Shown one piece after another: positions 1-64,000 of a DNA stretch of 64,000 bases. The translations under genes were made by a program, and so were the position numbers. The notes under the pieces were generated by a model. That model was not told the origin of the DNA. It saw only the letters and a list, made by a program, of their open reading frames with translations, and did not search any database. This DNA is from Nakamurella leprariae (lineage in GTDB: Bacteria; Actinomycetota; Actinomycetes; Mycobacteriales; Nakamurellaceae). The stretch covers positions 124,001 through 188,000 of the forward strand of contig NZ_JAERWK010000005.1 of assembly GCF_016918035.1 (NCBI RefSeq), in the 5' to 3' direction. The first letter of the stretch is position 1. Each line of letters starts with the position of its first letter.

Positions 1-1
1 G

Positions 2-169
2 GGCGCGACCTCCATGGATCTGTCGACCACCTCGGCCGACACCGCTGCCGTCGCCCTCTACGAGTCGATGGGGTTCGACCGGCACGAGCGCAGCGGCCCG
101 GACGTCACCGCCTACTCCTTCGAGATCGATCTGCGGGCTCCGTCGCAGCAGGCTCCGGCCGCCGGGTGA
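2..169 (+). CDS. GNAT acetyltransferase, C-terminal end (partial)
   Basis: The window opens inside this gene, so only the last 55 codons are visible. The reading frame gives a tail with an S-x-A-A-V-A-L-Y-E-S-M-G-F stretch, the usual motif of the last helix and strand of GNAT N-acetyltransferases (helix, then 'YExxGF'). Family membership therefore rests on one motif and the substrate cannot be told. Its stop codon overlaps the GTG start of the MOSC gene by 4 bp, so the two are probably co-transcribed and translationally coupled. Confidence 0.6.
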   Translation, partial: GATSMDLSTTSADTAAVALYESMGFDRHERSGPDVTAYSFEIDLRAPSQQAPAAG

Positions 170-690
170 GCGACCCGGCCGGGCTGAGCATCGAACGGTT
201 CGTGGTCTCCGGGGTGCACCGGCTGGCCGGTCGGCCGTCCGACGGCCCCACCGGCCGCCTCGACGACGATCCGCCGGTGGACGAGATCCGCGTCCGGGCC
301 GGGCTGGGAGTGGTCGGCGACCGGTACTTCAACCGTCCCGCCCACCGGGACGCCTCGGTGACCTTCGTGGCGGTCGAGGCGCTCGAGGCGGTGGCCGACG
401 AGCTGGGCGTCCCGCGCTTCGACCCGGCCGCCGCCCGGCGCACCGTCGTGCTCCGTGGGCTCGGCACCGAGGCGACCCAGCAGCTGATCGGCACCACGTT
501 CAGCCTGGACACCGGAGCCGGGCCGGTGGCGTTCGCCGGCCGTCGGGCGGCCAATCCGTGCGCCTGGATGGACGTGGTGCTGGCCCCCGGGGCGTTCCGC
601 GCGCTGCGCGGCCGCGGTGGCGTCCGGGCGGTGCCACTCACCGACGGCCGGCTCTCGTTGGGCCCGGTGGTGCTGCAGCACGGCGCGTGA
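166..690 (+). CDS. MOSC-domain protein
   Basis: A 174-residue protein that looks like a stand-alone MOSC (molybdenum cofactor sulfurase C-terminal) domain. Visible features are the early 'GVVGDRYFN' stretch (about residues 48-56), the 'RRTVVLRGL' strand, and the conserved cysteine in an N-P-C motif (Cys132). In related proteins the cysteine can carry a persulfide or help handle the molybdenum cofactor; the substrate here is unknown. The GTG start overlaps the upstream acetyltransferase stop in a GTGA arrangement, which supports this start and an operon. Cytoplasmic; no signal peptide. Confidence 0.8.
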   Translation: MSDPAGLSIERFVVSGVHRLAGRPSDGPTGRLDDDPPVDEIRVRAGLGVVGDRYFNRPAHRDASVTFVAVEALEAVADELGVPRFDPAAARRTVVLRGLGTEATQQLIGTTFSLDTGAGPVAFAGRRAANPCAWMDVVLAPGAFRALRGRGGVRAVPLTDGRLSLGPVVLQHGA

Positions 691-704
691 CGCCCGGGCG
701 CGGG

Positions 705-1529
705 TCAGCCCACCGGCTGCCGGACCGCCCGACGTGGCGGCCACGGCACGATCATGGAGGTGCGCCGCTGGTACTCGGCGTACTCCGGATACTTGCTCGC
801 GGTGATCGACTCGGTGAACACGGTCGAGCCGATGAACAGCAGGGTCAGCAGCACCGCGCCGATCGCCGTCCACTGCCACGGACTGCCCGCGGCGACGGCC
901 CCGAACGCGAAGACCACCCACCACTGCCCCTGCTCGCAGAAGAAGTTGGGATGCCGGCTGGAGCGCCAGAGCCCGGTGGTGAGGAACCCCGGCGTCAGGG
1001 TGCGCCCGTCACGGGTGGCGGCCGCCTTGCGCCGGTGGAACTCCCACTGCTGCTGGTCGGCGATGGTCTCGCCGGCCAGGAAGGCCAGGAAGAGCACGGC
1101 CAGCAGCACGTCGGCGACGCCGAGCGGACGCGGATGCTCGGTCATCGTCACCGCCGGCACCGTGATCAGCACCAGCAGCACGTTCTGGTAGCCGTTGATG
1201 AAGCCGATCTGGAACAGCTGGTACTGCCAGGGCCGCATGCGCGCCCGCAGGATCGGCCAGCGGTAGTCCTCGACCCCGCGGTAGCCGCCCTTGCGGGCGA
1301 AGTTGAACGTGAGCCGGGCACCCCACAGCGTGACCAGCACGGCGACCAGGACGACGCGCGCGTCCCAGTCGGCGGACCCGGCGAACACCCAGAGGGAGAG
1401 CACCGGCACGATCGACCAGATCCGGTCGACCCAGGAGCTGTCCCGCGTCAGCACCGACGCGATCTCCGTGGCCACCGCGACGACGGCGGCCAGCACGATG
1501 ACCATCTGCAGGCCTGTCACGAACAGCAC
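705..1529 (-). CDS. DUF1295 / steroid 5-alpha-reductase-like membrane protein
   Basis: This 274-residue integral membrane protein has about six hydrophobic segments. It carries the DUF1295 signature 'RHPNFFCEQ' near residues 190-200 and a C-terminal K-Y-P-E-Y-A-E-Y-Q-R-R-T motif. The same fold is seen in steroid 5-alpha reductases and isoprenylcysteine methyltransferases, where the C-terminal motif binds the nucleotide cofactor or SAM. The likely role is an NADPH- or SAM-dependent lipid-modifying enzyme, but the substrate cannot be assigned. It runs convergently against the MOSC gene with only about 14 bp between stops. Confidence 0.8.
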   Translation of the reverse strand: MLFVTGLQMVIVLAAVVAVATEIASVLTRDSSWVDRIWSIVPVLSLWVFAGSADWDARVVLVAVLVTLWGARLTFNFARKGGYRGVEDYRWPILRARMRPWQYQLFQIGFINGYQNVLLVLITVPAVTMTEHPRPLGVADVLLAVLFLAFLAGETIADQQQWEFHRRKAAATRDGRTLTPGFLTTGLWRSSRHPNFFCEQGQWWVVFAFGAVAAGSPWQWTAIGAVLLTLLFIGSTVFTESITASKYPEYAEYQRRTSMIVPWPPRRAVRQPVG

Positions 1530-1566
1530 CGTAGTCCGCGGTGATCACTGCGCGCGCTGCCGGCGG

Positions 1567-2217
1567 TCACCGCGGCGGGCGCCACGGTTCGCGATCGTGC
1601 GCGAGCCACACCAGCTCGGGATCGAAGGCGCGGATCAGCCGCTGGCCGTCGGTGGTGGGGTCGTCGAGCTCGCCGGAGAAGACGGCCGTGTCCCCCGCGA
1701 TGACCACCGGCCGGGCGCCGGTGGCGATCACCACCAGCTGCGAGCCGGGTGTGTGCCCGGGCGCGGGGACGAGCCGGATCCCCGGCAGCAGCTCCGACTC
1801 GCCGTCGACGGCGACGTACTGCACGCCGGGAGCATCCACCCACTCACGGATCGTGTAGTCGTCCCGACTGCGGGCGTCGTCGAGCTCGCGGCGCTGCACG
1901 TGGATGGGGCGGCCGGCGAACAGGCGGTTGCCCCCGCAGTGGTCGAAGTGCAGGTGGGTGTTGACGACGATGTCGATGCTGCCGAGGTCGACGCCGGGCT
2001 GCTCGCCCAGCGGGAACAGCCTGGGATCCATGTCGGCCACCGCCGGGTGCAGCTCGGTCATGCCCGTGTCGACCAGCACCCGCCCATCGGGATGGTCGAT
2101 CACGTGGACGCAGACGGGCATCCGTTCTCCCTCGGCCAGCAACTCGGCGACCAGGACAGGGGTGACCGTCACGGACGCCGTTCCGGCGCTGCCCGTGGTC
2201 GTCGATGGGTCCACCAT
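1567..2217 (-). CDS. Metallo-beta-lactamase-fold hydrolase (AHL-lactonase-like)
   Basis: A 216-residue MBL-fold protein with the full metal-binding set: H-x-H-x-D-H (His88, His90, Asp92, His93), a third-motif histidine in A-P-G-H-T-P-G (His155), and the bridging aspartate in A-G-D-T-A (Asp176). Length and motif spacing match the N-acyl-homoserine-lactone lactonase/quorum-quenching branch of the superfamily. That branch also holds many unspecific hydrolases, so lactonase activity is an inference. It lies 37 bp upstream (same strand) of the DUF1295 gene and could share a transcript. Confidence 0.8.
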   Translation of the reverse strand: MVDPSTTTGSAGTASVTVTPVLVAELLAEGERMPVCVHVIDHPDGRVLVDTGMTELHPAVADMDPRLFPLGEQPGVDLGSIDIVVNTHLHFDHCGGNRLFAGRPIHVQRRELDDARSRDDYTIREWVDAPGVQYVAVDGESELLPGIRLVPAPGHTPGSQLVVIATGARPVVIAGDTAVFSGELDDPTTDGQRLIRAFDPELVWLAHDREPWRPPR

Positions 2218-2321
2218 GTCGTTGCTCCCGTCCGGTCCCGCTCGCGCGCCGTGGGGTGGCGCTGACGACCCGACTCCGGTGCGGCGCGGAAGTCATCGGC
2301 CTGTGCCCGCATCATGGGCCG

Positions 2322-3035
2322 ATGGCTGATCATCGCGTCGACCTGGGCCGGTACTGGCCGCTGGCCGGACTGCGGCTGGTCACGCCGCGACTGACCCTGG
2401 CGCCACTGGTCGACGCGGACTTCGGCGAGGCACTCGACCTGGTCCTGGCCGGCATCCACGATCCCGCCCGGATGCCGTTCGCGGTGCCGTGGACCGACGC
2501 TCCGCGGGACCGGCTGATCGCCGACACGGCACCGATGGTCGGCGCCCGCGCTCGCTCGTCCCTCGCTCGCACGACTCCTCCGCGAGGTTCTGGTGGTCGG
2601 CCCGGGCGGCCAGCCAGCCGGAGTCCTGGCAGGTGCTGTTCGGGGTGCGCCGGGCGGGCGTCCTCGTCGGCACCCAGGAGCTGAGCGGCCCGGATTTCGT
2701 CGTGACCCGGACGGTGCTGACCGGATCGTGGCTGGGCCTGGCCCACCAGGGGGGCAGGCATCGGCACCGAGATGAGGTCTGCAGTGCTGCAGTTCGCCTT
2801 CGAACACCTCGGCGCGCAGCGGGCCGACAGCGGCGCCTTCACCGACAATCCGGCCTCGCTGGCCGTGTCGGCCCGGCTCGGCTATCTCCCCGACGGCACC
2901 CGGGTGGTGCAGCGCCGGCCATGCGAGCGGGCGGTCGAGCAGCGGCTGACGCTGACCCCGGACGGGTTCCGGCGGCCGGACTGGCGGGTGGCGGTGTCCG
3001 GGCTCGATGCCTGCCGGGCCGAGTTCGCCCTCTGA
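2322..3035 (+). pseudogene. GNAT acetyltransferase broken by two frame changes
   Basis: The pieces of one GNAT enzyme lie in two frames. The N-terminal part (start ATG 2322, 'LRLVTPRLTLAPL') is in one frame. A middle part ('WSARAASQPESWQ', 'GTQELSG', 'VTRTVLTGSWLG') from about 2585 is in a second frame. The C-terminal part ('ADSGAFTDNPASLAVSARLGY', from about 2772) is back in the first. The second shift sits at a run of six G (about 2751-2756); removing one G restores 'GxGIGTEMR'. The first shift falls in a C/G-rich stretch of about 40 bp (2540-2585) that looks inserted relative to the family. The two shifts cancel, so the gene ends in its own stop. It is either a recent pseudogene or holds two sequencing errors. 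Confidence 0.7.
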
Positions 3036-3241
3036 TCAGGGTCGACGATCCCGACGTGGCGGCGTGCTCGCTGCCCGTCTGTGGCACGGCACCCGCGGAT
3101 CCGTCGGGTGTCGACCACGGACAGCAACAATCTCGCGCTCATCAGCGGAAATGCCGCTTGGTCTTTCTTCTGCGCCATTCTGTAGAAATCACCGTGATAC
3201 AGTCGTGATCAACGCAGAACCGACGACGGAAGGACGAGCTG

Positions 3242-3559
3242 ATGAAGCGGAACCTCCTGGGATTCGGCGGAGCGCTGATGCTGGCCGGAGCCGCAGCAGT
3301 GATCGCACCCGGCGTCGCCAACGCCGACGAGGCCACCTGCACCTCCTCGGTCAACTACAAGACCGTCACCTTCACCTGTGACGCCCCGGACGAGGCACGC
3401 AAGGTGGAGGTCAAGCTGGAGTGCAACGTCTTCGGCGTGCTCGTGGCCGGATCGGAGCACATCACCGTGCCGGCCGGTGGTGGGTACTGGCAGGAGATGT
3501 TCTGCCCGGAGGGCTCGACCGTCGGTGACTACGGCTGGTGGGACCGTGGCGCGGCGTGA
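3242..3559 (+). CDS. Small secreted protein, four cysteines
   Basis: A 105-residue protein with a clear Sec signal peptide: M-K-R, then a hydrophobic core, then 'GVANA' before a probable cleavage near residue 28. The mature part is about 77 residues with four cysteines, so two disulfides are possible, and aromatic and glycine residues near the end. A good ribosome site (GGAAGGA, about 3228-3234) precedes the ATG. I do not recognise a family; an exported small protein is all the sequence supports. The upstream 150 bp are noticeably less GC-rich than the neighbours and probably hold its promoter. Confidence 0.7.
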   Translation: MKRNLLGFGGALMLAGAAAVIAPGVANADEATCTSSVNYKTVTFTCDAPDEARKVEVKLECNVFGVLVAGSEHITVPAGGGYWQEMFCPEGSTVGDYGWWDRGAA

Positions 3560-3619
3560 TCCTGGTTCCCGACGGGAATCACCGACGCGAATTCGTCCGT
3601 GATCGAGGGACAGCAAGCC

Positions 3620-3665
3620 GGTGGATTCCGGGGAATCGTCGGTCGGTGATTCCCCGGGATCCACC
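3620..3665. terminator. Bidirectional hairpin terminator
   Basis: Two 18-base arms (3620-3637 and 3648-3665) pair with a single mismatch, which is a G-U wobble in RNA, around a 10-base loop. The hairpin lies between the convergent stops of the secreted-peptide gene (3559) and the LigD-type polymerase gene (3695). No strong T-run follows, as is usual in high-GC actinobacteria. Confidence 0.7.
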
Positions 3666-3694
3666 ACCGCAATTCGAGCATTGCACGCCCGGGA

Positions 3695-4780
3695 TCACTC
3701 CCGGCGGCTGCCGTCCTCGTCCCAGTGCGCGGCCACCTTCTTGCTGGGCTGCACCCGCGGCGGCTCACCCGGCATCTTCGGGTACTCCGGCGGGTAGGGC
3801 AGGTCACCGAGGCCGTGGTCCCGTTCGTCCCGGGCACTGGCCTCCAGCAGCGGTTCCAGGGAGTACGCGACATCGGCGACCGCGGCATGCAGATCACCGA
3901 CCTCGGCGAACCGGGCCGGGACGGTGGTCACGTCGAAGTCGTGCGGGTGGACGTCGCCGACCTCGTCCCAGCGCAGCGGCGTCGAGACGGTGGCACGGGC
4001 GTTGGCCCGGACCGAGTAGGCGGAGGCGATGGTGCGGTCCCGAGCCATCTGGTTGTAGTCGATGAAGATGCGGGCGCCGCGCTCCTCCTTCCACCAGCTC
4101 ATGGTGACCTGCTCGGGCAGCCGGCGTTCCAGCTCGCGGCCCAGCGCGATGACCGCCCGCCGCGCCTCGACGAACGTCCAGCGCGGCTCGATCGGCACAT
4201 ACACGTGCAGGCCACGCCCGCCGGACGTCTTGGGGTACCCGTCCATGCCGAGCTCCTGCAGCAGCGCCCGCAGTTCCGGGGCGACCCGGGCGGCGTCGGC
4301 GAAGTCGGTACCGGGCTGCGGATCGAGATCGATGCGCAGCTGGTTCGGGTGGTCGACGTCGTCCCGGGTCACCGGCCACGGGTGGAACGTCAACGTGCCC
4401 TGGTTGGCGCACCACAGCACCACGGCGGGCTCGGTCGGGCAGATTTCGTCGGCGGTGCGGCCGCTCGGGAAGGTGATGGTCACCGGTTCCACCCAGTCAG
4501 GCGCGTGCGGCGAGATCCGCTTCTGGTAGAACGCGTCACCCCGGTTGTCCGCCCGGGTGGACAGCTTGGCGCCCTCGAACCAGCCGGACGGCCAGCGTTC
4601 CAGCGTGGTCGGCCGGTGCCGGAGCGCTCCGAAGATGCCGTCCTGCACGGCGGCGAAGTACTGCATCACGTCGAGCTTGGTGAGCCCGCGGTCCGCGAAG
4701 TACACCTTGTCCGGACTGGTGATCCGGACCGGACGTCCGCCCACCTCGAGCTCCACCGCCGGAGTCGTCGACCGTGCCAT
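3695..4780 (-). CDS. Stand-alone LigD-type DNA polymerase/primase domain protein
   Basis: A 361-residue protein of the archaeo-eukaryotic primase fold found as the polymerase domain of LigD. The metal-binding D-x-D is seen in 'LRIDLDPQPG', the nucleotide-binding 'SGGRGLHVYVP' follows, and a third aspartate is in 'IFIDYNQ'. In LigD this domain fills gaps and adds nucleotides during non-homologous end joining. Here there is no fused ligase or nuclease domain and no Ku gene nearby, so it resembles the free-standing polymerases that mycobacteria carry beside LigD. The ATG at 4780 is chosen because the conserved domain begins soon after; an in-frame start at 4837 would add 19 unconserved residues. 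It is divergent from the vapBC pair. Confidence 0.88.
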   Translation of the reverse strand: MARSTTPAVELEVGGRPVRITSPDKVYFADRGLTKLDVMQYFAAVQDGIFGALRHRPTTLERWPSGWFEGAKLSTRADNRGDAFYQKRISPHAPDWVEPVTITFPSGRTADEICPTEPAVVLWCANQGTLTFHPWPVTRDDVDHPNQLRIDLDPQPGTDFADAARVAPELRALLQELGMDGYPKTSGGRGLHVYVPIEPRWTFVEARRAVIALGRELERRLPEQVTMSWWKEERGARIFIDYNQMARDRTIASAYSVRANARATVSTPLRWDEVGDVHPHDFDVTTVPARFAEVGDLHAAVADVAYSLEPLLEASARDERDHGLGDLPYPPEYPKMPGEPPRVQPSKKVAAHWDEDGSRRE

Positions 4781-4874
4781 GGCGGCACGGTATCGCGCCG
4801 ACTCGGATGGCGACCGGTCGTTCCGACGTGACGACATCGGGATCGCCGCTGCTGGTTGCGGATTGGCGGAAGGA

Positions 4875-4889
4875 GCGCCAAAATGGCGC
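4875..4889. promoter_or_regulatory. Palindromic operator candidate at vapB start
   Basis: A perfect inverted repeat, GCGCCA-AAA-TGGCGC, sits between the ribosome site (AGGAG, 4871-4875) and the vapB ATG at 4891. VapB/FitA-type antitoxins usually bind such palindromes to repress their own operon. That this one is the operator is inference from its position. Confidence 0.5.
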
Positions 4890-4890
4890 C

Positions 4891-5121
4891 ATGCCGAGGG
4901 TGCAGATCAAGGACGTGCCCGACGAGACGCACGCCGTGCTCCGTCGCCGGGCCGCACTGGCCCATCAGTCGTTGCAGGAGTACCTCCTCGCCAAGTTGAT
5001 CGAGGAGGCCGCCACTCCCTCGCTCGAGGAGGTGCTCGACCGGGCGAGCGGGCGGGCCGGCGGCAGCGTTCCGTTCGTGGACGCGGTGACAGCACTGCAC
5101 GACGACCGTGATCGTCGTTGA
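4891..5121 (+). CDS. vapB: VapB/FitA-type ribbon-helix-helix antitoxin
   Basis: A 76-residue antitoxin. The N-terminal 'VQIKDVPDETHAVLRRRAA' stretch is the FitA-like ribbon-helix-helix DNA-binding unit, followed by an 'SLQEYLLAKLIEEA' helix and a C-terminal tail expected to wrap the toxin. The ATG at 4891 is preceded by AGGAG; a longer in-frame start at 4774 would run through the divergent polymerase gene's start and is not favoured. Its end overlaps the toxin gene by 14 bp, typical for a translationally coupled pair. Autoregulation is likely through the palindrome at its start. Confidence 0.88.
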   Translation: MPRVQIKDVPDETHAVLRRRAALAHQSLQEYLLAKLIEEAATPSLEEVLDRASGRAGGSVPFVDAVTALHDDRDRR

Positions 5122-5500
5122 CGCCAGTGTCCTGGCACCCGCGCTCGCCGATGACGGGCCTGACGGTGACCAGGCTCGTGGGCGTCTCCGGGGTGAGGTC
5201 CTCGCCGCCCCGCAGGTGATCGACCTGGAGGTCACGTCCGTCCTGCGCCGGGCCGCCGCCAACGGCTCTCTTCCTGATCGCCGCGCCGCACTCGCACTGG
5301 CCGACCTGGTCGCCCTGCCCGTCCGCCGGGTGGAGCATCGGCAACTGCTCGAGCGCTGCTGGGGACTCCGGCACACCGTCACTCCGTACGACGCCGCGTA
5401 TGTCGCACTTGCCGAGGCGCTGGGCGTCGTCCTCGTGACCGCCGACGCACGGTTGTCCCGCGCGCCGGGGATCCGGTGCGACGTCGAGGTCCTCCGCTGA
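5108..5500 (+). CDS. vapC: VapC PIN-domain ribonuclease toxin
   Basis: A 130-residue PIN-domain protein. The four acidic active-site positions are readable: Asp5 ('VVDASV'), Glu41 ('IDLEV'), Asp94 ('TPYDAAYVALAE') and Asp113 ('VTADARL'). VapC toxins are Mg-dependent endoribonucleases that cut specific tRNAs or rRNA; the target here cannot be predicted. The GTG start at 5108 lies within vapB. All catalytic residues are present, so the toxin should be active unless bound by VapB. Confidence 0.9.
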   Translation: MIVVDASVLAPALADDGPDGDQARGRLRGEVLAAPQVIDLEVTSVLRRAAANGSLPDRRAALALADLVALPVRRVEHRQLLERCWGLRHTVTPYDAAYVALAEALGVVLVTADARLSRAPGIRCDVEVLR

Positions 5501-5643
5501 GTTGCACCGCCGCGACGCCTCCCGGTTCCTTCGATCGCCGGTCCTGGTCTTGCGGTGTCCGGGCGGTTGCCGGGCGGTTCCATGTGCATGACCCGGCGCC
5601 TTCGGGCTTGGTCCGGCCCGGCCGGTTCCCGCAGACTCCGGCC

Positions 5644-6522
5644 ATGACCGCCGCGCCGTCCGATCCCGTCCTCACCCACGACCCGTCCGGGTCCGCCGCT
5701 CCCAGCCATGACACCCCGGTGACGAGCCGGTCGGTGACCGCGGGTCTGGCGTTCGACGTGGTGGAACCGGGCACCGTGGTGCTGCAGATCGCGGTCGCTC
5801 AGCTGCCCGGCTGGCAGGTGGACGACGCCCTGACGGTCGAACTGGACGGCACCGCGGTCCCGGTCACCGAGATCATCGGGACCACCGGCGCGCGTCTGCA
5901 CGTGCTGCGGCCCGGGGTCGGACCGGTGACCGTGCATTACGAGGCCACCGTCACCGGCCGGGCCGATCCGACGCCCGTGGTCGAGGCCGACCTGATCACC
6001 TACCGGCGCCCCAGCCGGTACGCCGAGTCCGACAAGCTGGCCGCGGTCGCGCAGCGCGAGTTCGGCTCGCTGACCGGGGCGCCGCTGCTGGCCGCGGTGT
6101 CGTCCTGGGTCGGGCAGCACCTGAGCTACGTCTCCGGCAGCAGCGATCCGATCGACGGCGCGGTGGACACCTACCTGCTCGGCGCGGGCGTGTGCCGGGA
6201 CTACGCGCACCTGGTGGTGGCGCTGCTGCGGGCCCGTGACGTGCCGGCCCGACTGGTCGCGGTGTACGCCCCGGGGCTGGACCCGATGGACTTCCACGCG
6301 GTGGCCGAGGCGTACGTGGACGGGGCCTGGCACGTGGTCGACGGGACCCTGCTCGCGCCCCGGTCGGCGCTGGTCCGCATCGCCACCGGTCGCGACGCGG
6401 CCGACACCGCGTTCCTGGACGACTTCGGCGGGTCCGTCGACTTCCACAGCGCCACCGTCACCGCGGTGGTCAACGGCACGCTGCCGAACGACGACCCGCG
6501 TCGGCTGGTCGAGCTCGGCTGA
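5644..6522 (+). CDS. Transglutaminase-like cysteine protease-fold protein
   Basis: A 292-residue protein with an N-terminal beta-rich region (about 1-110, Bact_transglu_N-like) and a transglutaminase core. The triad is visible: Cys184 in 'GAGVCRDYAH', His218 in 'DFHAVAEAYV', and Asp233 in 'HVVDGT'. Such proteins are usually peptidases or amidases; none of the common partners (alpha-E, circularly permuted ATP-grasp) is adjacent. No signal peptide. The ATG at 5644 is preferred because the preceding in-frame codons are Arg/Pro-rich and look non-coding. Confidence 0.85.
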   Translation: MTAAPSDPVLTHDPSGSAAPSHDTPVTSRSVTAGLAFDVVEPGTVVLQIAVAQLPGWQVDDALTVELDGTAVPVTEIIGTTGARLHVLRPGVGPVTVHYEATVTGRADPTPVVEADLITYRRPSRYAESDKLAAVAQREFGSLTGAPLLAAVSSWVGQHLSYVSGSSDPIDGAVDTYLLGAGVCRDYAHLVVALLRARDVPARLVAVYAPGLDPMDFHAVAEAYVDGAWHVVDGTLLAPRSALVRIATGRDAADTAFLDDFGGSVDFHSATVTAVVNGTLPNDDPRRLVELG

Positions 6523-6525
6523 CCG

Positions 6526-7476
6526 TCAGCGCCGCGGCCGGTACCCGCTCGCCGGGCGCCGGCTCGCGTCGCCGAACCGTCGGGACCGCGGCTCGCTGCC
6601 CAGCGGCGTCTGCGGGCGGCCGTCGTCGGTGGGCACCGGGCCCGGCTGACAGGTCGGGCACCAGAACGCGGTGCGCTCCTTGAGCACCGGCCCGATCATC
6701 GCGACCCGGACGGTGGTGCCGCAGCGATGACAGGGCCGACCGGAGCGGGCGTGCACGAAGGTCCGCATCCCGGGCCGCGAGTCGTGCGTGGTGGTCTGCA
6801 CCGACTGGGTGGCGCCCCGCTCCAGCAACCGCCGAGCCCGGCGCAACACCGCGTCCAGGTCGGCGTCGCCGACCCGCGTCCACGGCGAGAGCCGTTGCAG
6901 GAACAGGGTCTCCGCCATGTACATGGTCCCGATGCCGGCGACCGTCGTCTGGTCGAGCAGGGCCGCACCGAGGTGCCGGTCGGGGCCGGCGGCCAGCCGG
7001 CGCACCGACTCCGGCAGCCCGGAGACCGGGAAGTCGGGCGCCAGGATGTCCGGCCCGAGATGGCCGATCAGCGACGGCTCCTCGGCGGTGGGGATCAGGT
7101 CGAGCAGGCCGAGCCAGCTGCCGACCGCGGTCCAGTCCTGGTTGCCCAGCACGGCCCGTACCGCGACGCCACCGGGGCGCGGCCAGTGTTCGTCCCCCGG
7201 CGGCACGATCGCCCACCGGCCCTCCATGCGCAGGTGCGAGCGCAGGGTCAGCGGCTCCGCGGAGACGGTCTCGAACCGCCGCCCACTCGCGTCGGGTGCC
7301 GCCCCGATCCGGGTGAGGATCTGCTTGCCGTGCGAGCGCACCTCGACCACCCGGCGCCCGGCCAGGTCGACACCGCCCAGGTCCGCCCAGCGCAGCTCGG
7401 TCCGGGTCAGCACCCGATCGGCCAGCGCCTGGTGCAACCGGGTGGCCGTCCGCAGCACGGTGTCGCCCTCAGGCAC
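6526..7476 (-). CDS. nei2: Endonuclease VIII-like DNA glycosylase (Nei2 type)
   Basis: A 316-residue Fpg/Nei-family base-excision repair enzyme. It starts M-P-E-G-D-T, giving the catalytic Pro2 and Glu3, has the beta-clamp lysine in 'SHGKQIL', a helix-two-turn-helix region with 'GIGTMYMAE', and a C-terminal zinc finger C-x2-C...C-x2-C ('CHRCG', 'CPTC'). It removes oxidised pyrimidines and cuts the abasic site. About 35 residues follow the zinc finger and are unconserved. The start overlaps the end of the Lhr helicase gene by 8 bp, so the two are coupled. The same lhr-nei order is known in mycobacteria. Confidence 0.9.
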   Translation of the reverse strand: MPEGDTVLRTATRLHQALADRVLTRTELRWADLGGVDLAGRRVVEVRSHGKQILTRIGAAPDASGRRFETVSAEPLTLRSHLRMEGRWAIVPPGDEHWPRPGGVAVRAVLGNQDWTAVGSWLGLLDLIPTAEEPSLIGHLGPDILAPDFPVSGLPESVRRLAAGPDRHLGAALLDQTTVAGIGTMYMAETLFLQRLSPWTRVGDADLDAVLRRARRLLERGATQSVQTTTHDSRPGMRTFVHARSGRPCHRCGTTVRVAMIGPVLKERTAFWCPTCQPGPVPTDDGRPQTPLGSEPRSRRFGDASRRPASGYRPRR

Positions 7477-10400
7477 GGACCATCCCCGCTCCGGCGGTCG
7501 CCGGCCGGAGCCGCAGTCCGCGGGGCGTCCGGCTGAACCCGGCCTCGACCAGGGCGTCCACCACGGCGCCGGCCGCGGTGAGCGCGTCGGCCTGGTCGAC
7601 CTTGCTCACGGTGAGCGAGCCGATCCAGCCGCCGGTCACCCGGCTGGCCAGCGCCCGGGCCCCGGCCTCCAGCCGCGCCGGGTCGTCGGTGAAGGTGAGC
7701 AGGGACCGGCCGCCGCGCTCGGTGAACAGGGTGAGCTCCCCGTCGACGAGCACGACCAGGGCACCGGCCCGGCGGGCCGGTCGGTGTCGTTCCGACTCGG
7801 TCTCCCGGGCCGGCCACGGCAACGCGGCACCGTACGGGTTGGCCGGGTCGGCGGCCGCCAGCACCACCGCCTCCAGTGCCGGCTCGGGGGCGTCCGGCGC
7901 GGGCGCGTACCCGCGGATCCGGTCGACCGCTCCGGCGGTGGCGAACTGGGCGGCGCCCAGGCTCTCCACGAAGTACCCGCGCCGGACCCGGCCGGCCTCC
8001 TCGAACGCGGCCAGGATCCGGTACACCGCGGCGAAGCCGCCCGGCGTCCCCTCGGCGACCACCGACCCGCGGGTCACCACGCCGTACCGGTCGAGCAGCA
8101 CCTCGGCCGCGGCGGACGCCCGCACCGTCGGATCCGTCTCCACCTCGGGGACCAGCGACCAACGACCGGCGACCGCCGCCGATCCCGGTCGACGACTGCC
8201 GGTGGCCCGGCCGGGCCGGTTGGCCGAGAGCAGCGACAGCCCGGACATCCGGGTCCGGGTGCGCGGCGCCGCCCGGGAAGTGGTGCGGTGCGCGGTGCTG
8301 CCCGCGGTCAGTCGGGCGCGGACCGGGGTCAACGTGTCGCCGGTGACCAGACCGCTGAGCACCAGGTCCCACAGCGCCTGCTCCCAGTCGGTGTCCGACA
8401 CCCGGACCGGGCCACCCGCGCCGCCGTCCCGGGCCAGGTCGGCGCTCGCCGCCTCGACCAGCGCCGGGAAGAAGTAGGCCCCGCCGCGTGCCAGGGTGGC
8501 CAACAGCGCCCGGTGCACCGCACCGGCCGGCGGCGTGCGCGGTCGCATCGGGGCGGTGCCCCCGTCGGCCGGGGCGGCACCCCTGTCCGCCGGGGCGTCC
8601 CCGCCGCCGGCCGCGGGACCCGCCGCCGGCCCAGACTCCCGGGCGTGCTCCGGCCACCGGTCGTCGTCGGAGATCGGCAGGGTGAGCGCGGCCGTCTCGG
8701 CCAGGTGCAGCGACATCCAGCAGTCGGCGCCGCCGAGGGCGCCGTGCCCGGTCCACACCACCTCACCGGAGGCCATCAGCTCGTCCAGCCAGGCCGGCCG
8801 GTAGGTGGGCACCCGCGCCGGCAGGATCACCGACTCCAGCGCACTGGCGGGGATGACCGCGCCGGCCAACTGCTCGACCGCGCGCACCACCGCCCCCGGC
8901 CCGCCGGACCGACGCGCGCCGCCGCCGCCCGGATCACCGATCGGGGCGATCCCGTTCCAGGCGGGCAGGAACCGGCCGAGCGCGGACGGCGGCACCGGCT
9001 CCACCTCGGACCGCAGCGCGGCCAGCGACCGACGGCGCAGCAGCCGCAGCACCTCGGCGTCGACGAACTCCCGGACCCCGTCGGTCGCGGCGTGCCGGGG
9101 ACCCATGGCAGCACCGGTCGCGCCACCCGGCGCTGCCGCGACTCCGAGCGGCCGGAACTCCCCCTCGGCCAGCCGGCCCGTGCCGACCAGCCGGCGCAGC
9201 GCGTCGGCGACCACCGCGGTGCCCAACCCGAAGGTCGTCGCCGCGTCGGCGGCCACGAACGGCCCGCGGGTGCGCGCGTACCGGCCGAGCAGCCGGCCGA
9301 GCGGATCGGGTTGCGGATCCAGCAGCGAGCTCGCGATGCCCGGCGGCAGCGGGACGCCGAGCGCGTCCCGCAGCAGCGGGGCGTCGGCCGGGTCGGCCCA
9401 GGACTCGCGCCCGCCGACCCGGACCACGATGGCGCGGCGGGCGGCCTGCAGCTCGTCCAGCGCGGCGGCCGGCTCGGGCACCAGCGCCGGGTCGACCCGG
9501 GCGGCCACCTGCTCGGTGGTCAGCGGACCGAGGATGCGCAGCAGGTCGGCGATCTCGTCGGGGTTGCGGGCCCGGCGCTGCCCGGAGAGCCGTTGCAGGT
9601 CGGCCTCGGTCCGGGCCAGCGCCTCCGGATCGAGCAGGTCCCGCAGGGCCAGACCGTCGCCGCTGCCGAGCAGTTCGGCCAGCAGGGTCGGGTCGACCGT
9701 CAGCGCCGCGGCCCGCTTCTCGGCCAGCGGGGAGTCGCCCTCGTACAGGAACTGGGCGACGTAGCCGAACAACAGCGACCCGGCGAACGGCGACGGGCTC
9801 TGCGTGGTCACCTCGACGATCCGCACCCGGCGGGCCTGCAGGTCGCGCATCACCTCGACCAGCGCGGGCACGTCGAACACGTCCGAGAGGCACTCCCGCA
9901 CCGCCTCGGCCACGATCGGGAACGTCGGGTACTGGGCCGCCACCTCCAGCAGCTGGGAGGCGCGTTGGCGCTGCTGCCACAACGGTTGTCGCTTGCCGAT
10001 CTGCCGGCGCGGCAGCAGCAGCGCCCGGGCCGCGCACTCCCGGAACCGCGCGGCGAACACGGCCGACCCACCGACCTCGGCGGTCACCTCGGCCTCCACG
10101 CTGGCCGGGTCCAGCAGCACCGCGTCGAGCAGGGCCGGCCCCTCGGCGCCACCCCCGTCGGCCCCACGGCCGGCGCCGCCGAACGGGAACAGGTCGTCCG
10201 CGCCGTCCAGGTCCGGGTCGTCGAACAGCGGCCCGGAGGAGGTGATGTCGGTGTCGGGCAGCCGCAGCACGATGCCGTCGTCGGAGTGCATGGCCTGCAC
10301 GTCCACGCCGAACCGTTCCCGCATCCGGGCCGCGATGACCAGGGCCCACGGAGCGTGCACCGCGGCGCCGTAGGGCGAGTGCAGCACCAGTCGCCAGTCG

Positions 10401-12556
10401 CCCAGCTCGTCCCGGAACCGTTCCAGCACCAGGGTGCGCTCGTCGGGGACCAGCCCGACCGCCTCGCGCTGCTCGGTCAGGTAGGCCAGCAGGTTGTCGG
10501 CCGCGAAGACGTCCAGCCCGGCACCGGTCAGCTCGACCGCGGCGGCCGGGGCGTCCAGCGAGCTGATCCGGCGGACGAACTCGCCGTGGGCCCGGCCCAG
10601 CTCGGCGGGCCGGCCGAGGGTGTCGCCCTTCCAGAACGGCAACCGCCCCGGCTGGCCCGGCGCCGGCACGACCAGCACCTGGTCGTGGGTGATCTCGACG
10701 ATCCGCCACGAACTAGACCCGAGCGCGAAGACGTCGCCGACCCGTGACTCGTAGACCATCTCCTCGTCGAGCTCGCCCACCCGCCGGGGCCCCCGCCCGC
10801 TCGGGTCCTCGCCGGAGGCCAGGAACACCCCGTACAGCCCGCGGTCCGGGATGGTGCCGCCGGAGGTGACGGCCAGCCGCTGCGCGCCCGGGCGGCCGGT
10901 CAGCTGGCCGGTGACCCGGTCCCAGGTCAGCCGGGGTCGCAGCTCGGCGAACTGCTCGCTCGGGTAGCGCCCGGAGAGCATGTCCAGCACCGACTCCAGC
11001 GGGCCACGGCCGAGCGTGGCGAACGGCGCGGACCGGCGCAGCAGTTCCAGCAGCTCGTCGACGGTGATCGGGTCCATCGCGCAGATGGCCACGATCTGCT
11101 GCGCGGCGATGTCCAGCGGGTTGCTGACCACCGACAGCGCCTCGATGGCGCCGTCCCGCATCCGGCCGGCCACCACGGCCGCCGACACCAGGTCACCGCG
11201 ATACTTCGGGAACATGACTCCGTGGCTGGGCGCCCCCACCTGGTGCCCGGCCCGGCCGATGCGCTGCAGCCCACTGGCCACCGACGGCGGTGCCTCGACC
11301 TGGATGACCAGGTCGACCGCGCCCATGTCGACACCGAGCTCCAGCGAGGACGTGGCCACCACCGCCGGCAGCCGGCCCGTCTTGAGATCGTCCTCGATGA
11401 GGGAGCGCTGCTCCCGGGACACCGACCCGTGGTGGGCCCGGGCCAGCACGGCCGGCGCCCCTGCGGACGCCCCGGCCTGGGCCATGATCTCGGCCGGAGC
11501 GCCGCGACCGGGCTGCCAGCCGCCGTCCTGGCCGTCCGGTCCCCCGTCCCGGTCCACCCCTGCGTCCGCCGCGGCCGCCTCCCGCTCGACGACCCGCTCG
11601 GCCTCCCGATCAGCATGGATCTCGTTGATCCGGGCGGTGAGTCGCTCGGCCAGCCGCCGGGAGTTGGCGAAGACGATGGTCGACCGGTGTTCCTCGATGA
11701 GGTCGACGACCCGCTCCTCGACGTGCGGCCAGATCGAGGTGCGTTGCGGCTCCCCGGCCGCGTTGCCCGTCAGGTCGCCGGTCTGCTCCCCCAGGGCGGA
11801 CATGTCGGCGACGGGGACGACGACGTCGACGTCGAGCTCCTTGGTCGATGGTGGGCGCACCACCGTGACGGGTCGGCCGCCGGTGAGGAACCGACCGACC
11901 TCCTCCATCGGCCGCACGGTCGCCGACAGCCCGATCCGCTGGGCCGGGGCGTCCAGCAGCAGGTCCAGCCGGTCCAACGAGACGGCCATGTGCGCACCGC
12001 GTTTCGTGCCGGCGACGGCGTGCACCTCGTCGACGATCACGGTGGTGACACCGGTGAGCATCTCCCGCGCCCGGCTGGTGAGCAGCAGGAACAGCGACTC
12101 CGGCGTGGTGATGAGGATGTCGGCGCCGTCCTTGGCGAACGCCCGTCGGTCGCCGGCCGGGGTGTCACCGGACCGGACCGCCACCGTCGGGGTCCGCAGC
12201 GTCTCGCCCCGGCGCGCAGCCAGCGACCCGATGCCGATGAGCGGGGCCCGCAGGTTGCGCTCGACGTCGACGGCCAGCGCCTTCAGCGGCGACAGGTAGA
12301 GCACCCGGCAGCGGCGCTCCTTGCTCTCCGGCGGCTCCACGGTGGCCAGGTCGTCGATCGCGGACAGGAACGCAGCCAGCGTCTTGCCCGAGCCGGTCGG
12401 CGCGACGACGAGGGTGTGTTCGCCCCGACCGATGGCCGACCAGGCACCCGCCTGGGCGGCCGTTGGCGCGGCGAAGGCACCGGTGAACCAGTCCCGCACC
12501 ACGGGCGAGAACCGCTGCAGCGCCGGCTCCGCCGCTGTCCCGTCGTCCTGACTCAT
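7469..12556 (-). CDS. lhr: Lhr-type ATP-dependent helicase, long form
   Basis: A 1695-residue superfamily 2 helicase. Motif I is APTGSGKT (52-59), the DEAD/H box is 'DEVH' in 'VIVDEVHAVAGTKRG', motif III is 'SATV', and motif VI is 'QRIGRAGH'. The second half is the large Lhr C-terminal domain with winged-helix parts. Lhr translocates 3' to 5' on single-stranded DNA and unwinds RNA:DNA hybrids; it belongs to DNA-damage responses. This copy is longer than the roughly 1500 residues I recall for mycobacterial Lhr. Part of the excess is low-complexity Gly/Ala/Asp insertions, for example near 8540-8640 and 10130-10190. It sits upstream of nei2 with overlapping ends. Confidence 0.93.
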   Translation of the reverse strand: MSQDDGTAAEPALQRFSPVVRDWFTGAFAAPTAAQAGAWSAIGRGEHTLVVAPTGSGKTLAAFLSAIDDLATVEPPESKERRCRVLYLSPLKALAVDVERNLRAPLIGIGSLAARRGETLRTPTVAVRSGDTPAGDRRAFAKDGADILITTPESLFLLLTSRAREMLTGVTTVIVDEVHAVAGTKRGAHMAVSLDRLDLLLDAPAQRIGLSATVRPMEEVGRFLTGGRPVTVVRPPSTKELDVDVVVPVADMSALGEQTGDLTGNAAGEPQRTSIWPHVEERVVDLIEEHRSTIVFANSRRLAERLTARINEIHADREAERVVEREAAAADAGVDRDGGPDGQDGGWQPGRGAPAEIMAQAGASAGAPAVLARAHHGSVSREQRSLIEDDLKTGRLPAVVATSSLELGVDMGAVDLVIQVEAPPSVASGLQRIGRAGHQVGAPSHGVMFPKYRGDLVSAAVVAGRMRDGAIEALSVVSNPLDIAAQQIVAICAMDPITVDELLELLRRSAPFATLGRGPLESVLDMLSGRYPSEQFAELRPRLTWDRVTGQLTGRPGAQRLAVTSGGTIPDRGLYGVFLASGEDPSGRGPRRVGELDEEMVYESRVGDVFALGSSSWRIVEITHDQVLVVPAPGQPGRLPFWKGDTLGRPAELGRAHGEFVRRISSLDAPAAAVELTGAGLDVFAADNLLAYLTEQREAVGLVPDERTLVLERFRDELGDWRLVLHSPYGAAVHAPWALVIAARMRERFGVDVQAMHSDDGIVLRLPDTDITSSGPLFDDPDLDGADDLFPFGGAGRGADGGGAEGPALLDAVLLDPASVEAEVTAEVGGSAVFAARFRECAARALLLPRRQIGKRQPLWQQRQRASQLLEVAAQYPTFPIVAEAVRECLSDVFDVPALVEVMRDLQARRVRIVEVTTQSPSPFAGSLLFGYVAQFLYEGDSPLAEKRAAALTVDPTLLAELLGSGDGLALRDLLDPEALARTEADLQRLSGQRRARNPDEIADLLRILGPLTTEQVAARVDPALVPEPAAALDELQAARRAIVVRVGGRESWADPADAPLLRDALGVPLPPGIASSLLDPQPDPLGRLLGRYARTRGPFVAADAATTFGLGTAVVADALRRLVGTGRLAEGEFRPLGVAAAPGGATGAAMGPRHAATDGVREFVDAEVLRLLRRRSLAALRSEVEPVPPSALGRFLPAWNGIAPIGDPGGGGARRSGGPGAVVRAVEQLAGAVIPASALESVILPARVPTYRPAWLDELMASGEVVWTGHGALGGADCWMSLHLAETAALTLPISDDDRWPEHARESGPAAGPAAGGGDAPADRGAAPADGGTAPMRPRTPPAGAVHRALLATLARGGAYFFPALVEAASADLARDGGAGGPVRVSDTDWEQALWDLVLSGLVTGDTLTPVRARLTAGSTAHRTTSRAAPRTRTRMSGLSLLSANRPGRATGSRRPGSAAVAGRWSLVPEVETDPTVRASAAAEVLLDRYGVVTRGSVVAEGTPGGFAAVYRILAAFEEAGRVRRGYFVESLGAAQFATAGAVDRIRGYAPAPDAPEPALEAVVLAAADPANPYGAALPWPARETESERHRPARRAGALVVLVDGELTLFTERGGRSLLTFTDDPARLEAGARALASRVTGGWIGSLTVSKVDQADALTAAGAVVDALVEAGFSRTPRGLRLRPATAGAGMVRA

Positions 12557-12644
12557 GCCGTCCGTTCCGTTCGTGACGCCCGCCCACCGGGCCGGCCCCT
12601 CGGGCCCCGGTGATCGTTCCCCGACGCCGGCCCGGTCAGACCGG

Positions 12645-12905
12645 TCAGTCCTGGCCGCGACCGGTCGACTGCTGCAACCGGTCGATGTGCTCGGACGCCT
12701 CGGCCTTGGTCAGATCGGCCGGCAGTTCCTCGCCGGCCTCCCGGGCCAGGGTGTCCAGGTAACTGCGCTGCGGACCCGTCATCGGTTCGTCCCCGGTCAC
12801 CCACTCCGACGGGTCCTTGCTGGCGGTGTTGTCGGGGTCGGGACGAGCACCGCCGAGGGTCTCGGAGCTGTCCGACTGCTGCGCGTTCTTCCCTGTCTCG
12901 GTCAT
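12645..12905 (-). CDS. DUF3072 small acidic protein
   Basis: An 86-residue hydrophilic protein. Its C-terminal half, 'MTGPQRSYLDTLAREAGEE...LTKAEASEHIDRLQ', matches the DUF3072 pattern of actinobacteria (a short SAP-like or helical motif). The N-terminal half is a disordered Asn/Ser/Asp-rich stretch. Function unknown. The ATG at 12905 fits; upstream codons in frame are Arg-rich and unlikely coding. It lies about 90 bp upstream of lhr on the same strand. Confidence 0.75.
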   Translation of the reverse strand: MTETGKNAQQSDSSETLGGARPDPDNTASKDPSEWVTGDEPMTGPQRSYLDTLAREAGEELPADLTKAEASEHIDRLQQSTGRGQD

Positions 12906-13168
12906 GGGCGAGATGGTAGGCCGGACCTCCGACAGCGCCCCTGACGAGCGACCTCGCCGCTCGACCGCTCGGCCGCGCACCGTCCGACCCCGGCGCCCGC
13001 GCCGGTTTCCGGAACTCCGTCGCCCGTCCGGATCGGCTGCATCCGCGTCCCGGCCACGCCGTGTAGTCCCTGTGCGCGCACTGATCGACGAACGAGGCCT
13101 CTCCACCCAGTTCCACCCGGGTCGTCCCGCTCGGCCGGCCCGGCCACGGACCCAGCTCTGGAGGAGAC

Positions 13169-13984
13169 ATGCGACGACTGGCGACAGCTGCCGTCGCCGG
13201 CGCGGCCATGGTGGCCGCCTCGGTGATCGCGGCCCCGATGGCCGCGGCAGCGGCGGACGACACCGGCACCGTGTACGTGGTGCACGGCATCCCCGACACC
13301 CCCGTCGACGTCTGGGTCGACGGGACCTTGACCCTCGACGACTTCGCCCCCGGCTCGGTGGCCGGCCCGCTGCCGCTGCCCGCCGGCAGCTACGACGTGG
13401 CGATCACCGCGCCGGACGCGACCGACGACTCGTCACCGCTGCTCAGCGCCACGGCTGAGGTGGCCAGCGGCGCCAGCGCCACCCTGGTCGCCCACCTGCA
13501 GGTCGGTGGTACACCGACCGTCACCGCGTTCAGCAACGACACCTCGTCGCTGTCCGCGGGCCAGAGCCGGTTGGTGGTGCGCCATGTCGCCGACGCGCCG
13601 GCGGTCGACGTCCGGGCGGGCGGTGCCGTGGTGCTGTCCGGGGTGACCAATCCGCAGCAGGGCGCCCTCGTCGTGCCGGCCGGCACGGTCTCGGCCGACG
13701 TGACCCTGGCCGGCACCGACACCGTGGTGCTCGGCCCGGCCTCGCTGGACCTGGCCGCCGGGTCGGCCACCTTCGTCCACGCCATCGGGTCGGCCGACGA
13801 CGGCACCCTCTCGCTGGTCGCCTTCACCGTCTCCGGTCTGGGCGGCACACCGTCGGGCGTGCCGGCCGGCGGTGGACCGGCCGACAGCCCCTTGTCGCTG
13901 GTGCTGGTGATCGGACTGGTCGCCGCCGGCGGGGCCGCGGTGGCCTTCGGTGGCCGGCGACTGCTGGCCGACCGGCAGCCGTGA
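13169..13984 (+). CDS. Secreted DUF4397 protein with C-terminal membrane anchor
   Basis: A 271-residue exported protein with a signal peptide (about 1-29, ending in an AAAAA run), then two DUF4397 beta-sandwich repeats. The first begins 'GTVYVVHGIPDTPVDVW' and the second 'RLVVRHVADAPAVDV'. A Gly/Pro linker is followed by a hydrophobic helix (about 245-265) and an Arg-rich end. I see no clear LPxTG-type motif before the last helix, so it may be membrane-anchored rather than sortase-linked. It has a good ribosome site (GGAG) and overlaps the sortase gene by 4 bp. Confidence 0.85.
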   Translation: MRRLATAAVAGAAMVAASVIAAPMAAAAADDTGTVYVVHGIPDTPVDVWVDGTLTLDDFAPGSVAGPLPLPAGSYDVAITAPDATDDSSPLLSATAEVASGASATLVAHLQVGGTPTVTAFSNDTSSLSAGQSRLVVRHVADAPAVDVRAGGAVVLSGVTNPQQGALVVPAGTVSADVTLAGTDTVVLGPASLDLAAGSATFVHAIGSADDGTLSLVAFTVSGLGGTPSGVPAGGGPADSPLSLVLVIGLVAAGGAAVAFGGRRLLADRQP

Positions 13985-14829
13985 GGCCTCCGACCGGGAC
14001 GGGGTGCGCCACCCCGTCCCGGCCGGAGCCGGACCCGTCCACCGCCATCCCCGGCCGGACCGGTCGGGGACGGCGGGGTCGGGCGGTGGCCATGGTGGTG
14101 CTCGGCACGGTGGTGGTCGTCGGCGCCCCGACGGCCCGCTGGCTGACCACCGGCGACGCCGCGGGGCAGCACGTGAGCACGGTGGACGCGGCGGCGGCGC
14201 AGGCTCTGGCCGCACCCTCGACCCCCCCGGGCCTGACACCTTCGACCACGACGTCAGCATCCCCGTCAGCACCGTCGACCGCCGATCCCGCGCCGTCCAC
14301 GACGCCTGCGTCGACGATCGCACCGGAACCATCGCCGGCTCCGACTCCGGCCTCCTCGGCCGCACCGGCACCGGCTCCCGGCGCTCCGGTCGAGATCAGC
14401 ATCGAGCGGCTCCGTGTCGCTGCCGCGGTGGTCCCGGTCGGCGTCCGGTCGGACGGTCAACTCGAGATCCCCCAGGACGTCCGCACGCTCGGGTGGTACC
14501 GGTTCGGCCCCACGCCCGGCGCGACGACCGGGTCGGCGGTCGTCACCGGACACGTGGACGACGCCCGGCAGGGCGCGGGAGTGTTCGCCCGCCTCGGCGA
14601 CCTGGCTCCGGGCGACCGGTTGCAGGTCGTCGATGAGGCCGGCACCGCGCGATGGTTCACCGTGGTGGCGCGGGAGCAGTGGGCGAAGGCGGACGTGCCA
14701 CTGGACCGGCTGTTCGACGCAGGTGGGGCGGGCCGGCTGGTGCTGGTCACCTGCGGCGGCGACTTCGACGGCGACGACGGCGTGTACCAGGACAACATCG
14801 CGGTCACCGCGGTCCCCGATCAGGCGTGA
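13981..14829 (+). CDS. Class F sortase
   Basis: A 282-residue protein with one membrane helix (about 35-52), a long Pro/Ser/Thr linker (about 78-135), then a sortase barrel. Catalytic His191 is in 'VVTGHVDD' and Cys258 in 'LVTCGG', a class F hallmark. Sortases normally need an arginine shortly after the cysteine; the 24 residues after Cys258 contain none, and a glutamine sits in 'VYQDNIAV', where many relatives, as I recall, have 'YRDN'. The GTG start overlaps the DUF4397 stop (GTGA). The likely role is handling the DUF4397 protein or another surface protein, if active. Confidence 0.87.
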   Translation: MRPPTGTGCATPSRPEPDPSTAIPGRTGRGRRGRAVAMVVLGTVVVVGAPTARWLTTGDAAGQHVSTVDAAAAQALAAPSTPPGLTPSTTTSASPSAPSTADPAPSTTPASTIAPEPSPAPTPASSAAPAPAPGAPVEISIERLRVAAAVVPVGVRSDGQLEIPQDVRTLGWYRFGPTPGATTGSAVVTGHVDDARQGAGVFARLGDLAPGDRLQVVDEAGTARWFTVVAREQWAKADVPLDRLFDAGGAGRLVLVTCGGDFDGDDGVYQDNIAVTAVPDQA

Positions 14830-14880
14830 GCGCGTCGCGCTCGGCGGGCGGGCCCGGTGGCATCAACTAGGGTGGCCCGC

Positions 14881-15498
14881 GTGTCGGTGCCCGCGTCCCC
14901 CTCCTCGGAGTCAGGGAGATCCGCACCGATCAGCGACGCCACGATGAGCCCGCAGGCCCAGGACGAGCTGCTGAACCAGCAGTTCCGGGAGGGCGGTCCA
15001 GCGGTGCTCAAGGCGGCCTACGACCGGTACTCGTCGATGGTCTACCGACTGGGGCTGCTCAGCCTGCGCGACCACCACGATGCCGAGGACCTCGTCCAGC
15101 AGGTGTTCGTCCGGGCCTGGCGCGGCCGTGGCGGGTTCGACCCGACCCGCGGCTCGCTGCCCGGATGGTTGCTGGGCATCACCCGGCGCCTGGTCGCCGA
15201 CCGGTTCGCCGCGCTGGACCGGGACCGCAAGGTGCAGGCCGCGGCCCAGAGCGTGGCCCAGCCGACCACCGAGACCAGTGGTGCGGAACGGGTCGTGGAC
15301 CGTGTGGTGATGGGCGACAAGCTGGAGCAGTTGCCCGCCGCCCAGCAGTTGGTGCTGCGGCTGGCGTTCTTCGACGGATTGACGCACACCGAGATCGCCG
15401 AGGCGACGAGCCTGCCGCTCGGCACGGTCAAGAGCCACATCCGGCGAGCTCTGGCGAACCTTCGCAAGCAGTGGGAGGTGGACGGTGCCTCGTCGTGA
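14881..15498 (+). CDS. ECF-type RNA polymerase sigma factor
   Basis: A sigma-70 family factor of about 205 residues. Region 2 is seen as 'AYDRYSSMVYRLGLLSLRDHHDAEDLVQQVFVRAW', and region 4 as 'LPAAQQLVLRLAFFDGLTHTEIAEATSLPLGTVKSHIRRAL', a helix-turn-helix ending in the usual K-S-H-I-R. It closely resembles the SigK/SigL group. A GTG at 14881 has the purine-rich AGGGTGG just ahead; an in-frame GTG at 14857 and ATG at 14944 are alternatives. It overlaps the following anti-sigma gene by 14 bp, so it is controlled by that membrane partner. Confidence 0.9.
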   Translation: MSVPASPSSESGRSAPISDATMSPQAQDELLNQQFREGGPAVLKAAYDRYSSMVYRLGLLSLRDHHDAEDLVQQVFVRAWRGRGGFDPTRGSLPGWLLGITRRLVADRFAALDRDRKVQAAAQSVAQPTTETSGAERVVDRVVMGDKLEQLPAAQQLVLRLAFFDGLTHTEIAEATSLPLGTVKSHIRRALANLRKQWEVDGASS

Positions 15499-16408
15499 CG
15501 ACCTGCCGGACCAGGATCTCCCGGACGAGTTCCCGTCCGTGAGCGGCCACCCCGCCACCGACGACCTCGCGGTCCTGGCCCTCGGCGACCACGTCGAGAC
15601 CGAGGACCTGTACGACCACGTGCTGGAGTGCGCCCGCTGCCAGCAGGTGGTGTCCGAGTTCGAGCACGCGATGCAGTGGGTCACGGCCACCGCGACGCCG
15701 GGCCCGACGCCAGGCCCGGCGGTGTGGTCGGCGGTGCTGGGCGAGCTGGGCGACGATCTGACCACCAGTTCCCGTCAGGCCGAGGCCCCGACCGAGTACC
15801 TGGGCCGCGGCGGCCTGGTCGTGGCCGGTGCCACCGAGAGCGGCTCGGGCGACCACGTCTTCCGCGGCGAGCCCGGCACCCTGGGCGAGTTCCCGCCGGT
15901 CGCGGCGGCACCGGAGACCGACCACGGCGCGCCGGCCGGCGACGAACTCGCCGCCGTCCGCACCCGCCGTCGCCGATGGGCGACGTCGCTGGTGGCGGCC
16001 GCGGTCGTCGGAGCCCTGGTCGGTGGCGGCATCGTCTTCGCCACCCGGGACCGGGAACCGGATCTGCAGGTCCAGGCCCGGGCCGACCTCACCCCGGTCG
16101 CCGGCGGCATCATCACCGACACCGACCGCACCTTCGGATCCGCGCAGCTGATCGACGCCGGCGGGCGCGAGGAGCTCCGGGTGCGGACCGACGACCTTCC
16201 GCAGATCGACGGGACCTACGAGGTGTGGTTGCTCGGCCAGGAGGGCCGAATGGTGTCGCTGGGCGTGCTGCACGACGGACACGGCACCTTCACGGTGCCC
16301 GGCGGCACCGATCTGGGCGAGTACCGCCTGGTCGACATCTCGGACGAACCCCTGGACGGCAACCCGGTCCACTCCGGCAACAGCGTCGTGCGCGGTGACC
16401 TGCAGTGA
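15485..16408 (+). CDS. Transmembrane ZAS / RskA-type anti-sigma factor
   Basis: A 307-residue anti-sigma factor. The N-terminal cytoplasmic part has a zinc-binding H-x3-C-x2-C motif (His45, Cys49, Cys52) expected to clasp the sigma factor. A single membrane helix lies near 165-185. The outer domain is RskA-like, with 'GTYEVWLLGQEGRMVSLGVL' and a closing beta strand. Release normally needs site-1/site-2 proteolysis after an envelope signal; neither protease is in the window. The gene overlaps sigma by 14 bp and the following hydrolase by 14 bp, making one transcription unit with the sortase and DUF4397 genes. Confidence 0.9.
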   Translation: MPRRDDLPDQDLPDEFPSVSGHPATDDLAVLALGDHVETEDLYDHVLECARCQQVVSEFEHAMQWVTATATPGPTPGPAVWSAVLGELGDDLTTSSRQAEAPTEYLGRGGLVVAGATESGSGDHVFRGEPGTLGEFPPVAAAPETDHGAPAGDELAAVRTRRRRWATSLVAAAVVGALVGGGIVFATRDREPDLQVQARADLTPVAGGIITDTDRTFGSAQLIDAGGREELRVRTDDLPQIDGTYEVWLLGQEGRMVSLGVLHDGHGTFTVPGGTDLGEYRLVDISDEPLDGNPVHSGNSVVRGDLQ

Positions 16409-17189
16409 TCCGCCGATCCCCGTCCGCGAGGTGAGCGCGCCGCCCACGCGGGGCATCGAGGACGCCCGGGCGGAGCCTGCCCCGCACGTCGAGTGGCGAC
16501 GCGCCCCAGCCAATGCCGCGACCCCCGTGGTGCTGGTGCTGCCCGGGGGCAAGGAGTTCTCGACCGATCCGGTCCCGGACCGCACCGTCGGCCGGGTCCG
16601 GATGCGCGCCTTCGCCCGGGTCCTGGCCGAGCGGTGCCCCGAGGTCGCGGTGGGCACCGTGCGCTACCGGCGGCGCGGCTGGAACGACGCCCAGCGGGAC
16701 GCCGCCGTCGACGTCGAACGGGTGCTCGCCGAGTTGGCCGGGCACGGTCCGGTCGTGCTGGTCGGGCACTCGATGGGCGGTCGCGCGGCCGTCGCCGCCG
16801 CGGGCGCGCCCCGGGTCCGCGGCGTGGTCGCGCTGGCGCCGTGGCTGACCGACGGCGACGCGGTGACGCCGGTGCGGGGGCGGACGGTGGTGCTGGCCCA
16901 CGGGGCCCGGGACCGCTGGGTCCGGCCCGAGCTGTCGCTCCGCTGGGCCGAGCGCGCGGCCGGCGTCCCGGATCGACTGGCCCGGTTCGTGGTGCCCGGC
17001 GACGTGCACATGATGTGGGTGCACCGCAGCTGGTGGCACCACCTCGCCGTGGCCGCCGTGTCGGCCTGTCTCGACGGCCCGGTGGACCCGGTGCTGACGG
17101 CGGGGTTCGCCGCCGCCGCCGAGGGCCGGCTGGACGTCCCGTTGACCCGCCCGGGCCATCCCGTCACGCCGGTCGAGCGGCCCCACTGA
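16395..17189 (+). CDS. Alpha/beta-fold hydrolase
   Basis: A 264-residue alpha/beta hydrolase. The nucleophile elbow is GHSMGG (Ser126), the acid is probably Asp173 in 'HGARDRWV', and a histidine follows in 'PGDVHMMWVH' (His205 or His210). The substrate is unknown. Start choice is uncertain: GTG 16395 overlaps the anti-sigma gene by 14 bp, and GTG 16431 lies just after it. Its position suggests co-expression with the sigma-controlled surface genes. No signal peptide, so it acts in the cytoplasm. Confidence 0.8.
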   Translation: MTCSDPPIPVREVSAPPTRGIEDARAEPAPHVEWRRAPANAATPVVLVLPGGKEFSTDPVPDRTVGRVRMRAFARVLAERCPEVAVGTVRYRRRGWNDAQRDAAVDVERVLAELAGHGPVVLVGHSMGGRAAVAAAGAPRVRGVVALAPWLTDGDAVTPVRGRTVVLAHGARDRWVRPELSLRWAERAAGVPDRLARFVVPGDVHMMWVHRSWWHHLAVAAVSACLDGPVDPVLTAGFAAAAEGRLDVPLTRPGHPVTPVERPH

Positions 17190-17327
17190 CGCGGACCCGG
17201 CCGGATCACACCCTGCCCGGATCGGACATCTCGGGCACACTGGACGTTCGCCGCCCCGTCACTCCCCCAGCTGCCCGAGGACGAGGTGCACCCGAGGCCT
17301 GGTGGGACCCGCCGCCCTGGGCGGACT

Positions 17328-17352
17328 ACCGTTCGTTCGGTGAACGAACGGT
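17328..17352. promoter_or_regulatory. Perfect 11-bp palindrome over MFS gene start
   Basis: Arms ACCGTTCGTTC (17328-17338) and GAACGAACGGT (17342-17352) pair perfectly around GGT. The middle contains the GTG start codon at 17340. The arm sequence and length look like a TetR-type operator, and as RNA it would hide the start codon. A weak -10 (TACCGT, 17327-17332) lies 7 bp before the GTG, which would give a leaderless message. No TetR gene is next to it. Confidence 0.55.
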
Positions 17353-18686
17353 CCGGGTTGCGCGACTTGGCGCCGATCGCCGTGCCGGCCTACGGGCCCA
17401 CGCTGGTCGGCGCGATCGGCACCGGCGCGGTGCTCCCGGTGATCGCACTGAGCGCCGTCGAACTCGGCGCGGGCGTCGGCATGGCCGCATTGCTCGTGGC
17501 CCTGCTCGGCATCGGCCAACTGATCGCCGACCTCCCGGCCGGCGCCCTGGCCGCCCGCCTCGGCGAGCGGCGCGCGCTGATGTTGGCCTGCGGCCTGGAG
17601 TTCGCGGGTGGGTTGGGTGCCCTGGTCGCCCCGAACGTCCTGGTGCTGGGCGCGTCGGTCCTGGTCATCGGGTTCGCGGCCGCGGTGTTCGGGTTGGCCC
17701 GGCAGTCCTGGCTGACCGCGGCCGTCCCGGTCGGTCTGCGCGCCCGGGCGCTGTCCACGCTGGGCGGGGTGGCCCGGATCGGCATGTTCATCGGACCGTT
17801 CGTCGGCGCGCTGGCCATCACCCTCATCGGCATCCGGGGCGCGTACCTGGTCGACATGATCGCCGCGGTGGCCGCGTTCGCGCTGGTCGCCGGCACCCGC
17901 GACCTGACCGGCCCGCCGGCCATCGACCGAGCCGGCCCGCCGGCCGATCCGGTCGACACGGTCGACACGGTCGACACGGTCGATCCCAGCGGTCCGGCCG
18001 GGCCGGTCCGGCCCGCCGAGCCGGAGCGAGGTGATGGCGTGTTGCGCGCCCTGGTCCGGCACCGCCGGGTGCTCGGCACGCTCGGGGTCGGCGTGCTGCT
18101 GTTGTCACTCGCCCGGTCCGGCCGGAACACGATCATCCCGCTGTGGGCGGCGGCGAGCGGGCTGAGCGCCGCACAGGTGTCGCTGGTCGTCGGCATCGCC
18201 GGAGCCGTCGACATGCTCCTGTTCTATCCGGCGGGCGCCGTGATGGACCGGCGCGGCCGGCTCGCCGTCGCCTTGCCGAGTCTGGCCGTGATGAGTGCGG
18301 GGTTCGTGCTGCTGACCGTCATGCACGGCTTCGTGCCCGTGCTGCTGGCGGCGATGCTGCTCGCCCTGGGCAACGGCATCGGCGCCGGCGTGGTGATGAC
18401 CCTGGGCGCGGACGCGGCTCCGGCGGCGGGCCGACCACAGTTCCTGGCCGGATGGCGGTTGATGGCCGACTCGGGCGCCGCGCTGGGACCGGCGCTGATC
18501 GCCGTGGTGACGGCGGTGGCCACCCTGGCCTGGGCGGCCGTGCTGCTCGCCGTCCTGAGCGTGGCCGGCGGGCTGTGGCTGCGCCGGTACGTCCCGGCCC
18601 TCGACCCGGTGATCGCGCGGCCGGCGGACCAGGTCAGCCAGCGCCGGTCGCCGCGGCACGGGCGACGGTCAACCCGGACGCGCTGA
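17340..18686 (+). CDS. MFS transporter (drug-efflux type)
   Basis: A membrane protein of about 448 residues with around 12 hydrophobic segments in two halves. The MFS loop motif in the second half, 'GAVMDRRGRLAVALP', is clear. The central loop holds a Val-Asp-Thr repeat (9-bp unit, three times) and Pro-rich sequence. Substrate unknown; the first half ('GIGQLIADLPAGALAARLGERRALM') suits small-molecule export. The GTG at 17340 lies in a palindrome; a GTG at 17286 with a GAGGA ribosome site is the alternative and would add 18 Arg/Pro-rich residues. The 3' end overlaps the convergent phosphatase gene by 53 bp. Confidence 0.85.
   Translation: MNERSGLRDLAPIAVPAYGPTLVGAIGTGAVLPVIALSAVELGAGVGMAALLVALLGIGQLIADLPAGALAARLGERRALMLACGLEFAGGLGALVAPNVLVLGASVLVIGFAAAVFGLARQSWLTAAVPVGLRARALSTLGGVARIGMFIGPFVGALAITLIGIRGAYLVDMIAAVAAFALVAGTRDLTGPPAIDRAGPPADPVDTVDTVDTVDPSGPAGPVRPAEPERGDGVLRALVRHRRVLGTLGVGVLLLSLARSGRNTIIPLWAAASGLSAAQVSLVVGIAGAVDMLLFYPAGAVMDRRGRLAVALPSLAVMSAGFVLLTVMHGFVPVLLAAMLLALGNGIGAGVVMTLGADAAPAAGRPQFLAGWRLMADSGAALGPALIAVVTAVATLAWAAVLLAVLSVAGGLWLRRYVPALDPVIARPADQVSQRRSPRHGRRSTRTR
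17952..17978 (+). repeat. 9-bp tandem repeat in MFS central loop
   Basis: Three exact copies of GTCGACACG, followed by a partial fourth, encode Val-Asp-Thr repeats in the cytoplasmic loop between the two halves of the transporter. In-frame and probably free to vary in copy number by slippage. Confidence 0.85.
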
Positions 18687-19326
18687 TCCCGACAACCAGG
18701 TCGCGCAGCGCCACCACGGTCGGGGCATCCAGCCGGTCATGGGTGGTCAACACCCCGACGACGGCGCAGCCCGCGGCCCGCGCGGCTGCGACCCCGGCGG
18801 GCGCGTCCTCCAGCACCAGGCACTCCTGCGGCGGGACCCCGATCGCCGCGGCCCCGGCCAGGAACGGATCCGGCGCCGGCTTGCCCCGCGGCACGTCGTC
18901 CGCGGTGACGATGGCCGGCGGCACCGGCAGCCCGGCGGCGGCGATGCGGGCGGCGGCCAGCCGCCGGCCGCAACTGGTGACCACGGCCCAGCGATCGGCC
19001 GGCAGGGCGGCCAGCAGCTCCTGGGCGCCGGGCTGCGCGACCACGCCTCCGGTGTCGGTCGACTCCTGATCGACCATGAAGGCGTGGTGCGCGCGCACCT
19101 CGTCCTCGGGCATGTCCGGGTACTGCCGGCGCAGCACCTGGTCGACCGGCATGCCGTGCATGACCGGTTCCAGTTCCGCGAACGGCCGGCCGATCCGGTC
19201 GGCCAGCCTGCGCCAGGCCCGTCCCACGCTGGCCGAGGAGTCGATGAGCGTGCCGTCCAGGTCGAACAGCAGGGCCTGGGCGGTCGACGGGAACCCGTCC
19301 TCGGTCGGGTGCTGGGCGTCGGTCAC
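18634..19326 (-). CDS. HAD-family sugar-phosphatase-like hydrolase
   Basis: A 230-residue HAD phosphatase. Motif I is 'FDLDGTLIDSS' (nucleophile Asp22, acid Asp24), motif II 'VVTSCG', motif III the lysine in 'RGKPAPDPF', and motif IV 'LEDAPAGV'. The cap and motifs resemble DOG1/YniC-type sugar-phosphate phosphatases and beta-phosphoglucomutases; phosphatase is the safer call. The GTG at 19326 begins just before the conserved part. Its last 53 bp lie antisense to the MFS gene end. Confidence 0.87.
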   Translation of the reverse strand: MTDAQHPTEDGFPSTAQALLFDLDGTLIDSSASVGRAWRRLADRIGRPFAELEPVMHGMPVDQVLRRQYPDMPEDEVRAHHAFMVDQESTDTGGVVAQPGAQELLAALPADRWAVVTSCGRRLAAARIAAAGLPVPPAIVTADDVPRGKPAPDPFLAGAAAIGVPPQECLVLEDAPAGVAAARAAGCAVVGVLTTHDRLDAPTVVALRDLVVGISASGLTVARAAATGAG

Positions 19327-19655
19327 CGGACCACCCTGGCACACCCTCCGGACCGCACCCCGATGGCCGTCCGGACCTGCAGAGGACGAACGGCCCGGTG
19401 ACCGAGCATTTTGACTCGACGAGGGCCCTCGCTCATGCTGGCCCGCGGACGGTCCGTTGGGGACCGCCCACCGGCATGCCGGGCCGGCGCAGGCGCGCCG
19501 GCTCGACCGCTCGACGGTCGGCTGCCGACCCCCGCGACGACGCGGCCGCAGCGCACCGGCGCACGACGGATCCGTCCGGCCCGCGGCCGGCGCCGTCGTG
19601 CCGCGAACGCCCGGCGAGCGAGCCCGCCGATGTACCGAGCAGGAGACGCCTGAAG
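19327..19655. other. Intergenic, divergent promoters
   Basis: About 330 bp between the phosphatase and the esterase. I see no credible gene; in-frame codons upstream of the esterase ATG are Arg/Pro/Ala-rich and not convincing. A candidate promoter for the esterase is TTGACT (19411-19416), a 17-bp spacer holding the palindrome GAGGGCCCTC, and CATGCT (19434-19439). Confidence 0.4.
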
Positions 19656-20942
19656 ATGCCCCCCGGTTCCCGTACCGTCGCGCCCGCTCCGACCGTCGCC
19701 GACTCGCCCCTGCTGGCCGAGCTGCTCGAGCAGCACCGGCGGGACGACGCCCAGCGGTCGCTGTCCCCGGCCTTCTGGGTCGACGTGGCCCGGCGCGGCA
19801 CGCCGCTCGTCGAGGCCGGTCCGGCCGCCGACCGGATGCTGGTCACCTTCCTGTTCCGCGCCGATCCGCGCAGCACGGCCCAGGTCTACCTGGAACTCCT
19901 CGGCGTCACCGACCGCTCGCAGCTGGCGGCCAGCAGCCTGCGGCCGGTGGAGGGCACGGACGTGTGGTGGGTCACGCTCGAGCTGCCGTCCGACTGGCGG
20001 TCGACCTACCGGCTAGTGCCGTCCCCGGACCCGCTCGTCCCGCCGGCCCCGGCCGGCACCCGGGCCGAGCGCAGCTGGTGGGTGCAGGTCACCGAGGCGG
20101 CGCAGCCTGATCCGTACCAGCTGCAGCCGGCACGCCGGGTGCACCACCGCACGGTGAGCCGGCTCGCCGGCCCCGACGCCCCCGATCAGTCGTGGTGGTC
20201 GGCGCCGGTGGCCTTCGAGGACCGCGGCGAGACCACGCACCTGCGGTGGGCCAGCGAGCAGCTCGGCGTCGAGCGCACCGTGTGGGTGCATCGCACCAAG
20301 GGCGCGTCGGCCGACGGCGACCTGCTCGTCCTGGTCGACGGCCGGGTCTGGATCGAGGACCTGCACGTCGACGCGCTGGCCGACCGGCTGGTCGCCGACG
20401 GCCGGCAGCGGCCGCTGACCGTGGTGATGATCGACTCCGTCGATCCCGCCCGCCGCCGGGCGGAGCTGCCGCCGAACCCGGCATTCCTGTGGGCGGTGGT
20501 GCACGAGCTGCTGCCGACCATCAAGGACCTACCGACCGATCCGGCTCGCACGGTGGTCGCCGGGCCGTCCTTCGGCGGGCTGTTCGCCCTGTTCGCGGCA
20601 CTCACCGCACCGCAGCGGTTCGGCCGGGCCCTGGCCCTGTCGGGATCGTTCTGGTGGCCGGGCAACAGCTCTGCTGACGTCGATCTCGACCGGTTCCCGC
20701 AGGCCGAGTACCTCACCCACCTGATCCAGCGCGGGGTGCCGGACGACCTTCGGGTCCACCTGCGGGTGGGACTCGGCGAGTTCACCTCGATCGATCCGAC
20801 CCTGCGGGTGGCCGACGCTCTCGGCAAGGCCGGGGTGGCCGACCAGCCGCACGTGCACCGGTTCGCCGGCGGGCATGACTGGACGTGCTGGCAGGACGGT
20901 CTCGTCGCCGGACTGGCTGACCTGCTGCCGCTGCGGCGGTGA
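19656..20942 (+). CDS. Enterochelin-esterase (Fes)-like hydrolase
   Basis: A 428-residue two-domain protein. The N-terminal part (about 1-170) is the Fes beta-sandwich with 'RMLVTFLFRAD' and 'DVWWVTLELP'. The C-terminal alpha/beta hydrolase has the nucleophile in 'AGPSFGGLFALF' (Ser305) and the histidine in 'FAGGHDW' (His407). Fes-type enzymes cut the ester bonds of iron-loaded catecholate siderophores to release iron. No siderophore biosynthesis or uptake genes are beside it, so another ester could be the substrate. ATG 19656 has AGGAG (19641-19645) ahead. No signal peptide, so cytoplasmic. Confidence 0.87.
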   Translation: MPPGSRTVAPAPTVADSPLLAELLEQHRRDDAQRSLSPAFWVDVARRGTPLVEAGPAADRMLVTFLFRADPRSTAQVYLELLGVTDRSQLAASSLRPVEGTDVWWVTLELPSDWRSTYRLVPSPDPLVPPAPAGTRAERSWWVQVTEAAQPDPYQLQPARRVHHRTVSRLAGPDAPDQSWWSAPVAFEDRGETTHLRWASEQLGVERTVWVHRTKGASADGDLLVLVDGRVWIEDLHVDALADRLVADGRQRPLTVVMIDSVDPARRRAELPPNPAFLWAVVHELLPTIKDLPTDPARTVVAGPSFGGLFALFAALTAPQRFGRALALSGSFWWPGNSSADVDLDRFPQAEYLTHLIQRGVPDDLRVHLRVGLGEFTSIDPTLRVADALGKAGVADQPHVHRFAGGHDWTCWQDGLVAGLADLLPLRR

Positions 20943-20955
20943 ACCCGGCGCGGCT

Positions 20956-20988
20956 GGTTTGACTCCCGGCCGCCGGGGTTCGTAGGTT
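20956..20988 (+). promoter_or_regulatory. Candidate promoter for the GAF/ANTAR operon
   Basis: Two overlapping readings are possible. One is a housekeeping type: TTGACT (20959-20964), 18-bp spacer, TAGGTT (20983-20988). The other is a SigF/SigB stress type: GGTTT (20956-20960), 15 bp, GGGTT (20976-20980). It lies about 100 bp before the first GAF gene. Inferred from sequence only. Confidence 0.4.
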
Positions 20989-21087
20989 CCAGGCGCGACC
21001 GACGACCGCATGCGTCCTCGGGCGCCCGCCCTGTGTCCGCGGTCAGCCCGATCCGTCCGGGAGGGCTGACTTCGTCGACCTGTTGGA

Positions 21088-21765
21088 GTGGTGGGTGCCG
21101 TCGTCATCGCTGTTCCCCGTGTGCCTCCTGGGCCGTCCGCCCGTCGTCCTGCCGACCTCGTCGGGGCGCCCGTGACGAACGGTGGCCTGGCCCGGGTGCT
21201 CGCCGATCTCTCGGCCGAGGTGACGCGGATCGACCTGGCCGCCGCCCGACTGGACCGGGTCGTCCGGGTGGCCCGCGACGTCCTGGGGGTCGACAGCGTC
21301 GGGATGCTGCTGCTCGACGAGGACGAGCAGCTGCGCACCGTCGCCACCACCGGTGACGCCGCCGAGGCGCTGGAACGGGTCCAGGAACGCCTGGGGCTCG
21401 GACCTGGCGTCGACTGCTCCCGCGACCGGACCGTGGTCGCCGTCGACGACCTGGCCGCCGTACCGGCGTACGCGCCGCTGTGGCACGAGCTGGGCGACCG
21501 TGGCGTCCGGGCCGTGCTGGCCGTCCCGGTGGGGATGGGGCACCAGCACGTCGGCAACCTGAACTCGGTCCGCACCGAGGCGTACGCCTGGACCGAGTCC
21601 GACGTTCGCACCGCCGCCGCGTTCGCGGAACTGATCGCCGATCTGCTGGCCCTGTCGAGCCCGGGACCGTCCGGCTCGGCGCCGGTGACCGCCGGCGAGG
21701 GCGTCGAGGTGCTCGGTCACCTGCACGTCGTGGCTCCCGACCAGGACGCCGGGTCGAACTCGTGA
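21088..21765 (+). CDS. GAF-domain protein without ANTAR
   Basis: A 225-residue protein. Residues about 35-190 form one GAF domain ('LARVLADLSAEVTRIDLA...LDRVVRVARDVLGVDSVGMLLLD' through 'VRAVLAVPVGMGHQHVGNLN'). No output domain follows; the last 35 residues are Gly/Pro-rich. GAF domains sense small molecules or redox state. Starts are ambiguous: GTG 21088, GTG 21091 or GTG 21172, the last just before the domain. It overlaps the next gene in a GTGA junction, so the three GAF genes form one unit. Confidence 0.75.
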   Translation: MVGAVVIAVPRVPPGPSARRPADLVGAPVTNGGLARVLADLSAEVTRIDLAAARLDRVVRVARDVLGVDSVGMLLLDEDEQLRTVATTGDAAEALERVQERLGLGPGVDCSRDRTVVAVDDLAAVPAYAPLWHELGDRGVRAVLAVPVGMGHQHVGNLNSVRTEAYAWTESDVRTAAAFAELIADLLALSSPGPSGSAPVTAGEGVEVLGHLHVVAPDQDAGSNS

Positions 21766-22493
21766 ACGCCCGCATCGACGCCGCCGCGCTCGCCTCGAGC
21801 CTGCGGCGCCTGGAGCGCCCGCCGCCCGGCGAGCTGCTGGAGACGAGCATCACGCGGTTGCTGGTCGCCTGCCGTGAGTTGTTCGACGTGGCCGGCGCCG
21901 GCCTGATGCTGGCCGACCGGGACGGCACGCTGCGGTACTTCCTGGCCATGGAACCGGCCAGCCGCGTCCTCGAGGCGGCGCAGATCAGCACCGGCGAAGG
22001 GCCGTGCGTCGACACGTACCTGCTGGACCAGGTGGTGATCACCGACGACGTCACCACCGACCCGCGCTGGCCGTCGTTGGCGCCGCTGATCGCGGACCAG
22101 GGCCTCGGGGCGGTCATCGGCGTGCCCGTGCACCTGTCCGGCACCGCGGTCGGCAGCCTGGACGTCTACGCCGACCGGGCGCAGCCGTGGGACGAGAGCA
22201 CCCGGCAGGGCCTGGTCCGGTTCGGCGAGGTGGCCGACTCCATGCTGGCCGCGGCGACGGCGGCCGAGCAGGCCGGCGAGCTGGCCCAACAGCTGCAGTA
22301 CGCCGTCGACTACCGCTCGGTCATCGAGCGGGCGGTCGGGTACCTGATGGCCCGGGACCGCCTGTCGGAGACCGACGCCTTCGACCGGTTGCGTCGCGCC
22401 GCCCGCGGCAGCCGGCGCAAGATCACCGATGTCGCCCGTGCCCTGCTCGAGTCCGGCCGACTGCCGGGCGAGACGGCCGGGCGACGCGCATGA
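21762..22493 (+). CDS. GAF-ANTAR regulator
   Basis: A 243-residue protein with a GAF sensor (about 25-165, 'DVAGAGLMLADRDGTLRYF', 'GEGPCVDTY', 'GAVIGVPVHL'). A C-terminal ANTAR domain of about 55 residues ('YRSVIERAVGYLMARDRLSETDAFDRLRRAARGS') follows. ANTAR domains bind paired RNA hairpins to stop early termination, so this is probably a signal-dependent antiterminator. The cysteine in G-E-G-P-C is common in this group. GTG start overlaps the previous stop, and its own stop overlaps the next ATG by 4 bp. Confidence 0.88.
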   Translation: MNARIDAAALASSLRRLERPPPGELLETSITRLLVACRELFDVAGAGLMLADRDGTLRYFLAMEPASRVLEAAQISTGEGPCVDTYLLDQVVITDDVTTDPRWPSLAPLIADQGLGAVIGVPVHLSGTAVGSLDVYADRAQPWDESTRQGLVRFGEVADSMLAAATAAEQAGELAQQLQYAVDYRSVIERAVGYLMARDRLSETDAFDRLRRAARGSRRKITDVARALLESGRLPGETAGRRA

Positions 22494-23290
22494 CCGACTC
22501 CGTGACCACCGGCGGTGGGCCCGACGGGTTCGACGGGTCCGTCGGGCCCACCGTCCCGATGGAAGACAGGTCCAGCCTGCGTGCCGGCGTGTCCGCGCTG
22601 GCCGCCGAGCTCGGCGCGAAGCGCAGCGACGCCGCCTCGGGCCTCAGGCAGCTGCTGCAGTGGGTGTCCGCTGATCTCCCCGAGGGCACCGGGGCCGCCC
22701 TGGTCCAGTGCGCCGGGCACTCGATGCGCACCCTGGCCAGCACCACACCGGCGTTGCCGCACCTGGTCCGGGCCCAGCAGGAGCTTCGCCAGGGCCCGGT
22801 CCGGGAGGCCACCGCCACCGGGGTGCCCGTGGCGGTGGACGACCTGACCGTGGACCCGCGGTGGCCGGCAGTGCGCGAGGCCGCCCCGACGTTCGGCGTG
22901 CGCGCGCTGCTGGTCCAGCCGCTGGCCCCCACCCGGGGTGTGCCCACGATGCTGCTGCTGTCCGCGGCTGCGGTCGGGACCTTCACCGGACCGGTGCGGT
23001 CCGCCGTCGAGCTCGCGGCCGGCACGGTCTCGCTGGCCGTCGTCGCGCTGGACCAGCGCGATCAGGTCCGGCACCTCACCCTCGCCCTGGACAGCAACCG
23101 GCAGATCGGCGCGGCGGTCGGCGTGGTGATGACGCGGCGGCGGCTCACCTACGACCAGGCCTTCGAGGTGTTGTTGCGGGCCAGCCGGGACGGCAACCGG
23201 AAGCTTCGCGACGTGGCTGACTGGGTACTGACCACCGGGACCCTCCCCGAACCTGAGGACGACGGGAGCCGGCTCCCGCCCACCGGCTGA
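22490..23290 (+). CDS. GAF-ANTAR regulator, second copy
   Basis: A 266-residue protein with an N-terminal variable region (1-25), a GAF domain (about 35-195), and an ANTAR domain ('QVRHLTLALDSNRQIGAAVGVVMTRRRLTYDQAFEVLLRASRDGNRKL'). It probably acts as an RNA-binding antiterminator like its neighbour but is diverged: its GAF lacks the G-E-G-P-C motif and has 'RQGPVREATATG' instead. The ATGA overlap with the previous gene supports the start at 22490. Confidence 0.87.
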   Translation: MTDSVTTGGGPDGFDGSVGPTVPMEDRSSLRAGVSALAAELGAKRSDAASGLRQLLQWVSADLPEGTGAALVQCAGHSMRTLASTTPALPHLVRAQQELRQGPVREATATGVPVAVDDLTVDPRWPAVREAAPTFGVRALLVQPLAPTRGVPTMLLLSAAAVGTFTGPVRSAVELAAGTVSLAVVALDQRDQVRHLTLALDSNRQIGAAVGVVMTRRRLTYDQAFEVLLRASRDGNRKLRDVADWVLTTGTLPEPEDDGSRLPPTG

Positions 23291-23409
23291 TCGACGGATC
23301 ACCGGCCTTTCCCGCCCATCCCGGCACGCGCAGCGTTGCCGCCGGCTCTCCCGAAGGGGTCGGCACCGTGCTGGCTGTCGGAACCACGACCAGGATGCCC
23401 CTGCCCGCG

Positions 23410-23640
23410 CCCCGTGGCGATGTCAGCCACCACGCCGTCGTCGGACACCTGGCCGCCTTCGAGATGACCTCGTCGCTGCCGAACAAGTCGCTGCCGAACA
23501 AGCTGTACGGCAACGGGTTGCGCCGTCTGGGGCTTCGGCGTGGACGCCACCCTGTTCTTCGAACAGCACGTCGAGGCGGACGCGGTCCACGAGCAGGTGG
23601 TCGGCCGGCGACTCGTCCCTCCGACCGGTGTCGGGGGGCC
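23410..23640 (+). pseudogene. C-terminal remnant of an iron-containing redox enzyme (haem-oxygenase-like fold)
   Basis: Two frames together spell the C-terminal signature of the iron-containing redox enzyme family. The first frame (about 23425-23528) gives 'GHLAAFEMTSS' and 'YGNGLRRLG', and the second (about 23532-23620) gives 'FFEQHVEADAVHEQV'. Removing one base near 23530 joins them as 'RRLGFGVDATLFFEQHVEADAVHEQ'. A 15-bp unit is duplicated in tandem inside (23473-23502). The whole N-terminal two-thirds of the family's usual length is missing. This is a decayed gene, not a working one. Codon choice still looks like its neighbours. Confidence 0.75.
23473..23502 (+). repeat. 15-bp tandem duplication in the redox-enzyme remnant
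   Basis: Two exact copies of TCGCTGCCGAACAAG (23473-23487 and 23488-23502). In frame it repeats Ser-Leu-Pro-Asn-Lys, where relatives have a single short turn before Y-G-N-G. Confidence 0.9.
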
Positions 23641-23983
23641 TTCCGTCGAGTCGGTGCCGAACGTCCAGGAGCACTCAGTGAGCGACAGTCCGATCGACAG
23701 CCGGATCGGTTCGACATCCGATGATCTCGCCGTTCCGGCAGCGCACGCCGTACTGCGACGGGACGCACAAGCTGGGACGGCGTCCACCGGCCGATCCGGC
23801 GCCGGCGACCTGACCGGGCCGGTGGAGCGGCCGCCGGGACGGTGCAGGACGAGCTCACAGTGGAGTCACCGGCGCCCGGTACTGTTTGATGCACGTCCTA
23901 CGGTAGGCCGCCGATGCGGTGCGCGTCGCGGACGGTCATCGAGCGGGCCGGTCGCCGGGCGGCCGGACGGGGTGAGGTGGGCC

Positions 23984-24436
23984 ATGCGCGGTCGCGCTGC
24001 ACCGGACGTGCTGCAGGGCCCCGAGGTCGGAGACATCGAGTTGCTGGAGTTGCTGAAGGCGCTCGCCGACCCCGCCCGGCTGTATCTGCTCGGCCGGCTC
24101 AGCGACGGCCGGTGGCACCGGCTCGGCGATTACCTGCCCGAGCTGCAGGTACACAAGTCGACGCTGTCCCACCATCTCAAGGTGCTGCGCGAGGCCGGGA
24201 TCACCGCCACCCGGGTGGTCGGCCGGGATCGTGAGACGTGCTTGCGTCGAGACGATCTCGAGCTGCGCTTCCCCGGGCTGCTGCCCGCACTGGCCGCCGG
24301 CGCCCGGGGTGCGATCCGGCCCGATCAGGATCCGGACGGCCGAGCGGTGGTGACCACCCCGTCGGGCGCGACCGGCTCGCCCACCGGGGACACCGCGGGT
24401 GCCGCGGGTGCCGACGACCGGGCCCGGATCTCCTGA
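23984..24436 (+). CDS. ArsR-type winged-helix regulator
   Basis: A protein of about 150 residues with an ArsR/HTH_20 domain: 'ELLKALADPARLYLLGRLSDG', then the recognition helix in 'VHKSTLSHHLKVLREAGI', then the wing 'VVGRDRETCLR'. A disordered Gly/Thr/Ala tail ends it. No cysteine pair for metal binding in the usual alpha-3 position ('LPELQVHKST' has none), so it is unlikely to be a metal sensor of the classic kind. Start ATG 23984 has GAGGTG ahead; GTG 23972 is an alternative. Nearest possible target is itself; the neighbours give no clear clue. Confidence 0.8.
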   Translation: MRGRAAPDVLQGPEVGDIELLELLKALADPARLYLLGRLSDGRWHRLGDYLPELQVHKSTLSHHLKVLREAGITATRVVGRDRETCLRRDDLELRFPGLLPALAAGARGAIRPDQDPDGRAVVTTPSGATGSPTGDTAGAAGADDRARIS

Positions 24437-24678
24437 CGGAGGGCACGGACCTCGGCCACCACCCGCTTCCACACGACCATTCGCGAACAACGCGCCCGAC
24501 GATTCGTGCATTCATTTCGACGCACGGCCAGCCGATCACCTGAACCGTTGCTGAGAACGTCCGGCGCCACGACGCCGAACGCACCCGGAGAAGACGACAC
24601 ATCGTGCACCGGATCGATCTCCGAGCGTCGGAACATGCCGTCGACACTGCCTCCGGGAACGCCGGAGCGGACAGGCGG

Positions 24679-25500
24679 TCAGGAATGTCTGCCGTAGAAC
24701 GCATCCAGCGTGTCGCACAGCAACTCCGGCGCCTCGTCCGCAACGTCGATGCCGACGTCACCGAGGTTGACGAACTCACCGTGCTGCAGCAGCGGCATGG
24801 CCGCGATCGTGTGGTCCAGCAACATCTCTCGCTCACCGACCGCGGCCAGCACGGGACGCGTGACGGCCCGGAAGATGGGCCGGTGGTCGGTCCGACCCAC
24901 CGTGTTGTGCCCGTCCGGGCGGTGCTCACCGGCGAGCAGGAACTCGGCGGTGGAACGGGCCACCACCCGCGGCGCCACCGACGCACTGCTGATCTCCCAC
25001 CGGCGCCGCCAGTCGGCCAGCACGTCGTCGCCGTCGGCGGTGTAGACCGGCGGCAGCTCCTCGTCGATGCGGATGCGCACCGGGTCATCCGCCTCGAACA
25101 GCGCCAGGCCCCAGACCGCCACCGCCCGCACCCGGTCCGGCCGTTCCGCGGCGATGGTCATGGACACCGACGACCCGGTGTGGTGCCCGAACCAGTGGGC
25201 GGAGTCGTACCCGAGGGCGGCCACCGCGTCGCCGACCACCTGCCCGTACTCGGACAGCGTGGGCAGGCTCGGCATCGGGTCCGAGTTCCCGTAGCCGGGG
25301 AGGTCGACCGCCATCACCCGGTAGCCGCGACGGGCCAGCGGCTCCATGATCGCCTCCCACATCAGCGAGGAGCTGGCCACCTGGTGCAGCAGCACCAGGG
25401 GCACGCCGCCGGGATCACCGGACATGCGGACGTGGACCTGGCCGTGTGGGGCGTCCACGTAGGTCTTGTGGGTCAGGGGCAGGGTGCTCAGCGACGCCAT
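24679..25500 (-). CDS. Alpha/beta-fold hydrolase-like protein with His at the nucleophile site
   Basis: A 273-residue alpha/beta hydrolase fold ('VPLVLLHQVASSS', 'YRVMAVDLPGYGNSD', 'VGEREMLLD'). The nucleophile elbow reads G-H-H-T-G (105-109), with histidine where the serine nucleophile normally sits. The oxyanion and loop geometry otherwise look normal. I recall that a subgroup with 'GHHTG' exists, but its chemistry is not known to me. It may be a non-hydrolytic member. The ATG at 25500 begins the conserved part. Confidence 0.8.
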   Translation of the reverse strand: MASLSTLPLTHKTYVDAPHGQVHVRMSGDPGGVPLVLLHQVASSSLMWEAIMEPLARRGYRVMAVDLPGYGNSDPMPSLPTLSEYGQVVGDAVAALGYDSAHWFGHHTGSSVSMTIAAERPDRVRAVAVWGLALFEADDPVRIRIDEELPPVYTADGDDVLADWRRRWEISSASVAPRVVARSTAEFLLAGEHRPDGHNTVGRTDHRPIFRAVTRPVLAAVGEREMLLDHTIAAMPLLQHGEFVNLGDVGIDVADEAPELLCDTLDAFYGRHS

Positions 25501-25621
25501 GGCGACTCCGGTTCCGGCTCGAGGACTGCGGGTGCCGACAGCATCGCCGCGCCCGGTTGCCCCCGGAGCGCCGCGCCGTTGCCCCGCCGTTGCGCCGGTG
25601 CGGTGCTCCCCGCGCTGGCGG

Positions 25622-26320
25622 TCAGCCGGCGGCCTGGTCCTCACCGTCGGGCTGCGCCGCTCCCGCGTCGGCCTCGACACCGCCGCGCAGCGCGAGCCGG
25701 GTCGCGACGGCAGCCTTGCGCAGCGCGCCGTGCTCGGCCGCGTAGCCACCGACCACCCCGACCACCGGCAACGCGGACAGCATCCGGAACGGCAGCCGAC
25801 CCTTCGGCCGGGCATCCAGCAGGTCGTCGATCCGGCCCAGCAGGCCGGCCACGCTCAGCAGGGCCCGGACGCTGCCGGTGATGCCCTTGCGGTCCTCCGG
25901 CTTGCCCAACGCCTCGTCCACGTAGGGGGCGACACCGCCCCGCAGCAGCTCGGTGACCCGCTCGGCGGTCAGCTCGCGCTCCAGCAGGACCCGGGCCAGC
26001 ACCGACACCCGCTCCGCCCGGTGCTCGGCACCGGTCAGCCCGTGCTCGCGGGCGACTCCCAGCACCACCAGTGACTGCATCGCGGCCCCGACGGTGTTCT
26101 GCAGCGGCAGCAGGTCGGCGGCCTTGCCCATGAACCGTGGCGTGGCCGAGACACCCGCGGCCAGCGTGCTCACCTTGTCGGCCCACCACCGCGCCCGCAG
26201 CCCGGGCGGGGCGCTCTCCGGCGACCGGCCGAGCACCGAGATGACCGGTGCCCAGATCTGGTCGACCCGGCTGAGCAGTTCGACGACGAACGAGTCCGAT
26301 GCGGCTGCCACGCCTGCCAC
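25622..26320 (-). CDS. Conserved hypothetical helical protein
   Basis: A 232-residue, mostly helical protein without a signal peptide or clear membrane helices. I do not recognise a family. The middle ('ERVSVLARVLLERELTAERVTELL', 'LLSVAGLLGRIDDLLDARPKGRLPFRMLSALPVVGVVGGYAAEHGALRKAA') has amphipathic and one mildly hydrophobic stretch that could touch the membrane. The GTG start at 26320 is tentative. It lies 121 bp upstream of the hydrolase on the same strand and could be co-transcribed. Confidence 0.65.
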   Translation of the reverse strand: MAGVAAASDSFVVELLSRVDQIWAPVISVLGRSPESAPPGLRARWWADKVSTLAAGVSATPRFMGKAADLLPLQNTVGAAMQSLVVLGVAREHGLTGAEHRAERVSVLARVLLERELTAERVTELLRGGVAPYVDEALGKPEDRKGITGSVRALLSVAGLLGRIDDLLDARPKGRLPFRMLSALPVVGVVGGYAAEHGALRKAAVATRLALRGGVEADAGAAQPDGEDQAAG

Positions 26321-26387
26321 CGTACGGCCGCCCGCTCCGCGCCCGGACGGCGACCGTCCGCATGCTCCGACCGCGGCCGGGGCCGCC

Positions 26388-26393
26388 TAGGAT
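26388..26393 (+). promoter_or_regulatory. -10 element for tRNA-Arg
   Basis: TAGGAT lies 9 bp before the mature tRNA start, at the right distance for transcription to begin near 26400. No good -35 is visible at 16-18 bp. Confidence 0.4.
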
Positions 26394-26402
26394 CCACGTC
26401 GG

Positions 26403-26475
26403 GCCCCCGTAGCTCAGTGGATAGAGCACAGGTTTCCTAAACCTGGTGTCGGCAGTTCGATCCTGCCCGGGGGCA
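26403..26475 (+). tRNA. tRNA-Arg (anticodon CCU)
   Basis: A 73-nt cloverleaf. The acceptor stem GCCCCCG (26403-26409) pairs with CGGGGGC (26468-26474), with discriminator A. The D arm is GCTC...GAGC. The anticodon stem CAGGT/ACCTG holds loop TTCCTAA, so the anticodon is CCT, reading AGG. The T arm is GGCAG-TTCGATC-CTGCC. CCA is not encoded (CTT follows). tRNA-Arg genes are frequent integration sites, but nothing integrase-like flanks this one. Confidence 0.97.
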
Positions 26476-26599
26476 CTTCCGCGCGACCGGGTCCACCCGC
26501 ATCGCTCTCCCGGAATGTCCCGTCTCCCGGCATGGTTCAAGGTCCGTGACCGGACCGATGGCGAGCCGCCACCGGTGACACCAGCACGAGGAGACAGCG

Positions 26600-27034
26600 A
26601 TGTCGGACTTCAACGCCCAGGTCATCGAGGAGTTCCGGGCCAACGCCGGGCAGGTCGGCGGCCCGTTCGCCGGCGCCCCCATGGTCCTGGTCCACCATGT
26701 GGGTCGTCGCAGCGGGCGCGAGTTCACCGCCCCGATGATGTACCTGCCGCACGATGACGACGGCGACCGCATCTTCATCTTCGCGTCCAAGGGCGGCGCG
26801 CCGACCGATCCGGACTGGTACCGCAACCTGATCGCCGCCGGGCGGGGTCGCGTCGAGATCGGCACCGAGACCTTCGACGTCGAGGTCCGCGAGCTCACCG
26901 GTACCGATCGGGACCGCGTCTACGCCGAGCAGGCCCGGCGCTTCCCCGGCTTCGCCGACTACGAGCGCAAGACCGCCGGGATCCGCACCATCCCGGTGCT
27001 CGAGCTCACTCGGGTCGAGGCCGCCGCCGCCTGA
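26600..27034 (+). CDS. Ddn-like F420-dependent nitroreductase-family protein
   Basis: A 144-residue split-beta-barrel protein of the deazaflavin (F420)-dependent nitroreductase family. The signature 'PMVLVHHVGRRSGREFTAPMMYL' near residues 28-50 and 'IFIFASKGGAPTDPDWYRNL' match Ddn/FDR-A proteins, which use reduced F420 for quinone or nitro-group reduction. It has a good ribosome site (GAGGAGA before the ATG). The natural substrate is unknown, perhaps a quinone. It follows the tRNA by 125 bp. Confidence 0.88.
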   Translation: MSDFNAQVIEEFRANAGQVGGPFAGAPMVLVHHVGRRSGREFTAPMMYLPHDDDGDRIFIFASKGGAPTDPDWYRNLIAAGRGRVEIGTETFDVEVRELTGTDRDRVYAEQARRFPGFADYERKTAGIRTIPVLELTRVEAAAA

Positions 27035-27139
27035 CGGCCGGACGCCCCGACCCCTCGGGGTATCGACCGGGGCGCGACCGGATCCGGTGCAGCAGGACGG
27101 CGTCCGCCGCCCGTGCCTGCTCAGCAAGGAGCGTGGGCC

Positions 27140-27697
27140 ATGACCACGACCCTCATCCCCACCGGGACCCCGATGTCCACGAGCACCCGGGTCATCGGTC
27201 CGGGCGACCTCATCCGCGCCGTACCGGCGCGGACCCGCACGTTGATGCAGGACGCGAAGGGCGACCGGGCCAGGGCCGTCCGGCTGCTGCTGGAGCAACT
27301 CGCTTCGATGGGCTTGCTCACCGAGCACGAGGTCGAGACCCTGGCCGAGATGGTCGATCTCGGGTTCGCGGTGAAGGCCCGGACGGTCCCCGCCGCCGAT
27401 GCGGCGGCGCGCGTCCGCGCCCGGACCGACGAGCTCGTCGCCTCTGGGACGGCGGGCCCGATCGCGCTGGCCTTCGCCACGGCCGCAGCGGCGTCCTACG
27501 ATCCGACCGACCGGACTCCGGGCAACGGCGCGACCGTCTTGGCGGCGGCCACCGCCGCCAAGAAGGGCGGCTGGATGGAGACCTTGGCCGGCGCCGGGGC
27601 CGTCATCGGCACCGTCCTCGGTGGATCGGACGGTGGCGCACTGGGTGCAGCCGTGGGCAGCGTCGTCGGCAAGATCGTCGACGAGTGCCTGGACTGA
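27140..27697 (+). CDS. Unknown protein with C-terminal glycine zipper
   Basis: A 185-residue protein without signal peptide that I do not recognise. Residues about 20-75 form helices ('RTRTLMQDAKGDRARAVRLL'). Residues 150-180 are a Gly-x3-Gly-rich stretch ('AGAVIGTVLGG', 'GALGAAVGSVVG'), a glycine zipper of the kind that packs in membranes or assembles. Such zippers occur in bacteriocin-like and outer-envelope proteins. AAGGAG (27125-27130) precedes the ATG. A possible stress-type -10 (GGGTAT, 27058-27063) lies upstream without a clear -35. Confidence 0.6.
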   Translation: MTTTLIPTGTPMSTSTRVIGPGDLIRAVPARTRTLMQDAKGDRARAVRLLLEQLASMGLLTEHEVETLAEMVDLGFAVKARTVPAADAAARVRARTDELVASGTAGPIALAFATAAAASYDPTDRTPGNGATVLAAATAAKKGGWMETLAGAGAVIGTVLGGSDGGALGAAVGSVVGKIVDECLD

Positions 27698-27706
27698 TTC
27701 CGGACC

Positions 27707-28510
27707 TCAGCCGACCGGGCGGCCGCCGGTGAAGACCGGCGGCCGCTTGGTCAGGAAGGCCGCGACCCCCTCGGCGCCGTCGGCGGACGCCGCGGCGGAT
27801 GCCAGCGTCGAGCCCTCCTGCGCCCACCGGGTCGGCCGGTCGGTCTCGGTGGCCGTGGCCACCATCCGCTTGACCACGCCGAACGCCGCGGTCGGGCCGG
27901 ACGCCAGCCGCCCGGCCAGCTCCAGTGCGCGCGCCGCCAGCTCCTCATCGGGCACCACCTCGGTGACCAGTCCCCACTCGACGGCCTCGGCCGCCAGGAC
28001 CGGCCGGTTCAGCAGCAGCACCGCCGAGGCCCGGACGCGGCCCACCGCCCGGGTCAGCGTCCAGGTCAGGCCGGCGTCCGGGCTGAAGCCGATCGCGGTG
28101 TAGGCGCTGACGAACCGCGCACCCGACCCGGCCAGCACCACGTCCGCGCCGCAGGCGAGCCCGAACCCGGCTCCTGCCGCCGCACCCTGGACGGCGGCCA
28201 CCACCGGGCCGTCCAGGTCGGCCAGGATCCGCTGCGCCTCGTGCAGCGCATCGGTCACCGCGTGCAGGTGCCCGGTGAGGGCCTCCGGCCCGAAGGACGC
28301 GAACTCGCGCAGGTCACCGCCCACGCAGAAGTTGCTGCCGTCCGCCGTGAGCAGCACGGCGCGCACCTCGGCCGCGCGGCACTGCTGGGCCGCGTCCCGC
28401 AGCGCTCGGGCGGTGGCCAGGCCGATGGCGTTGCCCACCTCGGGCCGGGTCAGCCGCAGCCGGGCCAGTCCCTCCGTGATCGTCAGGTCGACCGGGTCCA
28501 TCCGTGGCAT
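27707..28510 (-). CDS. Enoyl-CoA hydratase/isomerase (crotonase), PaaG-like
   Basis: A 267-residue crotonase-fold enzyme. The oxyanion-hole segments are 'NFCVGGDLREFASFG' and 'VAAVQGAAAGAGFGLACGADVVLAG'. The active-site region reads 'FSPDAGLTWTLTRAVGR', with an aspartate as in 1,2-epoxyphenylacetyl-CoA isomerase (PaaG) rather than the two glutamates of true hydratases. It is therefore likely an isomerase of an acyl-CoA, but the substrate is unproven. ATG 28510 is chosen; ATG 28501 is three codons further on. No other phenylacetate genes are in the window. Confidence 0.85.
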   Translation of the reverse strand: MPRMDPVDLTITEGLARLRLTRPEVGNAIGLATARALRDAAQQCRAAEVRAVLLTADGSNFCVGGDLREFASFGPEALTGHLHAVTDALHEAQRILADLDGPVVAAVQGAAAGAGFGLACGADVVLAGSGARFVSAYTAIGFSPDAGLTWTLTRAVGRVRASAVLLLNRPVLAAEAVEWGLVTEVVPDEELAARALELAGRLASGPTAAFGVVKRMVATATETDRPTRWAQEGSTLASAAASADGAEGVAAFLTKRPPVFTGGRPVG

Positions 28511-28841
28511 CCCCGTTCCGGCATCGGTGGGCTCCGGCTCGGCTCGGTACGCCGTCGGCCGAACTCGTGCAGGACGGTAACAGTGACCCGCCGGTCGGGC
28601 CGCGTCACCCGACCGGCCCGACCAGCCGCCCGCGCTTCGACGCGATGCCGCACGAGCGCCGTTGTCCAGCAACATATCCCGGAGTCCAGACCGCCGGTCG
28701 ACAGGCCCAGGACGCCCGCCGGCACAGCCCACCGTCAGGCCCGGACGAGCGGCCCGTCGGCCCGAGCCGCGATCCCCGCGGATCACGCCACCGGCCGAAC
28801 GCCCTCGTCCGGCCACCGTCCCCAGGCGTAGCGTCGATCGG
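28511..28841. other. Intergenic, divergent promoter region
   Basis: About 330 bp between the divergent crotonase and ATPase genes. No credible coding sequence. It should hold both promoters; on the minus strand TACCGT near 28576 is a weak -10. No clear palindrome found. Confidence 0.4.
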
Positions 28842-30299
28842 GTGGATGTTGATCCCCAGAACGCACCGGGGCCGCAGGCCGCCGAGACCGCCACCGTCGC
28901 CGCACTCGTGCCGCCGCCCGACCTGCCCCGCACGGTCGGCGAGCTGCGCGCGTCCGGGCACACGCTGCGCGGCGTCAAACGAGAGATCCGCGACAACCTG
29001 CTGACCGCGCTACGGACCGGCACCGAACCGTGGCCCGGCATCGTCGGCTTCGAGGGCACCGTGCTGCCGCAGCTGGAACGCGCACTGCTGGCCGGCCACG
29101 ACGTGGTGCTGCTGGGCGAGCGCGGGCAGGGCAAGAGCCGGCTGCTGCGCTCCCTGGTCGGGCTGCTCGACGAGTGGGATCCGGTGATCGAGGGCTCGGA
29201 GATCGGCGAGCACCCGTACCAGCCGATCACGCCCGCCTCGGTGCGCCGGGCCAACGACCTGGGCGACGAGCTGCCGGTCCGCTGGCGGCACCGCAGCGAG
29301 CGTTACGCCGAGAAGCTCGCCACCCCGGACACCGCGGTGGCCGACCTCATCGGTGACGTGGACCCGGTCAAGGTGGCCGAGGGCCGGTCGCTCGGCGATC
29401 CGGAGACGATCCACTACGGCCTGGTCCCCCGCGCGCACCGCGGCATCATCACCGTGAACGAGCTGCCGGACCTGGCCGAGCGGATCCAGGTGTCGCTGCT
29501 GAACGTGATGGAGGAGCGGGACATCCAGGTCCGCGGCTACACGCTGCGGCTGCCGCTGGACGTGCTGCTGGTCGCCTCGGCGAACCCGGAGGACTACACC
29601 AACCGCGGTCGCATCATCACACCGCTCAAGGACCGCTTCGGCGCGGAGATCCGCACCCACTACCCGCTCGAACTGACGGACGAGATCGCGGTCGTCGAAC
29701 AGGAGGCCGAGCTGGTCGCCGACGTCCCCGCCCACCTGCTCGACATCGTGGCCCGCTTCACCCGGCACCTGCGCGAGTCCTCGGCCATCGACCAGGGCTC
29801 CGGTGTGTCGGCACGCTTCTCGGTCGCCGCGGCCGAGACGGTGGCCGCCGCGGCGCTCCGTCGCGCCGCCCTGACCGGCGAGACCACCGCGGTGGCCCGG
29901 CCGATCGACCTGGAGTCGGTGCCGGAGGTGCTGCGCGGCAAGCTCGAGTTCACCTCCGGCGAGGAGGGCCGTGAGCAGGAGCATCTCGAGCACCTGCTGC
30001 GCCGGGCCACCGCCGAGACGGCCCGCGCGCGGCTGCGCGGCATCGACCTGACGCCACTGGCCGAGGCGGTGACCCGCACCCCGGTGCGGACCGGGGACGG
30101 GGTGCCGGCCGCCGAGGTCGTCGCCGCCCTGCCGGACACCCCGGTGCTCACCGAGGTGGCCCGCCGGCTCGGTGTGGTCGGCACCGAGGATCCGGGACCG
30201 ATGGCCTCGGCCGCGGAACTGGCGCTGGAGCTGCTGTTCCTGACCCGCAAGGTGGCCAAGGACCCGAGCGACGACGGCACGGCGGTCCGCTATGGCTGA
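28842..30299 (+). CDS. AAA+ ATPase, magnesium-chelatase ChlI / MoxR-like
   Basis: A 485-residue AAA+ ATPase. Walker A is GERGQGKS (92-99), Walker B lies in 'GIITVNELPDL', and sensor 1 in 'VLLVASANPEDYTNRGRIITPLKDRFG'. The 'RFG' and the following lid match the ChlI/MoxR type. The C-terminal 150 residues are helical. GTG 28842 is the likely start. The gene overlaps the next (VWA) by 8 bp; ChlI-ChlD or MoxR-VWA pairs work together to insert metals or remodel proteins. I recall the same pair in mycobacteria (Rv0958-Rv0959). No magnesium-chelatase H subunit is present, so a protein-remodelling role is more likely than chelation. Confidence 0.88.
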   Translation: MDVDPQNAPGPQAAETATVAALVPPPDLPRTVGELRASGHTLRGVKREIRDNLLTALRTGTEPWPGIVGFEGTVLPQLERALLAGHDVVLLGERGQGKSRLLRSLVGLLDEWDPVIEGSEIGEHPYQPITPASVRRANDLGDELPVRWRHRSERYAEKLATPDTAVADLIGDVDPVKVAEGRSLGDPETIHYGLVPRAHRGIITVNELPDLAERIQVSLLNVMEERDIQVRGYTLRLPLDVLLVASANPEDYTNRGRIITPLKDRFGAEIRTHYPLELTDEIAVVEQEAELVADVPAHLLDIVARFTRHLRESSAIDQGSGVSARFSVAAAETVAAAALRRAALTGETTAVARPIDLESVPEVLRGKLEFTSGEEGREQEHLEHLLRRATAETARARLRGIDLTPLAEAVTRTPVRTGDGVPAAEVVAALPDTPVLTEVARRLGVVGTEDPGPMASAAELALELLFLTRKVAKDPSDDGTAVRYG

Positions 30300-32277
30300 C
30301 CCGGCCGGGTCCGATCGGCGCGCGCACCTGCGCGGACCGCACCGGTACGCCTACGGCCGCTACACCGGCGGCGCCGATCCACTGGCGCCCCCGGTCGATC
30401 TGCGCGCCGCGGTCGATCGGCTCGGCCAGGAGGTGATGGAGGGCAGTTCCCCGTCGCAGGCCCTGCAGGAGCTGCTGCGGCAGGGGATCGACGGCCGGAC
30501 CGGCCTGGACGAGCTGACCCGCCAGCTGTGGGAACGCCGCCGGGACCTGCAGCGCCGCACCAACTTCGACGGCACCCTGCAGGAGGTGCGCCGACTGTTG
30601 GAACGCGCCCTGGAGGCCGAGCGCACCGCGCTGCAGCCGCAGGCCGGGGACGACGCCCGCTTCCGGGAGATGCAGCTGGACGCGCTCCCGTCGGACACCG
30701 GCGGCGCCGTGCGTGAGCTGAGCGCCTACGACTGGCAGTCGGCCGAGGCGCGGCAGGCCTACCAGGACATCCAGGACCTGCTGGGCCGAGAGCTGCTGGA
30801 GCAGCGGTTCTCCGGGATGAAGGAGGCCCTGCAGCAGGCCACCCCGCAGGACGTGGCCCGGATCAAGGACATGCTCTCGGACCTCAACCAGCTGCTGGAG
30901 CACCACCGCGATGGGCAGGACACCACCGCGGAGTTCGAGCGGTTCATGCAGCAGCACGGCGAGTTCTTCCCGGAACAGCCGTCCTCGACGGACGAGCTGG
31001 TCGACATCCTGGCCGAGCGCTCCGCGGCGGCCCAGCGGTTGATGAACTCGATGACGCCCGAGCAGCGGGCCGAGCTCGCTGCGCTCACCGAACAGGCGTT
31101 CGGCGACCCGCAGCTGGCCGCCCAGCTGGCCGAGCTCGACGCCCAGCTGCAGGGTCTGCGGCCCGGTGGGGACTGGGACGGCCGGAGCCGGGTCCGCGGC
31201 AAGGGCGCCGACCCCATGGGCCTGGGCGAGGCGACCCGGGCGTTGCAGGAGCTGGGCCGGCTGGACGCCCTGGCCGAGCAGCTCGGCCAGTCGTACCCCG
31301 GTGCCCGGCTCGACGACATCGATCTCGACGCGCTGCGTGAGGCGCTCGGGTCGCAGGCCTCGGCGGACGCCCGGGCCCTGGCCGACCTGGAGCGCGAACT
31401 GCGCGGCCAGGGACTGCTCACCCGCGCGCCCGACGGGTCACTCATGTTGTCCCCCAAGGCGCTCCGGCGGCTCGGCGAGGCGGCGCTGGCCGACGTGGTG
31501 GAGTCGTTGGGCAGCCGGGCCGGGCAGCGACAGACGCGGCGCAGCGGCGCCACCGGCGAGCCGACCGGCGCCAGCCGCCCCTGGGCCCACGGCGACACCG
31601 AGGCCTGGGACGTACCCCGGACGCTGCTGAACGCCACGGTGCGCCGGGCCGGCGGCGACACCCGGCCGCTGGACGTGACCGACGTCGAGGTGGTCGACAC
31701 CGAACGACGCACCCGGGCCGCGGTGGCGCTGTGCGTCGACACGTCGTGGTCGATGGTGCAGGAGGGCCGGTGGGTCCCGATGAAGCGCACCGCCCTGGCG
31801 CTGCACCACCTGGTCTCCACCCGGTTCCGCAACGACGAACTGGCGTTGATCACCTTCGGGCGGACCGCCGAGGAGGTGGAACTCGGGAATCTGGTCGCGC
31901 TGGAAGGCGCCTGGATGCAGGGCACCAATCTTCATCACGCGTTGTTGTTGGCCGGACGCCATCTGCGACGTTTCCCGGATGCCACACCGGTGGTGCTGGT
32001 CGTCACCGACGGCGAGCCGACGGCGCACCTGGAATCCGACGGAACCCCGCATTTCTCCTATCCGCCGGATCCCCGCACCATCGCCGCCACCGTCGAGGAG
32101 ATCGACCGGCTCACCGGCCGGTCCGCCGCCTTCACCTTCTTCGTCCTGGGCGAGGATCCGCGCCTGGTCGCGTTTCTGGACACGCTGGCCCGCCGCTGCG
32201 GCGGTCGCGTGGTCGCGCCGTCACTGGACGGATTGTCGGCCGAGGTGGTCGCGGACTATCTGCGCACCCGGCGCTGA
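30292..32277 (+). CDS. VWA-domain partner of the AAA+ ATPase
   Basis: A 661-residue protein. Residues about 30-400 are long charged helices rich in Leu, Gln and Arg ('LDELTRQLWERRRDLQRR', 'SADARALADLERELRGQG'). From about 475 comes a von Willebrand A domain with a complete metal site: Asp483-x-Ser485-x-Ser487, Thr545, and Asp573. It resembles ChlD/CoxE-like subunits. The domain end 'SAEVVADYLRTRR' closes the gene. It shares an 8-bp overlap with the ATPase gene, so they are coupled. The helical arm probably holds the unknown client or partner. Confidence 0.87.
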   Translation: MADPAGSDRRAHLRGPHRYAYGRYTGGADPLAPPVDLRAAVDRLGQEVMEGSSPSQALQELLRQGIDGRTGLDELTRQLWERRRDLQRRTNFDGTLQEVRRLLERALEAERTALQPQAGDDARFREMQLDALPSDTGGAVRELSAYDWQSAEARQAYQDIQDLLGRELLEQRFSGMKEALQQATPQDVARIKDMLSDLNQLLEHHRDGQDTTAEFERFMQQHGEFFPEQPSSTDELVDILAERSAAAQRLMNSMTPEQRAELAALTEQAFGDPQLAAQLAELDAQLQGLRPGGDWDGRSRVRGKGADPMGLGEATRALQELGRLDALAEQLGQSYPGARLDDIDLDALREALGSQASADARALADLERELRGQGLLTRAPDGSLMLSPKALRRLGEAALADVVESLGSRAGQRQTRRSGATGEPTGASRPWAHGDTEAWDVPRTLLNATVRRAGGDTRPLDVTDVEVVDTERRTRAAVALCVDTSWSMVQEGRWVPMKRTALALHHLVSTRFRNDELALITFGRTAEEVELGNLVALEGAWMQGTNLHHALLLAGRHLRRFPDATPVVLVVTDGEPTAHLESDGTPHFSYPPDPRTIAATVEEIDRLTGRSAAFTFFVLGEDPRLVAFLDTLARRCGGRVVAPSLDGLSAEVVADYLRTRR

Positions 32278-32356
32278 CCGGCGCAGGCTCCACCCGGCCG
32301 GCCGTCGTCGACCCGCCGCCGTCACGCTCGGATCACCGGTCGCTCGCGCCGCGCCC

Positions 32357-32456
32357 GGAATTTCCACCGGTCGAGTGGATCGGCGGACACGGGCGCTCCG
32401 CGTATGATGCGCAGGAAATTCCCAGCGGCAGTCGGACGGTATCCGTCAGGAATTTC
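32357..32456 (+). promoter_or_regulatory. Upstream region of lsr2 with AT-rich palindromic 9-mers
   Basis: Copies of GGAAWTTCC lie at 32357-32365 (GGAATTTCC), 32414-32422 (GGAAATTCC) and 32449-32456 (GGAATTTC). The last two form an 8-bp inverted repeat around a second small palindrome, GACGG-TAT-CCGTC (32435-32447). TATGAT (32403-32408) is a good -10. Lsr2 binds AT-rich DNA, so self-repression through these is plausible inference. Confidence 0.5.
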
Positions 32457-32498
32457 GTGTCGCACTCACCAGTGATTCCTCCCCATGAAGGGCTCCCC

Positions 32499-32843
32499 AT
32501 GGCGCAGCAGACTTCCGTGACGTTGGTCGACGATCTCGACGGCGGCCGAGCAGTCGAAACCGTCTCGTTCAGCCTGGACGGCGCGCAGTACGAGATCGAC
32601 CTCAGCAAGAAGAATGCGGCCGCCCTGCGGAAGACGTTGTCGCAGTTCGTCGATCACGGTCGCAAGGTGCGCAGTGGCCGTCCCGCGGTGGCGCGCAACC
32701 GCTCCCGCCGGGCCACGGCCGGGAGCACCGGGCCGTCGCCGGCCGACGTCCGCAAGTGGGCGATGGACGCCGGGATCAGCGTCTCGCCCCGTGGCCGGAT
32801 CTCGGCCGACGTCATCCGGCAGTACGAGGAAGCGGTCGGCTGA
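32499..32843 (+). CDS. lsr2: Lsr2 nucleoid-associated xenogeneic silencer
   Basis: A 114-residue Lsr2. The N-terminal oligomerisation part is 'VTLVDDLDGGRAVETVSFSLDGAQYEIDLS', and the C-terminal DNA-binding part has 'VRKWAMDAGISVSPRGRISADVIRQY', with the R-G-R AT-hook-like clamp. Lsr2 bridges and silences AT-rich and foreign DNA. AAGGG (32487-32491) precedes ATG 32499; an upstream ATG at 32485 is not favoured. The upstream region carries AT-rich palindromes that may serve autoregulation. Confidence 0.96.
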   Translation: MAQQTSVTLVDDLDGGRAVETVSFSLDGAQYEIDLSKKNAAALRKTLSQFVDHGRKVRSGRPAVARNRSRRATAGSTGPSPADVRKWAMDAGISVSPRGRISADVIRQYEEAVG

Positions 32844-33110
32844 CCGCGTCCCGTGTCACCGGCCACACCGAGCCGGTGACGGCGTTCCATGACGTGCCCG
32901 TCCTCGACGATGAGGGCGGGCACCGGCATGTCCGGGCCCGATCCGATCGGGGTGTTCCCGACCTCGACATCCCGGCGCCGTGGACAGGTCACGTCGCGCT
33001 GACCACACTTCGAACGCCGGACGTCGCCGCGGACGTCCTTCCGTGACACTGTCGGTCGGCGCCGGCCCGCTCCGGTGGCGATCCACTGCATCCACCAGGA
33101 AGGCGAGCAC

Positions 33111-34706
33111 ATGGTCGAGTCGGACCCCCGGTCCAGTCACCCTCCCGACCGGACCCCCGGATCCGGCACCGCCGGCGAGGTCGGGCTGAAGCCGGGTGCG
33201 ATCGGATTCCTCGACTCGATGGTCATCGGCCTGGCGGCCACCTCCCCGGCGTACTCGCTCGCCGCGATCATCGGACCGATCACCGCCCTGGTCGGCGTCT
33301 TCGCGCCGGGCATCCTGCTCGCCTCGTTCGTCCCGATGCTGCTCATCGCGTCGGCGTTCTACTACCTGAACCGCGTCGACCAGGACTGCGGCACCACCTT
33401 CTCCTGGGTCACCCGCGCGATGGGGCCGTGGTTCGGCTGGATCGGCGGCTGGGCCATCTCCATGACGGGCGTGCTGGTCGTCGGCTCGCTGGCCGACGTC
33501 GGCGTCCGGTACACCCTGCTCGCCTTCGGCCTGGATTCCATCACCGAGTCGACGTTCTGGATGCGCACGCTGACCGTGCTGCTCATCCTGGTCATGACGG
33601 CCATCTGCGTCATCGGCACCGAACTCTCGGCGCGCCTGCAGAACATCCTGATCATCGCCCAGGTCGCCGCGCTGCTGGTCTTCGCCGTGGTGGCCATCTG
33701 GCGGGCGATCGACGGCAGCAGCGACCTGTCCCCGATGACACCGGAACTGGACTGGCTCAACCCGTTCGGAGCCGGCGGCGTGGGCCTGACCGCCGGACTC
33801 CTGCTCGGCGTCTTCGCCTACTGGGGCTGGGAGTCGGCGGTCAATCTGAACGAGGAGACCTCCGGCGACTCCCGGACCCCCGGCCGGGCCGCGATCGTCT
33901 CCACCTTCGTGCTACTGGTCACCTACCTGGCCGTGGGCATCGCCGTCGTCGCCTACGCCGGCATCGACTACCTGACCGAGAACGCCGACGAGGAAGAGGC
34001 GATCTTCGCCTCGCTGGCCGACGACGTGATGGGCGGCTGGTCCTGGGTGGTGCTGCTGGCGGTGAGCACGTCGGCCATCGCGTCGACCCAGACCACGATC
34101 ATCCCGGCGTCCCGGACCGGCCTGTCCATGGCCCGCCGGGCCGCCATGCCGCGGGCGCTCGGCCGCATCCACCCGCGGTTCCGCACCCCGGACGTCTCCA
34201 CGTGGCTGGTCGCCGGCATCGCGATCGTCTGGTACCTGGTCATCAGCGCCATCAGCGAGAACGCGCTGCTGGACTCGATCACCGCGTTGTCGCTGCTCAT
34301 CGCCTTCTACTACGCACTCACCGGCATCGCCTGCGCGGTGTACTACCGGCGCGAGCTCACCGCCAGCGTGCGCAACTTCCTGCTCATCGGCGTCGGCCCG
34401 GTGGTCGGGGCCCTGCTGCTGCTGTGGCTGCTCGTCGAGTCGATCATCGACATGGCCAACCCGGAGAACTCCTACAGCGAGGAAGCCTGGCTCGGCATGG
34501 GGCCGCCGCTGGTCATCGGGATCGGCATCTTCCTGGTCGGCGTGCTGTTCATGGTCTTCTGGCGGGTCACGCACGGCCGGTTCTGGCAGGAACGTCCCAG
34601 TGCCGTCGATGACGCGATGGCGATGGCCGCCGGGATCCAGGCCCACGACGGCGGGCGACCGGATGGCCGACCGGATGGCCGACCGGATGGCAAGGTGGGC
34701 CGATGA
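33111..34706 (+). CDS. APC-superfamily amino-acid permease
   Basis: A 531-residue membrane protein with 12 hydrophobic segments. 'GFLDSMVIGLAATSPAYSLAA' matches the APC family's first helix, followed by 'RVDQDCGTTFSWVTRAMGPWFGWIGGW'. The middle 'YWGWESAVNLNEETSGDSRTPGRAA' is typical of APC amino-acid/polyamine transporters of actinobacteria. A Thr/Ser-rich 'STSAIASTQTTIIPASRTGLSMAR' segment follows. The C-terminal tail has an Arg-Pro-Asp-Gly repeat. ATG 33111 is preceded by AAGGCGAG. The stop overlaps the next gene by 4 bp (ATGA). Confidence 0.92.
   Translation: MVESDPRSSHPPDRTPGSGTAGEVGLKPGAIGFLDSMVIGLAATSPAYSLAAIIGPITALVGVFAPGILLASFVPMLLIASAFYYLNRVDQDCGTTFSWVTRAMGPWFGWIGGWAISMTGVLVVGSLADVGVRYTLLAFGLDSITESTFWMRTLTVLLILVMTAICVIGTELSARLQNILIIAQVAALLVFAVVAIWRAIDGSSDLSPMTPELDWLNPFGAGGVGLTAGLLLGVFAYWGWESAVNLNEETSGDSRTPGRAAIVSTFVLLVTYLAVGIAVVAYAGIDYLTENADEEEAIFASLADDVMGGWSWVVLLAVSTSAIASTQTTIIPASRTGLSMARRAAMPRALGRIHPRFRTPDVSTWLVAGIAIVWYLVISAISENALLDSITALSLLIAFYYALTGIACAVYYRRELTASVRNFLLIGVGPVVGALLLLWLLVESIIDMANPENSYSEEAWLGMGPPLVIGIGIFLVGVLFMVFWRVTHGRFWQERPSAVDDAMAMAAGIQAHDGGRPDGRPDGRPDGKVGR
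34656..34691 (+). repeat. 12-bp tandem repeat in permease C-terminus
   Basis: Three exact copies of CGACCGGATGGC encode Arg-Pro-Asp-Gly three times at the cytoplasmic tail. It keeps frame, so copy-number change would alter only tail length. Confidence 0.9.
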
Positions 34707-35131
34707 GCGTGGTGCTGGGCTTCGACGAGTCGCCCGGGGCCCGGCGTGCCCTGGACCTGGCCATCGACATCGCGGGGCGTTCCGACGAACTGCTGGTGCT
34801 GGTGCGCAGCGTGGCGCCGCCCGGCGGTCTGGGTGAGGAGTTCACCGCCACCGTCGAGGCGCTCACCGATCTGGCCCGCACAGGTCTGCAGCAGGCGGTG
34901 GACGTCGCCACCGCCGCGGGGGTGCGCACCGAGATCCGGCTGGTGCCCGACAGACCGGCGCCCGCCCTGCTGACCGTGGCCGACGAGGTCGACGCCCGGC
35001 TCATCGTGGTCGGGCTGTGGGGCGAGAGCCCGCTGCGGGGGGCCGTGCTGGGCTCCACGCCGCACAAGCTGCTGCAGCTGTCGGACCGCCCGGTGCTCTG
35101 CGTGCCGGCCCCGGCCGACGAGGGCGACTGA
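34703..35131 (+). CDS. Universal stress protein (UspA family)
   Basis: A 142-residue UspA-like protein: 'VLGFDESPGARRALDLAIDIA' at the start, 'DARLIVVGLWG' in the middle and 'GAVLGSTPHKLLQLSDRPVLCVPAP' at the end. The G-x2-G-x9-G-S/T nucleotide-binding motif is only partly kept ('GLWGESPLRGAVLGST'), so ATP binding is possible. Coupled to the permease by a 4-bp overlap. In many bacteria permease-UspA pairs regulate transport; here that is inference from context. Confidence 0.9.
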   Translation: MSVVLGFDESPGARRALDLAIDIAGRSDELLVLVRSVAPPGGLGEEFTATVEALTDLARTGLQQAVDVATAAGVRTEIRLVPDRPAPALLTVADEVDARLIVVGLWGESPLRGAVLGSTPHKLLQLSDRPVLCVPAPADEGD

Positions 35132-35153
35132 CCGGTTCCCACGACGGACATGA

Positions 35154-35194
35154 GCACAGTTCCCGCACAGGTTCTCCCTGAGGTCGGCACACAG
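35154..35194 (+). promoter_or_regulatory. Phased GCACAG repeats before response regulator
   Basis: GCACAG occurs at 35154-35159 and 35165-35170, exactly 11 bp apart. A close variant (GCACACAG, 35187-35194) begins 22 bp further on, again one or two helical turns. Repeats with 11-bp phase are the normal target of OmpR/PhoB-type regulators; PhoP-like boxes use similar CACAG words. Candidate autoregulatory site 20-60 bp before the start of the regulator gene. Confidence 0.5.
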
Positions 35195-35214
35195 GCCGCC
35201 CTCAGCATGGGCTC

Positions 35215-36000
35215 ATGACCCCCAGCCTCTCCTCCCCGGGCGCGCTCTCCTCATCGGGCAGCACCGCCTCCCCCGCTCGCGACGACCGGGCGCGGATGAG
35301 CGGCCCGGACGGCCGCCCGATCCGGGTGCTGGTCGTGGACGACGAGACCACGCTGTCCGAGCTGGTCTCGCTGGCCTTGCGGTACGAGGGCTGGGAGGTG
35401 CGGACGGCCGAGCGGGGCACCGCGGCGGTCTCCATCGCCCGTGAGTTCCGCCCGGACGTCGCCGTCCTCGACATCATGCTGCCGGACATCGACGGCCTGG
35501 AGGTGCTGCGCCGACTGCGGGCCGACGCGGAGCGCATCCCGGTGCTGTTCCTGACGGCCAAGGACGACGTGTCCGACCGCATCGCGGGTCTCACCGCCGG
35601 TGGCGACGACTACGTGACCAAGCCGTTCTCGATCGAGGAGCTGGTGCTGCGGCTGCGGGCTCTGCTGCGCCGCTCCCACCTGGGGCTGACCGTCGACTCG
35701 TCGACGCTGGAGGTCGGCGACCTCACCCTGGACGAGGACTCGCGGGAGGTGCACCGCGGCGGCGATCTCATCCCACTGACCGCGACCGAGTTCGAACTGC
35801 TGCGGTTCCTGATGCGCAATCCGCGCCGGGTGCTGTCCAAGGCGCAGATCCTGGACCGGGTGTGGAACTACGACTTCGGCGGTCAGGCCAACATCGTCGA
35901 GCTGTACATCTCCTACCTGCGCAAGAAGATCGACGCCGGACGCCCCCCGATGATCCACACCATGAGGGGATTCGGGTATGTCCTCAGACCGGCGGCCTGA
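35215..36000 (+). CDS. OmpR/PhoB-family response regulator
   Basis: A 261-residue response regulator. The receiver domain starts at about residue 36 ('IRVLVVDDETTLSELV'), has phospho-acceptor Asp86 ('VAVLDIMLPDIDG') and the lysine in 'YVTKPFS'. The C-terminal winged helix ends 'ANIVELYISYLRKKIDAGRPPMIHTMRGFGYVLRP'. The first 30 residues are low-complexity Ser/Ala; ATG at 35302 (M-S-G-P-D) is an alternative start. It overlaps the kinase gene by 23 bp. Nearby phased repeats suggest autoregulation. Confidence 0.92.
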   Translation: MTPSLSSPGALSSSGSTASPARDDRARMSGPDGRPIRVLVVDDETTLSELVSLALRYEGWEVRTAERGTAAVSIAREFRPDVAVLDIMLPDIDGLEVLRRLRADAERIPVLFLTAKDDVSDRIAGLTAGGDDYVTKPFSIEELVLRLRALLRRSHLGLTVDSSTLEVGDLTLDEDSREVHRGGDLIPLTATEFELLRFLMRNPRRVLSKAQILDRVWNYDFGGQANIVELYISYLRKKIDAGRPPMIHTMRGFGYVLRPAA

Positions 36001-37597
36001 TCTCGCCGGTGCCACCGGCCGGCCGGCCGGCGACCCACCGGCCGTGCCGGCGACCGACGACGCCCCCACCGGTCCCCTGCGCACCGTGGCCGACAAGGCG
36101 ACGCCGGCCCCGCAGGGGTCGGCTCGAGCCCGCCGGCCGATGACCCTGCGCACGAAGCTGCTGGCCGGGATCATGGTGCTGGTCGTCGCGGTCTGTGCCG
36201 TCATCGCTGTGGTCACCGAACTGGCCATCGGCCGGTACCTGGTGCAGCAGTTGGACGACCAGCTGGTCGCGGCCCAGCAGCGGGTCCAGTTCGGCGTCGG
36301 CCAGGAGGGTGCGGGCGACGCCCCGCCCCGGCCCGCCGGCGGCTACGACGAGGACGACTGCTCCGGCTCGGCGTTCCTGACGCTGGGCGGCGCCTCGGAC
36401 GGCACGCTCGGGGCCAAGATCTGGGGCGGCCAGGTGCGCTCGGCCGGCATCGCCAGCGGCCCGCAGAGCTGCCTGGTGTTGGACGCCTCCCAGGTCGGCG
36501 TGCTGATGTCGATCAGCCCGACCACCGGCCCGGTGACGGTCACGGTGCCCGGACAGGGCGACTACCGCGTCGTCGGGTCACCCAGCCGGTACGGCGACGG
36601 CATCCTGGTCACCGGCCTGCCGCTGGAGGAGGTCGAGCAGACCCAGCGGACGCTGGCCCTGGTGATGGCCGCGGTGACCGGCATCGCGCTGATCGCCGCC
36701 GGTGGCGGTGGCTGGCTGCTCGTGCGGCGCTCGCTGCGTCCGCTCGACCGGGTGGCGCAGACCGCGCGTGAGGTGTCCTCCCTGCCGCTGGACCGCGGCG
36801 AGGTCGATCTCGGCGTGCGGGTCCCCGCCCAGGACACCGATCCCCGGACCGAGGTCGGTCAGGTGGGTGCGGCGTTGAACCAGATGCTCGGCCACGTGTC
36901 GCAAGCGCTGGAGGCCCGGCACGAGTCCGAGACGCGCGTCCGCCAGTTCGTGGCCGACGCCTCGCACGAGCTGCGCACCCCACTCGCCGCGATCCGCGGC
37001 TACGCCGACCTGGCCCGCCGGGACGGTGACGACCAGGAGGCCGTCGACCACGCCCTGCGGCGCGTGCAGTCCGAGTCACGCCGGATGACCAGCCTGGTCG
37101 ACGACCTGCTGCTGCTCGCCCGGCTCGACTCCGGGCGGCCACTGTCCAGCGACGAGGTGGACCTGACCATGGTCGTGCTCGACGCCGTGTCCGACGCCCG
37201 GGTGGCCGGTCCCGAGCACCGGTGGCAGCTGGACCTGCCGGACGAACCGGTCACCGCGGCGGGCGACCAGGCCCGGCTGCACCAGGTGCTGACCAACCTG
37301 CTGGCCAACGCCCGGACCCACACGCCGTCCGGCACCACCGTGGTCACCGGGCTGTCCACCGAGGGCAGCGCCGCCGTGCTCACCGTCACCGACGACGGAC
37401 CCGGCATCGCACCGGACCTGCAGCCCCAGGTGTTCAACCGCTTCGTCCGCGGCGACACGTCGCGTTCCCGCGCCGCCGGCTCCACCGGTCTGGGCCTGTC
37501 CATCGTGGCCGCCGTGGTCAGCGCACACGGCGGCCACGTGAGCGTGTCCAGCCGGCCCGGCCGGACGGTGTTCACGGTACGACTGCCGCGGGCCTGA
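35978..37597 (+). CDS. Membrane sensor histidine kinase
   Basis: A 539-residue kinase. The order is a Pro/Ala-rich cytoplasmic start (1-55), TM1 about 60-82, an extracytoplasmic sensor domain (about 83-215), TM2 about 225-245, HAMP, and the dimerisation domain with His330 in 'ASHELRTP'. The catalytic domain follows with N box 'NLLANARTHTP' and G boxes 'DDGPGIAP' and 'GLGLSIV'. The sensor domain has two cysteines ('DDCSGSAF', 'QSCLVLD') that may pair. The gene start lies inside the response regulator gene. Two hairpins follow the stop. Confidence 0.92.
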   Translation: MSSDRRPDLAGATGRPAGDPPAVPATDDAPTGPLRTVADKATPAPQGSARARRPMTLRTKLLAGIMVLVVAVCAVIAVVTELAIGRYLVQQLDDQLVAAQQRVQFGVGQEGAGDAPPRPAGGYDEDDCSGSAFLTLGGASDGTLGAKIWGGQVRSAGIASGPQSCLVLDASQVGVLMSISPTTGPVTVTVPGQGDYRVVGSPSRYGDGILVTGLPLEEVEQTQRTLALVMAAVTGIALIAAGGGGWLLVRRSLRPLDRVAQTAREVSSLPLDRGEVDLGVRVPAQDTDPRTEVGQVGAALNQMLGHVSQALEARHESETRVRQFVADASHELRTPLAAIRGYADLARRDGDDQEAVDHALRRVQSESRRMTSLVDDLLLLARLDSGRPLSSDEVDLTMVVLDAVSDARVAGPEHRWQLDLPDEPVTAAGDQARLHQVLTNLLANARTHTPSGTTVVTGLSTEGSAAVLTVTDDGPGIAPDLQPQVFNRFVRGDTSRSRAAGSTGLGLSIVAAVVSAHGGHVSVSSRPGRTVFTVRLPRA

Positions 37598-37605
37598 CCT
37601 GCTCC

Positions 37606-37654
37606 TGATCACCGCACCGCTGGTGATCACTTCGCACACCGTGGGCGGTGTGCG
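37606..37654. terminator. Double hairpin after kinase gene
   Basis: Two inverted repeats follow the kinase stop by 10-35 bp. The first is TGATCACC/GGTGATCA (37606-37613, 37622-37629). The second is CGCACACC/GGTGTGCG (37633-37640, 37647-37654). They may end transcription or act as an attenuator before the truncated glycosyltransferase. Confidence 0.5.
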
Positions 37655-38151
37655 GCCGGCGGCCGGGTGTGCGGTGCTTCGGCGGTGGTGCGCACGGCGG
37701 CCTGACGCGGGGCGACGGTGGGACCGACGGTGCCCGCGGTGAGATGCCCGGTGCCGGCGGGCCAGCGGCCGGAGGCTCCGGAGCCGGGGCGTCGACCACC
37801 GCCCTCGTCGACCTGCTCAACGCCACCGACTCCCGGTGGTCGGCCGCCGTCGTCGGCGACCAGGCCGCGGCCGGGTACATCCTGGCCACCGACACCGCCG
37901 TGATGGCCATCGGCGGCTGGAGCGGCGGCGATCCGGCCCCGACGCTCGAACAGTTCCAGCAGTTCGTGACCGACGGCGACGTCTCGTACTTCATCGCGGG
38001 TGACGGCATGGGCGGCCGAGCCGACGGCGGGATGAGCGGCGGCACCGAGTCCGCCGGCAGCCAGATCTCCGCGTGGGTGCAGGCGATCTTCCCCGCGACC
38101 ACCGTGGGCGGCGCCACCGTCTACGACCTCACGGTCCCCGTCACCGGCTGA
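37648..38151 (+). pseudogene. C-terminal remnant of an ArnT/PMT-like glycosyltransferase
   Basis: Only the soluble C-terminal domain is present. It reads 'SRWSAAVVGDQAAAGYILATDTAVMAIGGWSGGDPAPTL', a Gly-rich 'GDGMGGRADGGMSGG', and the closing 'ISAWVQAIFPATTVGGATVYDLT'. I recall this ending in large membrane glycosyltransferases (family 39/ArnT-like, 600 residues or more) that often follow a response regulator-kinase pair in actinobacteria. All membrane helices and the catalytic part are missing here. The N-terminal 32 codons look non-coding; the domain begins near ATG 37744. Probably the tail of a deleted gene, though a small translated product is possible. Confidence 0.65.
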
Positions 38152-38169
38152 GCGCGGCCAGCATTCGTC

Positions 38170-38200
38170 TTGACCCTGACGCGACGTCAGGCCGCACTCT
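38170..38200 (+). promoter_or_regulatory. MerR-type promoter with operator in a 19-bp spacer
   Basis: TTGACC (38170-38175) and CACTCT (38195-38200) are 19 bp apart, the overlong spacing that MerR proteins correct by twisting DNA. The spacer holds the perfect inverted repeat CCTGACG-CGA-CGTCAGG (38175-38191). It lies 60 bp before the MerR gene, so it should be an autoregulated promoter. Confidence 0.7.
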
Positions 38201-38260
38201 CGGTACCGAGCGGGTCGACCGGCCCGCCCGATCGAGATCACGACGACATCAGGAGCAGTG

Positions 38261-39034
38261 ATGGGCTACTCGGTGGGCCAGGTGGCGGAGCTGGCCGGGG
38301 TCACCGTCCGCACGCTGCACCACTGGGAGCAGGTCGGGCTGCTGTACCCACGGGCGCGGTCGGCGGCCGGCTACCGGCAGTACGACGACGCGGACCTGGA
38401 CCGGCTGCGGGACATCCTGTTCCACCGGCAGCTCGGCCTGTCACTGGAGGCGATCCGCGCCGCGCTCGACGCTCCCGCCGGCGATCGGCGCGACCAGCTG
38501 CTGCGGCAGCGGGAGCTGCTGGCGGAGCAGGGCGACCGGGTGGCCCGGATGATCGCGGCCCTGGACGAGGAACTGGAGGCGAGTGCCATGGGCATCGAGC
38601 TGACGCCCGAGGAGAAGTTCGAGATCTTCGGCCCGGACTACCGGACCGAGTGGGAGACCGAGGCGCAGCAGCGCTGGGGTGACACCGACGCCTGGCGCGA
38701 GTCCCGCGACCGGACCGCCCGGTTCAGCAAGCAGGACTGGGAGCGGGTCAAGCGGGACGGCGACGAGCTGAACCGCCGGCTGGCGGCGACCATGGCCGCC
38801 GGCCACGCCCCGGACAGCGAGCCGGCCATGGACGCGGCCGAGGAGCACCGGCGCAGCATCGAGACGTTCTCCTCGTGCCCGCCGTCCATGCATCGCTGCC
38901 TGGGCGACCTGTATGTCGCGGACGAACGCTTCACCGCGACCTACGAGCAGCTGGCGCCCGGCCTGGCCGCTTGGCTCCGCGACGCCATCCACGCCAACAG
39001 CGATCGGGCAGAACGCCAGGCTGATCCCGCCTGA
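38261..39034 (+). CDS. TipAL-like MerR regulator
   Basis: A 257-residue MerR protein. It starts 'GYSVGQVAELAGVTVRTLHHWEQVGLLYP', the MerR winged helix (1-70), then a coiled-coil dimer helix (75-110). A TipAS-type antibiotic-recognition domain (about 115-250) contains 'ELTPEEKFEIFG', 'FSKQDWERVKRDGDEL' and 'YVADERFTATYEQLAPGLAAWLRDAI'. TipAL binds thiopeptides and related drugs and activates efflux genes. The conserved cysteine ('ETFSSCPPSM') is present near residue 206. AGGAG (38251-38255) precedes the ATG. The operator upstream suggests self-activation. No obvious drug-resistance gene is adjacent. Confidence 0.9.
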   Translation: MGYSVGQVAELAGVTVRTLHHWEQVGLLYPRARSAAGYRQYDDADLDRLRDILFHRQLGLSLEAIRAALDAPAGDRRDQLLRQRELLAEQGDRVARMIAALDEELEASAMGIELTPEEKFEIFGPDYRTEWETEAQQRWGDTDAWRESRDRTARFSKQDWERVKRDGDELNRRLAATMAAGHAPDSEPAMDAAEEHRRSIETFSSCPPSMHRCLGDLYVADERFTATYEQLAPGLAAWLRDAIHANSDRAERQADPA

Positions 39035-39091
39035 TCACCCCGGCCGGGCCGCGTCCCCGGGGTTCTCGACTTGGTGACGGAACGCGTCTCC

Positions 39092-39143
39092 TCGGACGGC
39101 AGAGGCCCGGCCCCCACTCGGGGACCGGGCCTCTGCCGTCCGA
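39092..39143. terminator. Strong bidirectional terminator hairpin
   Basis: A perfect 19-bp stem (39092-39110 with 39125-39143) and 14-base loop between the convergent stops of the MerR gene (39034) and the deacetylase gene (39155). Confidence 0.85.
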
Positions 39144-39154
39144 CGCGGTTCAGC

Positions 39155-40408
39155 TCACGGCGCGCTGGCGGCGACGGGCGCCTGGTTGAGGATCTGCTCC
39201 AGCACGGCCGGGTCCTGCATCTCCATCCAGGCGATGACGTCCTGGTAGGTGGCGCAGTAGGTGTCGGGCTGCGTGCACTTCTCCATCATGAAGTCGAGCG
39301 CCGGCGGGTTGAACGAGTCGCCGTTCCAGACGTTGAAGTGGTTGGCGATCAGCACCGGGGCCCGATTGCCGTGGTACGCCTGGTCGTACATGAAATCGTA
39401 CGTGCCCTTGACGATCTGGCGCAGTTCGGGGGCGGTCTCGGGCTCGTTCTGGGCCTGGTTGAACTTGAACCAGAAGTTGTAGTCCATGGCCATGACCGAG
39501 CCCTCGAAGCCGGGCGAGTAGACGGTCGGCATGTAGAACTCCCAGATGCCGTCCTTCTTCTCCGGCCAGGCGATACCGGAGTACGGCGCCGGCATGGACG
39601 AGTCGTACGTCATGTCGTGCGCCTTCCAGGCCGGGACCAGCTGGTCCCACTGGCCCTCGAGGCACGGCGTGCGGCCGCCCTTGACCTCGGTGGTCGGCAC
39701 CTGCAGGTCCGGCACGTCGGTGTAGTTGTTCAGCGTCTTCCAGTCGGACATGAACTGGAAGAACTGGTCCAGCTCGCTGTTCCAGTCGGCGGTGCTCCAC
39801 TGATCGCCCGACGGCTCGGCCCCCGCGCAGAAGTGACCGTTGTAGTGGGTGCCGATCTCGTGGCCCTCGGAGTAGGCGCGGTTGAGGTTGTTGACCTCGT
39901 TGATGATCGACTGCTCGGTGCCGCCGTAGCCGATGGACGCCGCACCGGTCGGGTGCCCGGGGCCGGTGTAGACGCCGGCGTTCTTCCCGCTGTCACCGAT
40001 CAGGTAGATGCCGGACAGGAAGCCGGTGAACCGGGCGTTGACCTGCTTGGCCGCGTCCATGAAGATCGGCCACTTGATCTCGGAGCCGGCCCCGTCGAAC
40101 GAGAAGATGATGAATTGCGGCGGCTTCTCGCCGGGCGCCAGCTTCGTCATCGGGACGTTGCTGGCCGGACGGCCGTCGGTCCCGGTGGTCGGCGCCGCGC
40201 TCGAGGACTGATCCGAGGACGACGACGGCGTGTCCGACGACGGGGTGTCCGAGGACGAGGTGTCCCCGTCGGGGACGACCACGGTGTTGGTGACGGTCAG
40301 ATCCCCACCGCTGGCGGTCGAGTCACCGCTGCGGGCCGTGACGATCAGGACGGTGGTCACCGCGACGAGCGCGACGGCCAGTCCGATGATGAGATACCGC
40401 GACCGCAT
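39155..40408 (-). CDS. Membrane-anchored polysaccharide-deacetylase-like protein
   Basis: A 417-residue exported protein. Residues 1-24 form an uncleaved signal anchor ('MRSRYLIIGLAVALVAVTTVLIV'), followed by a Ser/Asp/Thr-rich linker (about 45-85). The catalytic part has 'PQFIIFSFDGAGSEIKWP', with the FSFDG in the place of the NodB first motif, and 'SEGHEIGTHYNGHFC', matching H-x3-H of deacetylases (His in 'GHEIGTHYNGH'). It probably removes acetyl groups from a cell-wall or surface sugar. Three or four cysteines in the outer part can pair. The divergent 530-bp gap upstream has MtrA-box-like words. Confidence 0.83.
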   Translation of the reverse strand: MRSRYLIIGLAVALVAVTTVLIVTARSGDSTASGGDLTVTNTVVVPDGDTSSSDTPSSDTPSSSSDQSSSAAPTTGTDGRPASNVPMTKLAPGEKPPQFIIFSFDGAGSEIKWPIFMDAAKQVNARFTGFLSGIYLIGDSGKNAGVYTGPGHPTGAASIGYGGTEQSIINEVNNLNRAYSEGHEIGTHYNGHFCAGAEPSGDQWSTADWNSELDQFFQFMSDWKTLNNYTDVPDLQVPTTEVKGGRTPCLEGQWDQLVPAWKAHDMTYDSSMPAPYSGIAWPEKKDGIWEFYMPTVYSPGFEGSVMAMDYNFWFKFNQAQNEPETAPELRQIVKGTYDFMYDQAYHGNRAPVLIANHFNVWNGDSFNPPALDFMMEKCTQPDTYCATYQDVIAWMEMQDPAVLEQILNQAPVAASAP

Positions 40409-40941
40409 GTCATCCCTTCTGTTGGACTGCGACCGGCGCGCCGCTGTCTGCGGACCGCACCCGTGCCGGAGCGGCGCCCCGGACGAGCCGGGACACCCGG
40501 TCGGACAGACGCCCACCGGCCGTCCGGGTTGTCTGCGTGGCGCGACGCCGGCGGACCCGACGCGTGGTCCCGGGACGGGAGCGGCGCCGTGTGCAGGCTA
40601 CGCAGCGACCGGCGGACCACTGGTCGGACGACCGGTGTGTCCGGATCCGTCACCCGTTCGCCGATCTTCTCAGTGTCTGTCGTGCTTGTCACAGGGCACC
40701 CGACGATCTCCGTCACAGCGGTCCGCGGCACCCCACCGACCGGGTTGACCTGCAAGAACGATCCGGGACGGACGCCGCGCAGGCACCGCCCGGCCCGCCC
40801 CCGGCTGCGGGCCACCGGCTGCACGGCAGTAACCTCTCCCCTGACCGATGCGGCCGGCACACCCGGCCTGGCTGCGTCTGCGACCCACAGCAGAGCAGCT
40901 GAGGCTGTTCGGTGTACCGCGAGCGAGAGGCGAACAGTCCG
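40409..40941. other. 533-bp intergenic, divergent promoters
   Basis: Between the divergent deacetylase and citrate synthase genes. Short open frames here do not look coding. The right half is less GC-rich. It holds two GTCACAG words (40688-40694, 40712-40718) and, closer to citrate synthase, TAACCT (near 40832) as a possible -10. Confidence 0.5.
40688..40720 (+). promoter_or_regulatory. Two MtrA-box-like words
   Basis: GTCACAGGG (40688-40696) and GTCACAGCG (40712-40720), starts 24 bp apart on the same strand. The second equals the core I recall for the actinobacterial cell-envelope regulator MtrA. They lie about 280-310 bp upstream of the deacetylase start and 220-250 bp upstream of citrate synthase. 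Confidence 0.4.
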
Positions 40942-42288
<1,347 letters not shown>

Positions 42289-42317
42289 CCTCCCTCCCCA
42301 CGGGGAACCAGCCGTTC

Positions 42318-42356
42318 CAGCAGCGCCGTCCGGAGCTCCTCCGGGCGGCGCTGCTG
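42318..42356 (+). terminator. Terminator hairpin after citrate synthase
   Basis: An 18-bp stem (42318-42335 with 42339-42356) with one G-U wobble and a 3-base loop starts 30 bp after the gltA stop. It ends 35 bp before the photolyase start. Confidence 0.75.
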
Positions 42357-42390
42357 CGTCCGGGCCCGTCGAGCAGGAGGTAGTGCGTCC

Positions 42391-43797
42391 GTGAGCGATC
42401 CCGATCCCGTCCTGCTGTGGTTCCGCCGGGACCTGCGCCTGCACGACAACCCGGCGCTGCAGGCGGCCGCGGCCGACGGCCGTCCGGTGCTCGCCGTCTT
42501 CGTCGCCGACGACGCGCTGCTGGAGCCCTCCGGCGCGGCCCGGCGGCACTTCCTGGCCGGCAGCCTGCGAGCGCTGGACGAGAGCCTGGGCGGGTCGCTG
42601 TTCATCGCGCACGGCAAGCCGTGGACCGTGCTGCCCAGGCTGGCTGCGGCCGTCGGCGCCACCGAGGTGCACCACGCTGCGGACGCCATGCCCTACGGCC
42701 GGCGCCGGGACGAGGGGGTCGAGCAGGCGCTGGCCGGCCATGACGTCACCACCGTCGTCACCGGGTCGCCGTACGCGGTCACCCCCGGGCGGGTGACCAA
42801 GAACGACGGCGCGCCCTTCTCGGTCTTCACGCCGTTCTACCGGGCCTGGAAGCACCACGGCTGGCGCGCCCCGGCCGGGCCGCCCGGGACGGTGTCCTGG
42901 ATCGACCCGGCCGACGCCTCCTCGACGTCGCTGCGCCGGTGGACCGCCGACCTGCTCGACGCCGAGGTCCCGGGCAGTCTCCAGTTGCCCGAGCCCGGTG
43001 AGGACGCCGCCCGAGCACACTGGACGGACTTCCTGGACGAGGGGCTGGCCGACTACGACGAGCACCGCAACCGGCCCGATCTGCCCGGGACCAGCCGCAT
43101 GTCCGCGTACCTGAAGTGGGGTGCCGTCCATCCCCGCACGCTGCTGGCCGATCTGGCCCGCCGGCGCGGTGACGGGGCCGAGCGCTACCGGTCCGAGCTG
43201 GCCTGGCGCGAGTTCTACGCCGACGTGGTGCACCGCGCCCCCCGGTCGGCCCGCTGGTCGCTCGACCCGGTGATCGACGGCATGCAGTGGGACAGTGGTG
43301 CCGAGGCCGACGCGCACCTGCAGGCCTGGCAGCAGGGCCGGACCGGGTTCCCGTTCGTGGACGCCGGGATGCGGCAACTGCTCGGGGAGGGCTGGATGCA
43401 CAACCGGGTGCGGATGGTGGTGGCGTCCTTCCTGATCAAGGATCTGCACCTGCCCTGGCAGCCCGGCGCCCGGCACTTCCTGCAGCACCTGGTGGACGGC
43501 GACCTGTCGTCCAACAACCACGGCTGGCAGTGGGTGGCCGGGTCCGGCTCGGCGTCCGCCGCCTTCTACCGGGTGTTCAACCCGATCACCCAGGGCGAGA
43601 AGTTCGACCCGTCCGGCGACTACGTGCGGCGCTGGGTGCCGGAGCTGCGCGACGTCCCCGGCAAGGCGGTGCATCAGCCGTGGCTGCTGGCCGACGGGAT
43701 CCCGGCCGGGTACCCGGAGCCGATCGTCGACCACAAGGCCGAACGCGAGGAGGCGCTGCGCCGGTTCGCCGCCCGCCCGTCGGCGGCGTCGGGCTGA
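42391..43797 (+). CDS. phrB: Deoxyribodipyrimidine photolyase
   Basis: A 468-residue class I cryptochrome/photolyase. The N-terminal antenna domain starts 'PVLLWFRRDLRLHDNPAL'. The FAD domain has 'SRMSAYLKWGAVHPR', 'ELAWREFYADVV', 'GMRQLLGEGWMHNRVRMVVASFLIKDL' and 'SSNNHGWQWVAGSG'. It repairs UV cyclobutane dimers using blue light. The Asn in 'SNNHGWQW' near the flavin N5 fits a repair enzyme rather than a cryptochrome. GTG start at 42391 with AGGAGG just upstream. No neighbour is linked to DNA repair. Confidence 0.94.
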   Translation: MSDPDPVLLWFRRDLRLHDNPALQAAAADGRPVLAVFVADDALLEPSGAARRHFLAGSLRALDESLGGSLFIAHGKPWTVLPRLAAAVGATEVHHAADAMPYGRRRDEGVEQALAGHDVTTVVTGSPYAVTPGRVTKNDGAPFSVFTPFYRAWKHHGWRAPAGPPGTVSWIDPADASSTSLRRWTADLLDAEVPGSLQLPEPGEDAARAHWTDFLDEGLADYDEHRNRPDLPGTSRMSAYLKWGAVHPRTLLADLARRRGDGAERYRSELAWREFYADVVHRAPRSARWSLDPVIDGMQWDSGAEADAHLQAWQQGRTGFPFVDAGMRQLLGEGWMHNRVRMVVASFLIKDLHLPWQPGARHFLQHLVDGDLSSNNHGWQWVAGSGSASAAFYRVFNPITQGEKFDPSGDYVRRWVPELRDVPGKAVHQPWLLADGIPAGYPEPIVDHKAEREEALRRFAARPSAASG

Positions 43798-43915
43798 GAT
43801 ATTCCCGTCCGACCGGTCGGCAGTATCACCGCCGGCGGCCGACATCCGTCCCGGGACAGCGCGTACCGTTCGGCCCCGTGCCGCCACGCCGCTCGCCGCA
43901 GCAAGGGTCCCGTCC

Positions 43916-45184
43916 ATGAGCCGACCGGCTCCCAGGCCCGCCGGGACGGTGCCGACACCGCCCGAGCGCATCAGCGCCGGCTTCGTCGTCCTGATGGGCG
44001 CGCTGATCGCCGTCGCGCCCTTCACCATCGACCTGTACCTGGCCGCGTTCCCGCAGATCACCAGCGACCTGCGCACCGAACCGGCGGCCGTCCAGCTGAC
44101 GCTCACCACGACGCTGGCCGGCCTGGCCGTCGGCCAGCTGATCATCGGGTCGCTGTCGGACGCGTTGGGTCGGCGACGACCGCTCATCGCCGGACTGGTC
44201 CTCTACGTGCTGGTCAGCCTGGCCGTCGCGCTGGTGTCTTCGGTGGCGCTGCTGGCCGTGCTGCGGTTCCTCCAGGGGTTCGCCGCCGCAGCCGGCACGG
44301 TGCTGGTCATGGCCATGGTCCGCGACCGGTACTCCGGCGTGCGGATGGGCAAGGTCATCGCCCGGATGCAGCTGGTCATGGGTGTGGCGCCGGTGCTGGC
44401 GCCGGTCATCGGCGCGCAGGTGCTGCGGTTCGGCGACTGGCGGCTGCTGTTCCTGGGGCTGGCCGCGCTGGGCGTGGCTCTGGTCCTGCTGGCCACCTTC
44501 GTGCTCGGTGAGTCGCTGCCGCCGGAACGGCGGCGCTCGGGCGGGCTGCGCCCCGCGCTGCGCAGTTACCGGGAGCTGCTGGGCGACGGCGGGTTCATCG
44601 GTCTGGCCCTGCTCAACGGCCTGGCCTTCGGCGCGCTGTTCACCTACGTCTCGTCGTCCAGCTTCGTGTTCCAGGAGGGCTTCGGGCTGTCCACCCAGCA
44701 GTTCGCCCTGGTCTTCGCGGCCGGCTCCATCGGGATCATCTCCGGCACCCAGCTCAGCGGCTTCCTGGTCGGCCGGGTCGCGCCGCGGCGCATGATCCAG
44801 ATCGGCATCAGCGCGGACATCGCCGCCGCCGCCGCACTGCTGGTCGTCGCGCTGGCCGGCGGTGGCCCCGTGGCGGTGGCTGCGATGATGGTGGTCATCC
44901 TCTTCCTGACCGGCTGCGTCCTGCCGTCCGTGCCGGTGCTGGCCCTGGACGCCAACGCCCACCGGGCCGGGAGCGCGGCCGCGCTCCTCGGCGCGATCCA
45001 GTTCGGCGTCGGGTCCGCCGTGGCCCCGCTCAGCGGCCTGTTCGGCGCGACCACGGCGACCTCCATGGCCCTGGTGCTGCTGATCGCCCTGACCCTGGCC
45101 GGCGTCCTGGTGCTGGTGCTCCGCAACCGGATGCAGCTGCGGCCGACGGAACGGACGCTGGACTCCTCGCCCGTCCCGCACTGA
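43916..45184 (+). CDS. Bcr/CflA-type MFS drug exporter
   Basis: A 422-residue MFS protein with 12 hydrophobic segments. 'PFTIDLYLAAFPQITSDL' and 'GQLIIGSLSDALGRRRPLIAGL' match the Bcr/CflA subfamily of drug:proton antiporters, and 'RFLQGFAAAAGTVLVMAMVRDRYSG' is motif C. Substrate unknown. ATG 43916 is well placed. Downstream is the convergent mutarotase-like gene, 22 bp away, without a clear hairpin. Confidence 0.92.
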   Translation: MSRPAPRPAGTVPTPPERISAGFVVLMGALIAVAPFTIDLYLAAFPQITSDLRTEPAAVQLTLTTTLAGLAVGQLIIGSLSDALGRRRPLIAGLVLYVLVSLAVALVSSVALLAVLRFLQGFAAAAGTVLVMAMVRDRYSGVRMGKVIARMQLVMGVAPVLAPVIGAQVLRFGDWRLLFLGLAALGVALVLLATFVLGESLPPERRRSGGLRPALRSYRELLGDGGFIGLALLNGLAFGALFTYVSSSSFVFQEGFGLSTQQFALVFAAGSIGIISGTQLSGFLVGRVAPRRMIQIGISADIAAAAALLVVALAGGGPVAVAAMMVVILFLTGCVLPSVPVLALDANAHRAGSAAALLGAIQFGVGSAVAPLSGLFGATTATSMALVLLIALTLAGVLVLVLRNRMQLRPTERTLDSSPVPH

Positions 45185-45206
45185 CCGTCCGCTCAGCCGA
45201 TCGGGG

Positions 45207-46148
45207 TCAGTCGATCGGGGTGAGCCCCCAGGATCCGGTCCAGCGCTCGCCCGGATGCAGCCAGCGCAGCCCCTGCCCGTTGTTCAGGGCATCGGCGTTG
45301 CACGTCATCGGCTCGATGGCCAGGCCAGTGCGCGTGCCGTCCTCGCCGGGGAAGTTCGGCGGCACGTAGACCTGCGCGAAGCCGAACGAGGCGTCGGCCC
45401 ACAGCACCACGCCACGACCGTCCGGCGCGGTGACCCGGTGCTCGTACCGGTCCCCGACCGGGGTCAGGTCGGTGAGTGCGTGGTTGTGACCCAGCCGGTC
45501 GCCGACCCGGGCGCCGCCGCGGAAGTCGTGCTCGGTGCCCTCGACGGGGTGCAGCCCGGTCGGGATCATCCGCTCGTCGGTCTCGGCGTAGCTGGCCGCC
45601 GCGACGGTCACGGTCAGCTCGTCCACCGGCACGTCCCCGACCCGCAGGTACGGATGGGCGCCCACCCCGAACGGCACCTCGACGGAGCCGATGTTGATCA
45701 GACCGTGGGTCACGGCCAGGCCGTCGCCGGTCAGCTCGTGCCGGACCCAGGTCTGCAGCGTGCCCGGCCAGCCGTGCTGCGGGTAGACGTCCGCGCGCTG
45801 CTCCAGCACATCGTCACCGAAGTCGACCGTGACGTAGGCGGTGTTGCGCAGCAGCCCGTGACTGGCGTGCCCGGTGGAGACCTCGGTGACGTCCAGCTGC
45901 TGCGCCGCGCCGCGGTAGGTCCATCTGCCGTCGGCCACCCGGTTCGGCCAGGGCACCAGCACGATGCCACAGCCCATCGGCGGCAGCCGGTCGTCGGCCC
46001 AGGTCTCGGTGTAGCGGACGCCGTCGACGCTGAACTCGCGCAGCACCGCCGCCAGCTCGCCGATGCGGGCCACCGCCGTGCCGCGACGCAAGGTGTGGAC
46101 CGGGCCGGTGGCCGGCGTGGGTCGGTCGGTCGCCTGGTCCGTCGTCAT
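45207..46148 (-). CDS. Aldose 1-epimerase (mutarotase)-family protein
   Basis: A 313-residue galactose-mutarotase-fold protein. The two histidines are in 'GHASHGLLRN' and 'GVGAHPYLRVG' (the catalytic one), and the acid is the Glu in 'LAIEPMTCNADALNNG'. It interconverts alpha and beta anomers of a hexose or hexose-like sugar. This short actinobacterial form lacks a clear link to a galactose pathway here. Just past the stop, GATCGGGGT is repeated twice. ATG at 46148. Confidence 0.88.
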   Translation of the reverse strand: MTTDQATDRPTPATGPVHTLRRGTAVARIGELAAVLREFSVDGVRYTETWADDRLPPMGCGIVLVPWPNRVADGRWTYRGAAQQLDVTEVSTGHASHGLLRNTAYVTVDFGDDVLEQRADVYPQHGWPGTLQTWVRHELTGDGLAVTHGLINIGSVEVPFGVGAHPYLRVGDVPVDELTVTVAAASYAETDERMIPTGLHPVEGTEHDFRGGARVGDRLGHNHALTDLTPVGDRYEHRVTAPDGRGVVLWADASFGFAQVYVPPNFPGEDGTRTGLAIEPMTCNADALNNGQGLRWLHPGERWTGSWGLTPID

Positions 46149-46192
46149 CCGATCCCCATCTCGTCCCCTACGGGATTCCGTCCGGCATCGCG

Positions 46193-46804
46193 TCAGGTCC
46201 TGGTCCCGCCGGCCAGCCTCGACATGGCCCGGCCGAACTGCAACAGCCGCTGCATCTGCGCCAGCCCACCGTCGGTGACCGACTTGGAGAAGCGATAGGT
46301 CTCGACGTACTGGACGCTGCGGGTCTCGTTGGCCTCGGTCAGCTCGGTCATCGACCGCTCGGGCGTCTGGGTGGCCAGGTAGAGGTTCACCGCGTGCATG
46401 GTGCGGGACCCGTCGGGCTCGACCCGGAACCGGTGCCGCAGGCCCTGGTCGACCACCGCCGACAACGGCACGGTGCGGATGGCCGAGGTGAACATGACCG
46501 GGCCTGACGTGCCACCGGACAGCAGCGACCCGGCGGCCAGCGGATCCTCGGGATCCTGCTCGTCGTCGCCGTGCCAGAGGATCAACCGCCGACCGTCGGT
46601 GACGGCGATCTCCTGCCAGATGGCCTCGCCCCAGGGCTGCGGTGTGATGAGCCGCTCCAGGGTGAAGGCGACGACCGCATCCAGGTCGACCACCCCGGCC
46701 AGCGCGTCCAGCGCCACGTCGGCGTCCCGCACCGAGGCCCGGACGGCGTCCTCCAGACGCGGGTACGGCGCCCAGTCCTGCGGCACGAACGCCCCTGACG
46801 TCAT
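46193..46804 (-). CDS. Conserved hypothetical protein
   Basis: A 203-residue soluble protein with no signal peptide or membrane helix. I do not recognise it. The sequence is a mixed alpha/beta type ('PWGEAIWQEIAVTDGRRLILWHGDDEQD', 'RFRVEPDGSRTMHAVNLYLATQTPERSM'). The start overlaps the end of the upstream membrane protein gene by 4 bp (ATGA), so both are translated together and probably work on one task. Confidence 0.7.
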   Translation of the reverse strand: MTSGAFVPQDWAPYPRLEDAVRASVRDADVALDALAGVVDLDAVVAFTLERLITPQPWGEAIWQEIAVTDGRRLILWHGDDEQDPEDPLAAGSLLSGGTSGPVMFTSAIRTVPLSAVVDQGLRHRFRVEPDGSRTMHAVNLYLATQTPERSMTELTEANETRSVQYVETYRFSKSVTDGGLAQMQRLLQFGRAMSRLAGGTRT

Positions 46805-47562
46805 GCGGTCGCCCGCGGCGCCAGCCAGGCCTTGGCCGTGCCGCTGTTGATCAACGACAGCGAGATGATCGGCAGGATGGCGTACATCAGCGGGTAGACC
46901 AGGCTGAAACCGACCGGGGCACCCAGCGTCAGCATCCGGACGAAGAAGTAGACGCTCAGCACCAACGACGCCACGCTGCCCAGGACGAGCATCCGCGACC
47001 GCCGGCTGAACACCTGGGCGCCGCCGACGATCAGCAGCGCGCCCGCCGCGAGGGTCAGCAGAGCCACGATGGTGATCTCGGCGCCGGCGCCCAGCGCCTC
47101 GCGATCGAACTCCTGGACCAGGACCGTGCCGCCGGCCAGCAGCCCGATGCCGGACATGACCACCGTTCCGGCCTGCACGAAGGCCAGCACGGCCGCCGCG
47201 GTCACCGCCCCGGGCCGGCCGCGGCCGGGCGCCGGGTACCCGCTCGGACCGGGCATGGCGGCATAGCCGGGCTGGCCGTACGGCGGCCCGTACTGCTGCT
47301 GCCCGTACTGCTGGCCGGCCTGGCCGCCGTAGGGCTGGCCGTAGACGCCGTACTGGCTGGGCTGCTGCGGGTACTGCCCCGGCTCGCCGTACGGCTGGCC
47401 GTATTGCGGCGCCCCCGGCTGCTCGCCCTTGGCGTAGGGATCACCCGGCTGCGACCAGGCCTGCTGCGGCCAGTCGGCGCGGGGCTGCTCGCCCCACGGC
47501 TGGGCCGCGGTCGGGTCGTTCGGCTGCCACCCGGGACCGCCGGGTTCCCCGCTGTTGGTCAT
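46801..47562 (-). CDS. Gln/Tyr/Pro/Gly-rich small membrane protein
   Basis: A 253-residue protein. The first 115 residues are low-complexity Q-P-Y-G repeats ('QPYG', 'QQYG', 'YPQQ') with no fold, and the rest has four hydrophobic helices (about 120-245). Proteins with such disordered N-terminal domains are common in actinobacteria at the cell pole, but I cannot assign a role. ATG 47562; it ends in the 4-bp overlap with the gene downstream. Confidence 0.75.
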   Translation of the reverse strand: MTNSGEPGGPGWQPNDPTAAQPWGEQPRADWPQQAWSQPGDPYAKGEQPGAPQYGQPYGEPGQYPQQPSQYGVYGQPYGGQAGQQYGQQQYGPPYGQPGYAAMPGPSGYPAPGRGRPGAVTAAAVLAFVQAGTVVMSGIGLLAGGTVLVQEFDREALGAGAEITIVALLTLAAGALLIVGGAQVFSRRSRMLVLGSVASLVLSVYFFVRMLTLGAPVGFSLVYPLMYAILPIISLSLINSGTAKAWLAPRATA

Positions 47563-47922
47563 GCCTCGCCCCTCCGCTTCGGCCGGTGATCGGCCGCCGC
47601 TGCCGGGAACCCGGCGCCGACGACTGCTGAGCATGATGTCAAACGGCCCGGACACCTCGGCCGGACAGCACCACGGGACCGTCCGGACCCGCGCTCCACC
47701 GGTGTCTCGTCGTCCGGGAGGCGCTGATCAACCTGGTCGTGGATCGTCCCTCACGCGACGGCCCAGGATCCGGAATCATCATGGAGATGAACGTCCTGGT
47801 GAACCGGGCATCGACCGCCGTCGCGGGCATGTGGTGCGAGATCCACCTCCGGGCTCGGCTGTTCCCGCTGCGACGCACACTCGCCCGTCCGCCAGTCTTC
47901 ATCGAACCGGGTCAGGTCGACG

Positions 47923-48237
47923 GTGCCGGTCCGCCAGAGCATCTCGACCGGCCCGATGATCCCGGGGAGGACCAGCCGTGAGCCGACCGAGGAGCGTCCT
48001 GGTGGCCTCGCGACCGTGGCCATCGTCATCTGCGCCACGATCGCGGCGGGTGTCCAACCCCGCAGCGATCACTGCGCCGGATCGGCCGGGGCGAACGGTA
48101 TACCGGCCCCCGACGACGCCGTCTACTTCGCCACCACCGACGAGCTGATCGAGTACCTGCGCAGCCAGGGTGTTGACGTCCCCGATGGTGCGTACGACTT
48201 GGGCGCCGACGTCGGCGGGACCTCCGCACCGCGCTGA
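47923..48237 (+). CDS. Possible small protein
   Basis: An open frame of 104 codons. Residues about 28-45 ('GLATVAIVICATIAAGV') could span a membrane and the end ('PAPDDAVYFATTDELIEYLRSQGVDVPDGAYDL') reads like a real acidic domain. The N-terminal 27 residues look non-coding, and no good ribosome site is seen. No family recognised. Confidence 0.3.
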   Translation: MPVRQSISTGPMIPGRTSREPTEERPGGLATVAIVICATIAAGVQPRSDHCAGSAGANGIPAPDDAVYFATTDELIEYLRSQGVDVPDGAYDLGADVGGTSAPR

Positions 48238-48359
48238 TCGGCGCGTTCGACGGCGCGCGCGGGCTCGGTCGGTCGTCACCGTCACGTCCACTCAGACCAG
48301 GGTCAACCATCGCAGCACCCACCGCAGCATCGGTCCACGACTGAGCGCTTCGATACGGC

Positions 48360-48428
48360 TTCCGGACAACTCTCGCCGGGCGTGTCGGCCGACTCGCACC
48401 GGCTGTCCGGAACCGGGCGGATTCGGAC
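48360..48428. repeat. Palindromic repeat copy 1 with long hairpin
   Basis: The repeat core CTGTCCGGAACCGGGCGGATTCGGAC is at 48403-48428. Its left part also forms a 9-bp inverted repeat with TTCCGGACA at 48360-48368, enclosing a nested stem (GCCGG 48375-48379 with CCGGC 48399-48403 and GTCGGCCGAC in the middle). Copies 2 and 3 are at 48937 and 49381. Copy 2 matches 25 of 26 bases. Confidence 0.75.
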
Positions 48429-48508
48429 GACCTCTTCGCTGCGACGAGCCGGACCTCTCCAGATGGAACTCGCCTCGGCGTCGGGTTGATCTTGCTCAGT
48501 TGTCGGAC

Positions 48509-48781
48509 ATGAGCGGTGGCTCGTCTGGTAGCGAGGTGGAGTCACCTCACGCGGACGGGAGCGGGCCGTTGAGTACCGGAGGCGAGCTGCTGCTCGCGGG
48601 CATCTTGCTGCTGGTCTGGGCGCCTTTCGGCTACCTAATCAGCAAGCGCTACTACGAATCGCCGAAGCGACCTGCGGAGACGGCGTCTCGTTGGAAGGGC
48701 AGCCCTGGCCGTATCGGCCACATCGTCATGGCTCCCTTCGGAGCAGGGCTGATCATTGCCGCAGTCATCGTCGGGATCTAG
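48509..48781 (+). CDS. Small two-helix membrane protein
   Basis: A 90-residue protein with a Gly/Ser/acidic N-terminal region (1-25) and two membrane helices (about 27-44 'ELLLAGILLLVWAPFGYLI' and 70-90 'IGHIVMAPFGAGLIIAAVIVGI'). The linker is rich in Lys/Arg ('SKRYYESPKRPAETASRWKG'), so the loop is likely cytoplasmic. No family recognised. It is preceded by repeat copy 1 and followed by a second tiny membrane gene. Codon use is less GC-rich than in the flanking genes, which suggests transfer. Confidence 0.55.
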   Translation: MSGGSSGSEVESPHADGSGPLSTGGELLLAGILLLVWAPFGYLISKRYYESPKRPAETASRWKGSPGRIGHIVMAPFGAGLIIAAVIVGI

Positions 48782-48814
48782 AGACCAGTAGCTGAAGGGC
48801 AGGCGACAGTAGCC

Positions 48815-48916
48815 ATGGGTTGGTGGTGGGGCGTGCTGTTGGTCGTCGTCGGTATCGGGATGCTCGTTGTCGGGCTGATCCGGGAAGGCCGCCGACAGAG
48901 CCGTCGACAAAGGTGA
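48815..48916 (+). CDS. 33-residue single-helix membrane peptide
   Basis: A very short open frame: M-G-W-W-W-G then a hydrophobic helix (about residues 7-21) and an Arg/Gln-rich tail. AAGGGCAGG (48795-48803) precedes the ATG. It begins 33 bp after the two-helix protein and ends before repeat copy 2. Peptides of this shape include small membrane regulators and hydrophobic toxins of type I systems; there is no direct evidence for either. Confidence 0.4.
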   Translation: MGWWWGVLLVVVGIGMLVVGLIREGRRQSRRQR

Positions 48917-48936
48917 CTTGACCAGACGGCGCTGAA

Positions 48937-48963
48937 CTGTCCGGAACCGGACGGATTCGGACA
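48937..48963. repeat. Palindromic repeat copy 2
   Basis: CTGTCCGGAACCGGACGGATTCGGAC (48937-48962), plus A48963, matches copy 1 with one difference. TGTCCG and CGGACA form 6-bp arms around a 14-base loop that itself contains part of a small hairpin (GTCCGG-AA-CCGGAC). Confidence 0.8.
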
Positions 48964-49025
48964 CGTATCGCGTCGGTTGATGAGGTGCATCCTCGTGTGA
49001 TGGCTGTGAGGGCGGTGGCGAGTCG

Positions 49026-49355
49026 ATGGACGACTTCGTGGTGATCGCTCCGCACGTGGTGGGCATGCCGATCGCACAGGCGCAGCGAGTCGCCACGAAC
49101 GCTGGGTTCGCCCTGGCGCAACCCGACCCTGATGGAGCGCCGTTCTCAGAACTGACCTGGCGACTGCCACCGACGGTGACCATCACCTCTCAGCGACCGC
49201 CGGCCGGCACTGAGATGCGTCGCTGGGACTCCCTGGTCGTGACCTGGGGAGACGAGCGTGCGGGCGTCCGTGAACCGCGACGACCGGCCCCTGTCCAGGA
49301 CCGGGGCATTGAACACCTGGATGGGCCGCCCGACCCGCCCTTCCTGCCCGGCTGA
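49026..49355 (+). CDS. Single PASTA-domain small protein
   Basis: A 109-residue protein. Residues 8-75 match one PASTA domain: 'VVGMPIAQAQRVATNAGFALAQ', then a beta stretch 'VTITSQRPPAGTEMRRWDSLVVTW'. PASTA units normally sit in tandem outside the cell on kinases or penicillin-binding proteins and bind peptidoglycan pieces. This one has no signal peptide, no membrane helix and no kinase, so it is an orphan, possibly cytoplasmic or exported another way. The last 30 residues are Arg/Pro-rich. Preceded by repeat copy 2. Confidence 0.7.
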   Translation: MDDFVVIAPHVVGMPIAQAQRVATNAGFALAQPDPDGAPFSELTWRLPPTVTITSQRPPAGTEMRRWDSLVVTWGDERAGVREPRRPAPVQDRGIEHLDGPPDPPFLPG

Positions 49356-49587
49356 CCGAGCACTGACGACTTCGACGGCACTGTCCGAAACCCAACCATT
49401 CCGGACACCGGCTCCCATCGCTCGCCGATCACCCTGCCCTCGGTTCATACCCTGCCGACGCGAGCAGCAGGCCATGACGCACGGTGAACCATCGCGAGTC
49501 GAGATGACACCGGGCCTCATCGACTCCTTCGGACCCTGACCCGATCCCGCGGTGTGTCGGCGGCGGCCCTCGGCGCTCCGCCGTGGC
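49356..49587. other. Intergenic with repeat copy 3
   Basis: 230 bp between the PASTA gene and the next membrane protein. Repeat copy 3 is at 49381-49408. No credible gene; a short Met-started frame of 21 residues at 49474 is not convincing. Confidence 0.5.
49381..49408. repeat. Palindromic repeat copy 3 (diverged)
   Basis: CTGTCCGAAACCCAACCATT then CCGGACAC. The arms TGTCCG and CGGACA are kept exactly with the same 14-base loop length as copy 2, while the loop has changed. Keeping arms but not loop suggests the folded form matters. Confidence 0.7.
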
Positions 49588-50316
49588 ATGACCCTGCAGC
49601 TGCCCGCCACCACGTCGCACCCCGTCCCGGCCCAGCCGTGGAACGAGGTGGCGGTGCGTCTCCGGCCGTCCCGCGCCCGGACCGCGCTGGCCGGCGGCCT
49701 GGCCGCCCTGGTCGTCGGCGTCCTGGTCAGCGCCGCCGGCGGCGCCGCCATGCTGCTGACCGACGTGCTGCGTTCGAGCGCGGCGGCGGTCGCCGCCCCG
49801 GCCGAGGGACAGCGACCGGTCGTGCTGCCCGACGAGATCGGGGCGCTGCGGCAGCAGGCCCTGCTGCTGGCCGACACCGGCGAGCGGACCGCTGGTCTTC
49901 AGGCGCGGCTGGAGGACGCGACCGCCCGCACCGTGGCCACGCTGACCGGGACCTACCGCGCGGGTGCGGGTGCGGCCGCCCACAGCGACGCCGACCTGAC
50001 CACCATCGCGTGGGCGATGGTCGTCCGCACCGACGTGCCGGCTCCCGCGGTGCTGCCGGCCGGCCCGACCGCCGAGGACCTGCACCTGGCGGCACCGCCG
50101 CGCGAGGTGATCACCATCGGTGCCGTGCAGTGCCTGGTGCAGACCGACACGGTGCCGGCCGGCCAGCAGGTCAGCCCCGCCGACCGGCACGTGCAGCACT
50201 GCCAGCGCGGCGACGACGACCGCACCGTGCTGACCAGCTTCGGCGGGTCGCAGCCGACGCTCGAGTCCGCCGCCACGTGGACCGACCAGGTGTGGGCGGC
50301 CACGGCCGGCGTCTGA
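49588..50316 (+). CDS. Single-pass membrane protein with outer domain
   Basis: A 242-residue protein. A short cytoplasmic start (1-30) is followed by one membrane helix (about 33-58 'TALAGGLAALVVGVLVSAAGGAAMLL'). An outer domain of about 180 residues follows, with two or three cysteines ('GAVQCLVQTD', 'HVQHCQRGDDD') and a helix-rich first half. No family recognised. ATG 49588. It is the first + strand gene after repeat copy 3. Confidence 0.65.
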   Translation: MTLQLPATTSHPVPAQPWNEVAVRLRPSRARTALAGGLAALVVGVLVSAAGGAAMLLTDVLRSSAAAVAAPAEGQRPVVLPDEIGALRQQALLLADTGERTAGLQARLEDATARTVATLTGTYRAGAGAAAHSDADLTTIAWAMVVRTDVPAPAVLPAGPTAEDLHLAAPPREVITIGAVQCLVQTDTVPAGQQVSPADRHVQHCQRGDDDRTVLTSFGGSQPTLESAATWTDQVWAATAGV

Positions 50317-50320
50317 GACG

Positions 50321-50728
50321 TCAGGACCGGGCGACGGCCCCGAACGCGTGATCGATGAGCTGGGTGTCCATGTACTCGTCGGACTCGACGATCTTGCCGT
50401 TCTCCATGCGGAACACCGCGCAGTAGAACTGGTCGTACGGCTGGTGGCCCTGGGCGAACCGGCCCTCGGTGTGGAACTGGCACACCACGTGGTCACCGTC
50501 GGCCAACAGCAGGTCGATGGTCATCGACCCCGGCGTCTCGATGAGCTCGAACAGCGGGCCCCACAGCTTCTCCCGCAGCTCCTGCGGGCTGTGCCAGGTG
50601 CCGGAGAACTTCGTCCGGCCGAAGATCGTCCATCGCACGTCCGGGGCGAGGGCCTCGACCAGAGCGTTCGGTCCGCCGCTGCCGTCCAGGGCCCGCCGGA
50701 CGATCTCCTTGTTCTCCGCTGCTCCCAC
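50321..50728 (-). CDS. NTF2-like / SnoaL-fold protein
   Basis: A 135-residue cone-shaped NTF2/SnoaL-like protein: 'NKEIVRRALDG...LVEALAPDVRWTIFG', then 'GDHVVCQFHTEG' and the last strand with 'FRMENGKIVESDEYMDTQLI'. Members include ketosteroid isomerase-like and polyketide cyclase-like enzymes and many binding proteins. No catalytic residue set is clear. Its stop lies 5 bp from the convergent membrane protein stop. Confidence 0.85.
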   Translation of the reverse strand: MGAAENKEIVRRALDGSGGPNALVEALAPDVRWTIFGRTKFSGTWHSPQELREKLWGPLFELIETPGSMTIDLLLADGDHVVCQFHTEGRFAQGHQPYDQFYCAVFRMENGKIVESDEYMDTQLIDHAFGAVARS

Positions 50729-50837
50729 GTCACGCCTCCGCGTTCGTCGATGGCCCGGGCGCCGGTGCCCGTCCGGCGCGGACCGTATCGCAGTGATCCG
50801 GCGGCGCCGCCCACAGGTCCGGGCCGCATCCAGCAGC

Positions 50838-52139
50838 TCAGCCCGCGTCCGGCTCGTGCTTGCGGTTGTCGAACCGCCACAGCGACGGCCCCAGCCACGC
50901 GGCGACGACCACGCCCACCACGGTGAGGATGCCGCCGGCCACCACGGCGATCTCGGTGGTGGTCGCGGACGCGGCGAATCCGTGCGCCAGGTCGGCGACC
51001 CGCGGTCCGCCGGCCACCACGATGAGGAACACGCCCTGCATCCGGCCGCGCATCTCGTCGGTCGCCTCGACCTGCAGGATCGTGGTCCGGAAGGTGGCGC
51101 TGACCATGTCGGCCCAACCGCCGATGGCCAGCCAGAGCACGGCCAGCCACAGCACCGACGTCATCCCGAAGAACGTCACCGCGACGCCCCACAGCACGAT
51201 CGCCGCGATGATCGCGATGCCCTGCCGGTGCACCCGCTGCAGCCACCCGCTGGTCAGCCCACCGATGAGGGTGCCGATGCCCATGGCCGCGTTCAGCCAG
51301 CCCAGGGCCAGCCCGCCCTCCGGCGGCCCGCCGAAGGTCTCGGTCGCCATCTGCGGGAACAGCGCCCGAGGCATGCCGAACACCATCGCGATGATGTCGA
51401 CCACGAAGGTCATCAGCAGCAGCGGCTTGAGCTTGAGGTACTTGAGGCCGTCGACCACCTTGGCCCGGCCCCGACGCTCCCCCAGCGGCGGCAGGTGCGG
51501 CAGCCGGAACACCGCGTAGAGGATGCCGACGGTGGCCAGGGCGTCCAGGAAGTACAGCCAGGGCAGCCCGACCAGCGGCAGCAGGATGCCCAGCAGCAGC
51601 GGGCCGATGATGATGCCGGCCGCGAAGATGGTGGTGCTCAGGGCGTTCGCCGACGGCACCAGGGCCAACGGCACGATGCGCGGGATGATCGCCGAACGGG
51701 TCGGCTGATTCACCGCGAAGAAACCCGACTGCAGCGCGAGCAGGGCCAGGATCACCCACACCGACTCCGAGTCGGGCAGCGCCGCGAGCCACAGCCCGAT
51801 GCTGGTCAGCGCGATCCCGCTCGAGGTGATCATCAGCAACGTGCGCCGGTCGTAGGTGTCCGCGATCGCCCCACCGAGCAGCCCGAACACGACCAGCGGC
51901 ACCAGAGCGACCAACGACGAGACTCCGACCCAGGCCGAGCTGCCGGTGATGTCGAAGATCTGCGCCTGCACCGCGACCGCGGTCAGCTGGGTGCCGATGA
52001 CGGTGAACACCTGCCCGATGAACAGCCGCCGGTACTCCGGCACCGCGAGCGGGCGCAGGTCAGGTCCCCACCGGGGCGGTGGAGGCAGCGGGGTGTGATC
52101 GGGCGGGTCGTCGGGTGCGCTGGTGGACGGCCCGGTCAC
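50838..52139 (-). CDS. MFS exporter (EntS-like)
   Basis: A 433-residue MFS protein with about 12 hydrophobic segments and a Pro-rich N-terminal tail (1-25). It starts with 'LFIGQVFTVIGTQLTAVAVQAQIFDITGSSAWVG' and 'GLLGGAIADTYDRRTLLMITSSGIALTS', matching the MFS_3/EntS siderophore-exporter group. 'MFGMPRALFP' style loops follow. The GTG at 52139 overlaps the stop of the PdxH gene (GTGA), so both form one transcript. Substrate unknown; EntS resemblance is by fold only. Confidence 0.88.
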   Translation of the reverse strand: MTGPSTSAPDDPPDHTPLPPPPRWGPDLRPLAVPEYRRLFIGQVFTVIGTQLTAVAVQAQIFDITGSSAWVGVSSLVALVPLVVFGLLGGAIADTYDRRTLLMITSSGIALTSIGLWLAALPDSESVWVILALLALQSGFFAVNQPTRSAIIPRIVPLALVPSANALSTTIFAAGIIIGPLLLGILLPLVGLPWLYFLDALATVGILYAVFRLPHLPPLGERRGRAKVVDGLKYLKLKPLLLMTFVVDIIAMVFGMPRALFPQMATETFGGPPEGGLALGWLNAAMGIGTLIGGLTSGWLQRVHRQGIAIIAAIVLWGVAVTFFGMTSVLWLAVLWLAIGGWADMVSATFRTTILQVEATDEMRGRMQGVFLIVVAGGPRVADLAHGFAASATTTEIAVVAGGILTVVGVVVAAWLGPSLWRFDNRKHEPDAG

Positions 52140-52837
52140 GGAGCGAGCCGCTGCACGGTCCAGGCGGCCGGGTCGAGCACGTCGCTGCCGGCGTCCCGGA
52201 CGAAGACCAACCGGTCGTGCATGCGACCGCGCCGCCCCTGCCAGAACTCCACCAGCGTGGGCACGATCCGCCAGCCACCCCAGAACGGCGGCACCGGCAC
52301 CGCCGGCGCCTGCTCGTCGTCGGCCGCGCCGAACCGGGCTTCGACCTGCAGCTGCAGCGCGTCCAGCGCGGCCCGGTCGGTCAGCGGCCGCGACTGCGGA
52401 CTGGCCCAGGCCCCGATCTGCGAGCCGCGGGGACGCTGCGCCCAGTAGGCCTCGGTCTCGGAGGCGTCCACCCGCTCCGCCCGACCGCGGACGTGGATCT
52501 GCCGCTGCAGCTCGTACCAGGGGAAGGTGGCGCTCACCGACGGGTTGACCGCCAGGTCCCGGCTCTTGGCCGACTCGTAGTTCGTGTAGAAGACGACGCC
52601 ACGTGCGTCGTACCCCTTGGCCAGCACCGACCGCGACGAGACGGTGCCGTCGGCGGACGCGGTCGCCACCACCATCGCGTTCGGCTCCCGGAGGCCGCCG
52701 CGGACCGCGTCCTGCATCCACCGGCGGAACTGGGCGGGCCAGTCCGGCTCGAGGTCGGTCTCGGTCAGGCCGGCCCGCTCGTAGCTCTGCCGCATCTGCG
52801 CCAGGTCCGGACCCGTCTGGTCCTGCTCGGTGCTCAT
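52136..52837 (-). CDS. pdxH: Pyridoxamine 5'-phosphate oxidase
   Basis: A 233-residue flavin-dependent oxidase. It makes pyridoxal 5'-phosphate from the pyridoxamine or pyridoxine phosphate. Characteristic parts are 'EPNAMVVATASADGTVSSRSVLAKGYDARGVVFYTNYESAKSRDLAVNP', 'RQIHVRGRAERV', and the ending 'RLVFVRDAGSD...WTVQRLAP', with the family's R-L-x-P. ATG 52837. It is the first gene of a two-gene unit with the MFS exporter and is divergent from citA. Confidence 0.95.
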   Translation of the reverse strand: MSTEQDQTGPDLAQMRQSYERAGLTETDLEPDWPAQFRRWMQDAVRGGLREPNAMVVATASADGTVSSRSVLAKGYDARGVVFYTNYESAKSRDLAVNPSVSATFPWYELQRQIHVRGRAERVDASETEAYWAQRPRGSQIGAWASPQSRPLTDRAALDALQLQVEARFGAADDEQAPAVPVPPFWGGWRIVPTLVEFWQGRRGRMHDRLVFVRDAGSDVLDPAAWTVQRLAP

Positions 52838-53121
52838 CGCCTCGTCGTCCCCGTGGTCGTCCGTCGCGGCCCGTCCGGGCCAGCTCCTTTCATACGCCGT
52901 CCGAAGGACCCGCCGACACCGGGCCAGTCCCGGACCGGTGGCCCGGTCGCCGGGGAACGGCCGCACCCGGCATCGGGCACGTGACCAAGCACACCCCACG
53001 GCGGCCTTCCCGCCCGGCCGCCACGCGCCGACAGTGGGCGCATCCCGCCCCACTGCTGTGGCGAGGCCCATCGGCGCGGCAGCATCCCCTGCATCCGACG
53101 GCCTGCCGGAGAGGACCAGTC

Positions 53122-55486
<2,365 letters not shown>

Positions 55487-55494
55487 CCGCTGCT

Positions 55495-55540
55495 CCCGCC
55501 GGGCCCGGCGCGCCTGACCGAGGCGCCGGGTCCCGGCGGG
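55495..55540. terminator. Terminator hairpin after serC
   Basis: A 17-base left arm (55495-55511) pairs with an 18-base right arm (55523-55540) with one bulged base and an 11-base loop, 9 bp after the serC stop and before sepH. Confidence 0.75.
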
Positions 55541-55577
55541 CTAGCCTTCGCCGGACGGCGTTCGGGAGGAGATCGCG

Positions 55578-56726
55578 ATGCGGATGCTGCAGGTGACCGG
55601 GCTGGACGAGGACCGGTCCTGCGTGCGGTGCACGGATCCGGAGACCGGTGACAGCTTCGGCATCGCCGTCGACGACCAGCTCCGGGCGTTGCTCACCGCT
55701 CCCGCTCGGCCGACCGTCCGTACCCCCGCCCGCCCGGCCGGTCCGTCGGCGTCGGCCCAGGCCGCCGACTCCGTGCTCACCGAGCCGCAGCTGCGGCCCC
55801 GCGAGATCCAGGCCCGCATCCGGGCCGGTGCGACCGTGCAGGAGGTCGCCGACGCGGCCGGGGTCGGCGTCGGCCGGATCGAGCGCTTCGCCTACCCGGT
55901 GCTGCTCGAGCGCTCGGCGATGGCCGAGAAGGGCCGTCGGGCCGTCGCCGTCATCGGCGGCACCACCTCGCGCAACACCCTCGAGGACATCGTCCGCGAC
56001 ACCGTCGCCGCCCGCGGACAGGACCCGGCCCAGCTCACCTGGGACGCCCACCGCACCCAGGACGGATGGGTGATCTCGGCGGTCTGGCTGGTCGGGCGCA
56101 GCGCCAACCGCGCCCAGTTCATGGTCCACCCCGGTCCGGGGTCGGGCACCGTCACCGCCTTCGACGACGCCGCCCGCCAGCTGCTGGATCCGGCCCCGCA
56201 GCCGCTGCGCACCGTCGACCGGCGCGCCGAGACGGTGCCGGGTGTCTCGTCCGCCGACGAGCAGGCCGCCCGGACCGTCGGCGGCAGCGAGTTCCTGGCC
56301 GCCCTGGAGACGTCGCGGCACCCCGCGCTGCGGGCCCGCCGCACCGGCACCTCCGGTGACTTCCCGATCGTGCCGGCCGGCCGGTCCAGCGCCGCCCCGG
56401 CGCACCGGCCGATGTCGGCGCCGGTGGTCCGCCCCACCGAGTCGGCCCCGACCCCGGTGCTGCCGGCCGAGTCGGTCGCGCCCGCGGTCGTCGAGCCGCC
56501 CGCACCGAGCACCGTCTCCACTCCGACGGCCACTCCGGCCACCACCGGAACCTCCGAGCCGTCTGCGACCACCCCGGCGGTGCCGGCGTCCGGCGCCGCT
56601 CCGCTGGACGCCCTGTTCGCCACGCCCGAGGGCACCCCGGGGGCTCCAGCCCAGGCGCCCAAGCGTCCGCGGCCGACCATGCCGTCCTGGGACGACCTGC
56701 TGCTGGGCAACAAGCCGCGCAGCTGA
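55578..56726 (+). CDS. sepH: Septation protein SepH
   Basis: A 382-residue SepH. The N-terminal DUF3071 begins 'MLQVTGLDEDRSCVRCTDPETGDSFGIAVDDQLR', with the helix-turn-helix-like 'GATVQEVADAAGVGVGRIERFAYPVLLERSAMAEKGR'. A disordered Pro/Ala/Thr/Ser linker (about 260-355) is followed by the conserved end 'RPTMPSWDDLLLG'. SepH binds FtsZ and helps Z-ring assembly in actinobacteria. The ATG at 55578 has GGGAGGAG before it. It is convergent with the DUF2537-like gene. Confidence 0.94.
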   Translation: MRMLQVTGLDEDRSCVRCTDPETGDSFGIAVDDQLRALLTAPARPTVRTPARPAGPSASAQAADSVLTEPQLRPREIQARIRAGATVQEVADAAGVGVGRIERFAYPVLLERSAMAEKGRRAVAVIGGTTSRNTLEDIVRDTVAARGQDPAQLTWDAHRTQDGWVISAVWLVGRSANRAQFMVHPGPGSGTVTAFDDAARQLLDPAPQPLRTVDRRAETVPGVSSADEQAARTVGGSEFLAALETSRHPALRARRTGTSGDFPIVPAGRSSAAPAHRPMSAPVVRPTESAPTPVLPAESVAPAVVEPPAPSTVSTPTATPATTGTSEPSATTPAVPASGAAPLDALFATPEGTPGAPAQAPKRPRPTMPSWDDLLLGNKPRS

Positions 56727-56756
56727 TCCGACACGGAGGGGGCGTGGCATCGCCGG

Positions 56757-57164
56757 TCAGACGATGAGGACCACGCCGATCCAGCCGGCGACCACGCCGA
56801 CCGCCGCGCCGGCGGCCAACCAGCGCAGCACCGGCACCCGCCGCAGGATCCACAACCCCGGCATCACCCCGACCGCGACGATGAGCGAGACCAGCACCGC
56901 GACGAGCGGCTGATCGGTCAGCACCGATCCGAGCGTCAGCACCGCCACCGCGGCCACCAGGGCGCACACGGCGGCGACGGCCAGACCCGGACCCCACGGC
57001 ACGCCGTCGGCGGTGGCGCGGGCGGTCTGCACCCAGGCCCACGACTCCCCCGGCTCGCGCGGACCGGGCGGCCCCTCGGCCGGCCCGCCGTCGAACTCCA
57101 CGAGATCGTCGGCGCTGTCGGCAGTCTCGGGCGCAGCGGGCGGCGTCGGGTCGGCGGTGCTCAC
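56757..57164 (-). CDS. DUF2537-like membrane protein
   Basis: A 135-residue protein with an acidic/Pro-rich cytoplasmic start (1-55) and three hydrophobic helices (about 58-130). I believe its place matches Rv0882 (DUF2537) in the mycobacterial block. Function unknown. GTG 57164; a 5-bp gap separates it from the methylase upstream, so they are co-transcribed. Confidence 0.75.
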   Translation of the reverse strand: MSTADPTPPAAPETADSADDLVEFDGGPAEGPPGPREPGESWAWVQTARATADGVPWGPGLAVAAVCALVAAVAVLTLGSVLTDQPLVAVLVSLIVAVGVMPGLWILRRVPVLRWLAAGAAVGVVAGWIGVVLIV

Positions 57165-57169
57165 GCCGC

Positions 57170-57973
57170 TCAGTCTCCCGGATCGACGGACGCGAACGCG
57201 ATCGCCCCGGCGGTCGCCACGTTCAGCGAGTCGACCGTCCCGCTCATCGGGATCCGCACCCAGGCGTCCGAGGCGGCGAGCGCCTCGTCCGTCAGGCCCG
57301 GTCCCTCGGAGCCGAGCAGGACGGCCACGCGTCCCCGCAGGTCGGCCCGGCGCAGTGGGACGGCCTCCGCGCGTGGCGTCATGGCCACCACCCGGAACCC
57401 GTGCGCGCGCACCAGCTCCAGCCCGGCACCGACGGGACCGGGCAACGGCGCGAACGGCACCGCGAGTACGTTGCCCATCGAGACCCGCACGCTGCGCCGG
57501 TACAGCGGATCGGCGCAGCCGGGCGCGAGCAGCACCGCGTCGACCCGCAGGGCGGCGGCGTTCCGGAAGATCGACCCGAGGTTCTCGTGATCGCCCACAC
57601 CCTCCAGCACGGCGACCGTGCGGGCCCGGGCCAGCAACTCGGCCGCCGGTGGGAAGAGGGCCCGGTCGGCCGTGGCCAGCACGCCGCGGTTGAGGTGGAA
57701 GCCGACGACCTCGGCCATCACCTCGGCCGATGCGACGAAGCACGGCAGCTCGGGCCGGTCGACCAGGCCGTCGGCCAGTTCCTCGAACCGCCGGGCCACC
57801 CCCAGCATGCCGCGCACCGGATAGGCGGACGCCAGCATCCGGCGCACCACCACGGTGCCCTCGGCGATGACCAGCCCCTGTCCGCCGGGCCGATCGGGCC
57901 GGCGGTCGGCCCGCTTGAGGTCGCGGAAGTCGGCGAGCCGCGGGTCGTCCGGGTCGGTGACCGGGATCAGCAC
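57170..57973 (-). CDS. SpoU/TrmH-family RNA methyltransferase
   Basis: A 267-residue SPOUT methylase. The N-terminal substrate-binding part has 'DPRLADFRDLKRADRRPDR', and the SPOUT core has 'VAVLEGVGDHENLGSIFRNAAAL', 'GCADPLYRRSVRVSMGNVLAVP', 'VAVLLGSEGPGL' and 'RIPMSGTVDSLNVATAGAIAF', with the trefoil-knot SAM site. It methylates the 2'-O of a ribose in rRNA or tRNA; the exact site is unknown. GTG 57973 is the first start codon in frame after the MarR stop. It matches mycobacterial Rv0881 in context. Confidence 0.92.
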   Translation of the reverse strand: MLIPVTDPDDPRLADFRDLKRADRRPDRPGGQGLVIAEGTVVVRRMLASAYPVRGMLGVARRFEELADGLVDRPELPCFVASAEVMAEVVGFHLNRGVLATADRALFPPAAELLARARTVAVLEGVGDHENLGSIFRNAAALRVDAVLLAPGCADPLYRRSVRVSMGNVLAVPFAPLPGPVGAGLELVRAHGFRVVAMTPRAEAVPLRRADLRGRVAVLLGSEGPGLTDEALAASDAWVRIPMSGTVDSLNVATAGAIAFASVDPGD

Positions 57974-57984
57974 GGGCGGCTCGT

Positions 57985-58413
57985 TCAGTCGGACGCGGCG
58001 AGCCGGTCCAGGATGCCGGTGGCCTTCTCCAGCACGGCACGGTCCCGCTGGGACAGCTGGGCCAGCTGCTGGCCGAGCCACAGCTCCCGGGCCCGGACCA
58101 GGTTCTCGATCTCCGCGGTGCCGGTGTCGGTGATCGTCACCAGCACCTGCCGACCGTCGTCGGGATTGCCCTGCCGGGTGACCAGGCCGGACTGTTCCAG
58201 GGCGCTGACCACACGGGTGATGGACGGCGGTTTGACCTGCTCCTTGGCGGCCAGCTCGCCCGCGGTCAGCGGTCCTTCCCGCCAGATGACCGACAGCGCC
58301 GACATCTGGGTCAGGGTCAGGGCGTGGGCCGGGTGATCCTCCTGGCGCATCCGGCGGGTGAGCCGGTGCACGGCCAATCGGAGCTCGCTGGCCAACTCGG
58401 CGACGTCAGGCAC
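57985..58413 (-). CDS. MarR-family regulator
   Basis: A 142-residue winged-helix regulator. 'LTAGELAAKEQVKPPSITRVVSALEQSGLVTRQGNPDDGRQVLVTITD' is the DNA-binding helix and wing, with dimer helices at each end. It should bind a palindrome near its own promoter; one lies at 58439. It probably represses the downstream methylase and DUF2537 genes as one transcript with itself. Effector unknown. Confidence 0.92.
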   Translation of the reverse strand: MPDVAELASELRLAVHRLTRRMRQEDHPAHALTLTQMSALSVIWREGPLTAGELAAKEQVKPPSITRVVSALEQSGLVTRQGNPDDGRQVLVTITDTGTAEIENLVRARELWLGQQLAQLSQRDRAVLEKATGILDRLAASD

Positions 58414-58438
58414 GCCGCTGAGCCTAGTGGTCAGAGGA

Positions 58439-58484
58439 TCACCCGCGGGTGAATCACGTTCGCGGATGGGGATCTGTGTGATTC
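58439..58484. promoter_or_regulatory. Palindromes before MarR gene
   Basis: A perfect 14-bp palindrome TCACCCGCGGGTGA (58439-58452), 25 bp before the ATG, followed by GAATCAC (58451-58457) and its complement GTGATTC (58478-58484). These are candidate operator sites for the MarR protein. Confidence 0.55.
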
Positions 58485-58548
58485 GGGTCCGGCATCACGG
58501 GGAATCCCTCACGGTCCCCGGTCCATCGCCCAGGACCCCGGGTCCGGG

Positions 58549-58869
58549 TCAGCGCAACTGCTCGTCGAGCGCCATCTGGTTGGCCGAGCGGCGACCGCGG
58601 CGGGCGGCGTGCCGCTGCCAGAAGTAGATGGACAGCCCCATCAGCCCGAGCACCCAGCCGGCCAGGCAGGTCCACAACCAGATCATCGCGTCGTGCTCGC
58701 GCAGCGGCCTGGTGAAGAACAGCAGCACCACGAAGGCCACGAACCACAGCGCGGTGGTGGGGATGACGATGTGGGCGAGGTTGGCCCGGACCGGCGGCAG
58801 CGGCGGCGGCGGCGGCGTCAGGGTCGGGACGGGGGCATCGTGATCGGGCTGTCGCTCCGGCTGCACCAC
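58549..58869 (-). CDS. DUF2530 small membrane protein
   Basis: A 106-residue protein with a Pro-rich start (residues 1-30), two hydrophobic helices ('HIVIPTTALWFVAFVVLLFF' and 'AMIWLWTCLAGWVLGLMGLSIYFW') and an Arg-rich end. Matches the DUF2530 pattern of actinobacteria (Rv0879c position). Function unknown. Starts at GTG 58869, 58866 or 58905 are possible; I prefer 58869 by N-terminal length. Confidence 0.8.
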   Translation of the reverse strand: MVQPERQPDHDAPVPTLTPPPPPLPPVRANLAHIVIPTTALWFVAFVVLLFFTRPLREHDAMIWLWTCLAGWVLGLMGLSIYFWQRHAARRGRRSANQMALDEQLR

Positions 58870-58930
58870 AGGCGACAGCGTACGGGCCGCACCCCGCCCA
58901 CCCACGCACCTCGGCGATCACCCGCCGACC

Positions 58931-61900
58931 TCACCACGGATCGAGCGCGGTCTCGGCCAGTCCCACCGGATCGGCCGCGGCGGCGGCCACCGCGCGGGCC
59001 CGCGCCGACCAGCGGCCACTCACCCAGGCCGCGATCCGGCCGGTCCCGTCGGCCGAGCCGTCGGTCCACCAGCGTCCGCCGTCGCCCGGCCACCACCGGA
59101 CGGGCACCGACCGGTCGCCGTCCAGCACGGCCAGCCCGGGCCGGGCGTCGACCCGGTCGACCAGCGCCTCGACCGCCGGCCCGATCCAGCCCAGCGCGGC
59201 CGCAGCCGTACGGATGGCGACCGTCAGGTCCTGGCGCGACGGCCCCGCCGGATCACCATGGTCGGAGCCCGCCACCGGCAACCCGCCCACCACCTCGGAG
59301 GCCAGGTCGAGATCGAGGATCTCGGCGGCCTGCCGGGCGTCTCCGGCAGGCGCCACGCTCCGCGCGGCCGGGAAGATCTGCGCGGCCCACGGTGCGTCGA
59401 GCACGGCCGCGTCGTCCGCCGGCACCACCGCCCCGGTCAGGGTGCGGACCTCCGCGGGCAGCTCGACGGGCACGACGGCGTCCCGGTGCTCGGTCAGCAC
59501 CGCGAGCACCGCAGCGGTGGCCGGACCCACCACCGCCGCGGGCAGCGTCCGCCGGTCGTCGGCCCACCGGTCGACGAGCACCTGCGGCTCCTCCGCCGCG
59601 TCGGCCAGGTCGGTGAGCAACCCGATCCGGTCGGCCAGGGGCAGCGCCGTCCCCACCGGGGCCTCGTCGTACAGGCCGACCAGCTCGTGCGCGGACGACG
59701 TGCGCCACCGCCGCAGCGGCACCCCGTCCAGCTCGGCCCAACGGGCCAGCCACCAGCGGGTGTACGACGGCCGCCCGGCCACGTCGGCCAACGCCGGGCG
59801 GACCGCCGGATCGGCGGCCAGCAGGGCCAGCGCCTCCGGCCACCGGTGGCGATCCACCAGATCCAGGTCGGTGACGACGCTGAGCTCCCCGGGCGGCAGC
59901 ACGCCCGCCGCCTCGCACTCAGCCCACCACGCGTCCAGATCGGGCACGCCGTCCGGAGCGTCGTCCGGGTCGGTGAGGTCGGTGACCAGCAGCACCCGGA
60001 AGCCGGACCGGACCCCGACCGCCTCCAGCACCGCCGCCGGGTAGCGCTGCGCCCAGGGCGGTGCGACGACGGGCAGCTCGGCATCCGCGGCCAGGACCGC
60101 GGCCAGCGGCGATCCCGGCGCGAGCAGCTCCCCGGCCGGCCAGGCCTGGCCGTCCTCGTCGGACAGCAGCAGGGCGTCCAGCACCCCGGGCGCCGCCCGG
60201 CCACCGACCGCGACCAGGTCGAGCAGCACCGCGGCGAACGCCTCGAGCTCGGCCGGCTCCGGGTCGACGTCGTCGAGGTCGTCCCGTCGGCGCTCCAGGT
60301 CGGCGACGACGGCCGGGTGGCCGAGCACGGTGTCCGGGTCGGCCCGGCGGGCGCCGATCCGCTCCAGCAGCGGGTGGGCAGCGGCCGGGTGGACCAGCGC
60401 CAGCCCGGGCACGGCGCGACCCGCGGCCAGCACCACCGCCGCGTCCGGGCCGGACGGCGGCAGCAGGCAGCGGGCCGGCCCGATCACCGTCCGCCCGTCC
60501 ACCAGCGGCACCGGCAGGTCGGCCAGCTCCTGGGCGTCCTGCTCGGCGAGCGCGTCGTACACCGCCGCCCAGAAGGCCGGTCCCCGGTCCAGCGCGCCCA
60601 GCGCGGCCGACACCTGCGACGGGCCGATCGCGGACGCTCCGAGGGTGCGCAGCAGCGTGTCCGCCGAGGTGCCCGGAGGCAGCGGCCAGTCGGTGACGGC
60701 GAGCAACCCGGGCACCGCCTCGGCCAGCACCGCCGCCCCGTCCGGCGTCAGGCCGGGCAGCCACTGGGCCCGGTCCGGCGTCACCGGCTCGCCGGTGGCC
60801 GACGGGAGCCACGGGGTGTCGCGCAGCAGGTCCAGCAGGGCGGTGCGGATCCGGGCGTCCACCGGTCCGGCCGGGAACCCGGACACCGGGACCACGGCGG
60901 CGCGGTGTCGCGGGGCGACCGCCGACACCAGGTCGAGGTGGGTCAGCGCCGCCTGGTCCAGCAGGAAGTCGTTCAGCGGGCCGGCGGCCAGCCGACGCCG
61001 GGTGTCGTCCACCGCGAACGTCCCGATCAACCGGGCCGAGGCGGTGATCAACTCGTCGGTGGGCGTCGGCGCGCCCAGCGGGGCCGCCGCCACCGGGCCG
61101 AGGTGCGGCACCGCCCCGCCGGCGGCCGGACCGTCCAGCGGATCGTCGGCGGGTCGCTCGGCGTCGCCGTCGGTCACCGGGTCGATCATCGGGTCGATCA
61201 TCGGGTCGATCATCGGGTCGGTCATCGGGGTGGTCATCGGGGTGGTCACCGGGAGGATCCAGCGCACCGACCACGTCGTGCGGTCACGCTCCTCCACCGG
61301 CCGCCCGGTCAGCAAGTCCGGAGGGACCCGGCCGGTCCGACCCGCAGCCAGGTAGGACCGGTCCGCGGACGGACCGTCGGGCCGGCGGACGCGCAGGGTG
61401 AACACTTCGGTCGTCGCGGCGGGCGACGGATCCGGGGCGGCCGGTGTCCGGGTGACCACCACCTCCGGGAGATCGAGCTCGGCCAGGCCGGGCAGCGACC
61501 AGAACAGTTCGTCGGCCCATCCCGGCCCGGGGTCGGCGGGAGCGGCCAGGTGCCGCGACCAGTCCGCGGCGCTCTCCGGGTGCCGCAGCGGCAACCGGAT
61601 CTCCGTGGTGAAGCCGGCCGGCGGCCGGGTGTCCGGCCCGACCGGGACCGGCCACGGCAGCCGGAGCGCCGGGACCGCCCCGTCGCGTCGGCTCACTTCG
61701 GCGGTCAGCGCCGCGACGTCCAGCCGGGTCGCCGCGGCCAGCGTCGCGGCCCGGTCGAACCGCACCGATCCGCTGGTCGACAGCACGATCGGGGCGTCGG
61801 TGACGTCCAGGACGGCGGTGAAGCCGACCCCGAAGTGCCCGACCGACGCGGACCCGGCGGCACGCTTGGCCGACGCGCGCAGCGAGGCCAACGCGACGAC

Positions 61901-62173
61901 GCCGTCCGCGGTCACCGGCGCGCCGGTGTTGGCCACCCGCAGCTCGCCGCCCACCAGCCGGATCCGCAGCCGCGCGGGCACGCCGGCGTCAGCGGCCGCG
62001 TCGACGGCGTTGGCGGCCAGCTCGGTGAGCACCCGCCCGGCGTAGCCGCCGACGGCCAGCGCCTCCTCGGCGTTGGCGTCCTCCCGGAACCGGGCCGGGG
62101 AAGCGGCCCACGCCTGCAGCACGGCACGGCGGATCGCGCCGGTGTCGAACGGGTCCGGATCGTCCGGGGTCAC
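58931..62173 (-). CDS. Large sacsin/Hsp90-like GHKL ATPase protein
   Basis: A 1080-residue protein. The N-terminal 240 residues show the GHKL ATPase fold as in Hsp90 and sacsin: 'LTELAANAVDAAADAG' (N box), 'LRVANTGAPVTADGV' (DxG-like, here N-T-G), and 'SVGHFGVGFTAVLDV' (G box). The rest is Ala/Asp/Val-rich without a family I can name. Between about 310 and 335 a Thr-Pro-Met / Asp-Pro-Met repeat (12-bp unit, six copies) forms a linker. It may be a chaperone or DNA-damage sensor; inference only. It sits near DUF3027 and DUF2530 as in other actinobacteria. Confidence 0.8.
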   Translation of the reverse strand: MTPDDPDPFDTGAIRRAVLQAWAASPARFREDANAEEALAVGGYAGRVLTELAANAVDAAADAGVPARLRIRLVGGELRVANTGAPVTADGVVALASLRASAKRAAGSASVGHFGVGFTAVLDVTDAPIVLSTSGSVRFDRAATLAAATRLDVAALTAEVSRRDGAVPALRLPWPVPVGPDTRPPAGFTTEIRLPLRHPESAADWSRHLAAPADPGPGWADELFWSLPGLAELDLPEVVVTRTPAAPDPSPAATTEVFTLRVRRPDGPSADRSYLAAGRTGRVPPDLLTGRPVEERDRTTWSVRWILPVTTPMTTPMTDPMIDPMIDPMIDPVTDGDAERPADDPLDGPAAGGAVPHLGPVAAAPLGAPTPTDELITASARLIGTFAVDDTRRRLAAGPLNDFLLDQAALTHLDLVSAVAPRHRAAVVPVSGFPAGPVDARIRTALLDLLRDTPWLPSATGEPVTPDRAQWLPGLTPDGAAVLAEAVPGLLAVTDWPLPPGTSADTLLRTLGASAIGPSQVSAALGALDRGPAFWAAVYDALAEQDAQELADLPVPLVDGRTVIGPARCLLPPSGPDAAVVLAAGRAVPGLALVHPAAAHPLLERIGARRADPDTVLGHPAVVADLERRRDDLDDVDPEPAELEAFAAVLLDLVAVGGRAAPGVLDALLLSDEDGQAWPAGELLAPGSPLAAVLAADAELPVVAPPWAQRYPAAVLEAVGVRSGFRVLLVTDLTDPDDAPDGVPDLDAWWAECEAAGVLPPGELSVVTDLDLVDRHRWPEALALLAADPAVRPALADVAGRPSYTRWWLARWAELDGVPLRRWRTSSAHELVGLYDEAPVGTALPLADRIGLLTDLADAAEEPQVLVDRWADDRRTLPAAVVGPATAAVLAVLTEHRDAVVPVELPAEVRTLTGAVVPADDAAVLDAPWAAQIFPAARSVAPAGDARQAAEILDLDLASEVVGGLPVAGSDHGDPAGPSRQDLTVAIRTAAAALGWIGPAVEALVDRVDARPGLAVLDGDRSVPVRWWPGDGGRWWTDGSADGTGRIAAWVSGRWSARARAVAAAAADPVGLAETALDPW
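61179..61250 (-). repeat. 12-bp tandem repeat in the GHKL protein
   Basis: Six units of 12 bp. On the plus strand the first three are GGGTCGATCATC, then GGGTCGGTCATC, GGGGTGGTCATC and GGGGTGGTCACC. It encodes a Thr/Asp-Pro-Met-Thr/Ile repeat in the linker after the ATPase domain. Units become more diverged in one direction, as expected of stepwise expansion. Confidence 0.9.
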
Positions 62174-62189
62174 GCGCAGCGGATCCGGC

Positions 62190-63422
62190 TCACTCGGCGG
62201 ACGGACCGGTGGAGTCCTCCTCGGACGGATCGGCGTCCGACCCGGCCGCGGCGGCCGCCTCGGCCTCGGACCCCGGCACCTCGGACCCGCCCTCGACCTC
62301 AGGCGCGTCGATCTCGGTCACCAGCGCGACCGGCTCGTCGACCGTGGCGTCCGGCGCGGACTCGCCGTCACCCGGCACGGTGACCTCCGCCGCCGCCTCC
62401 ACCGCGGCGATGACCGCCTCGACCTCGGCGGCCGGCGCCTCGTCGACCGGCCCCTCGTCGACCGACGGCTCGGCCGGCCTGTCGTCCTCGGTCACTTCGA
62501 CGTGGGTTCCGTCGGTGACCGTCACCTCGGCCGGCACGGCCTCGTCGGCCACCGCCAACTCGGCGGTGCTCTCGTCCCGGGGCCCGGCCGTATCAGCGTC
62601 GTCCGCCGGCGCCGGCGGCCGCGGCTCCACGTCCATGAGCAGTTCGTCGACCACCGCCGCGGTCGTCGTGGCCAGACCGGCCGGTTCCACCTCGGTCTCC
62701 GAATGCGCGCCGCACCCGAAGCCGACCGAGACGACCGACAGTTGCGCCGGCGAATACTCGTTGCCGCAGGCGCCGAACCCGGCGCCCAGCGCCCCGGCCA
62801 GCGGCAGGTAGAAGCCGCAGCTCCCGCACGGCCCCGGGGCCTGCCGAGCCGCGGGGCTGTCCGGACCGAACGGCCCGGTGGCCCAGCGCTCGGCCGTCTC
62901 CTCGCGGCCCAGCCGGCTCAGCACGTGCACGCGACCGACGCCGAGCTCGTGGGCGACCTCCTCGACCGCGGGGTCGTCGGATTCCAGGTAGGACGGGACC
63001 AGCCGCGGGTCGTCCGGCGGCGGCGGCAACAGGTCGCCGGGTCCGACGTCGCCGGCCCGGATCCGCTGCGACCACGGCAGCCAGGCCGGCGCGAGCAGCG
63101 CGTCCGGCCCGGGCAACAGCACGACCTCGCTGACCGTCGGCGGCGTCTCCTCCAGCACGGCCAGAGTGACCGCCCAGCGCCAGCCGTGGTAACCGCGGTT
63201 GGTGCTGGCGAAGAAGACGGTGACGGCCACGGTGTCCTCGGCGACGGCCCCGGCCAGGTCACCGACCTCGGCGGCCGCGCCGGCGTCCTGCTCGGCGGCC
63301 AGCCGCGCCACCGCGACCAGGTCGGGCGACGGGTCGATCGGGCGGCTGACCGGCGGCTCGGTGAGGACGTCGGATCCGCCGGCGGACGGGTCGGGGTCGC
63401 TGACCGCGGTGGAGAGCGTCAC
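62190..63422 (-). CDS. DUF3027 protein
   Basis: A 410-residue protein. Residues about 30-250 match DUF3027: 'YHGWRWAVTLAVLEETPPTVSEVVLLPG', 'CGSCGFYLPLAG', 'CGNEYSPAQLSVVSVGFGCGAHSETEV', with a set of cysteines that probably bind zinc. The last 160 residues are acidic and low-complexity (Val/Glu/Thr/Asp). Function unknown; conserved across actinobacteria in this neighbourhood. GTG 63422. Its own start lies 103 bp from the divergent partial gene. Confidence 0.88.
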   Translation of the reverse strand: MTLSTAVSDPDPSAGGSDVLTEPPVSRPIDPSPDLVAVARLAAEQDAGAAAEVGDLAGAVAEDTVAVTVFFASTNRGYHGWRWAVTLAVLEETPPTVSEVVLLPGPDALLAPAWLPWSQRIRAGDVGPGDLLPPPPDDPRLVPSYLESDDPAVEEVAHELGVGRVHVLSRLGREETAERWATGPFGPDSPAARQAPGPCGSCGFYLPLAGALGAGFGACGNEYSPAQLSVVSVGFGCGAHSETEVEPAGLATTTAAVVDELLMDVEPRPPAPADDADTAGPRDESTAELAVADEAVPAEVTVTDGTHVEVTEDDRPAEPSVDEGPVDEAPAAEVEAVIAAVEAAAEVTVPGDGESAPDATVDEPVALVTEIDAPEVEGGSEVPGSEAEAAAAAGSDADPSEEDSTGPSAE

Positions 63423-63525
63423 CCGGCCATGATGCCGCACCGGGACACCCGTTCCGACCTGGCCGATCCCGGGAGTTCGGGTCGGCGGGCGGCGCGACGC
63501 CGCGGGCCGGGTGCCGTGCGGCAGG

Positions 63526-64000
63526 ATGGACGACGTGCAGCGCGGGGAGCCAGACCAGGACGGTGTCGGCGGTCGTCCCGTCGGCGACCGTCCTGATCGG
63601 GGCGCTGATCGGGCCCCGGACGACGCCGCCTGGGACCAGCCCTGGGAACCGGCGCCGTGGGAGCGCGACCGTTCCCCGCAGCGCGGTCGGTCCGATCCCG
63701 CTGGGGGCTGGGCCCCGGAGCAGCCGACCACGGCGCTGCCGCGGGACACCGCCCGATGGGCGCCCCCGCCGACCGACCAGCCGACCACCGACCTGCCCCG
63801 CCGGCCGGCCACCCCGCCGCGATCCTGGTCGCCCACCGGCGGTCGCCTCCCGGCCGGACCGCCGAGCACCACGCCTCCGCCGCCCCCACCGCCCCCGCCG
63901 CGCAGACCCGCTCCCCGCGGGAGCGCGCTGCCGCCGTACACCAACCGCTGGGAGCAGCCCGCACCGTCGACATCCCCGACCGACCGGCCCCGACCGCCGG
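63526..64000 (+). CDS. Proline-rich protein, N-terminal part (runs off window)
   Basis: Starts at ATG 63526 and continues past the end. The 158 visible residues are disordered: Asp/Arg-rich at first, then a run of prolines near residue 125 and a Pro/Thr/Arg-rich tail, with Trp-Pro-like motifs ('WDQPWEPAPWE'). A membrane or other domain probably follows beyond the window. In other actinobacteria a transporter or a membrane protein lies here divergent to DUF3027, but nothing in the sequence proves it. Divergent promoters must share 103 bp. Confidence 0.5.
   Translation, partial: MDDVQRGEPDQDGVGGRPVGDRPDRGADRAPDDAAWDQPWEPAPWERDRSPQRGRSDPAGGWAPEQPTTALPRDTARWAPPPTDQPTTDLPRRPATPPRSWSPTGGRLPAGPPSTTPPPPPPPPPRRPAPRGSALPPYTNRWEQPAPSTSPTDRPRPP

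Follow-up and report, generated by a model that had tools for sequence, protein, structure and literature searches.

Class F sortases of the Actinobacteria have a sortase domain with TCGG after strand beta7, and have been described as keeping His and Cys but having the catalytic Arg replaced by Asn (PMC6998099, published in 2020 and citing the in silico survey of Malik and Kim 2019); no function was designated for them, and the text of that paper on class F gives neither a Lys nor a substrate motif. Actinoplanes missouriensis also has four enzymes of this class, SrtF1-4, whose physiological roles were stated to be unknown in a 2026 study in which deletion of all four gave no phenotype (PMC13251363). 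In the same study, the neighbours of srtF1 and srtF4, each having a signal peptide, a helix and a basic tail, were noted as possible substrates but set aside, as no known sorting pentapeptide was found in them. A "class F" enzyme of Cutibacterium acnes is said to use LPXTG (PMC13257024). In the class A enzyme of Streptococcus pyogenes (spySrtA), the catalytic Arg binds the P4 and P3 carbonyls rather than the oxyanion, which is served by a Thr beside the Cys (PMC9520033). Our search of the open-licence PMC literature (titles, beginnings of abstracts, and passages) found no substrate motif for class F and no paper in which "sortase" occurs together with "DUF4397", and "GVDTG", the name of a curated C-terminal domain model discussed below, was in none of the matches listed.

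The window, that is, the whole stretch of 64,000 nucleotides analysed here, is from Nakamurella leprariae and contains a sortase gene situated in a four-gene cassette (13169-16408) with the order DUF4397, class F sortase, ECF sigma factor and RskA-type anti-sigma factor:

13169..13984, plus strand, DUF4397 surface protein of 271 aa, the proposed substrate (PF14344, 106.1 bits, two stretches)
13859..13981, plus strand, C-terminal sorting signal of the DUF4397 protein, predicted by the partner scan: V-P-A-G-G-G (residues 231-236), hydrophobic helix and RR tail
13981..14829, plus strand, Asn-type sortase of 282 aa with a GTG start, closest to class F (Pfam, NCBIfam, model)
14857..15498, plus strand, ECF sigma factor (PF04542, PF04545)
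15485..16408, plus strand, anti-sigma factor with an RskA-type C-terminal domain (PF10099)

The start of the sortase gene shares 4 bases (GTGA) with the stop of the DUF4397 gene, the product of which has an apparent Sec-type signal peptide as judged by eye. Near the cassette, a 1695-aa ORF on the minus strand (7469-12556) reads by eye as a large DEAD/DEAH-type helicase (Lhr-like). With the window locus counted and as far as the flanks permitted, relatives of the DUF4397 gene, the ECF sigma gene (on either strand) and the anti-sigma gene were found in 36, 26 and 18 of 130 class F loci, respectively. Eight further loci of the genus (L005-L012) had all four cassette genes, as did others, e.g. L014, L015, L018 and L020-L022; at L016, L017, L019 and L023 the sigma match was on the opposite strand. 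The coupling of the sortase to a DUF4397 gene and a sigma/anti-sigma pair, as noted in a preliminary description of this DNA, is thus real and conserved. It may be that this ECF sigma/anti-sigma pair controls the sortase and its substrate, with both genes placed under the sigma factor of the cassette.

The sortase matched the Pfam family Sortase (PF04203) with 54.2 bits against a cut-off of 26.6, which places it in the superfamily. Its top NCBIfam match was NF033748 (class_F_sortase) with 126.1 bits, and since this is under the cut-off of 166, the protein was not assigned to that model itself; a paralogue in the same genome scored 191.3. According to Pfam, the genome has four sortases; the class F model matches three of them. 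An N-terminal membrane anchor was recognized by eye, and the catalytic domain spans approximately residues 134-282. The AlphaFold2 model of this domain had a pLDDT of 93.9 and showed the fold of solved sortases with VIA-align Z values of up to 17.1, those for 3fn5, 5cuw, 9iok and 9j0t being 15.2 to 15.9; a fragment model ending at K236 was poor (pLDDT 65.5). With the lone protein as query, the single PDB match was Spastin, which was rejected as spurious, and a PDB profile search revealed no solved structure close in sequence to the Asn-type clade (best E 1.4e-6). The structure usually shown as "class F", 5uus (C. diphtheriae SrtF), was absent from the 9 sequences that the Asn-type profile matched with E <=0.1; a mixed profile matched it at 1.2e-8, and a class E query, far better, at 2.9e-25. 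Judging from these profile matches, two distinct groups may go under the name of class F.

From 152 loci with class F-like domains, comprising relatives, a phylum sample and Tsukamurella records, 150 distinct sortase domains were aligned, and the following residues were located in the window sortase:

14551..14553, plus strand, His191 (G-H-V-D), catalytic His (H in 150/150 relatives)
14749..14754, plus strand, Thr257-Cys258 (T-C-G-G), putative oxyanion-hole Thr and nucleophile (T 143/150, C 150/150)
14788..14790, plus strand, Gln270 of Y-Q-D-N, a variable column of the alignment
14794..14796, plus strand, Asn272, position of the canonical catalytic Arg (N 139/150, R 11/150; VIA-align arithmetic)

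Translation confirmed that His191 and Cys258 are present, at places conserved throughout the alignment, and that the 24 residues following Cys258 contain no Arg, as the preliminary description had stated. Arg was also absent between the Cys and column 279 in 27 of the 139 Asn-type relatives, and its absence is thus not rare. The same description had regarded Gln270 as occupying the place of the catalytic Arg, on the premise that relatives often have Y-R-D-N. Column 270 carries R in 41, E in 38, L in 14, T in 13, D in 11, Q in 10 and V in 7 of the 150 sequences; therefore, Gln is normal at that position, and a catalytic-site change at Gln270 was ruled out. Some relatives do have Y-R-D-N, but its Arg is not in the catalytic-Arg column, which is that of Asn272. 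VIA-align placed model residue 149 (protein residue 282) on residue 226 of 3fn5 (S. pyogenes SrtA), 339 of 5cuw (S. coelicolor SrtE1) and 241 of 9iok (T. fusca SrtE). Counting ten residues back from these range ends, which assumes that the last ten residues are free of gaps, puts Asn272 on R216, R329 and R231, respectively. The first two have been named as the catalytic Arg of spySrtA (PMC9520033) and of SrtE1 (PMC5148588), and R231 is the Arg nine residues past C222, the latter residue being taken from the title of the PDB entry. In agreement with this register, the Arg-type sequence L065 reads RDRVVARA where Asn-type sequences read RDNIVVTA, with equal spacing from the Cys.

The window sortase thus lacks the canonical His-Cys-Arg set of class A and class E enzymes, with Asn in the column of the beta8 Arg, and shows the set described for Asn-type class F, namely His and Cys kept and Asn for Arg (PMC6998099). 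It was also placed among the Asn-type class F rows in a quick tree of 92 sortase rows. Judged by sequence, it is a normal member of the arginine-less Asn-type clade that holds the class F enzymes, not the oddity among class F for which it had been taken, and the missing Arg itself is ordinary, the exchange having been published. That the Arg was lost in this protein alone, leaving a weak enzyme or a binding protein as the preliminary description had it, would agree with the Arg-free 24 residues after Cys258; it is hardly credible against an Asn common to 139 of 150 relatives, a His191 and a Cys258 without exception, a Thr257 in 143 of 150, and an exchange already printed for class F (PMC6998099). 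The conservation of these three residues argues for kept chemistry. The 11 Arg-type rows comprise a subgroup of eight and three class E-like rows. The class F-like subgroup (L065-L067 and L113-L117), which came from the phylum sample, has retained the catalytic Arg and is without the Lys considered below, and no helix-tailed upstream partner was found at the four Arg-type subgroup loci with enough flank (L065, L066, L067 and L198).

The partner scan covered loci of at least 2 kb (132), of which those with a sortase score of at least 60 were retained, giving 130 (123 Asn-type and 7 other). Helix-tailed ORFs lying upstream on the same strand were considered up to a distance of 1.3 kb, and only the closest was taken as the partner, downstream genes being left out; the motif was searched in the 35 residues preceding the helix. 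At 85 of the 123 Asn-type loci, the ORF just upstream on the same strand ended in a hydrophobic helix and a basic tail; at the remaining 38, including all 10 Tsukamurella loci, no partner was found by the filter used. The strict motif [VI]x[AST]GxG occurred in 56 of the 85 partners, as compared to a mean of 3.7 and a maximum of 11 in 2000 shuffles of the linkers. For a relaxed motif, found in 72 and absent from 13 of the partners, the shuffled mean was 15.9 and the maximum 29. Because some loci overlap (e.g. L061/L188), the set was thinned to 26 sortases of less than 50% identity, in which the strict motif was still found in 14 versus 1.0 after shuffling. The commonest letters of the signal are P, then G-G-V-x-[AT]-G-x-G-G, and the DUF4397 protein of the window has G-V-P-A-G-G-G, located in the following peptide:

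GTPSGVPAGGGPA

Among the 85 partner tails, LPxTG was not found, and LAATG and SPTSG occurred in a single tail each. Of the 23 helix-tailed ORFs of class E loci, 4 had an LPxTG/LAxTG-like word. The residue before the Gly (A/S versus T) required 10 changes on the sortase tree compared with 23.0 when the labels were shuffled, indicating joint inheritance of signal and enzyme.

It was considered whether the upstream tails are mere membrane anchors, with V-x-[AST]-G-x-G being a feature of the linker that the sortase does not read. The linkers are indeed rich in G, A, T and P, and the strict motif was also found in 5 of 59 non-partner helix-tailed ORFs of class F loci, three of which (L178, L206 and L214) were judged by eye to be real partners. 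However, such an explanation is unlikely, since 1) shuffles that keep the linker composition fall far short of the 56 of 85 observed, 2) none of the 23 helix-tailed ORFs from the 30 class E loci contained the strict motif, and 3) a curated model, NF058571, already names such tails a sorting domain. Among the 10 helix-tailed ORFs of the window, the strict motif occurred in one, the DUF4397 gene. The relaxed motif was found in 1 of 23 class E ORFs, 2 of 10 window ORFs and 9 of 59 non-partner ORFs of class F loci.

The NCBIfam model just mentioned (NF058571, GVDTG_CTERM), whose description line specifies no sortase class, represents a motif of the G-V-x-T-G type with helix and basic tail as seen in class F partners, and it matched 43 of the 85 partner tails at E <=0.01. 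The DUF4397 tail of the window differs in giving no match up to E 1, its score not reaching the cut-off of 29 bits. Five matches were obtained in this genome, none above the cut-off; the two longest immediately precede the genes of the two other class F sortases, and the remaining three begin only at model position 15 to 20. At E <=0.1 the model also matched in 5 of 14 control genomes, and weak matches alone thus mean little. The signal is therefore already partly catalogued; the present analysis adds the connection with arginine-less sortases of class F, and the V-P-A-G variant seen in the DUF4397 group. It was also noticed that the other two class F sortases of the genome (G000:C6 at about 84677 and G000:C27 at about 166907) have upstream helix-tailed partners with GAPETGGGS and AVPAGSGG. 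Neighbours of this kind hence stand beside all three class F sortases (L001-L003), with GAPETGGGS at L001 deviating from the motif, and the genome looks like one with three one-to-one sortase-substrate pairs.

A genome with class F matches at 1.17, 1.88, 3.50 and 3.81 Mb was, by inference, taken as that of A. missouriensis; a further match, weak and located at 0.055 Mb, presumably represents its class E gene. The neighbours at 1.17 and 3.81 Mb, which would be those of srtF1 and srtF4, end in RGPATGGGG, which is without the V of the motif, and GGVDAGGG, respectively, each with a helix and a basic tail, and the gene at 3.50 Mb is preceded by a neighbour resembling the DUF4397 group by eye, with GGVPSGDGG. 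No such neighbour was seen at the 1.88 Mb gene.

From the conserved residues, the recurrent signal and the cassette taken together, the best explanation is probably that the sortase is active and anchors its DUF4397 neighbour, both being encoded in a cassette that is conserved and includes an ECF sigma/anti-sigma pair. We infer that the window sortase most likely works as a cysteine transpeptidase anchored in the membrane. It would cut the DUF4397 protein within the C-terminal signal G-V-P-A-G-G-G, the A-G bond being the probable site, and attach the cleaved protein to the cell envelope. In this reaction Cys258 would act as nucleophile and His191 as acid/base, and Thr257 together with backbone amides would form the putative oxyanion hole, T207 of spySrtA being the analogue for the role of the Thr (PMC9520033). 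Alternatively, the whole Asn-type clade could be catalytically dead and serve as a chaperone or an anchor-binding protein for its neighbours; the Arg-to-Ala change that abolished the activity of spySrtA (PMC9520033) and the quadruple class F deletion without phenotype (PMC13251363) would be in line with this. Yet we consider a dead clade very unlikely, because a Cys and a His found in 150 of 150 domains and a near-invariant Thr are hard to explain without Cys chemistry, and the partner signals retain a cleavable-looking [AST]-G.

How an active enzyme of this clade might dispense with the Arg is a separate matter. Another conserved Arg elsewhere in the domain was ruled out, the best column having R in 51% of the 139 Asn-type rows. 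The earlier suggestion that the enzyme "may use another residue" consequently holds for the whole family and is not specific to this protein. Column counts pointed to one residue:

14686..14688, plus strand, Lys236, start of the beta6/beta7 loop, candidate stand-in for the Arg charge

Of the basic residues in the clade, Lys236 alone is near-invariant, with K in 133 of 139 Asn-type rows (95.7%); three of the six rows lacking it have Arg instead. In the 11 Arg-type rows K was absent from this column and Arg was present in three, hence the Asn type is not alone in having a charge at this place. Class E sortases differ in having Pro at column 236 (22 of the 23 rows without a gap at this column); among the 30 class E rows, the Cys column was filled in only 4 and column 272 in 3 (all R), and these data therefore support the Pro more than the Arg. 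Lys236 comes right after a long strand (model 90-102) taken as beta6, and would thereby open the beta6/beta7 loop, which in SrtE1 lines the substrate groove (PMC5148588). By analogy with spySrtA, where the Arg binds substrate carbonyls, and as the oxyanion Thr is kept here, we propose that the positioning performed by the canonical Arg is taken over by Lys236 and Asn272, which would hold the backbone of the substrate. On these counts the near-invariant Lys236, with Asn272, is the best candidate for a stand-in, and its role as a replacement charge is plausible but unproven. On the tree of 92 rows, a single change suffices at column 272 (branch SH-aLRT 40) and four changes at column 236; the link between Lys and Asn thus amounts to about one evolutionary event, and compensation would look the same as shared ancestry.

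Two readings of an active Asn-type sortase follow. We tentatively suggest that this large clade may have moved the active-site charge from the beta8 Arg to a Lys of the beta6/beta7 loop, with Asn in the old place, and changed from an LPXTG-type signal to V-x-[AST]-G-x-G on a dedicated upstream substrate. It is also conceivable, although less likely than the explanation preferred above, that Asn272 alone, or backbone groups, would position the substrate, Lys236 being kept for another reason, e.g. the P4 pocket for the unusual signal. Consistent with the latter are the Pro found in class E at the site of Lys236, the contact of P293 in the beta6/beta7 loop of SrtE1 (presumed to be the same Pro) with the bound peptide (PMC5148588), and the binding of the P4 and P3 carbonyls by the Arg of spySrtA (PMC9520033). 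Against it stand the unique near-invariance of the Lys, far above that of the best Arg column, and its absence from all 11 Arg-type rows.

The likely pairing of enzyme and substrate, and not the missing Arg, is the point worth testing. A concrete motif and a dedicated partner gene make the function of class F directly testable, including in A. missouriensis. If Lys truly replaces Arg, the His-Cys-Arg triad would not be shared by all sortases, and enzymes that lack the Arg and read another signal could be orthogonal ligation tools. Should the charge indeed have moved in this clade, sortase catalysis would have been solved in a second way, each enzyme serving one substrate.
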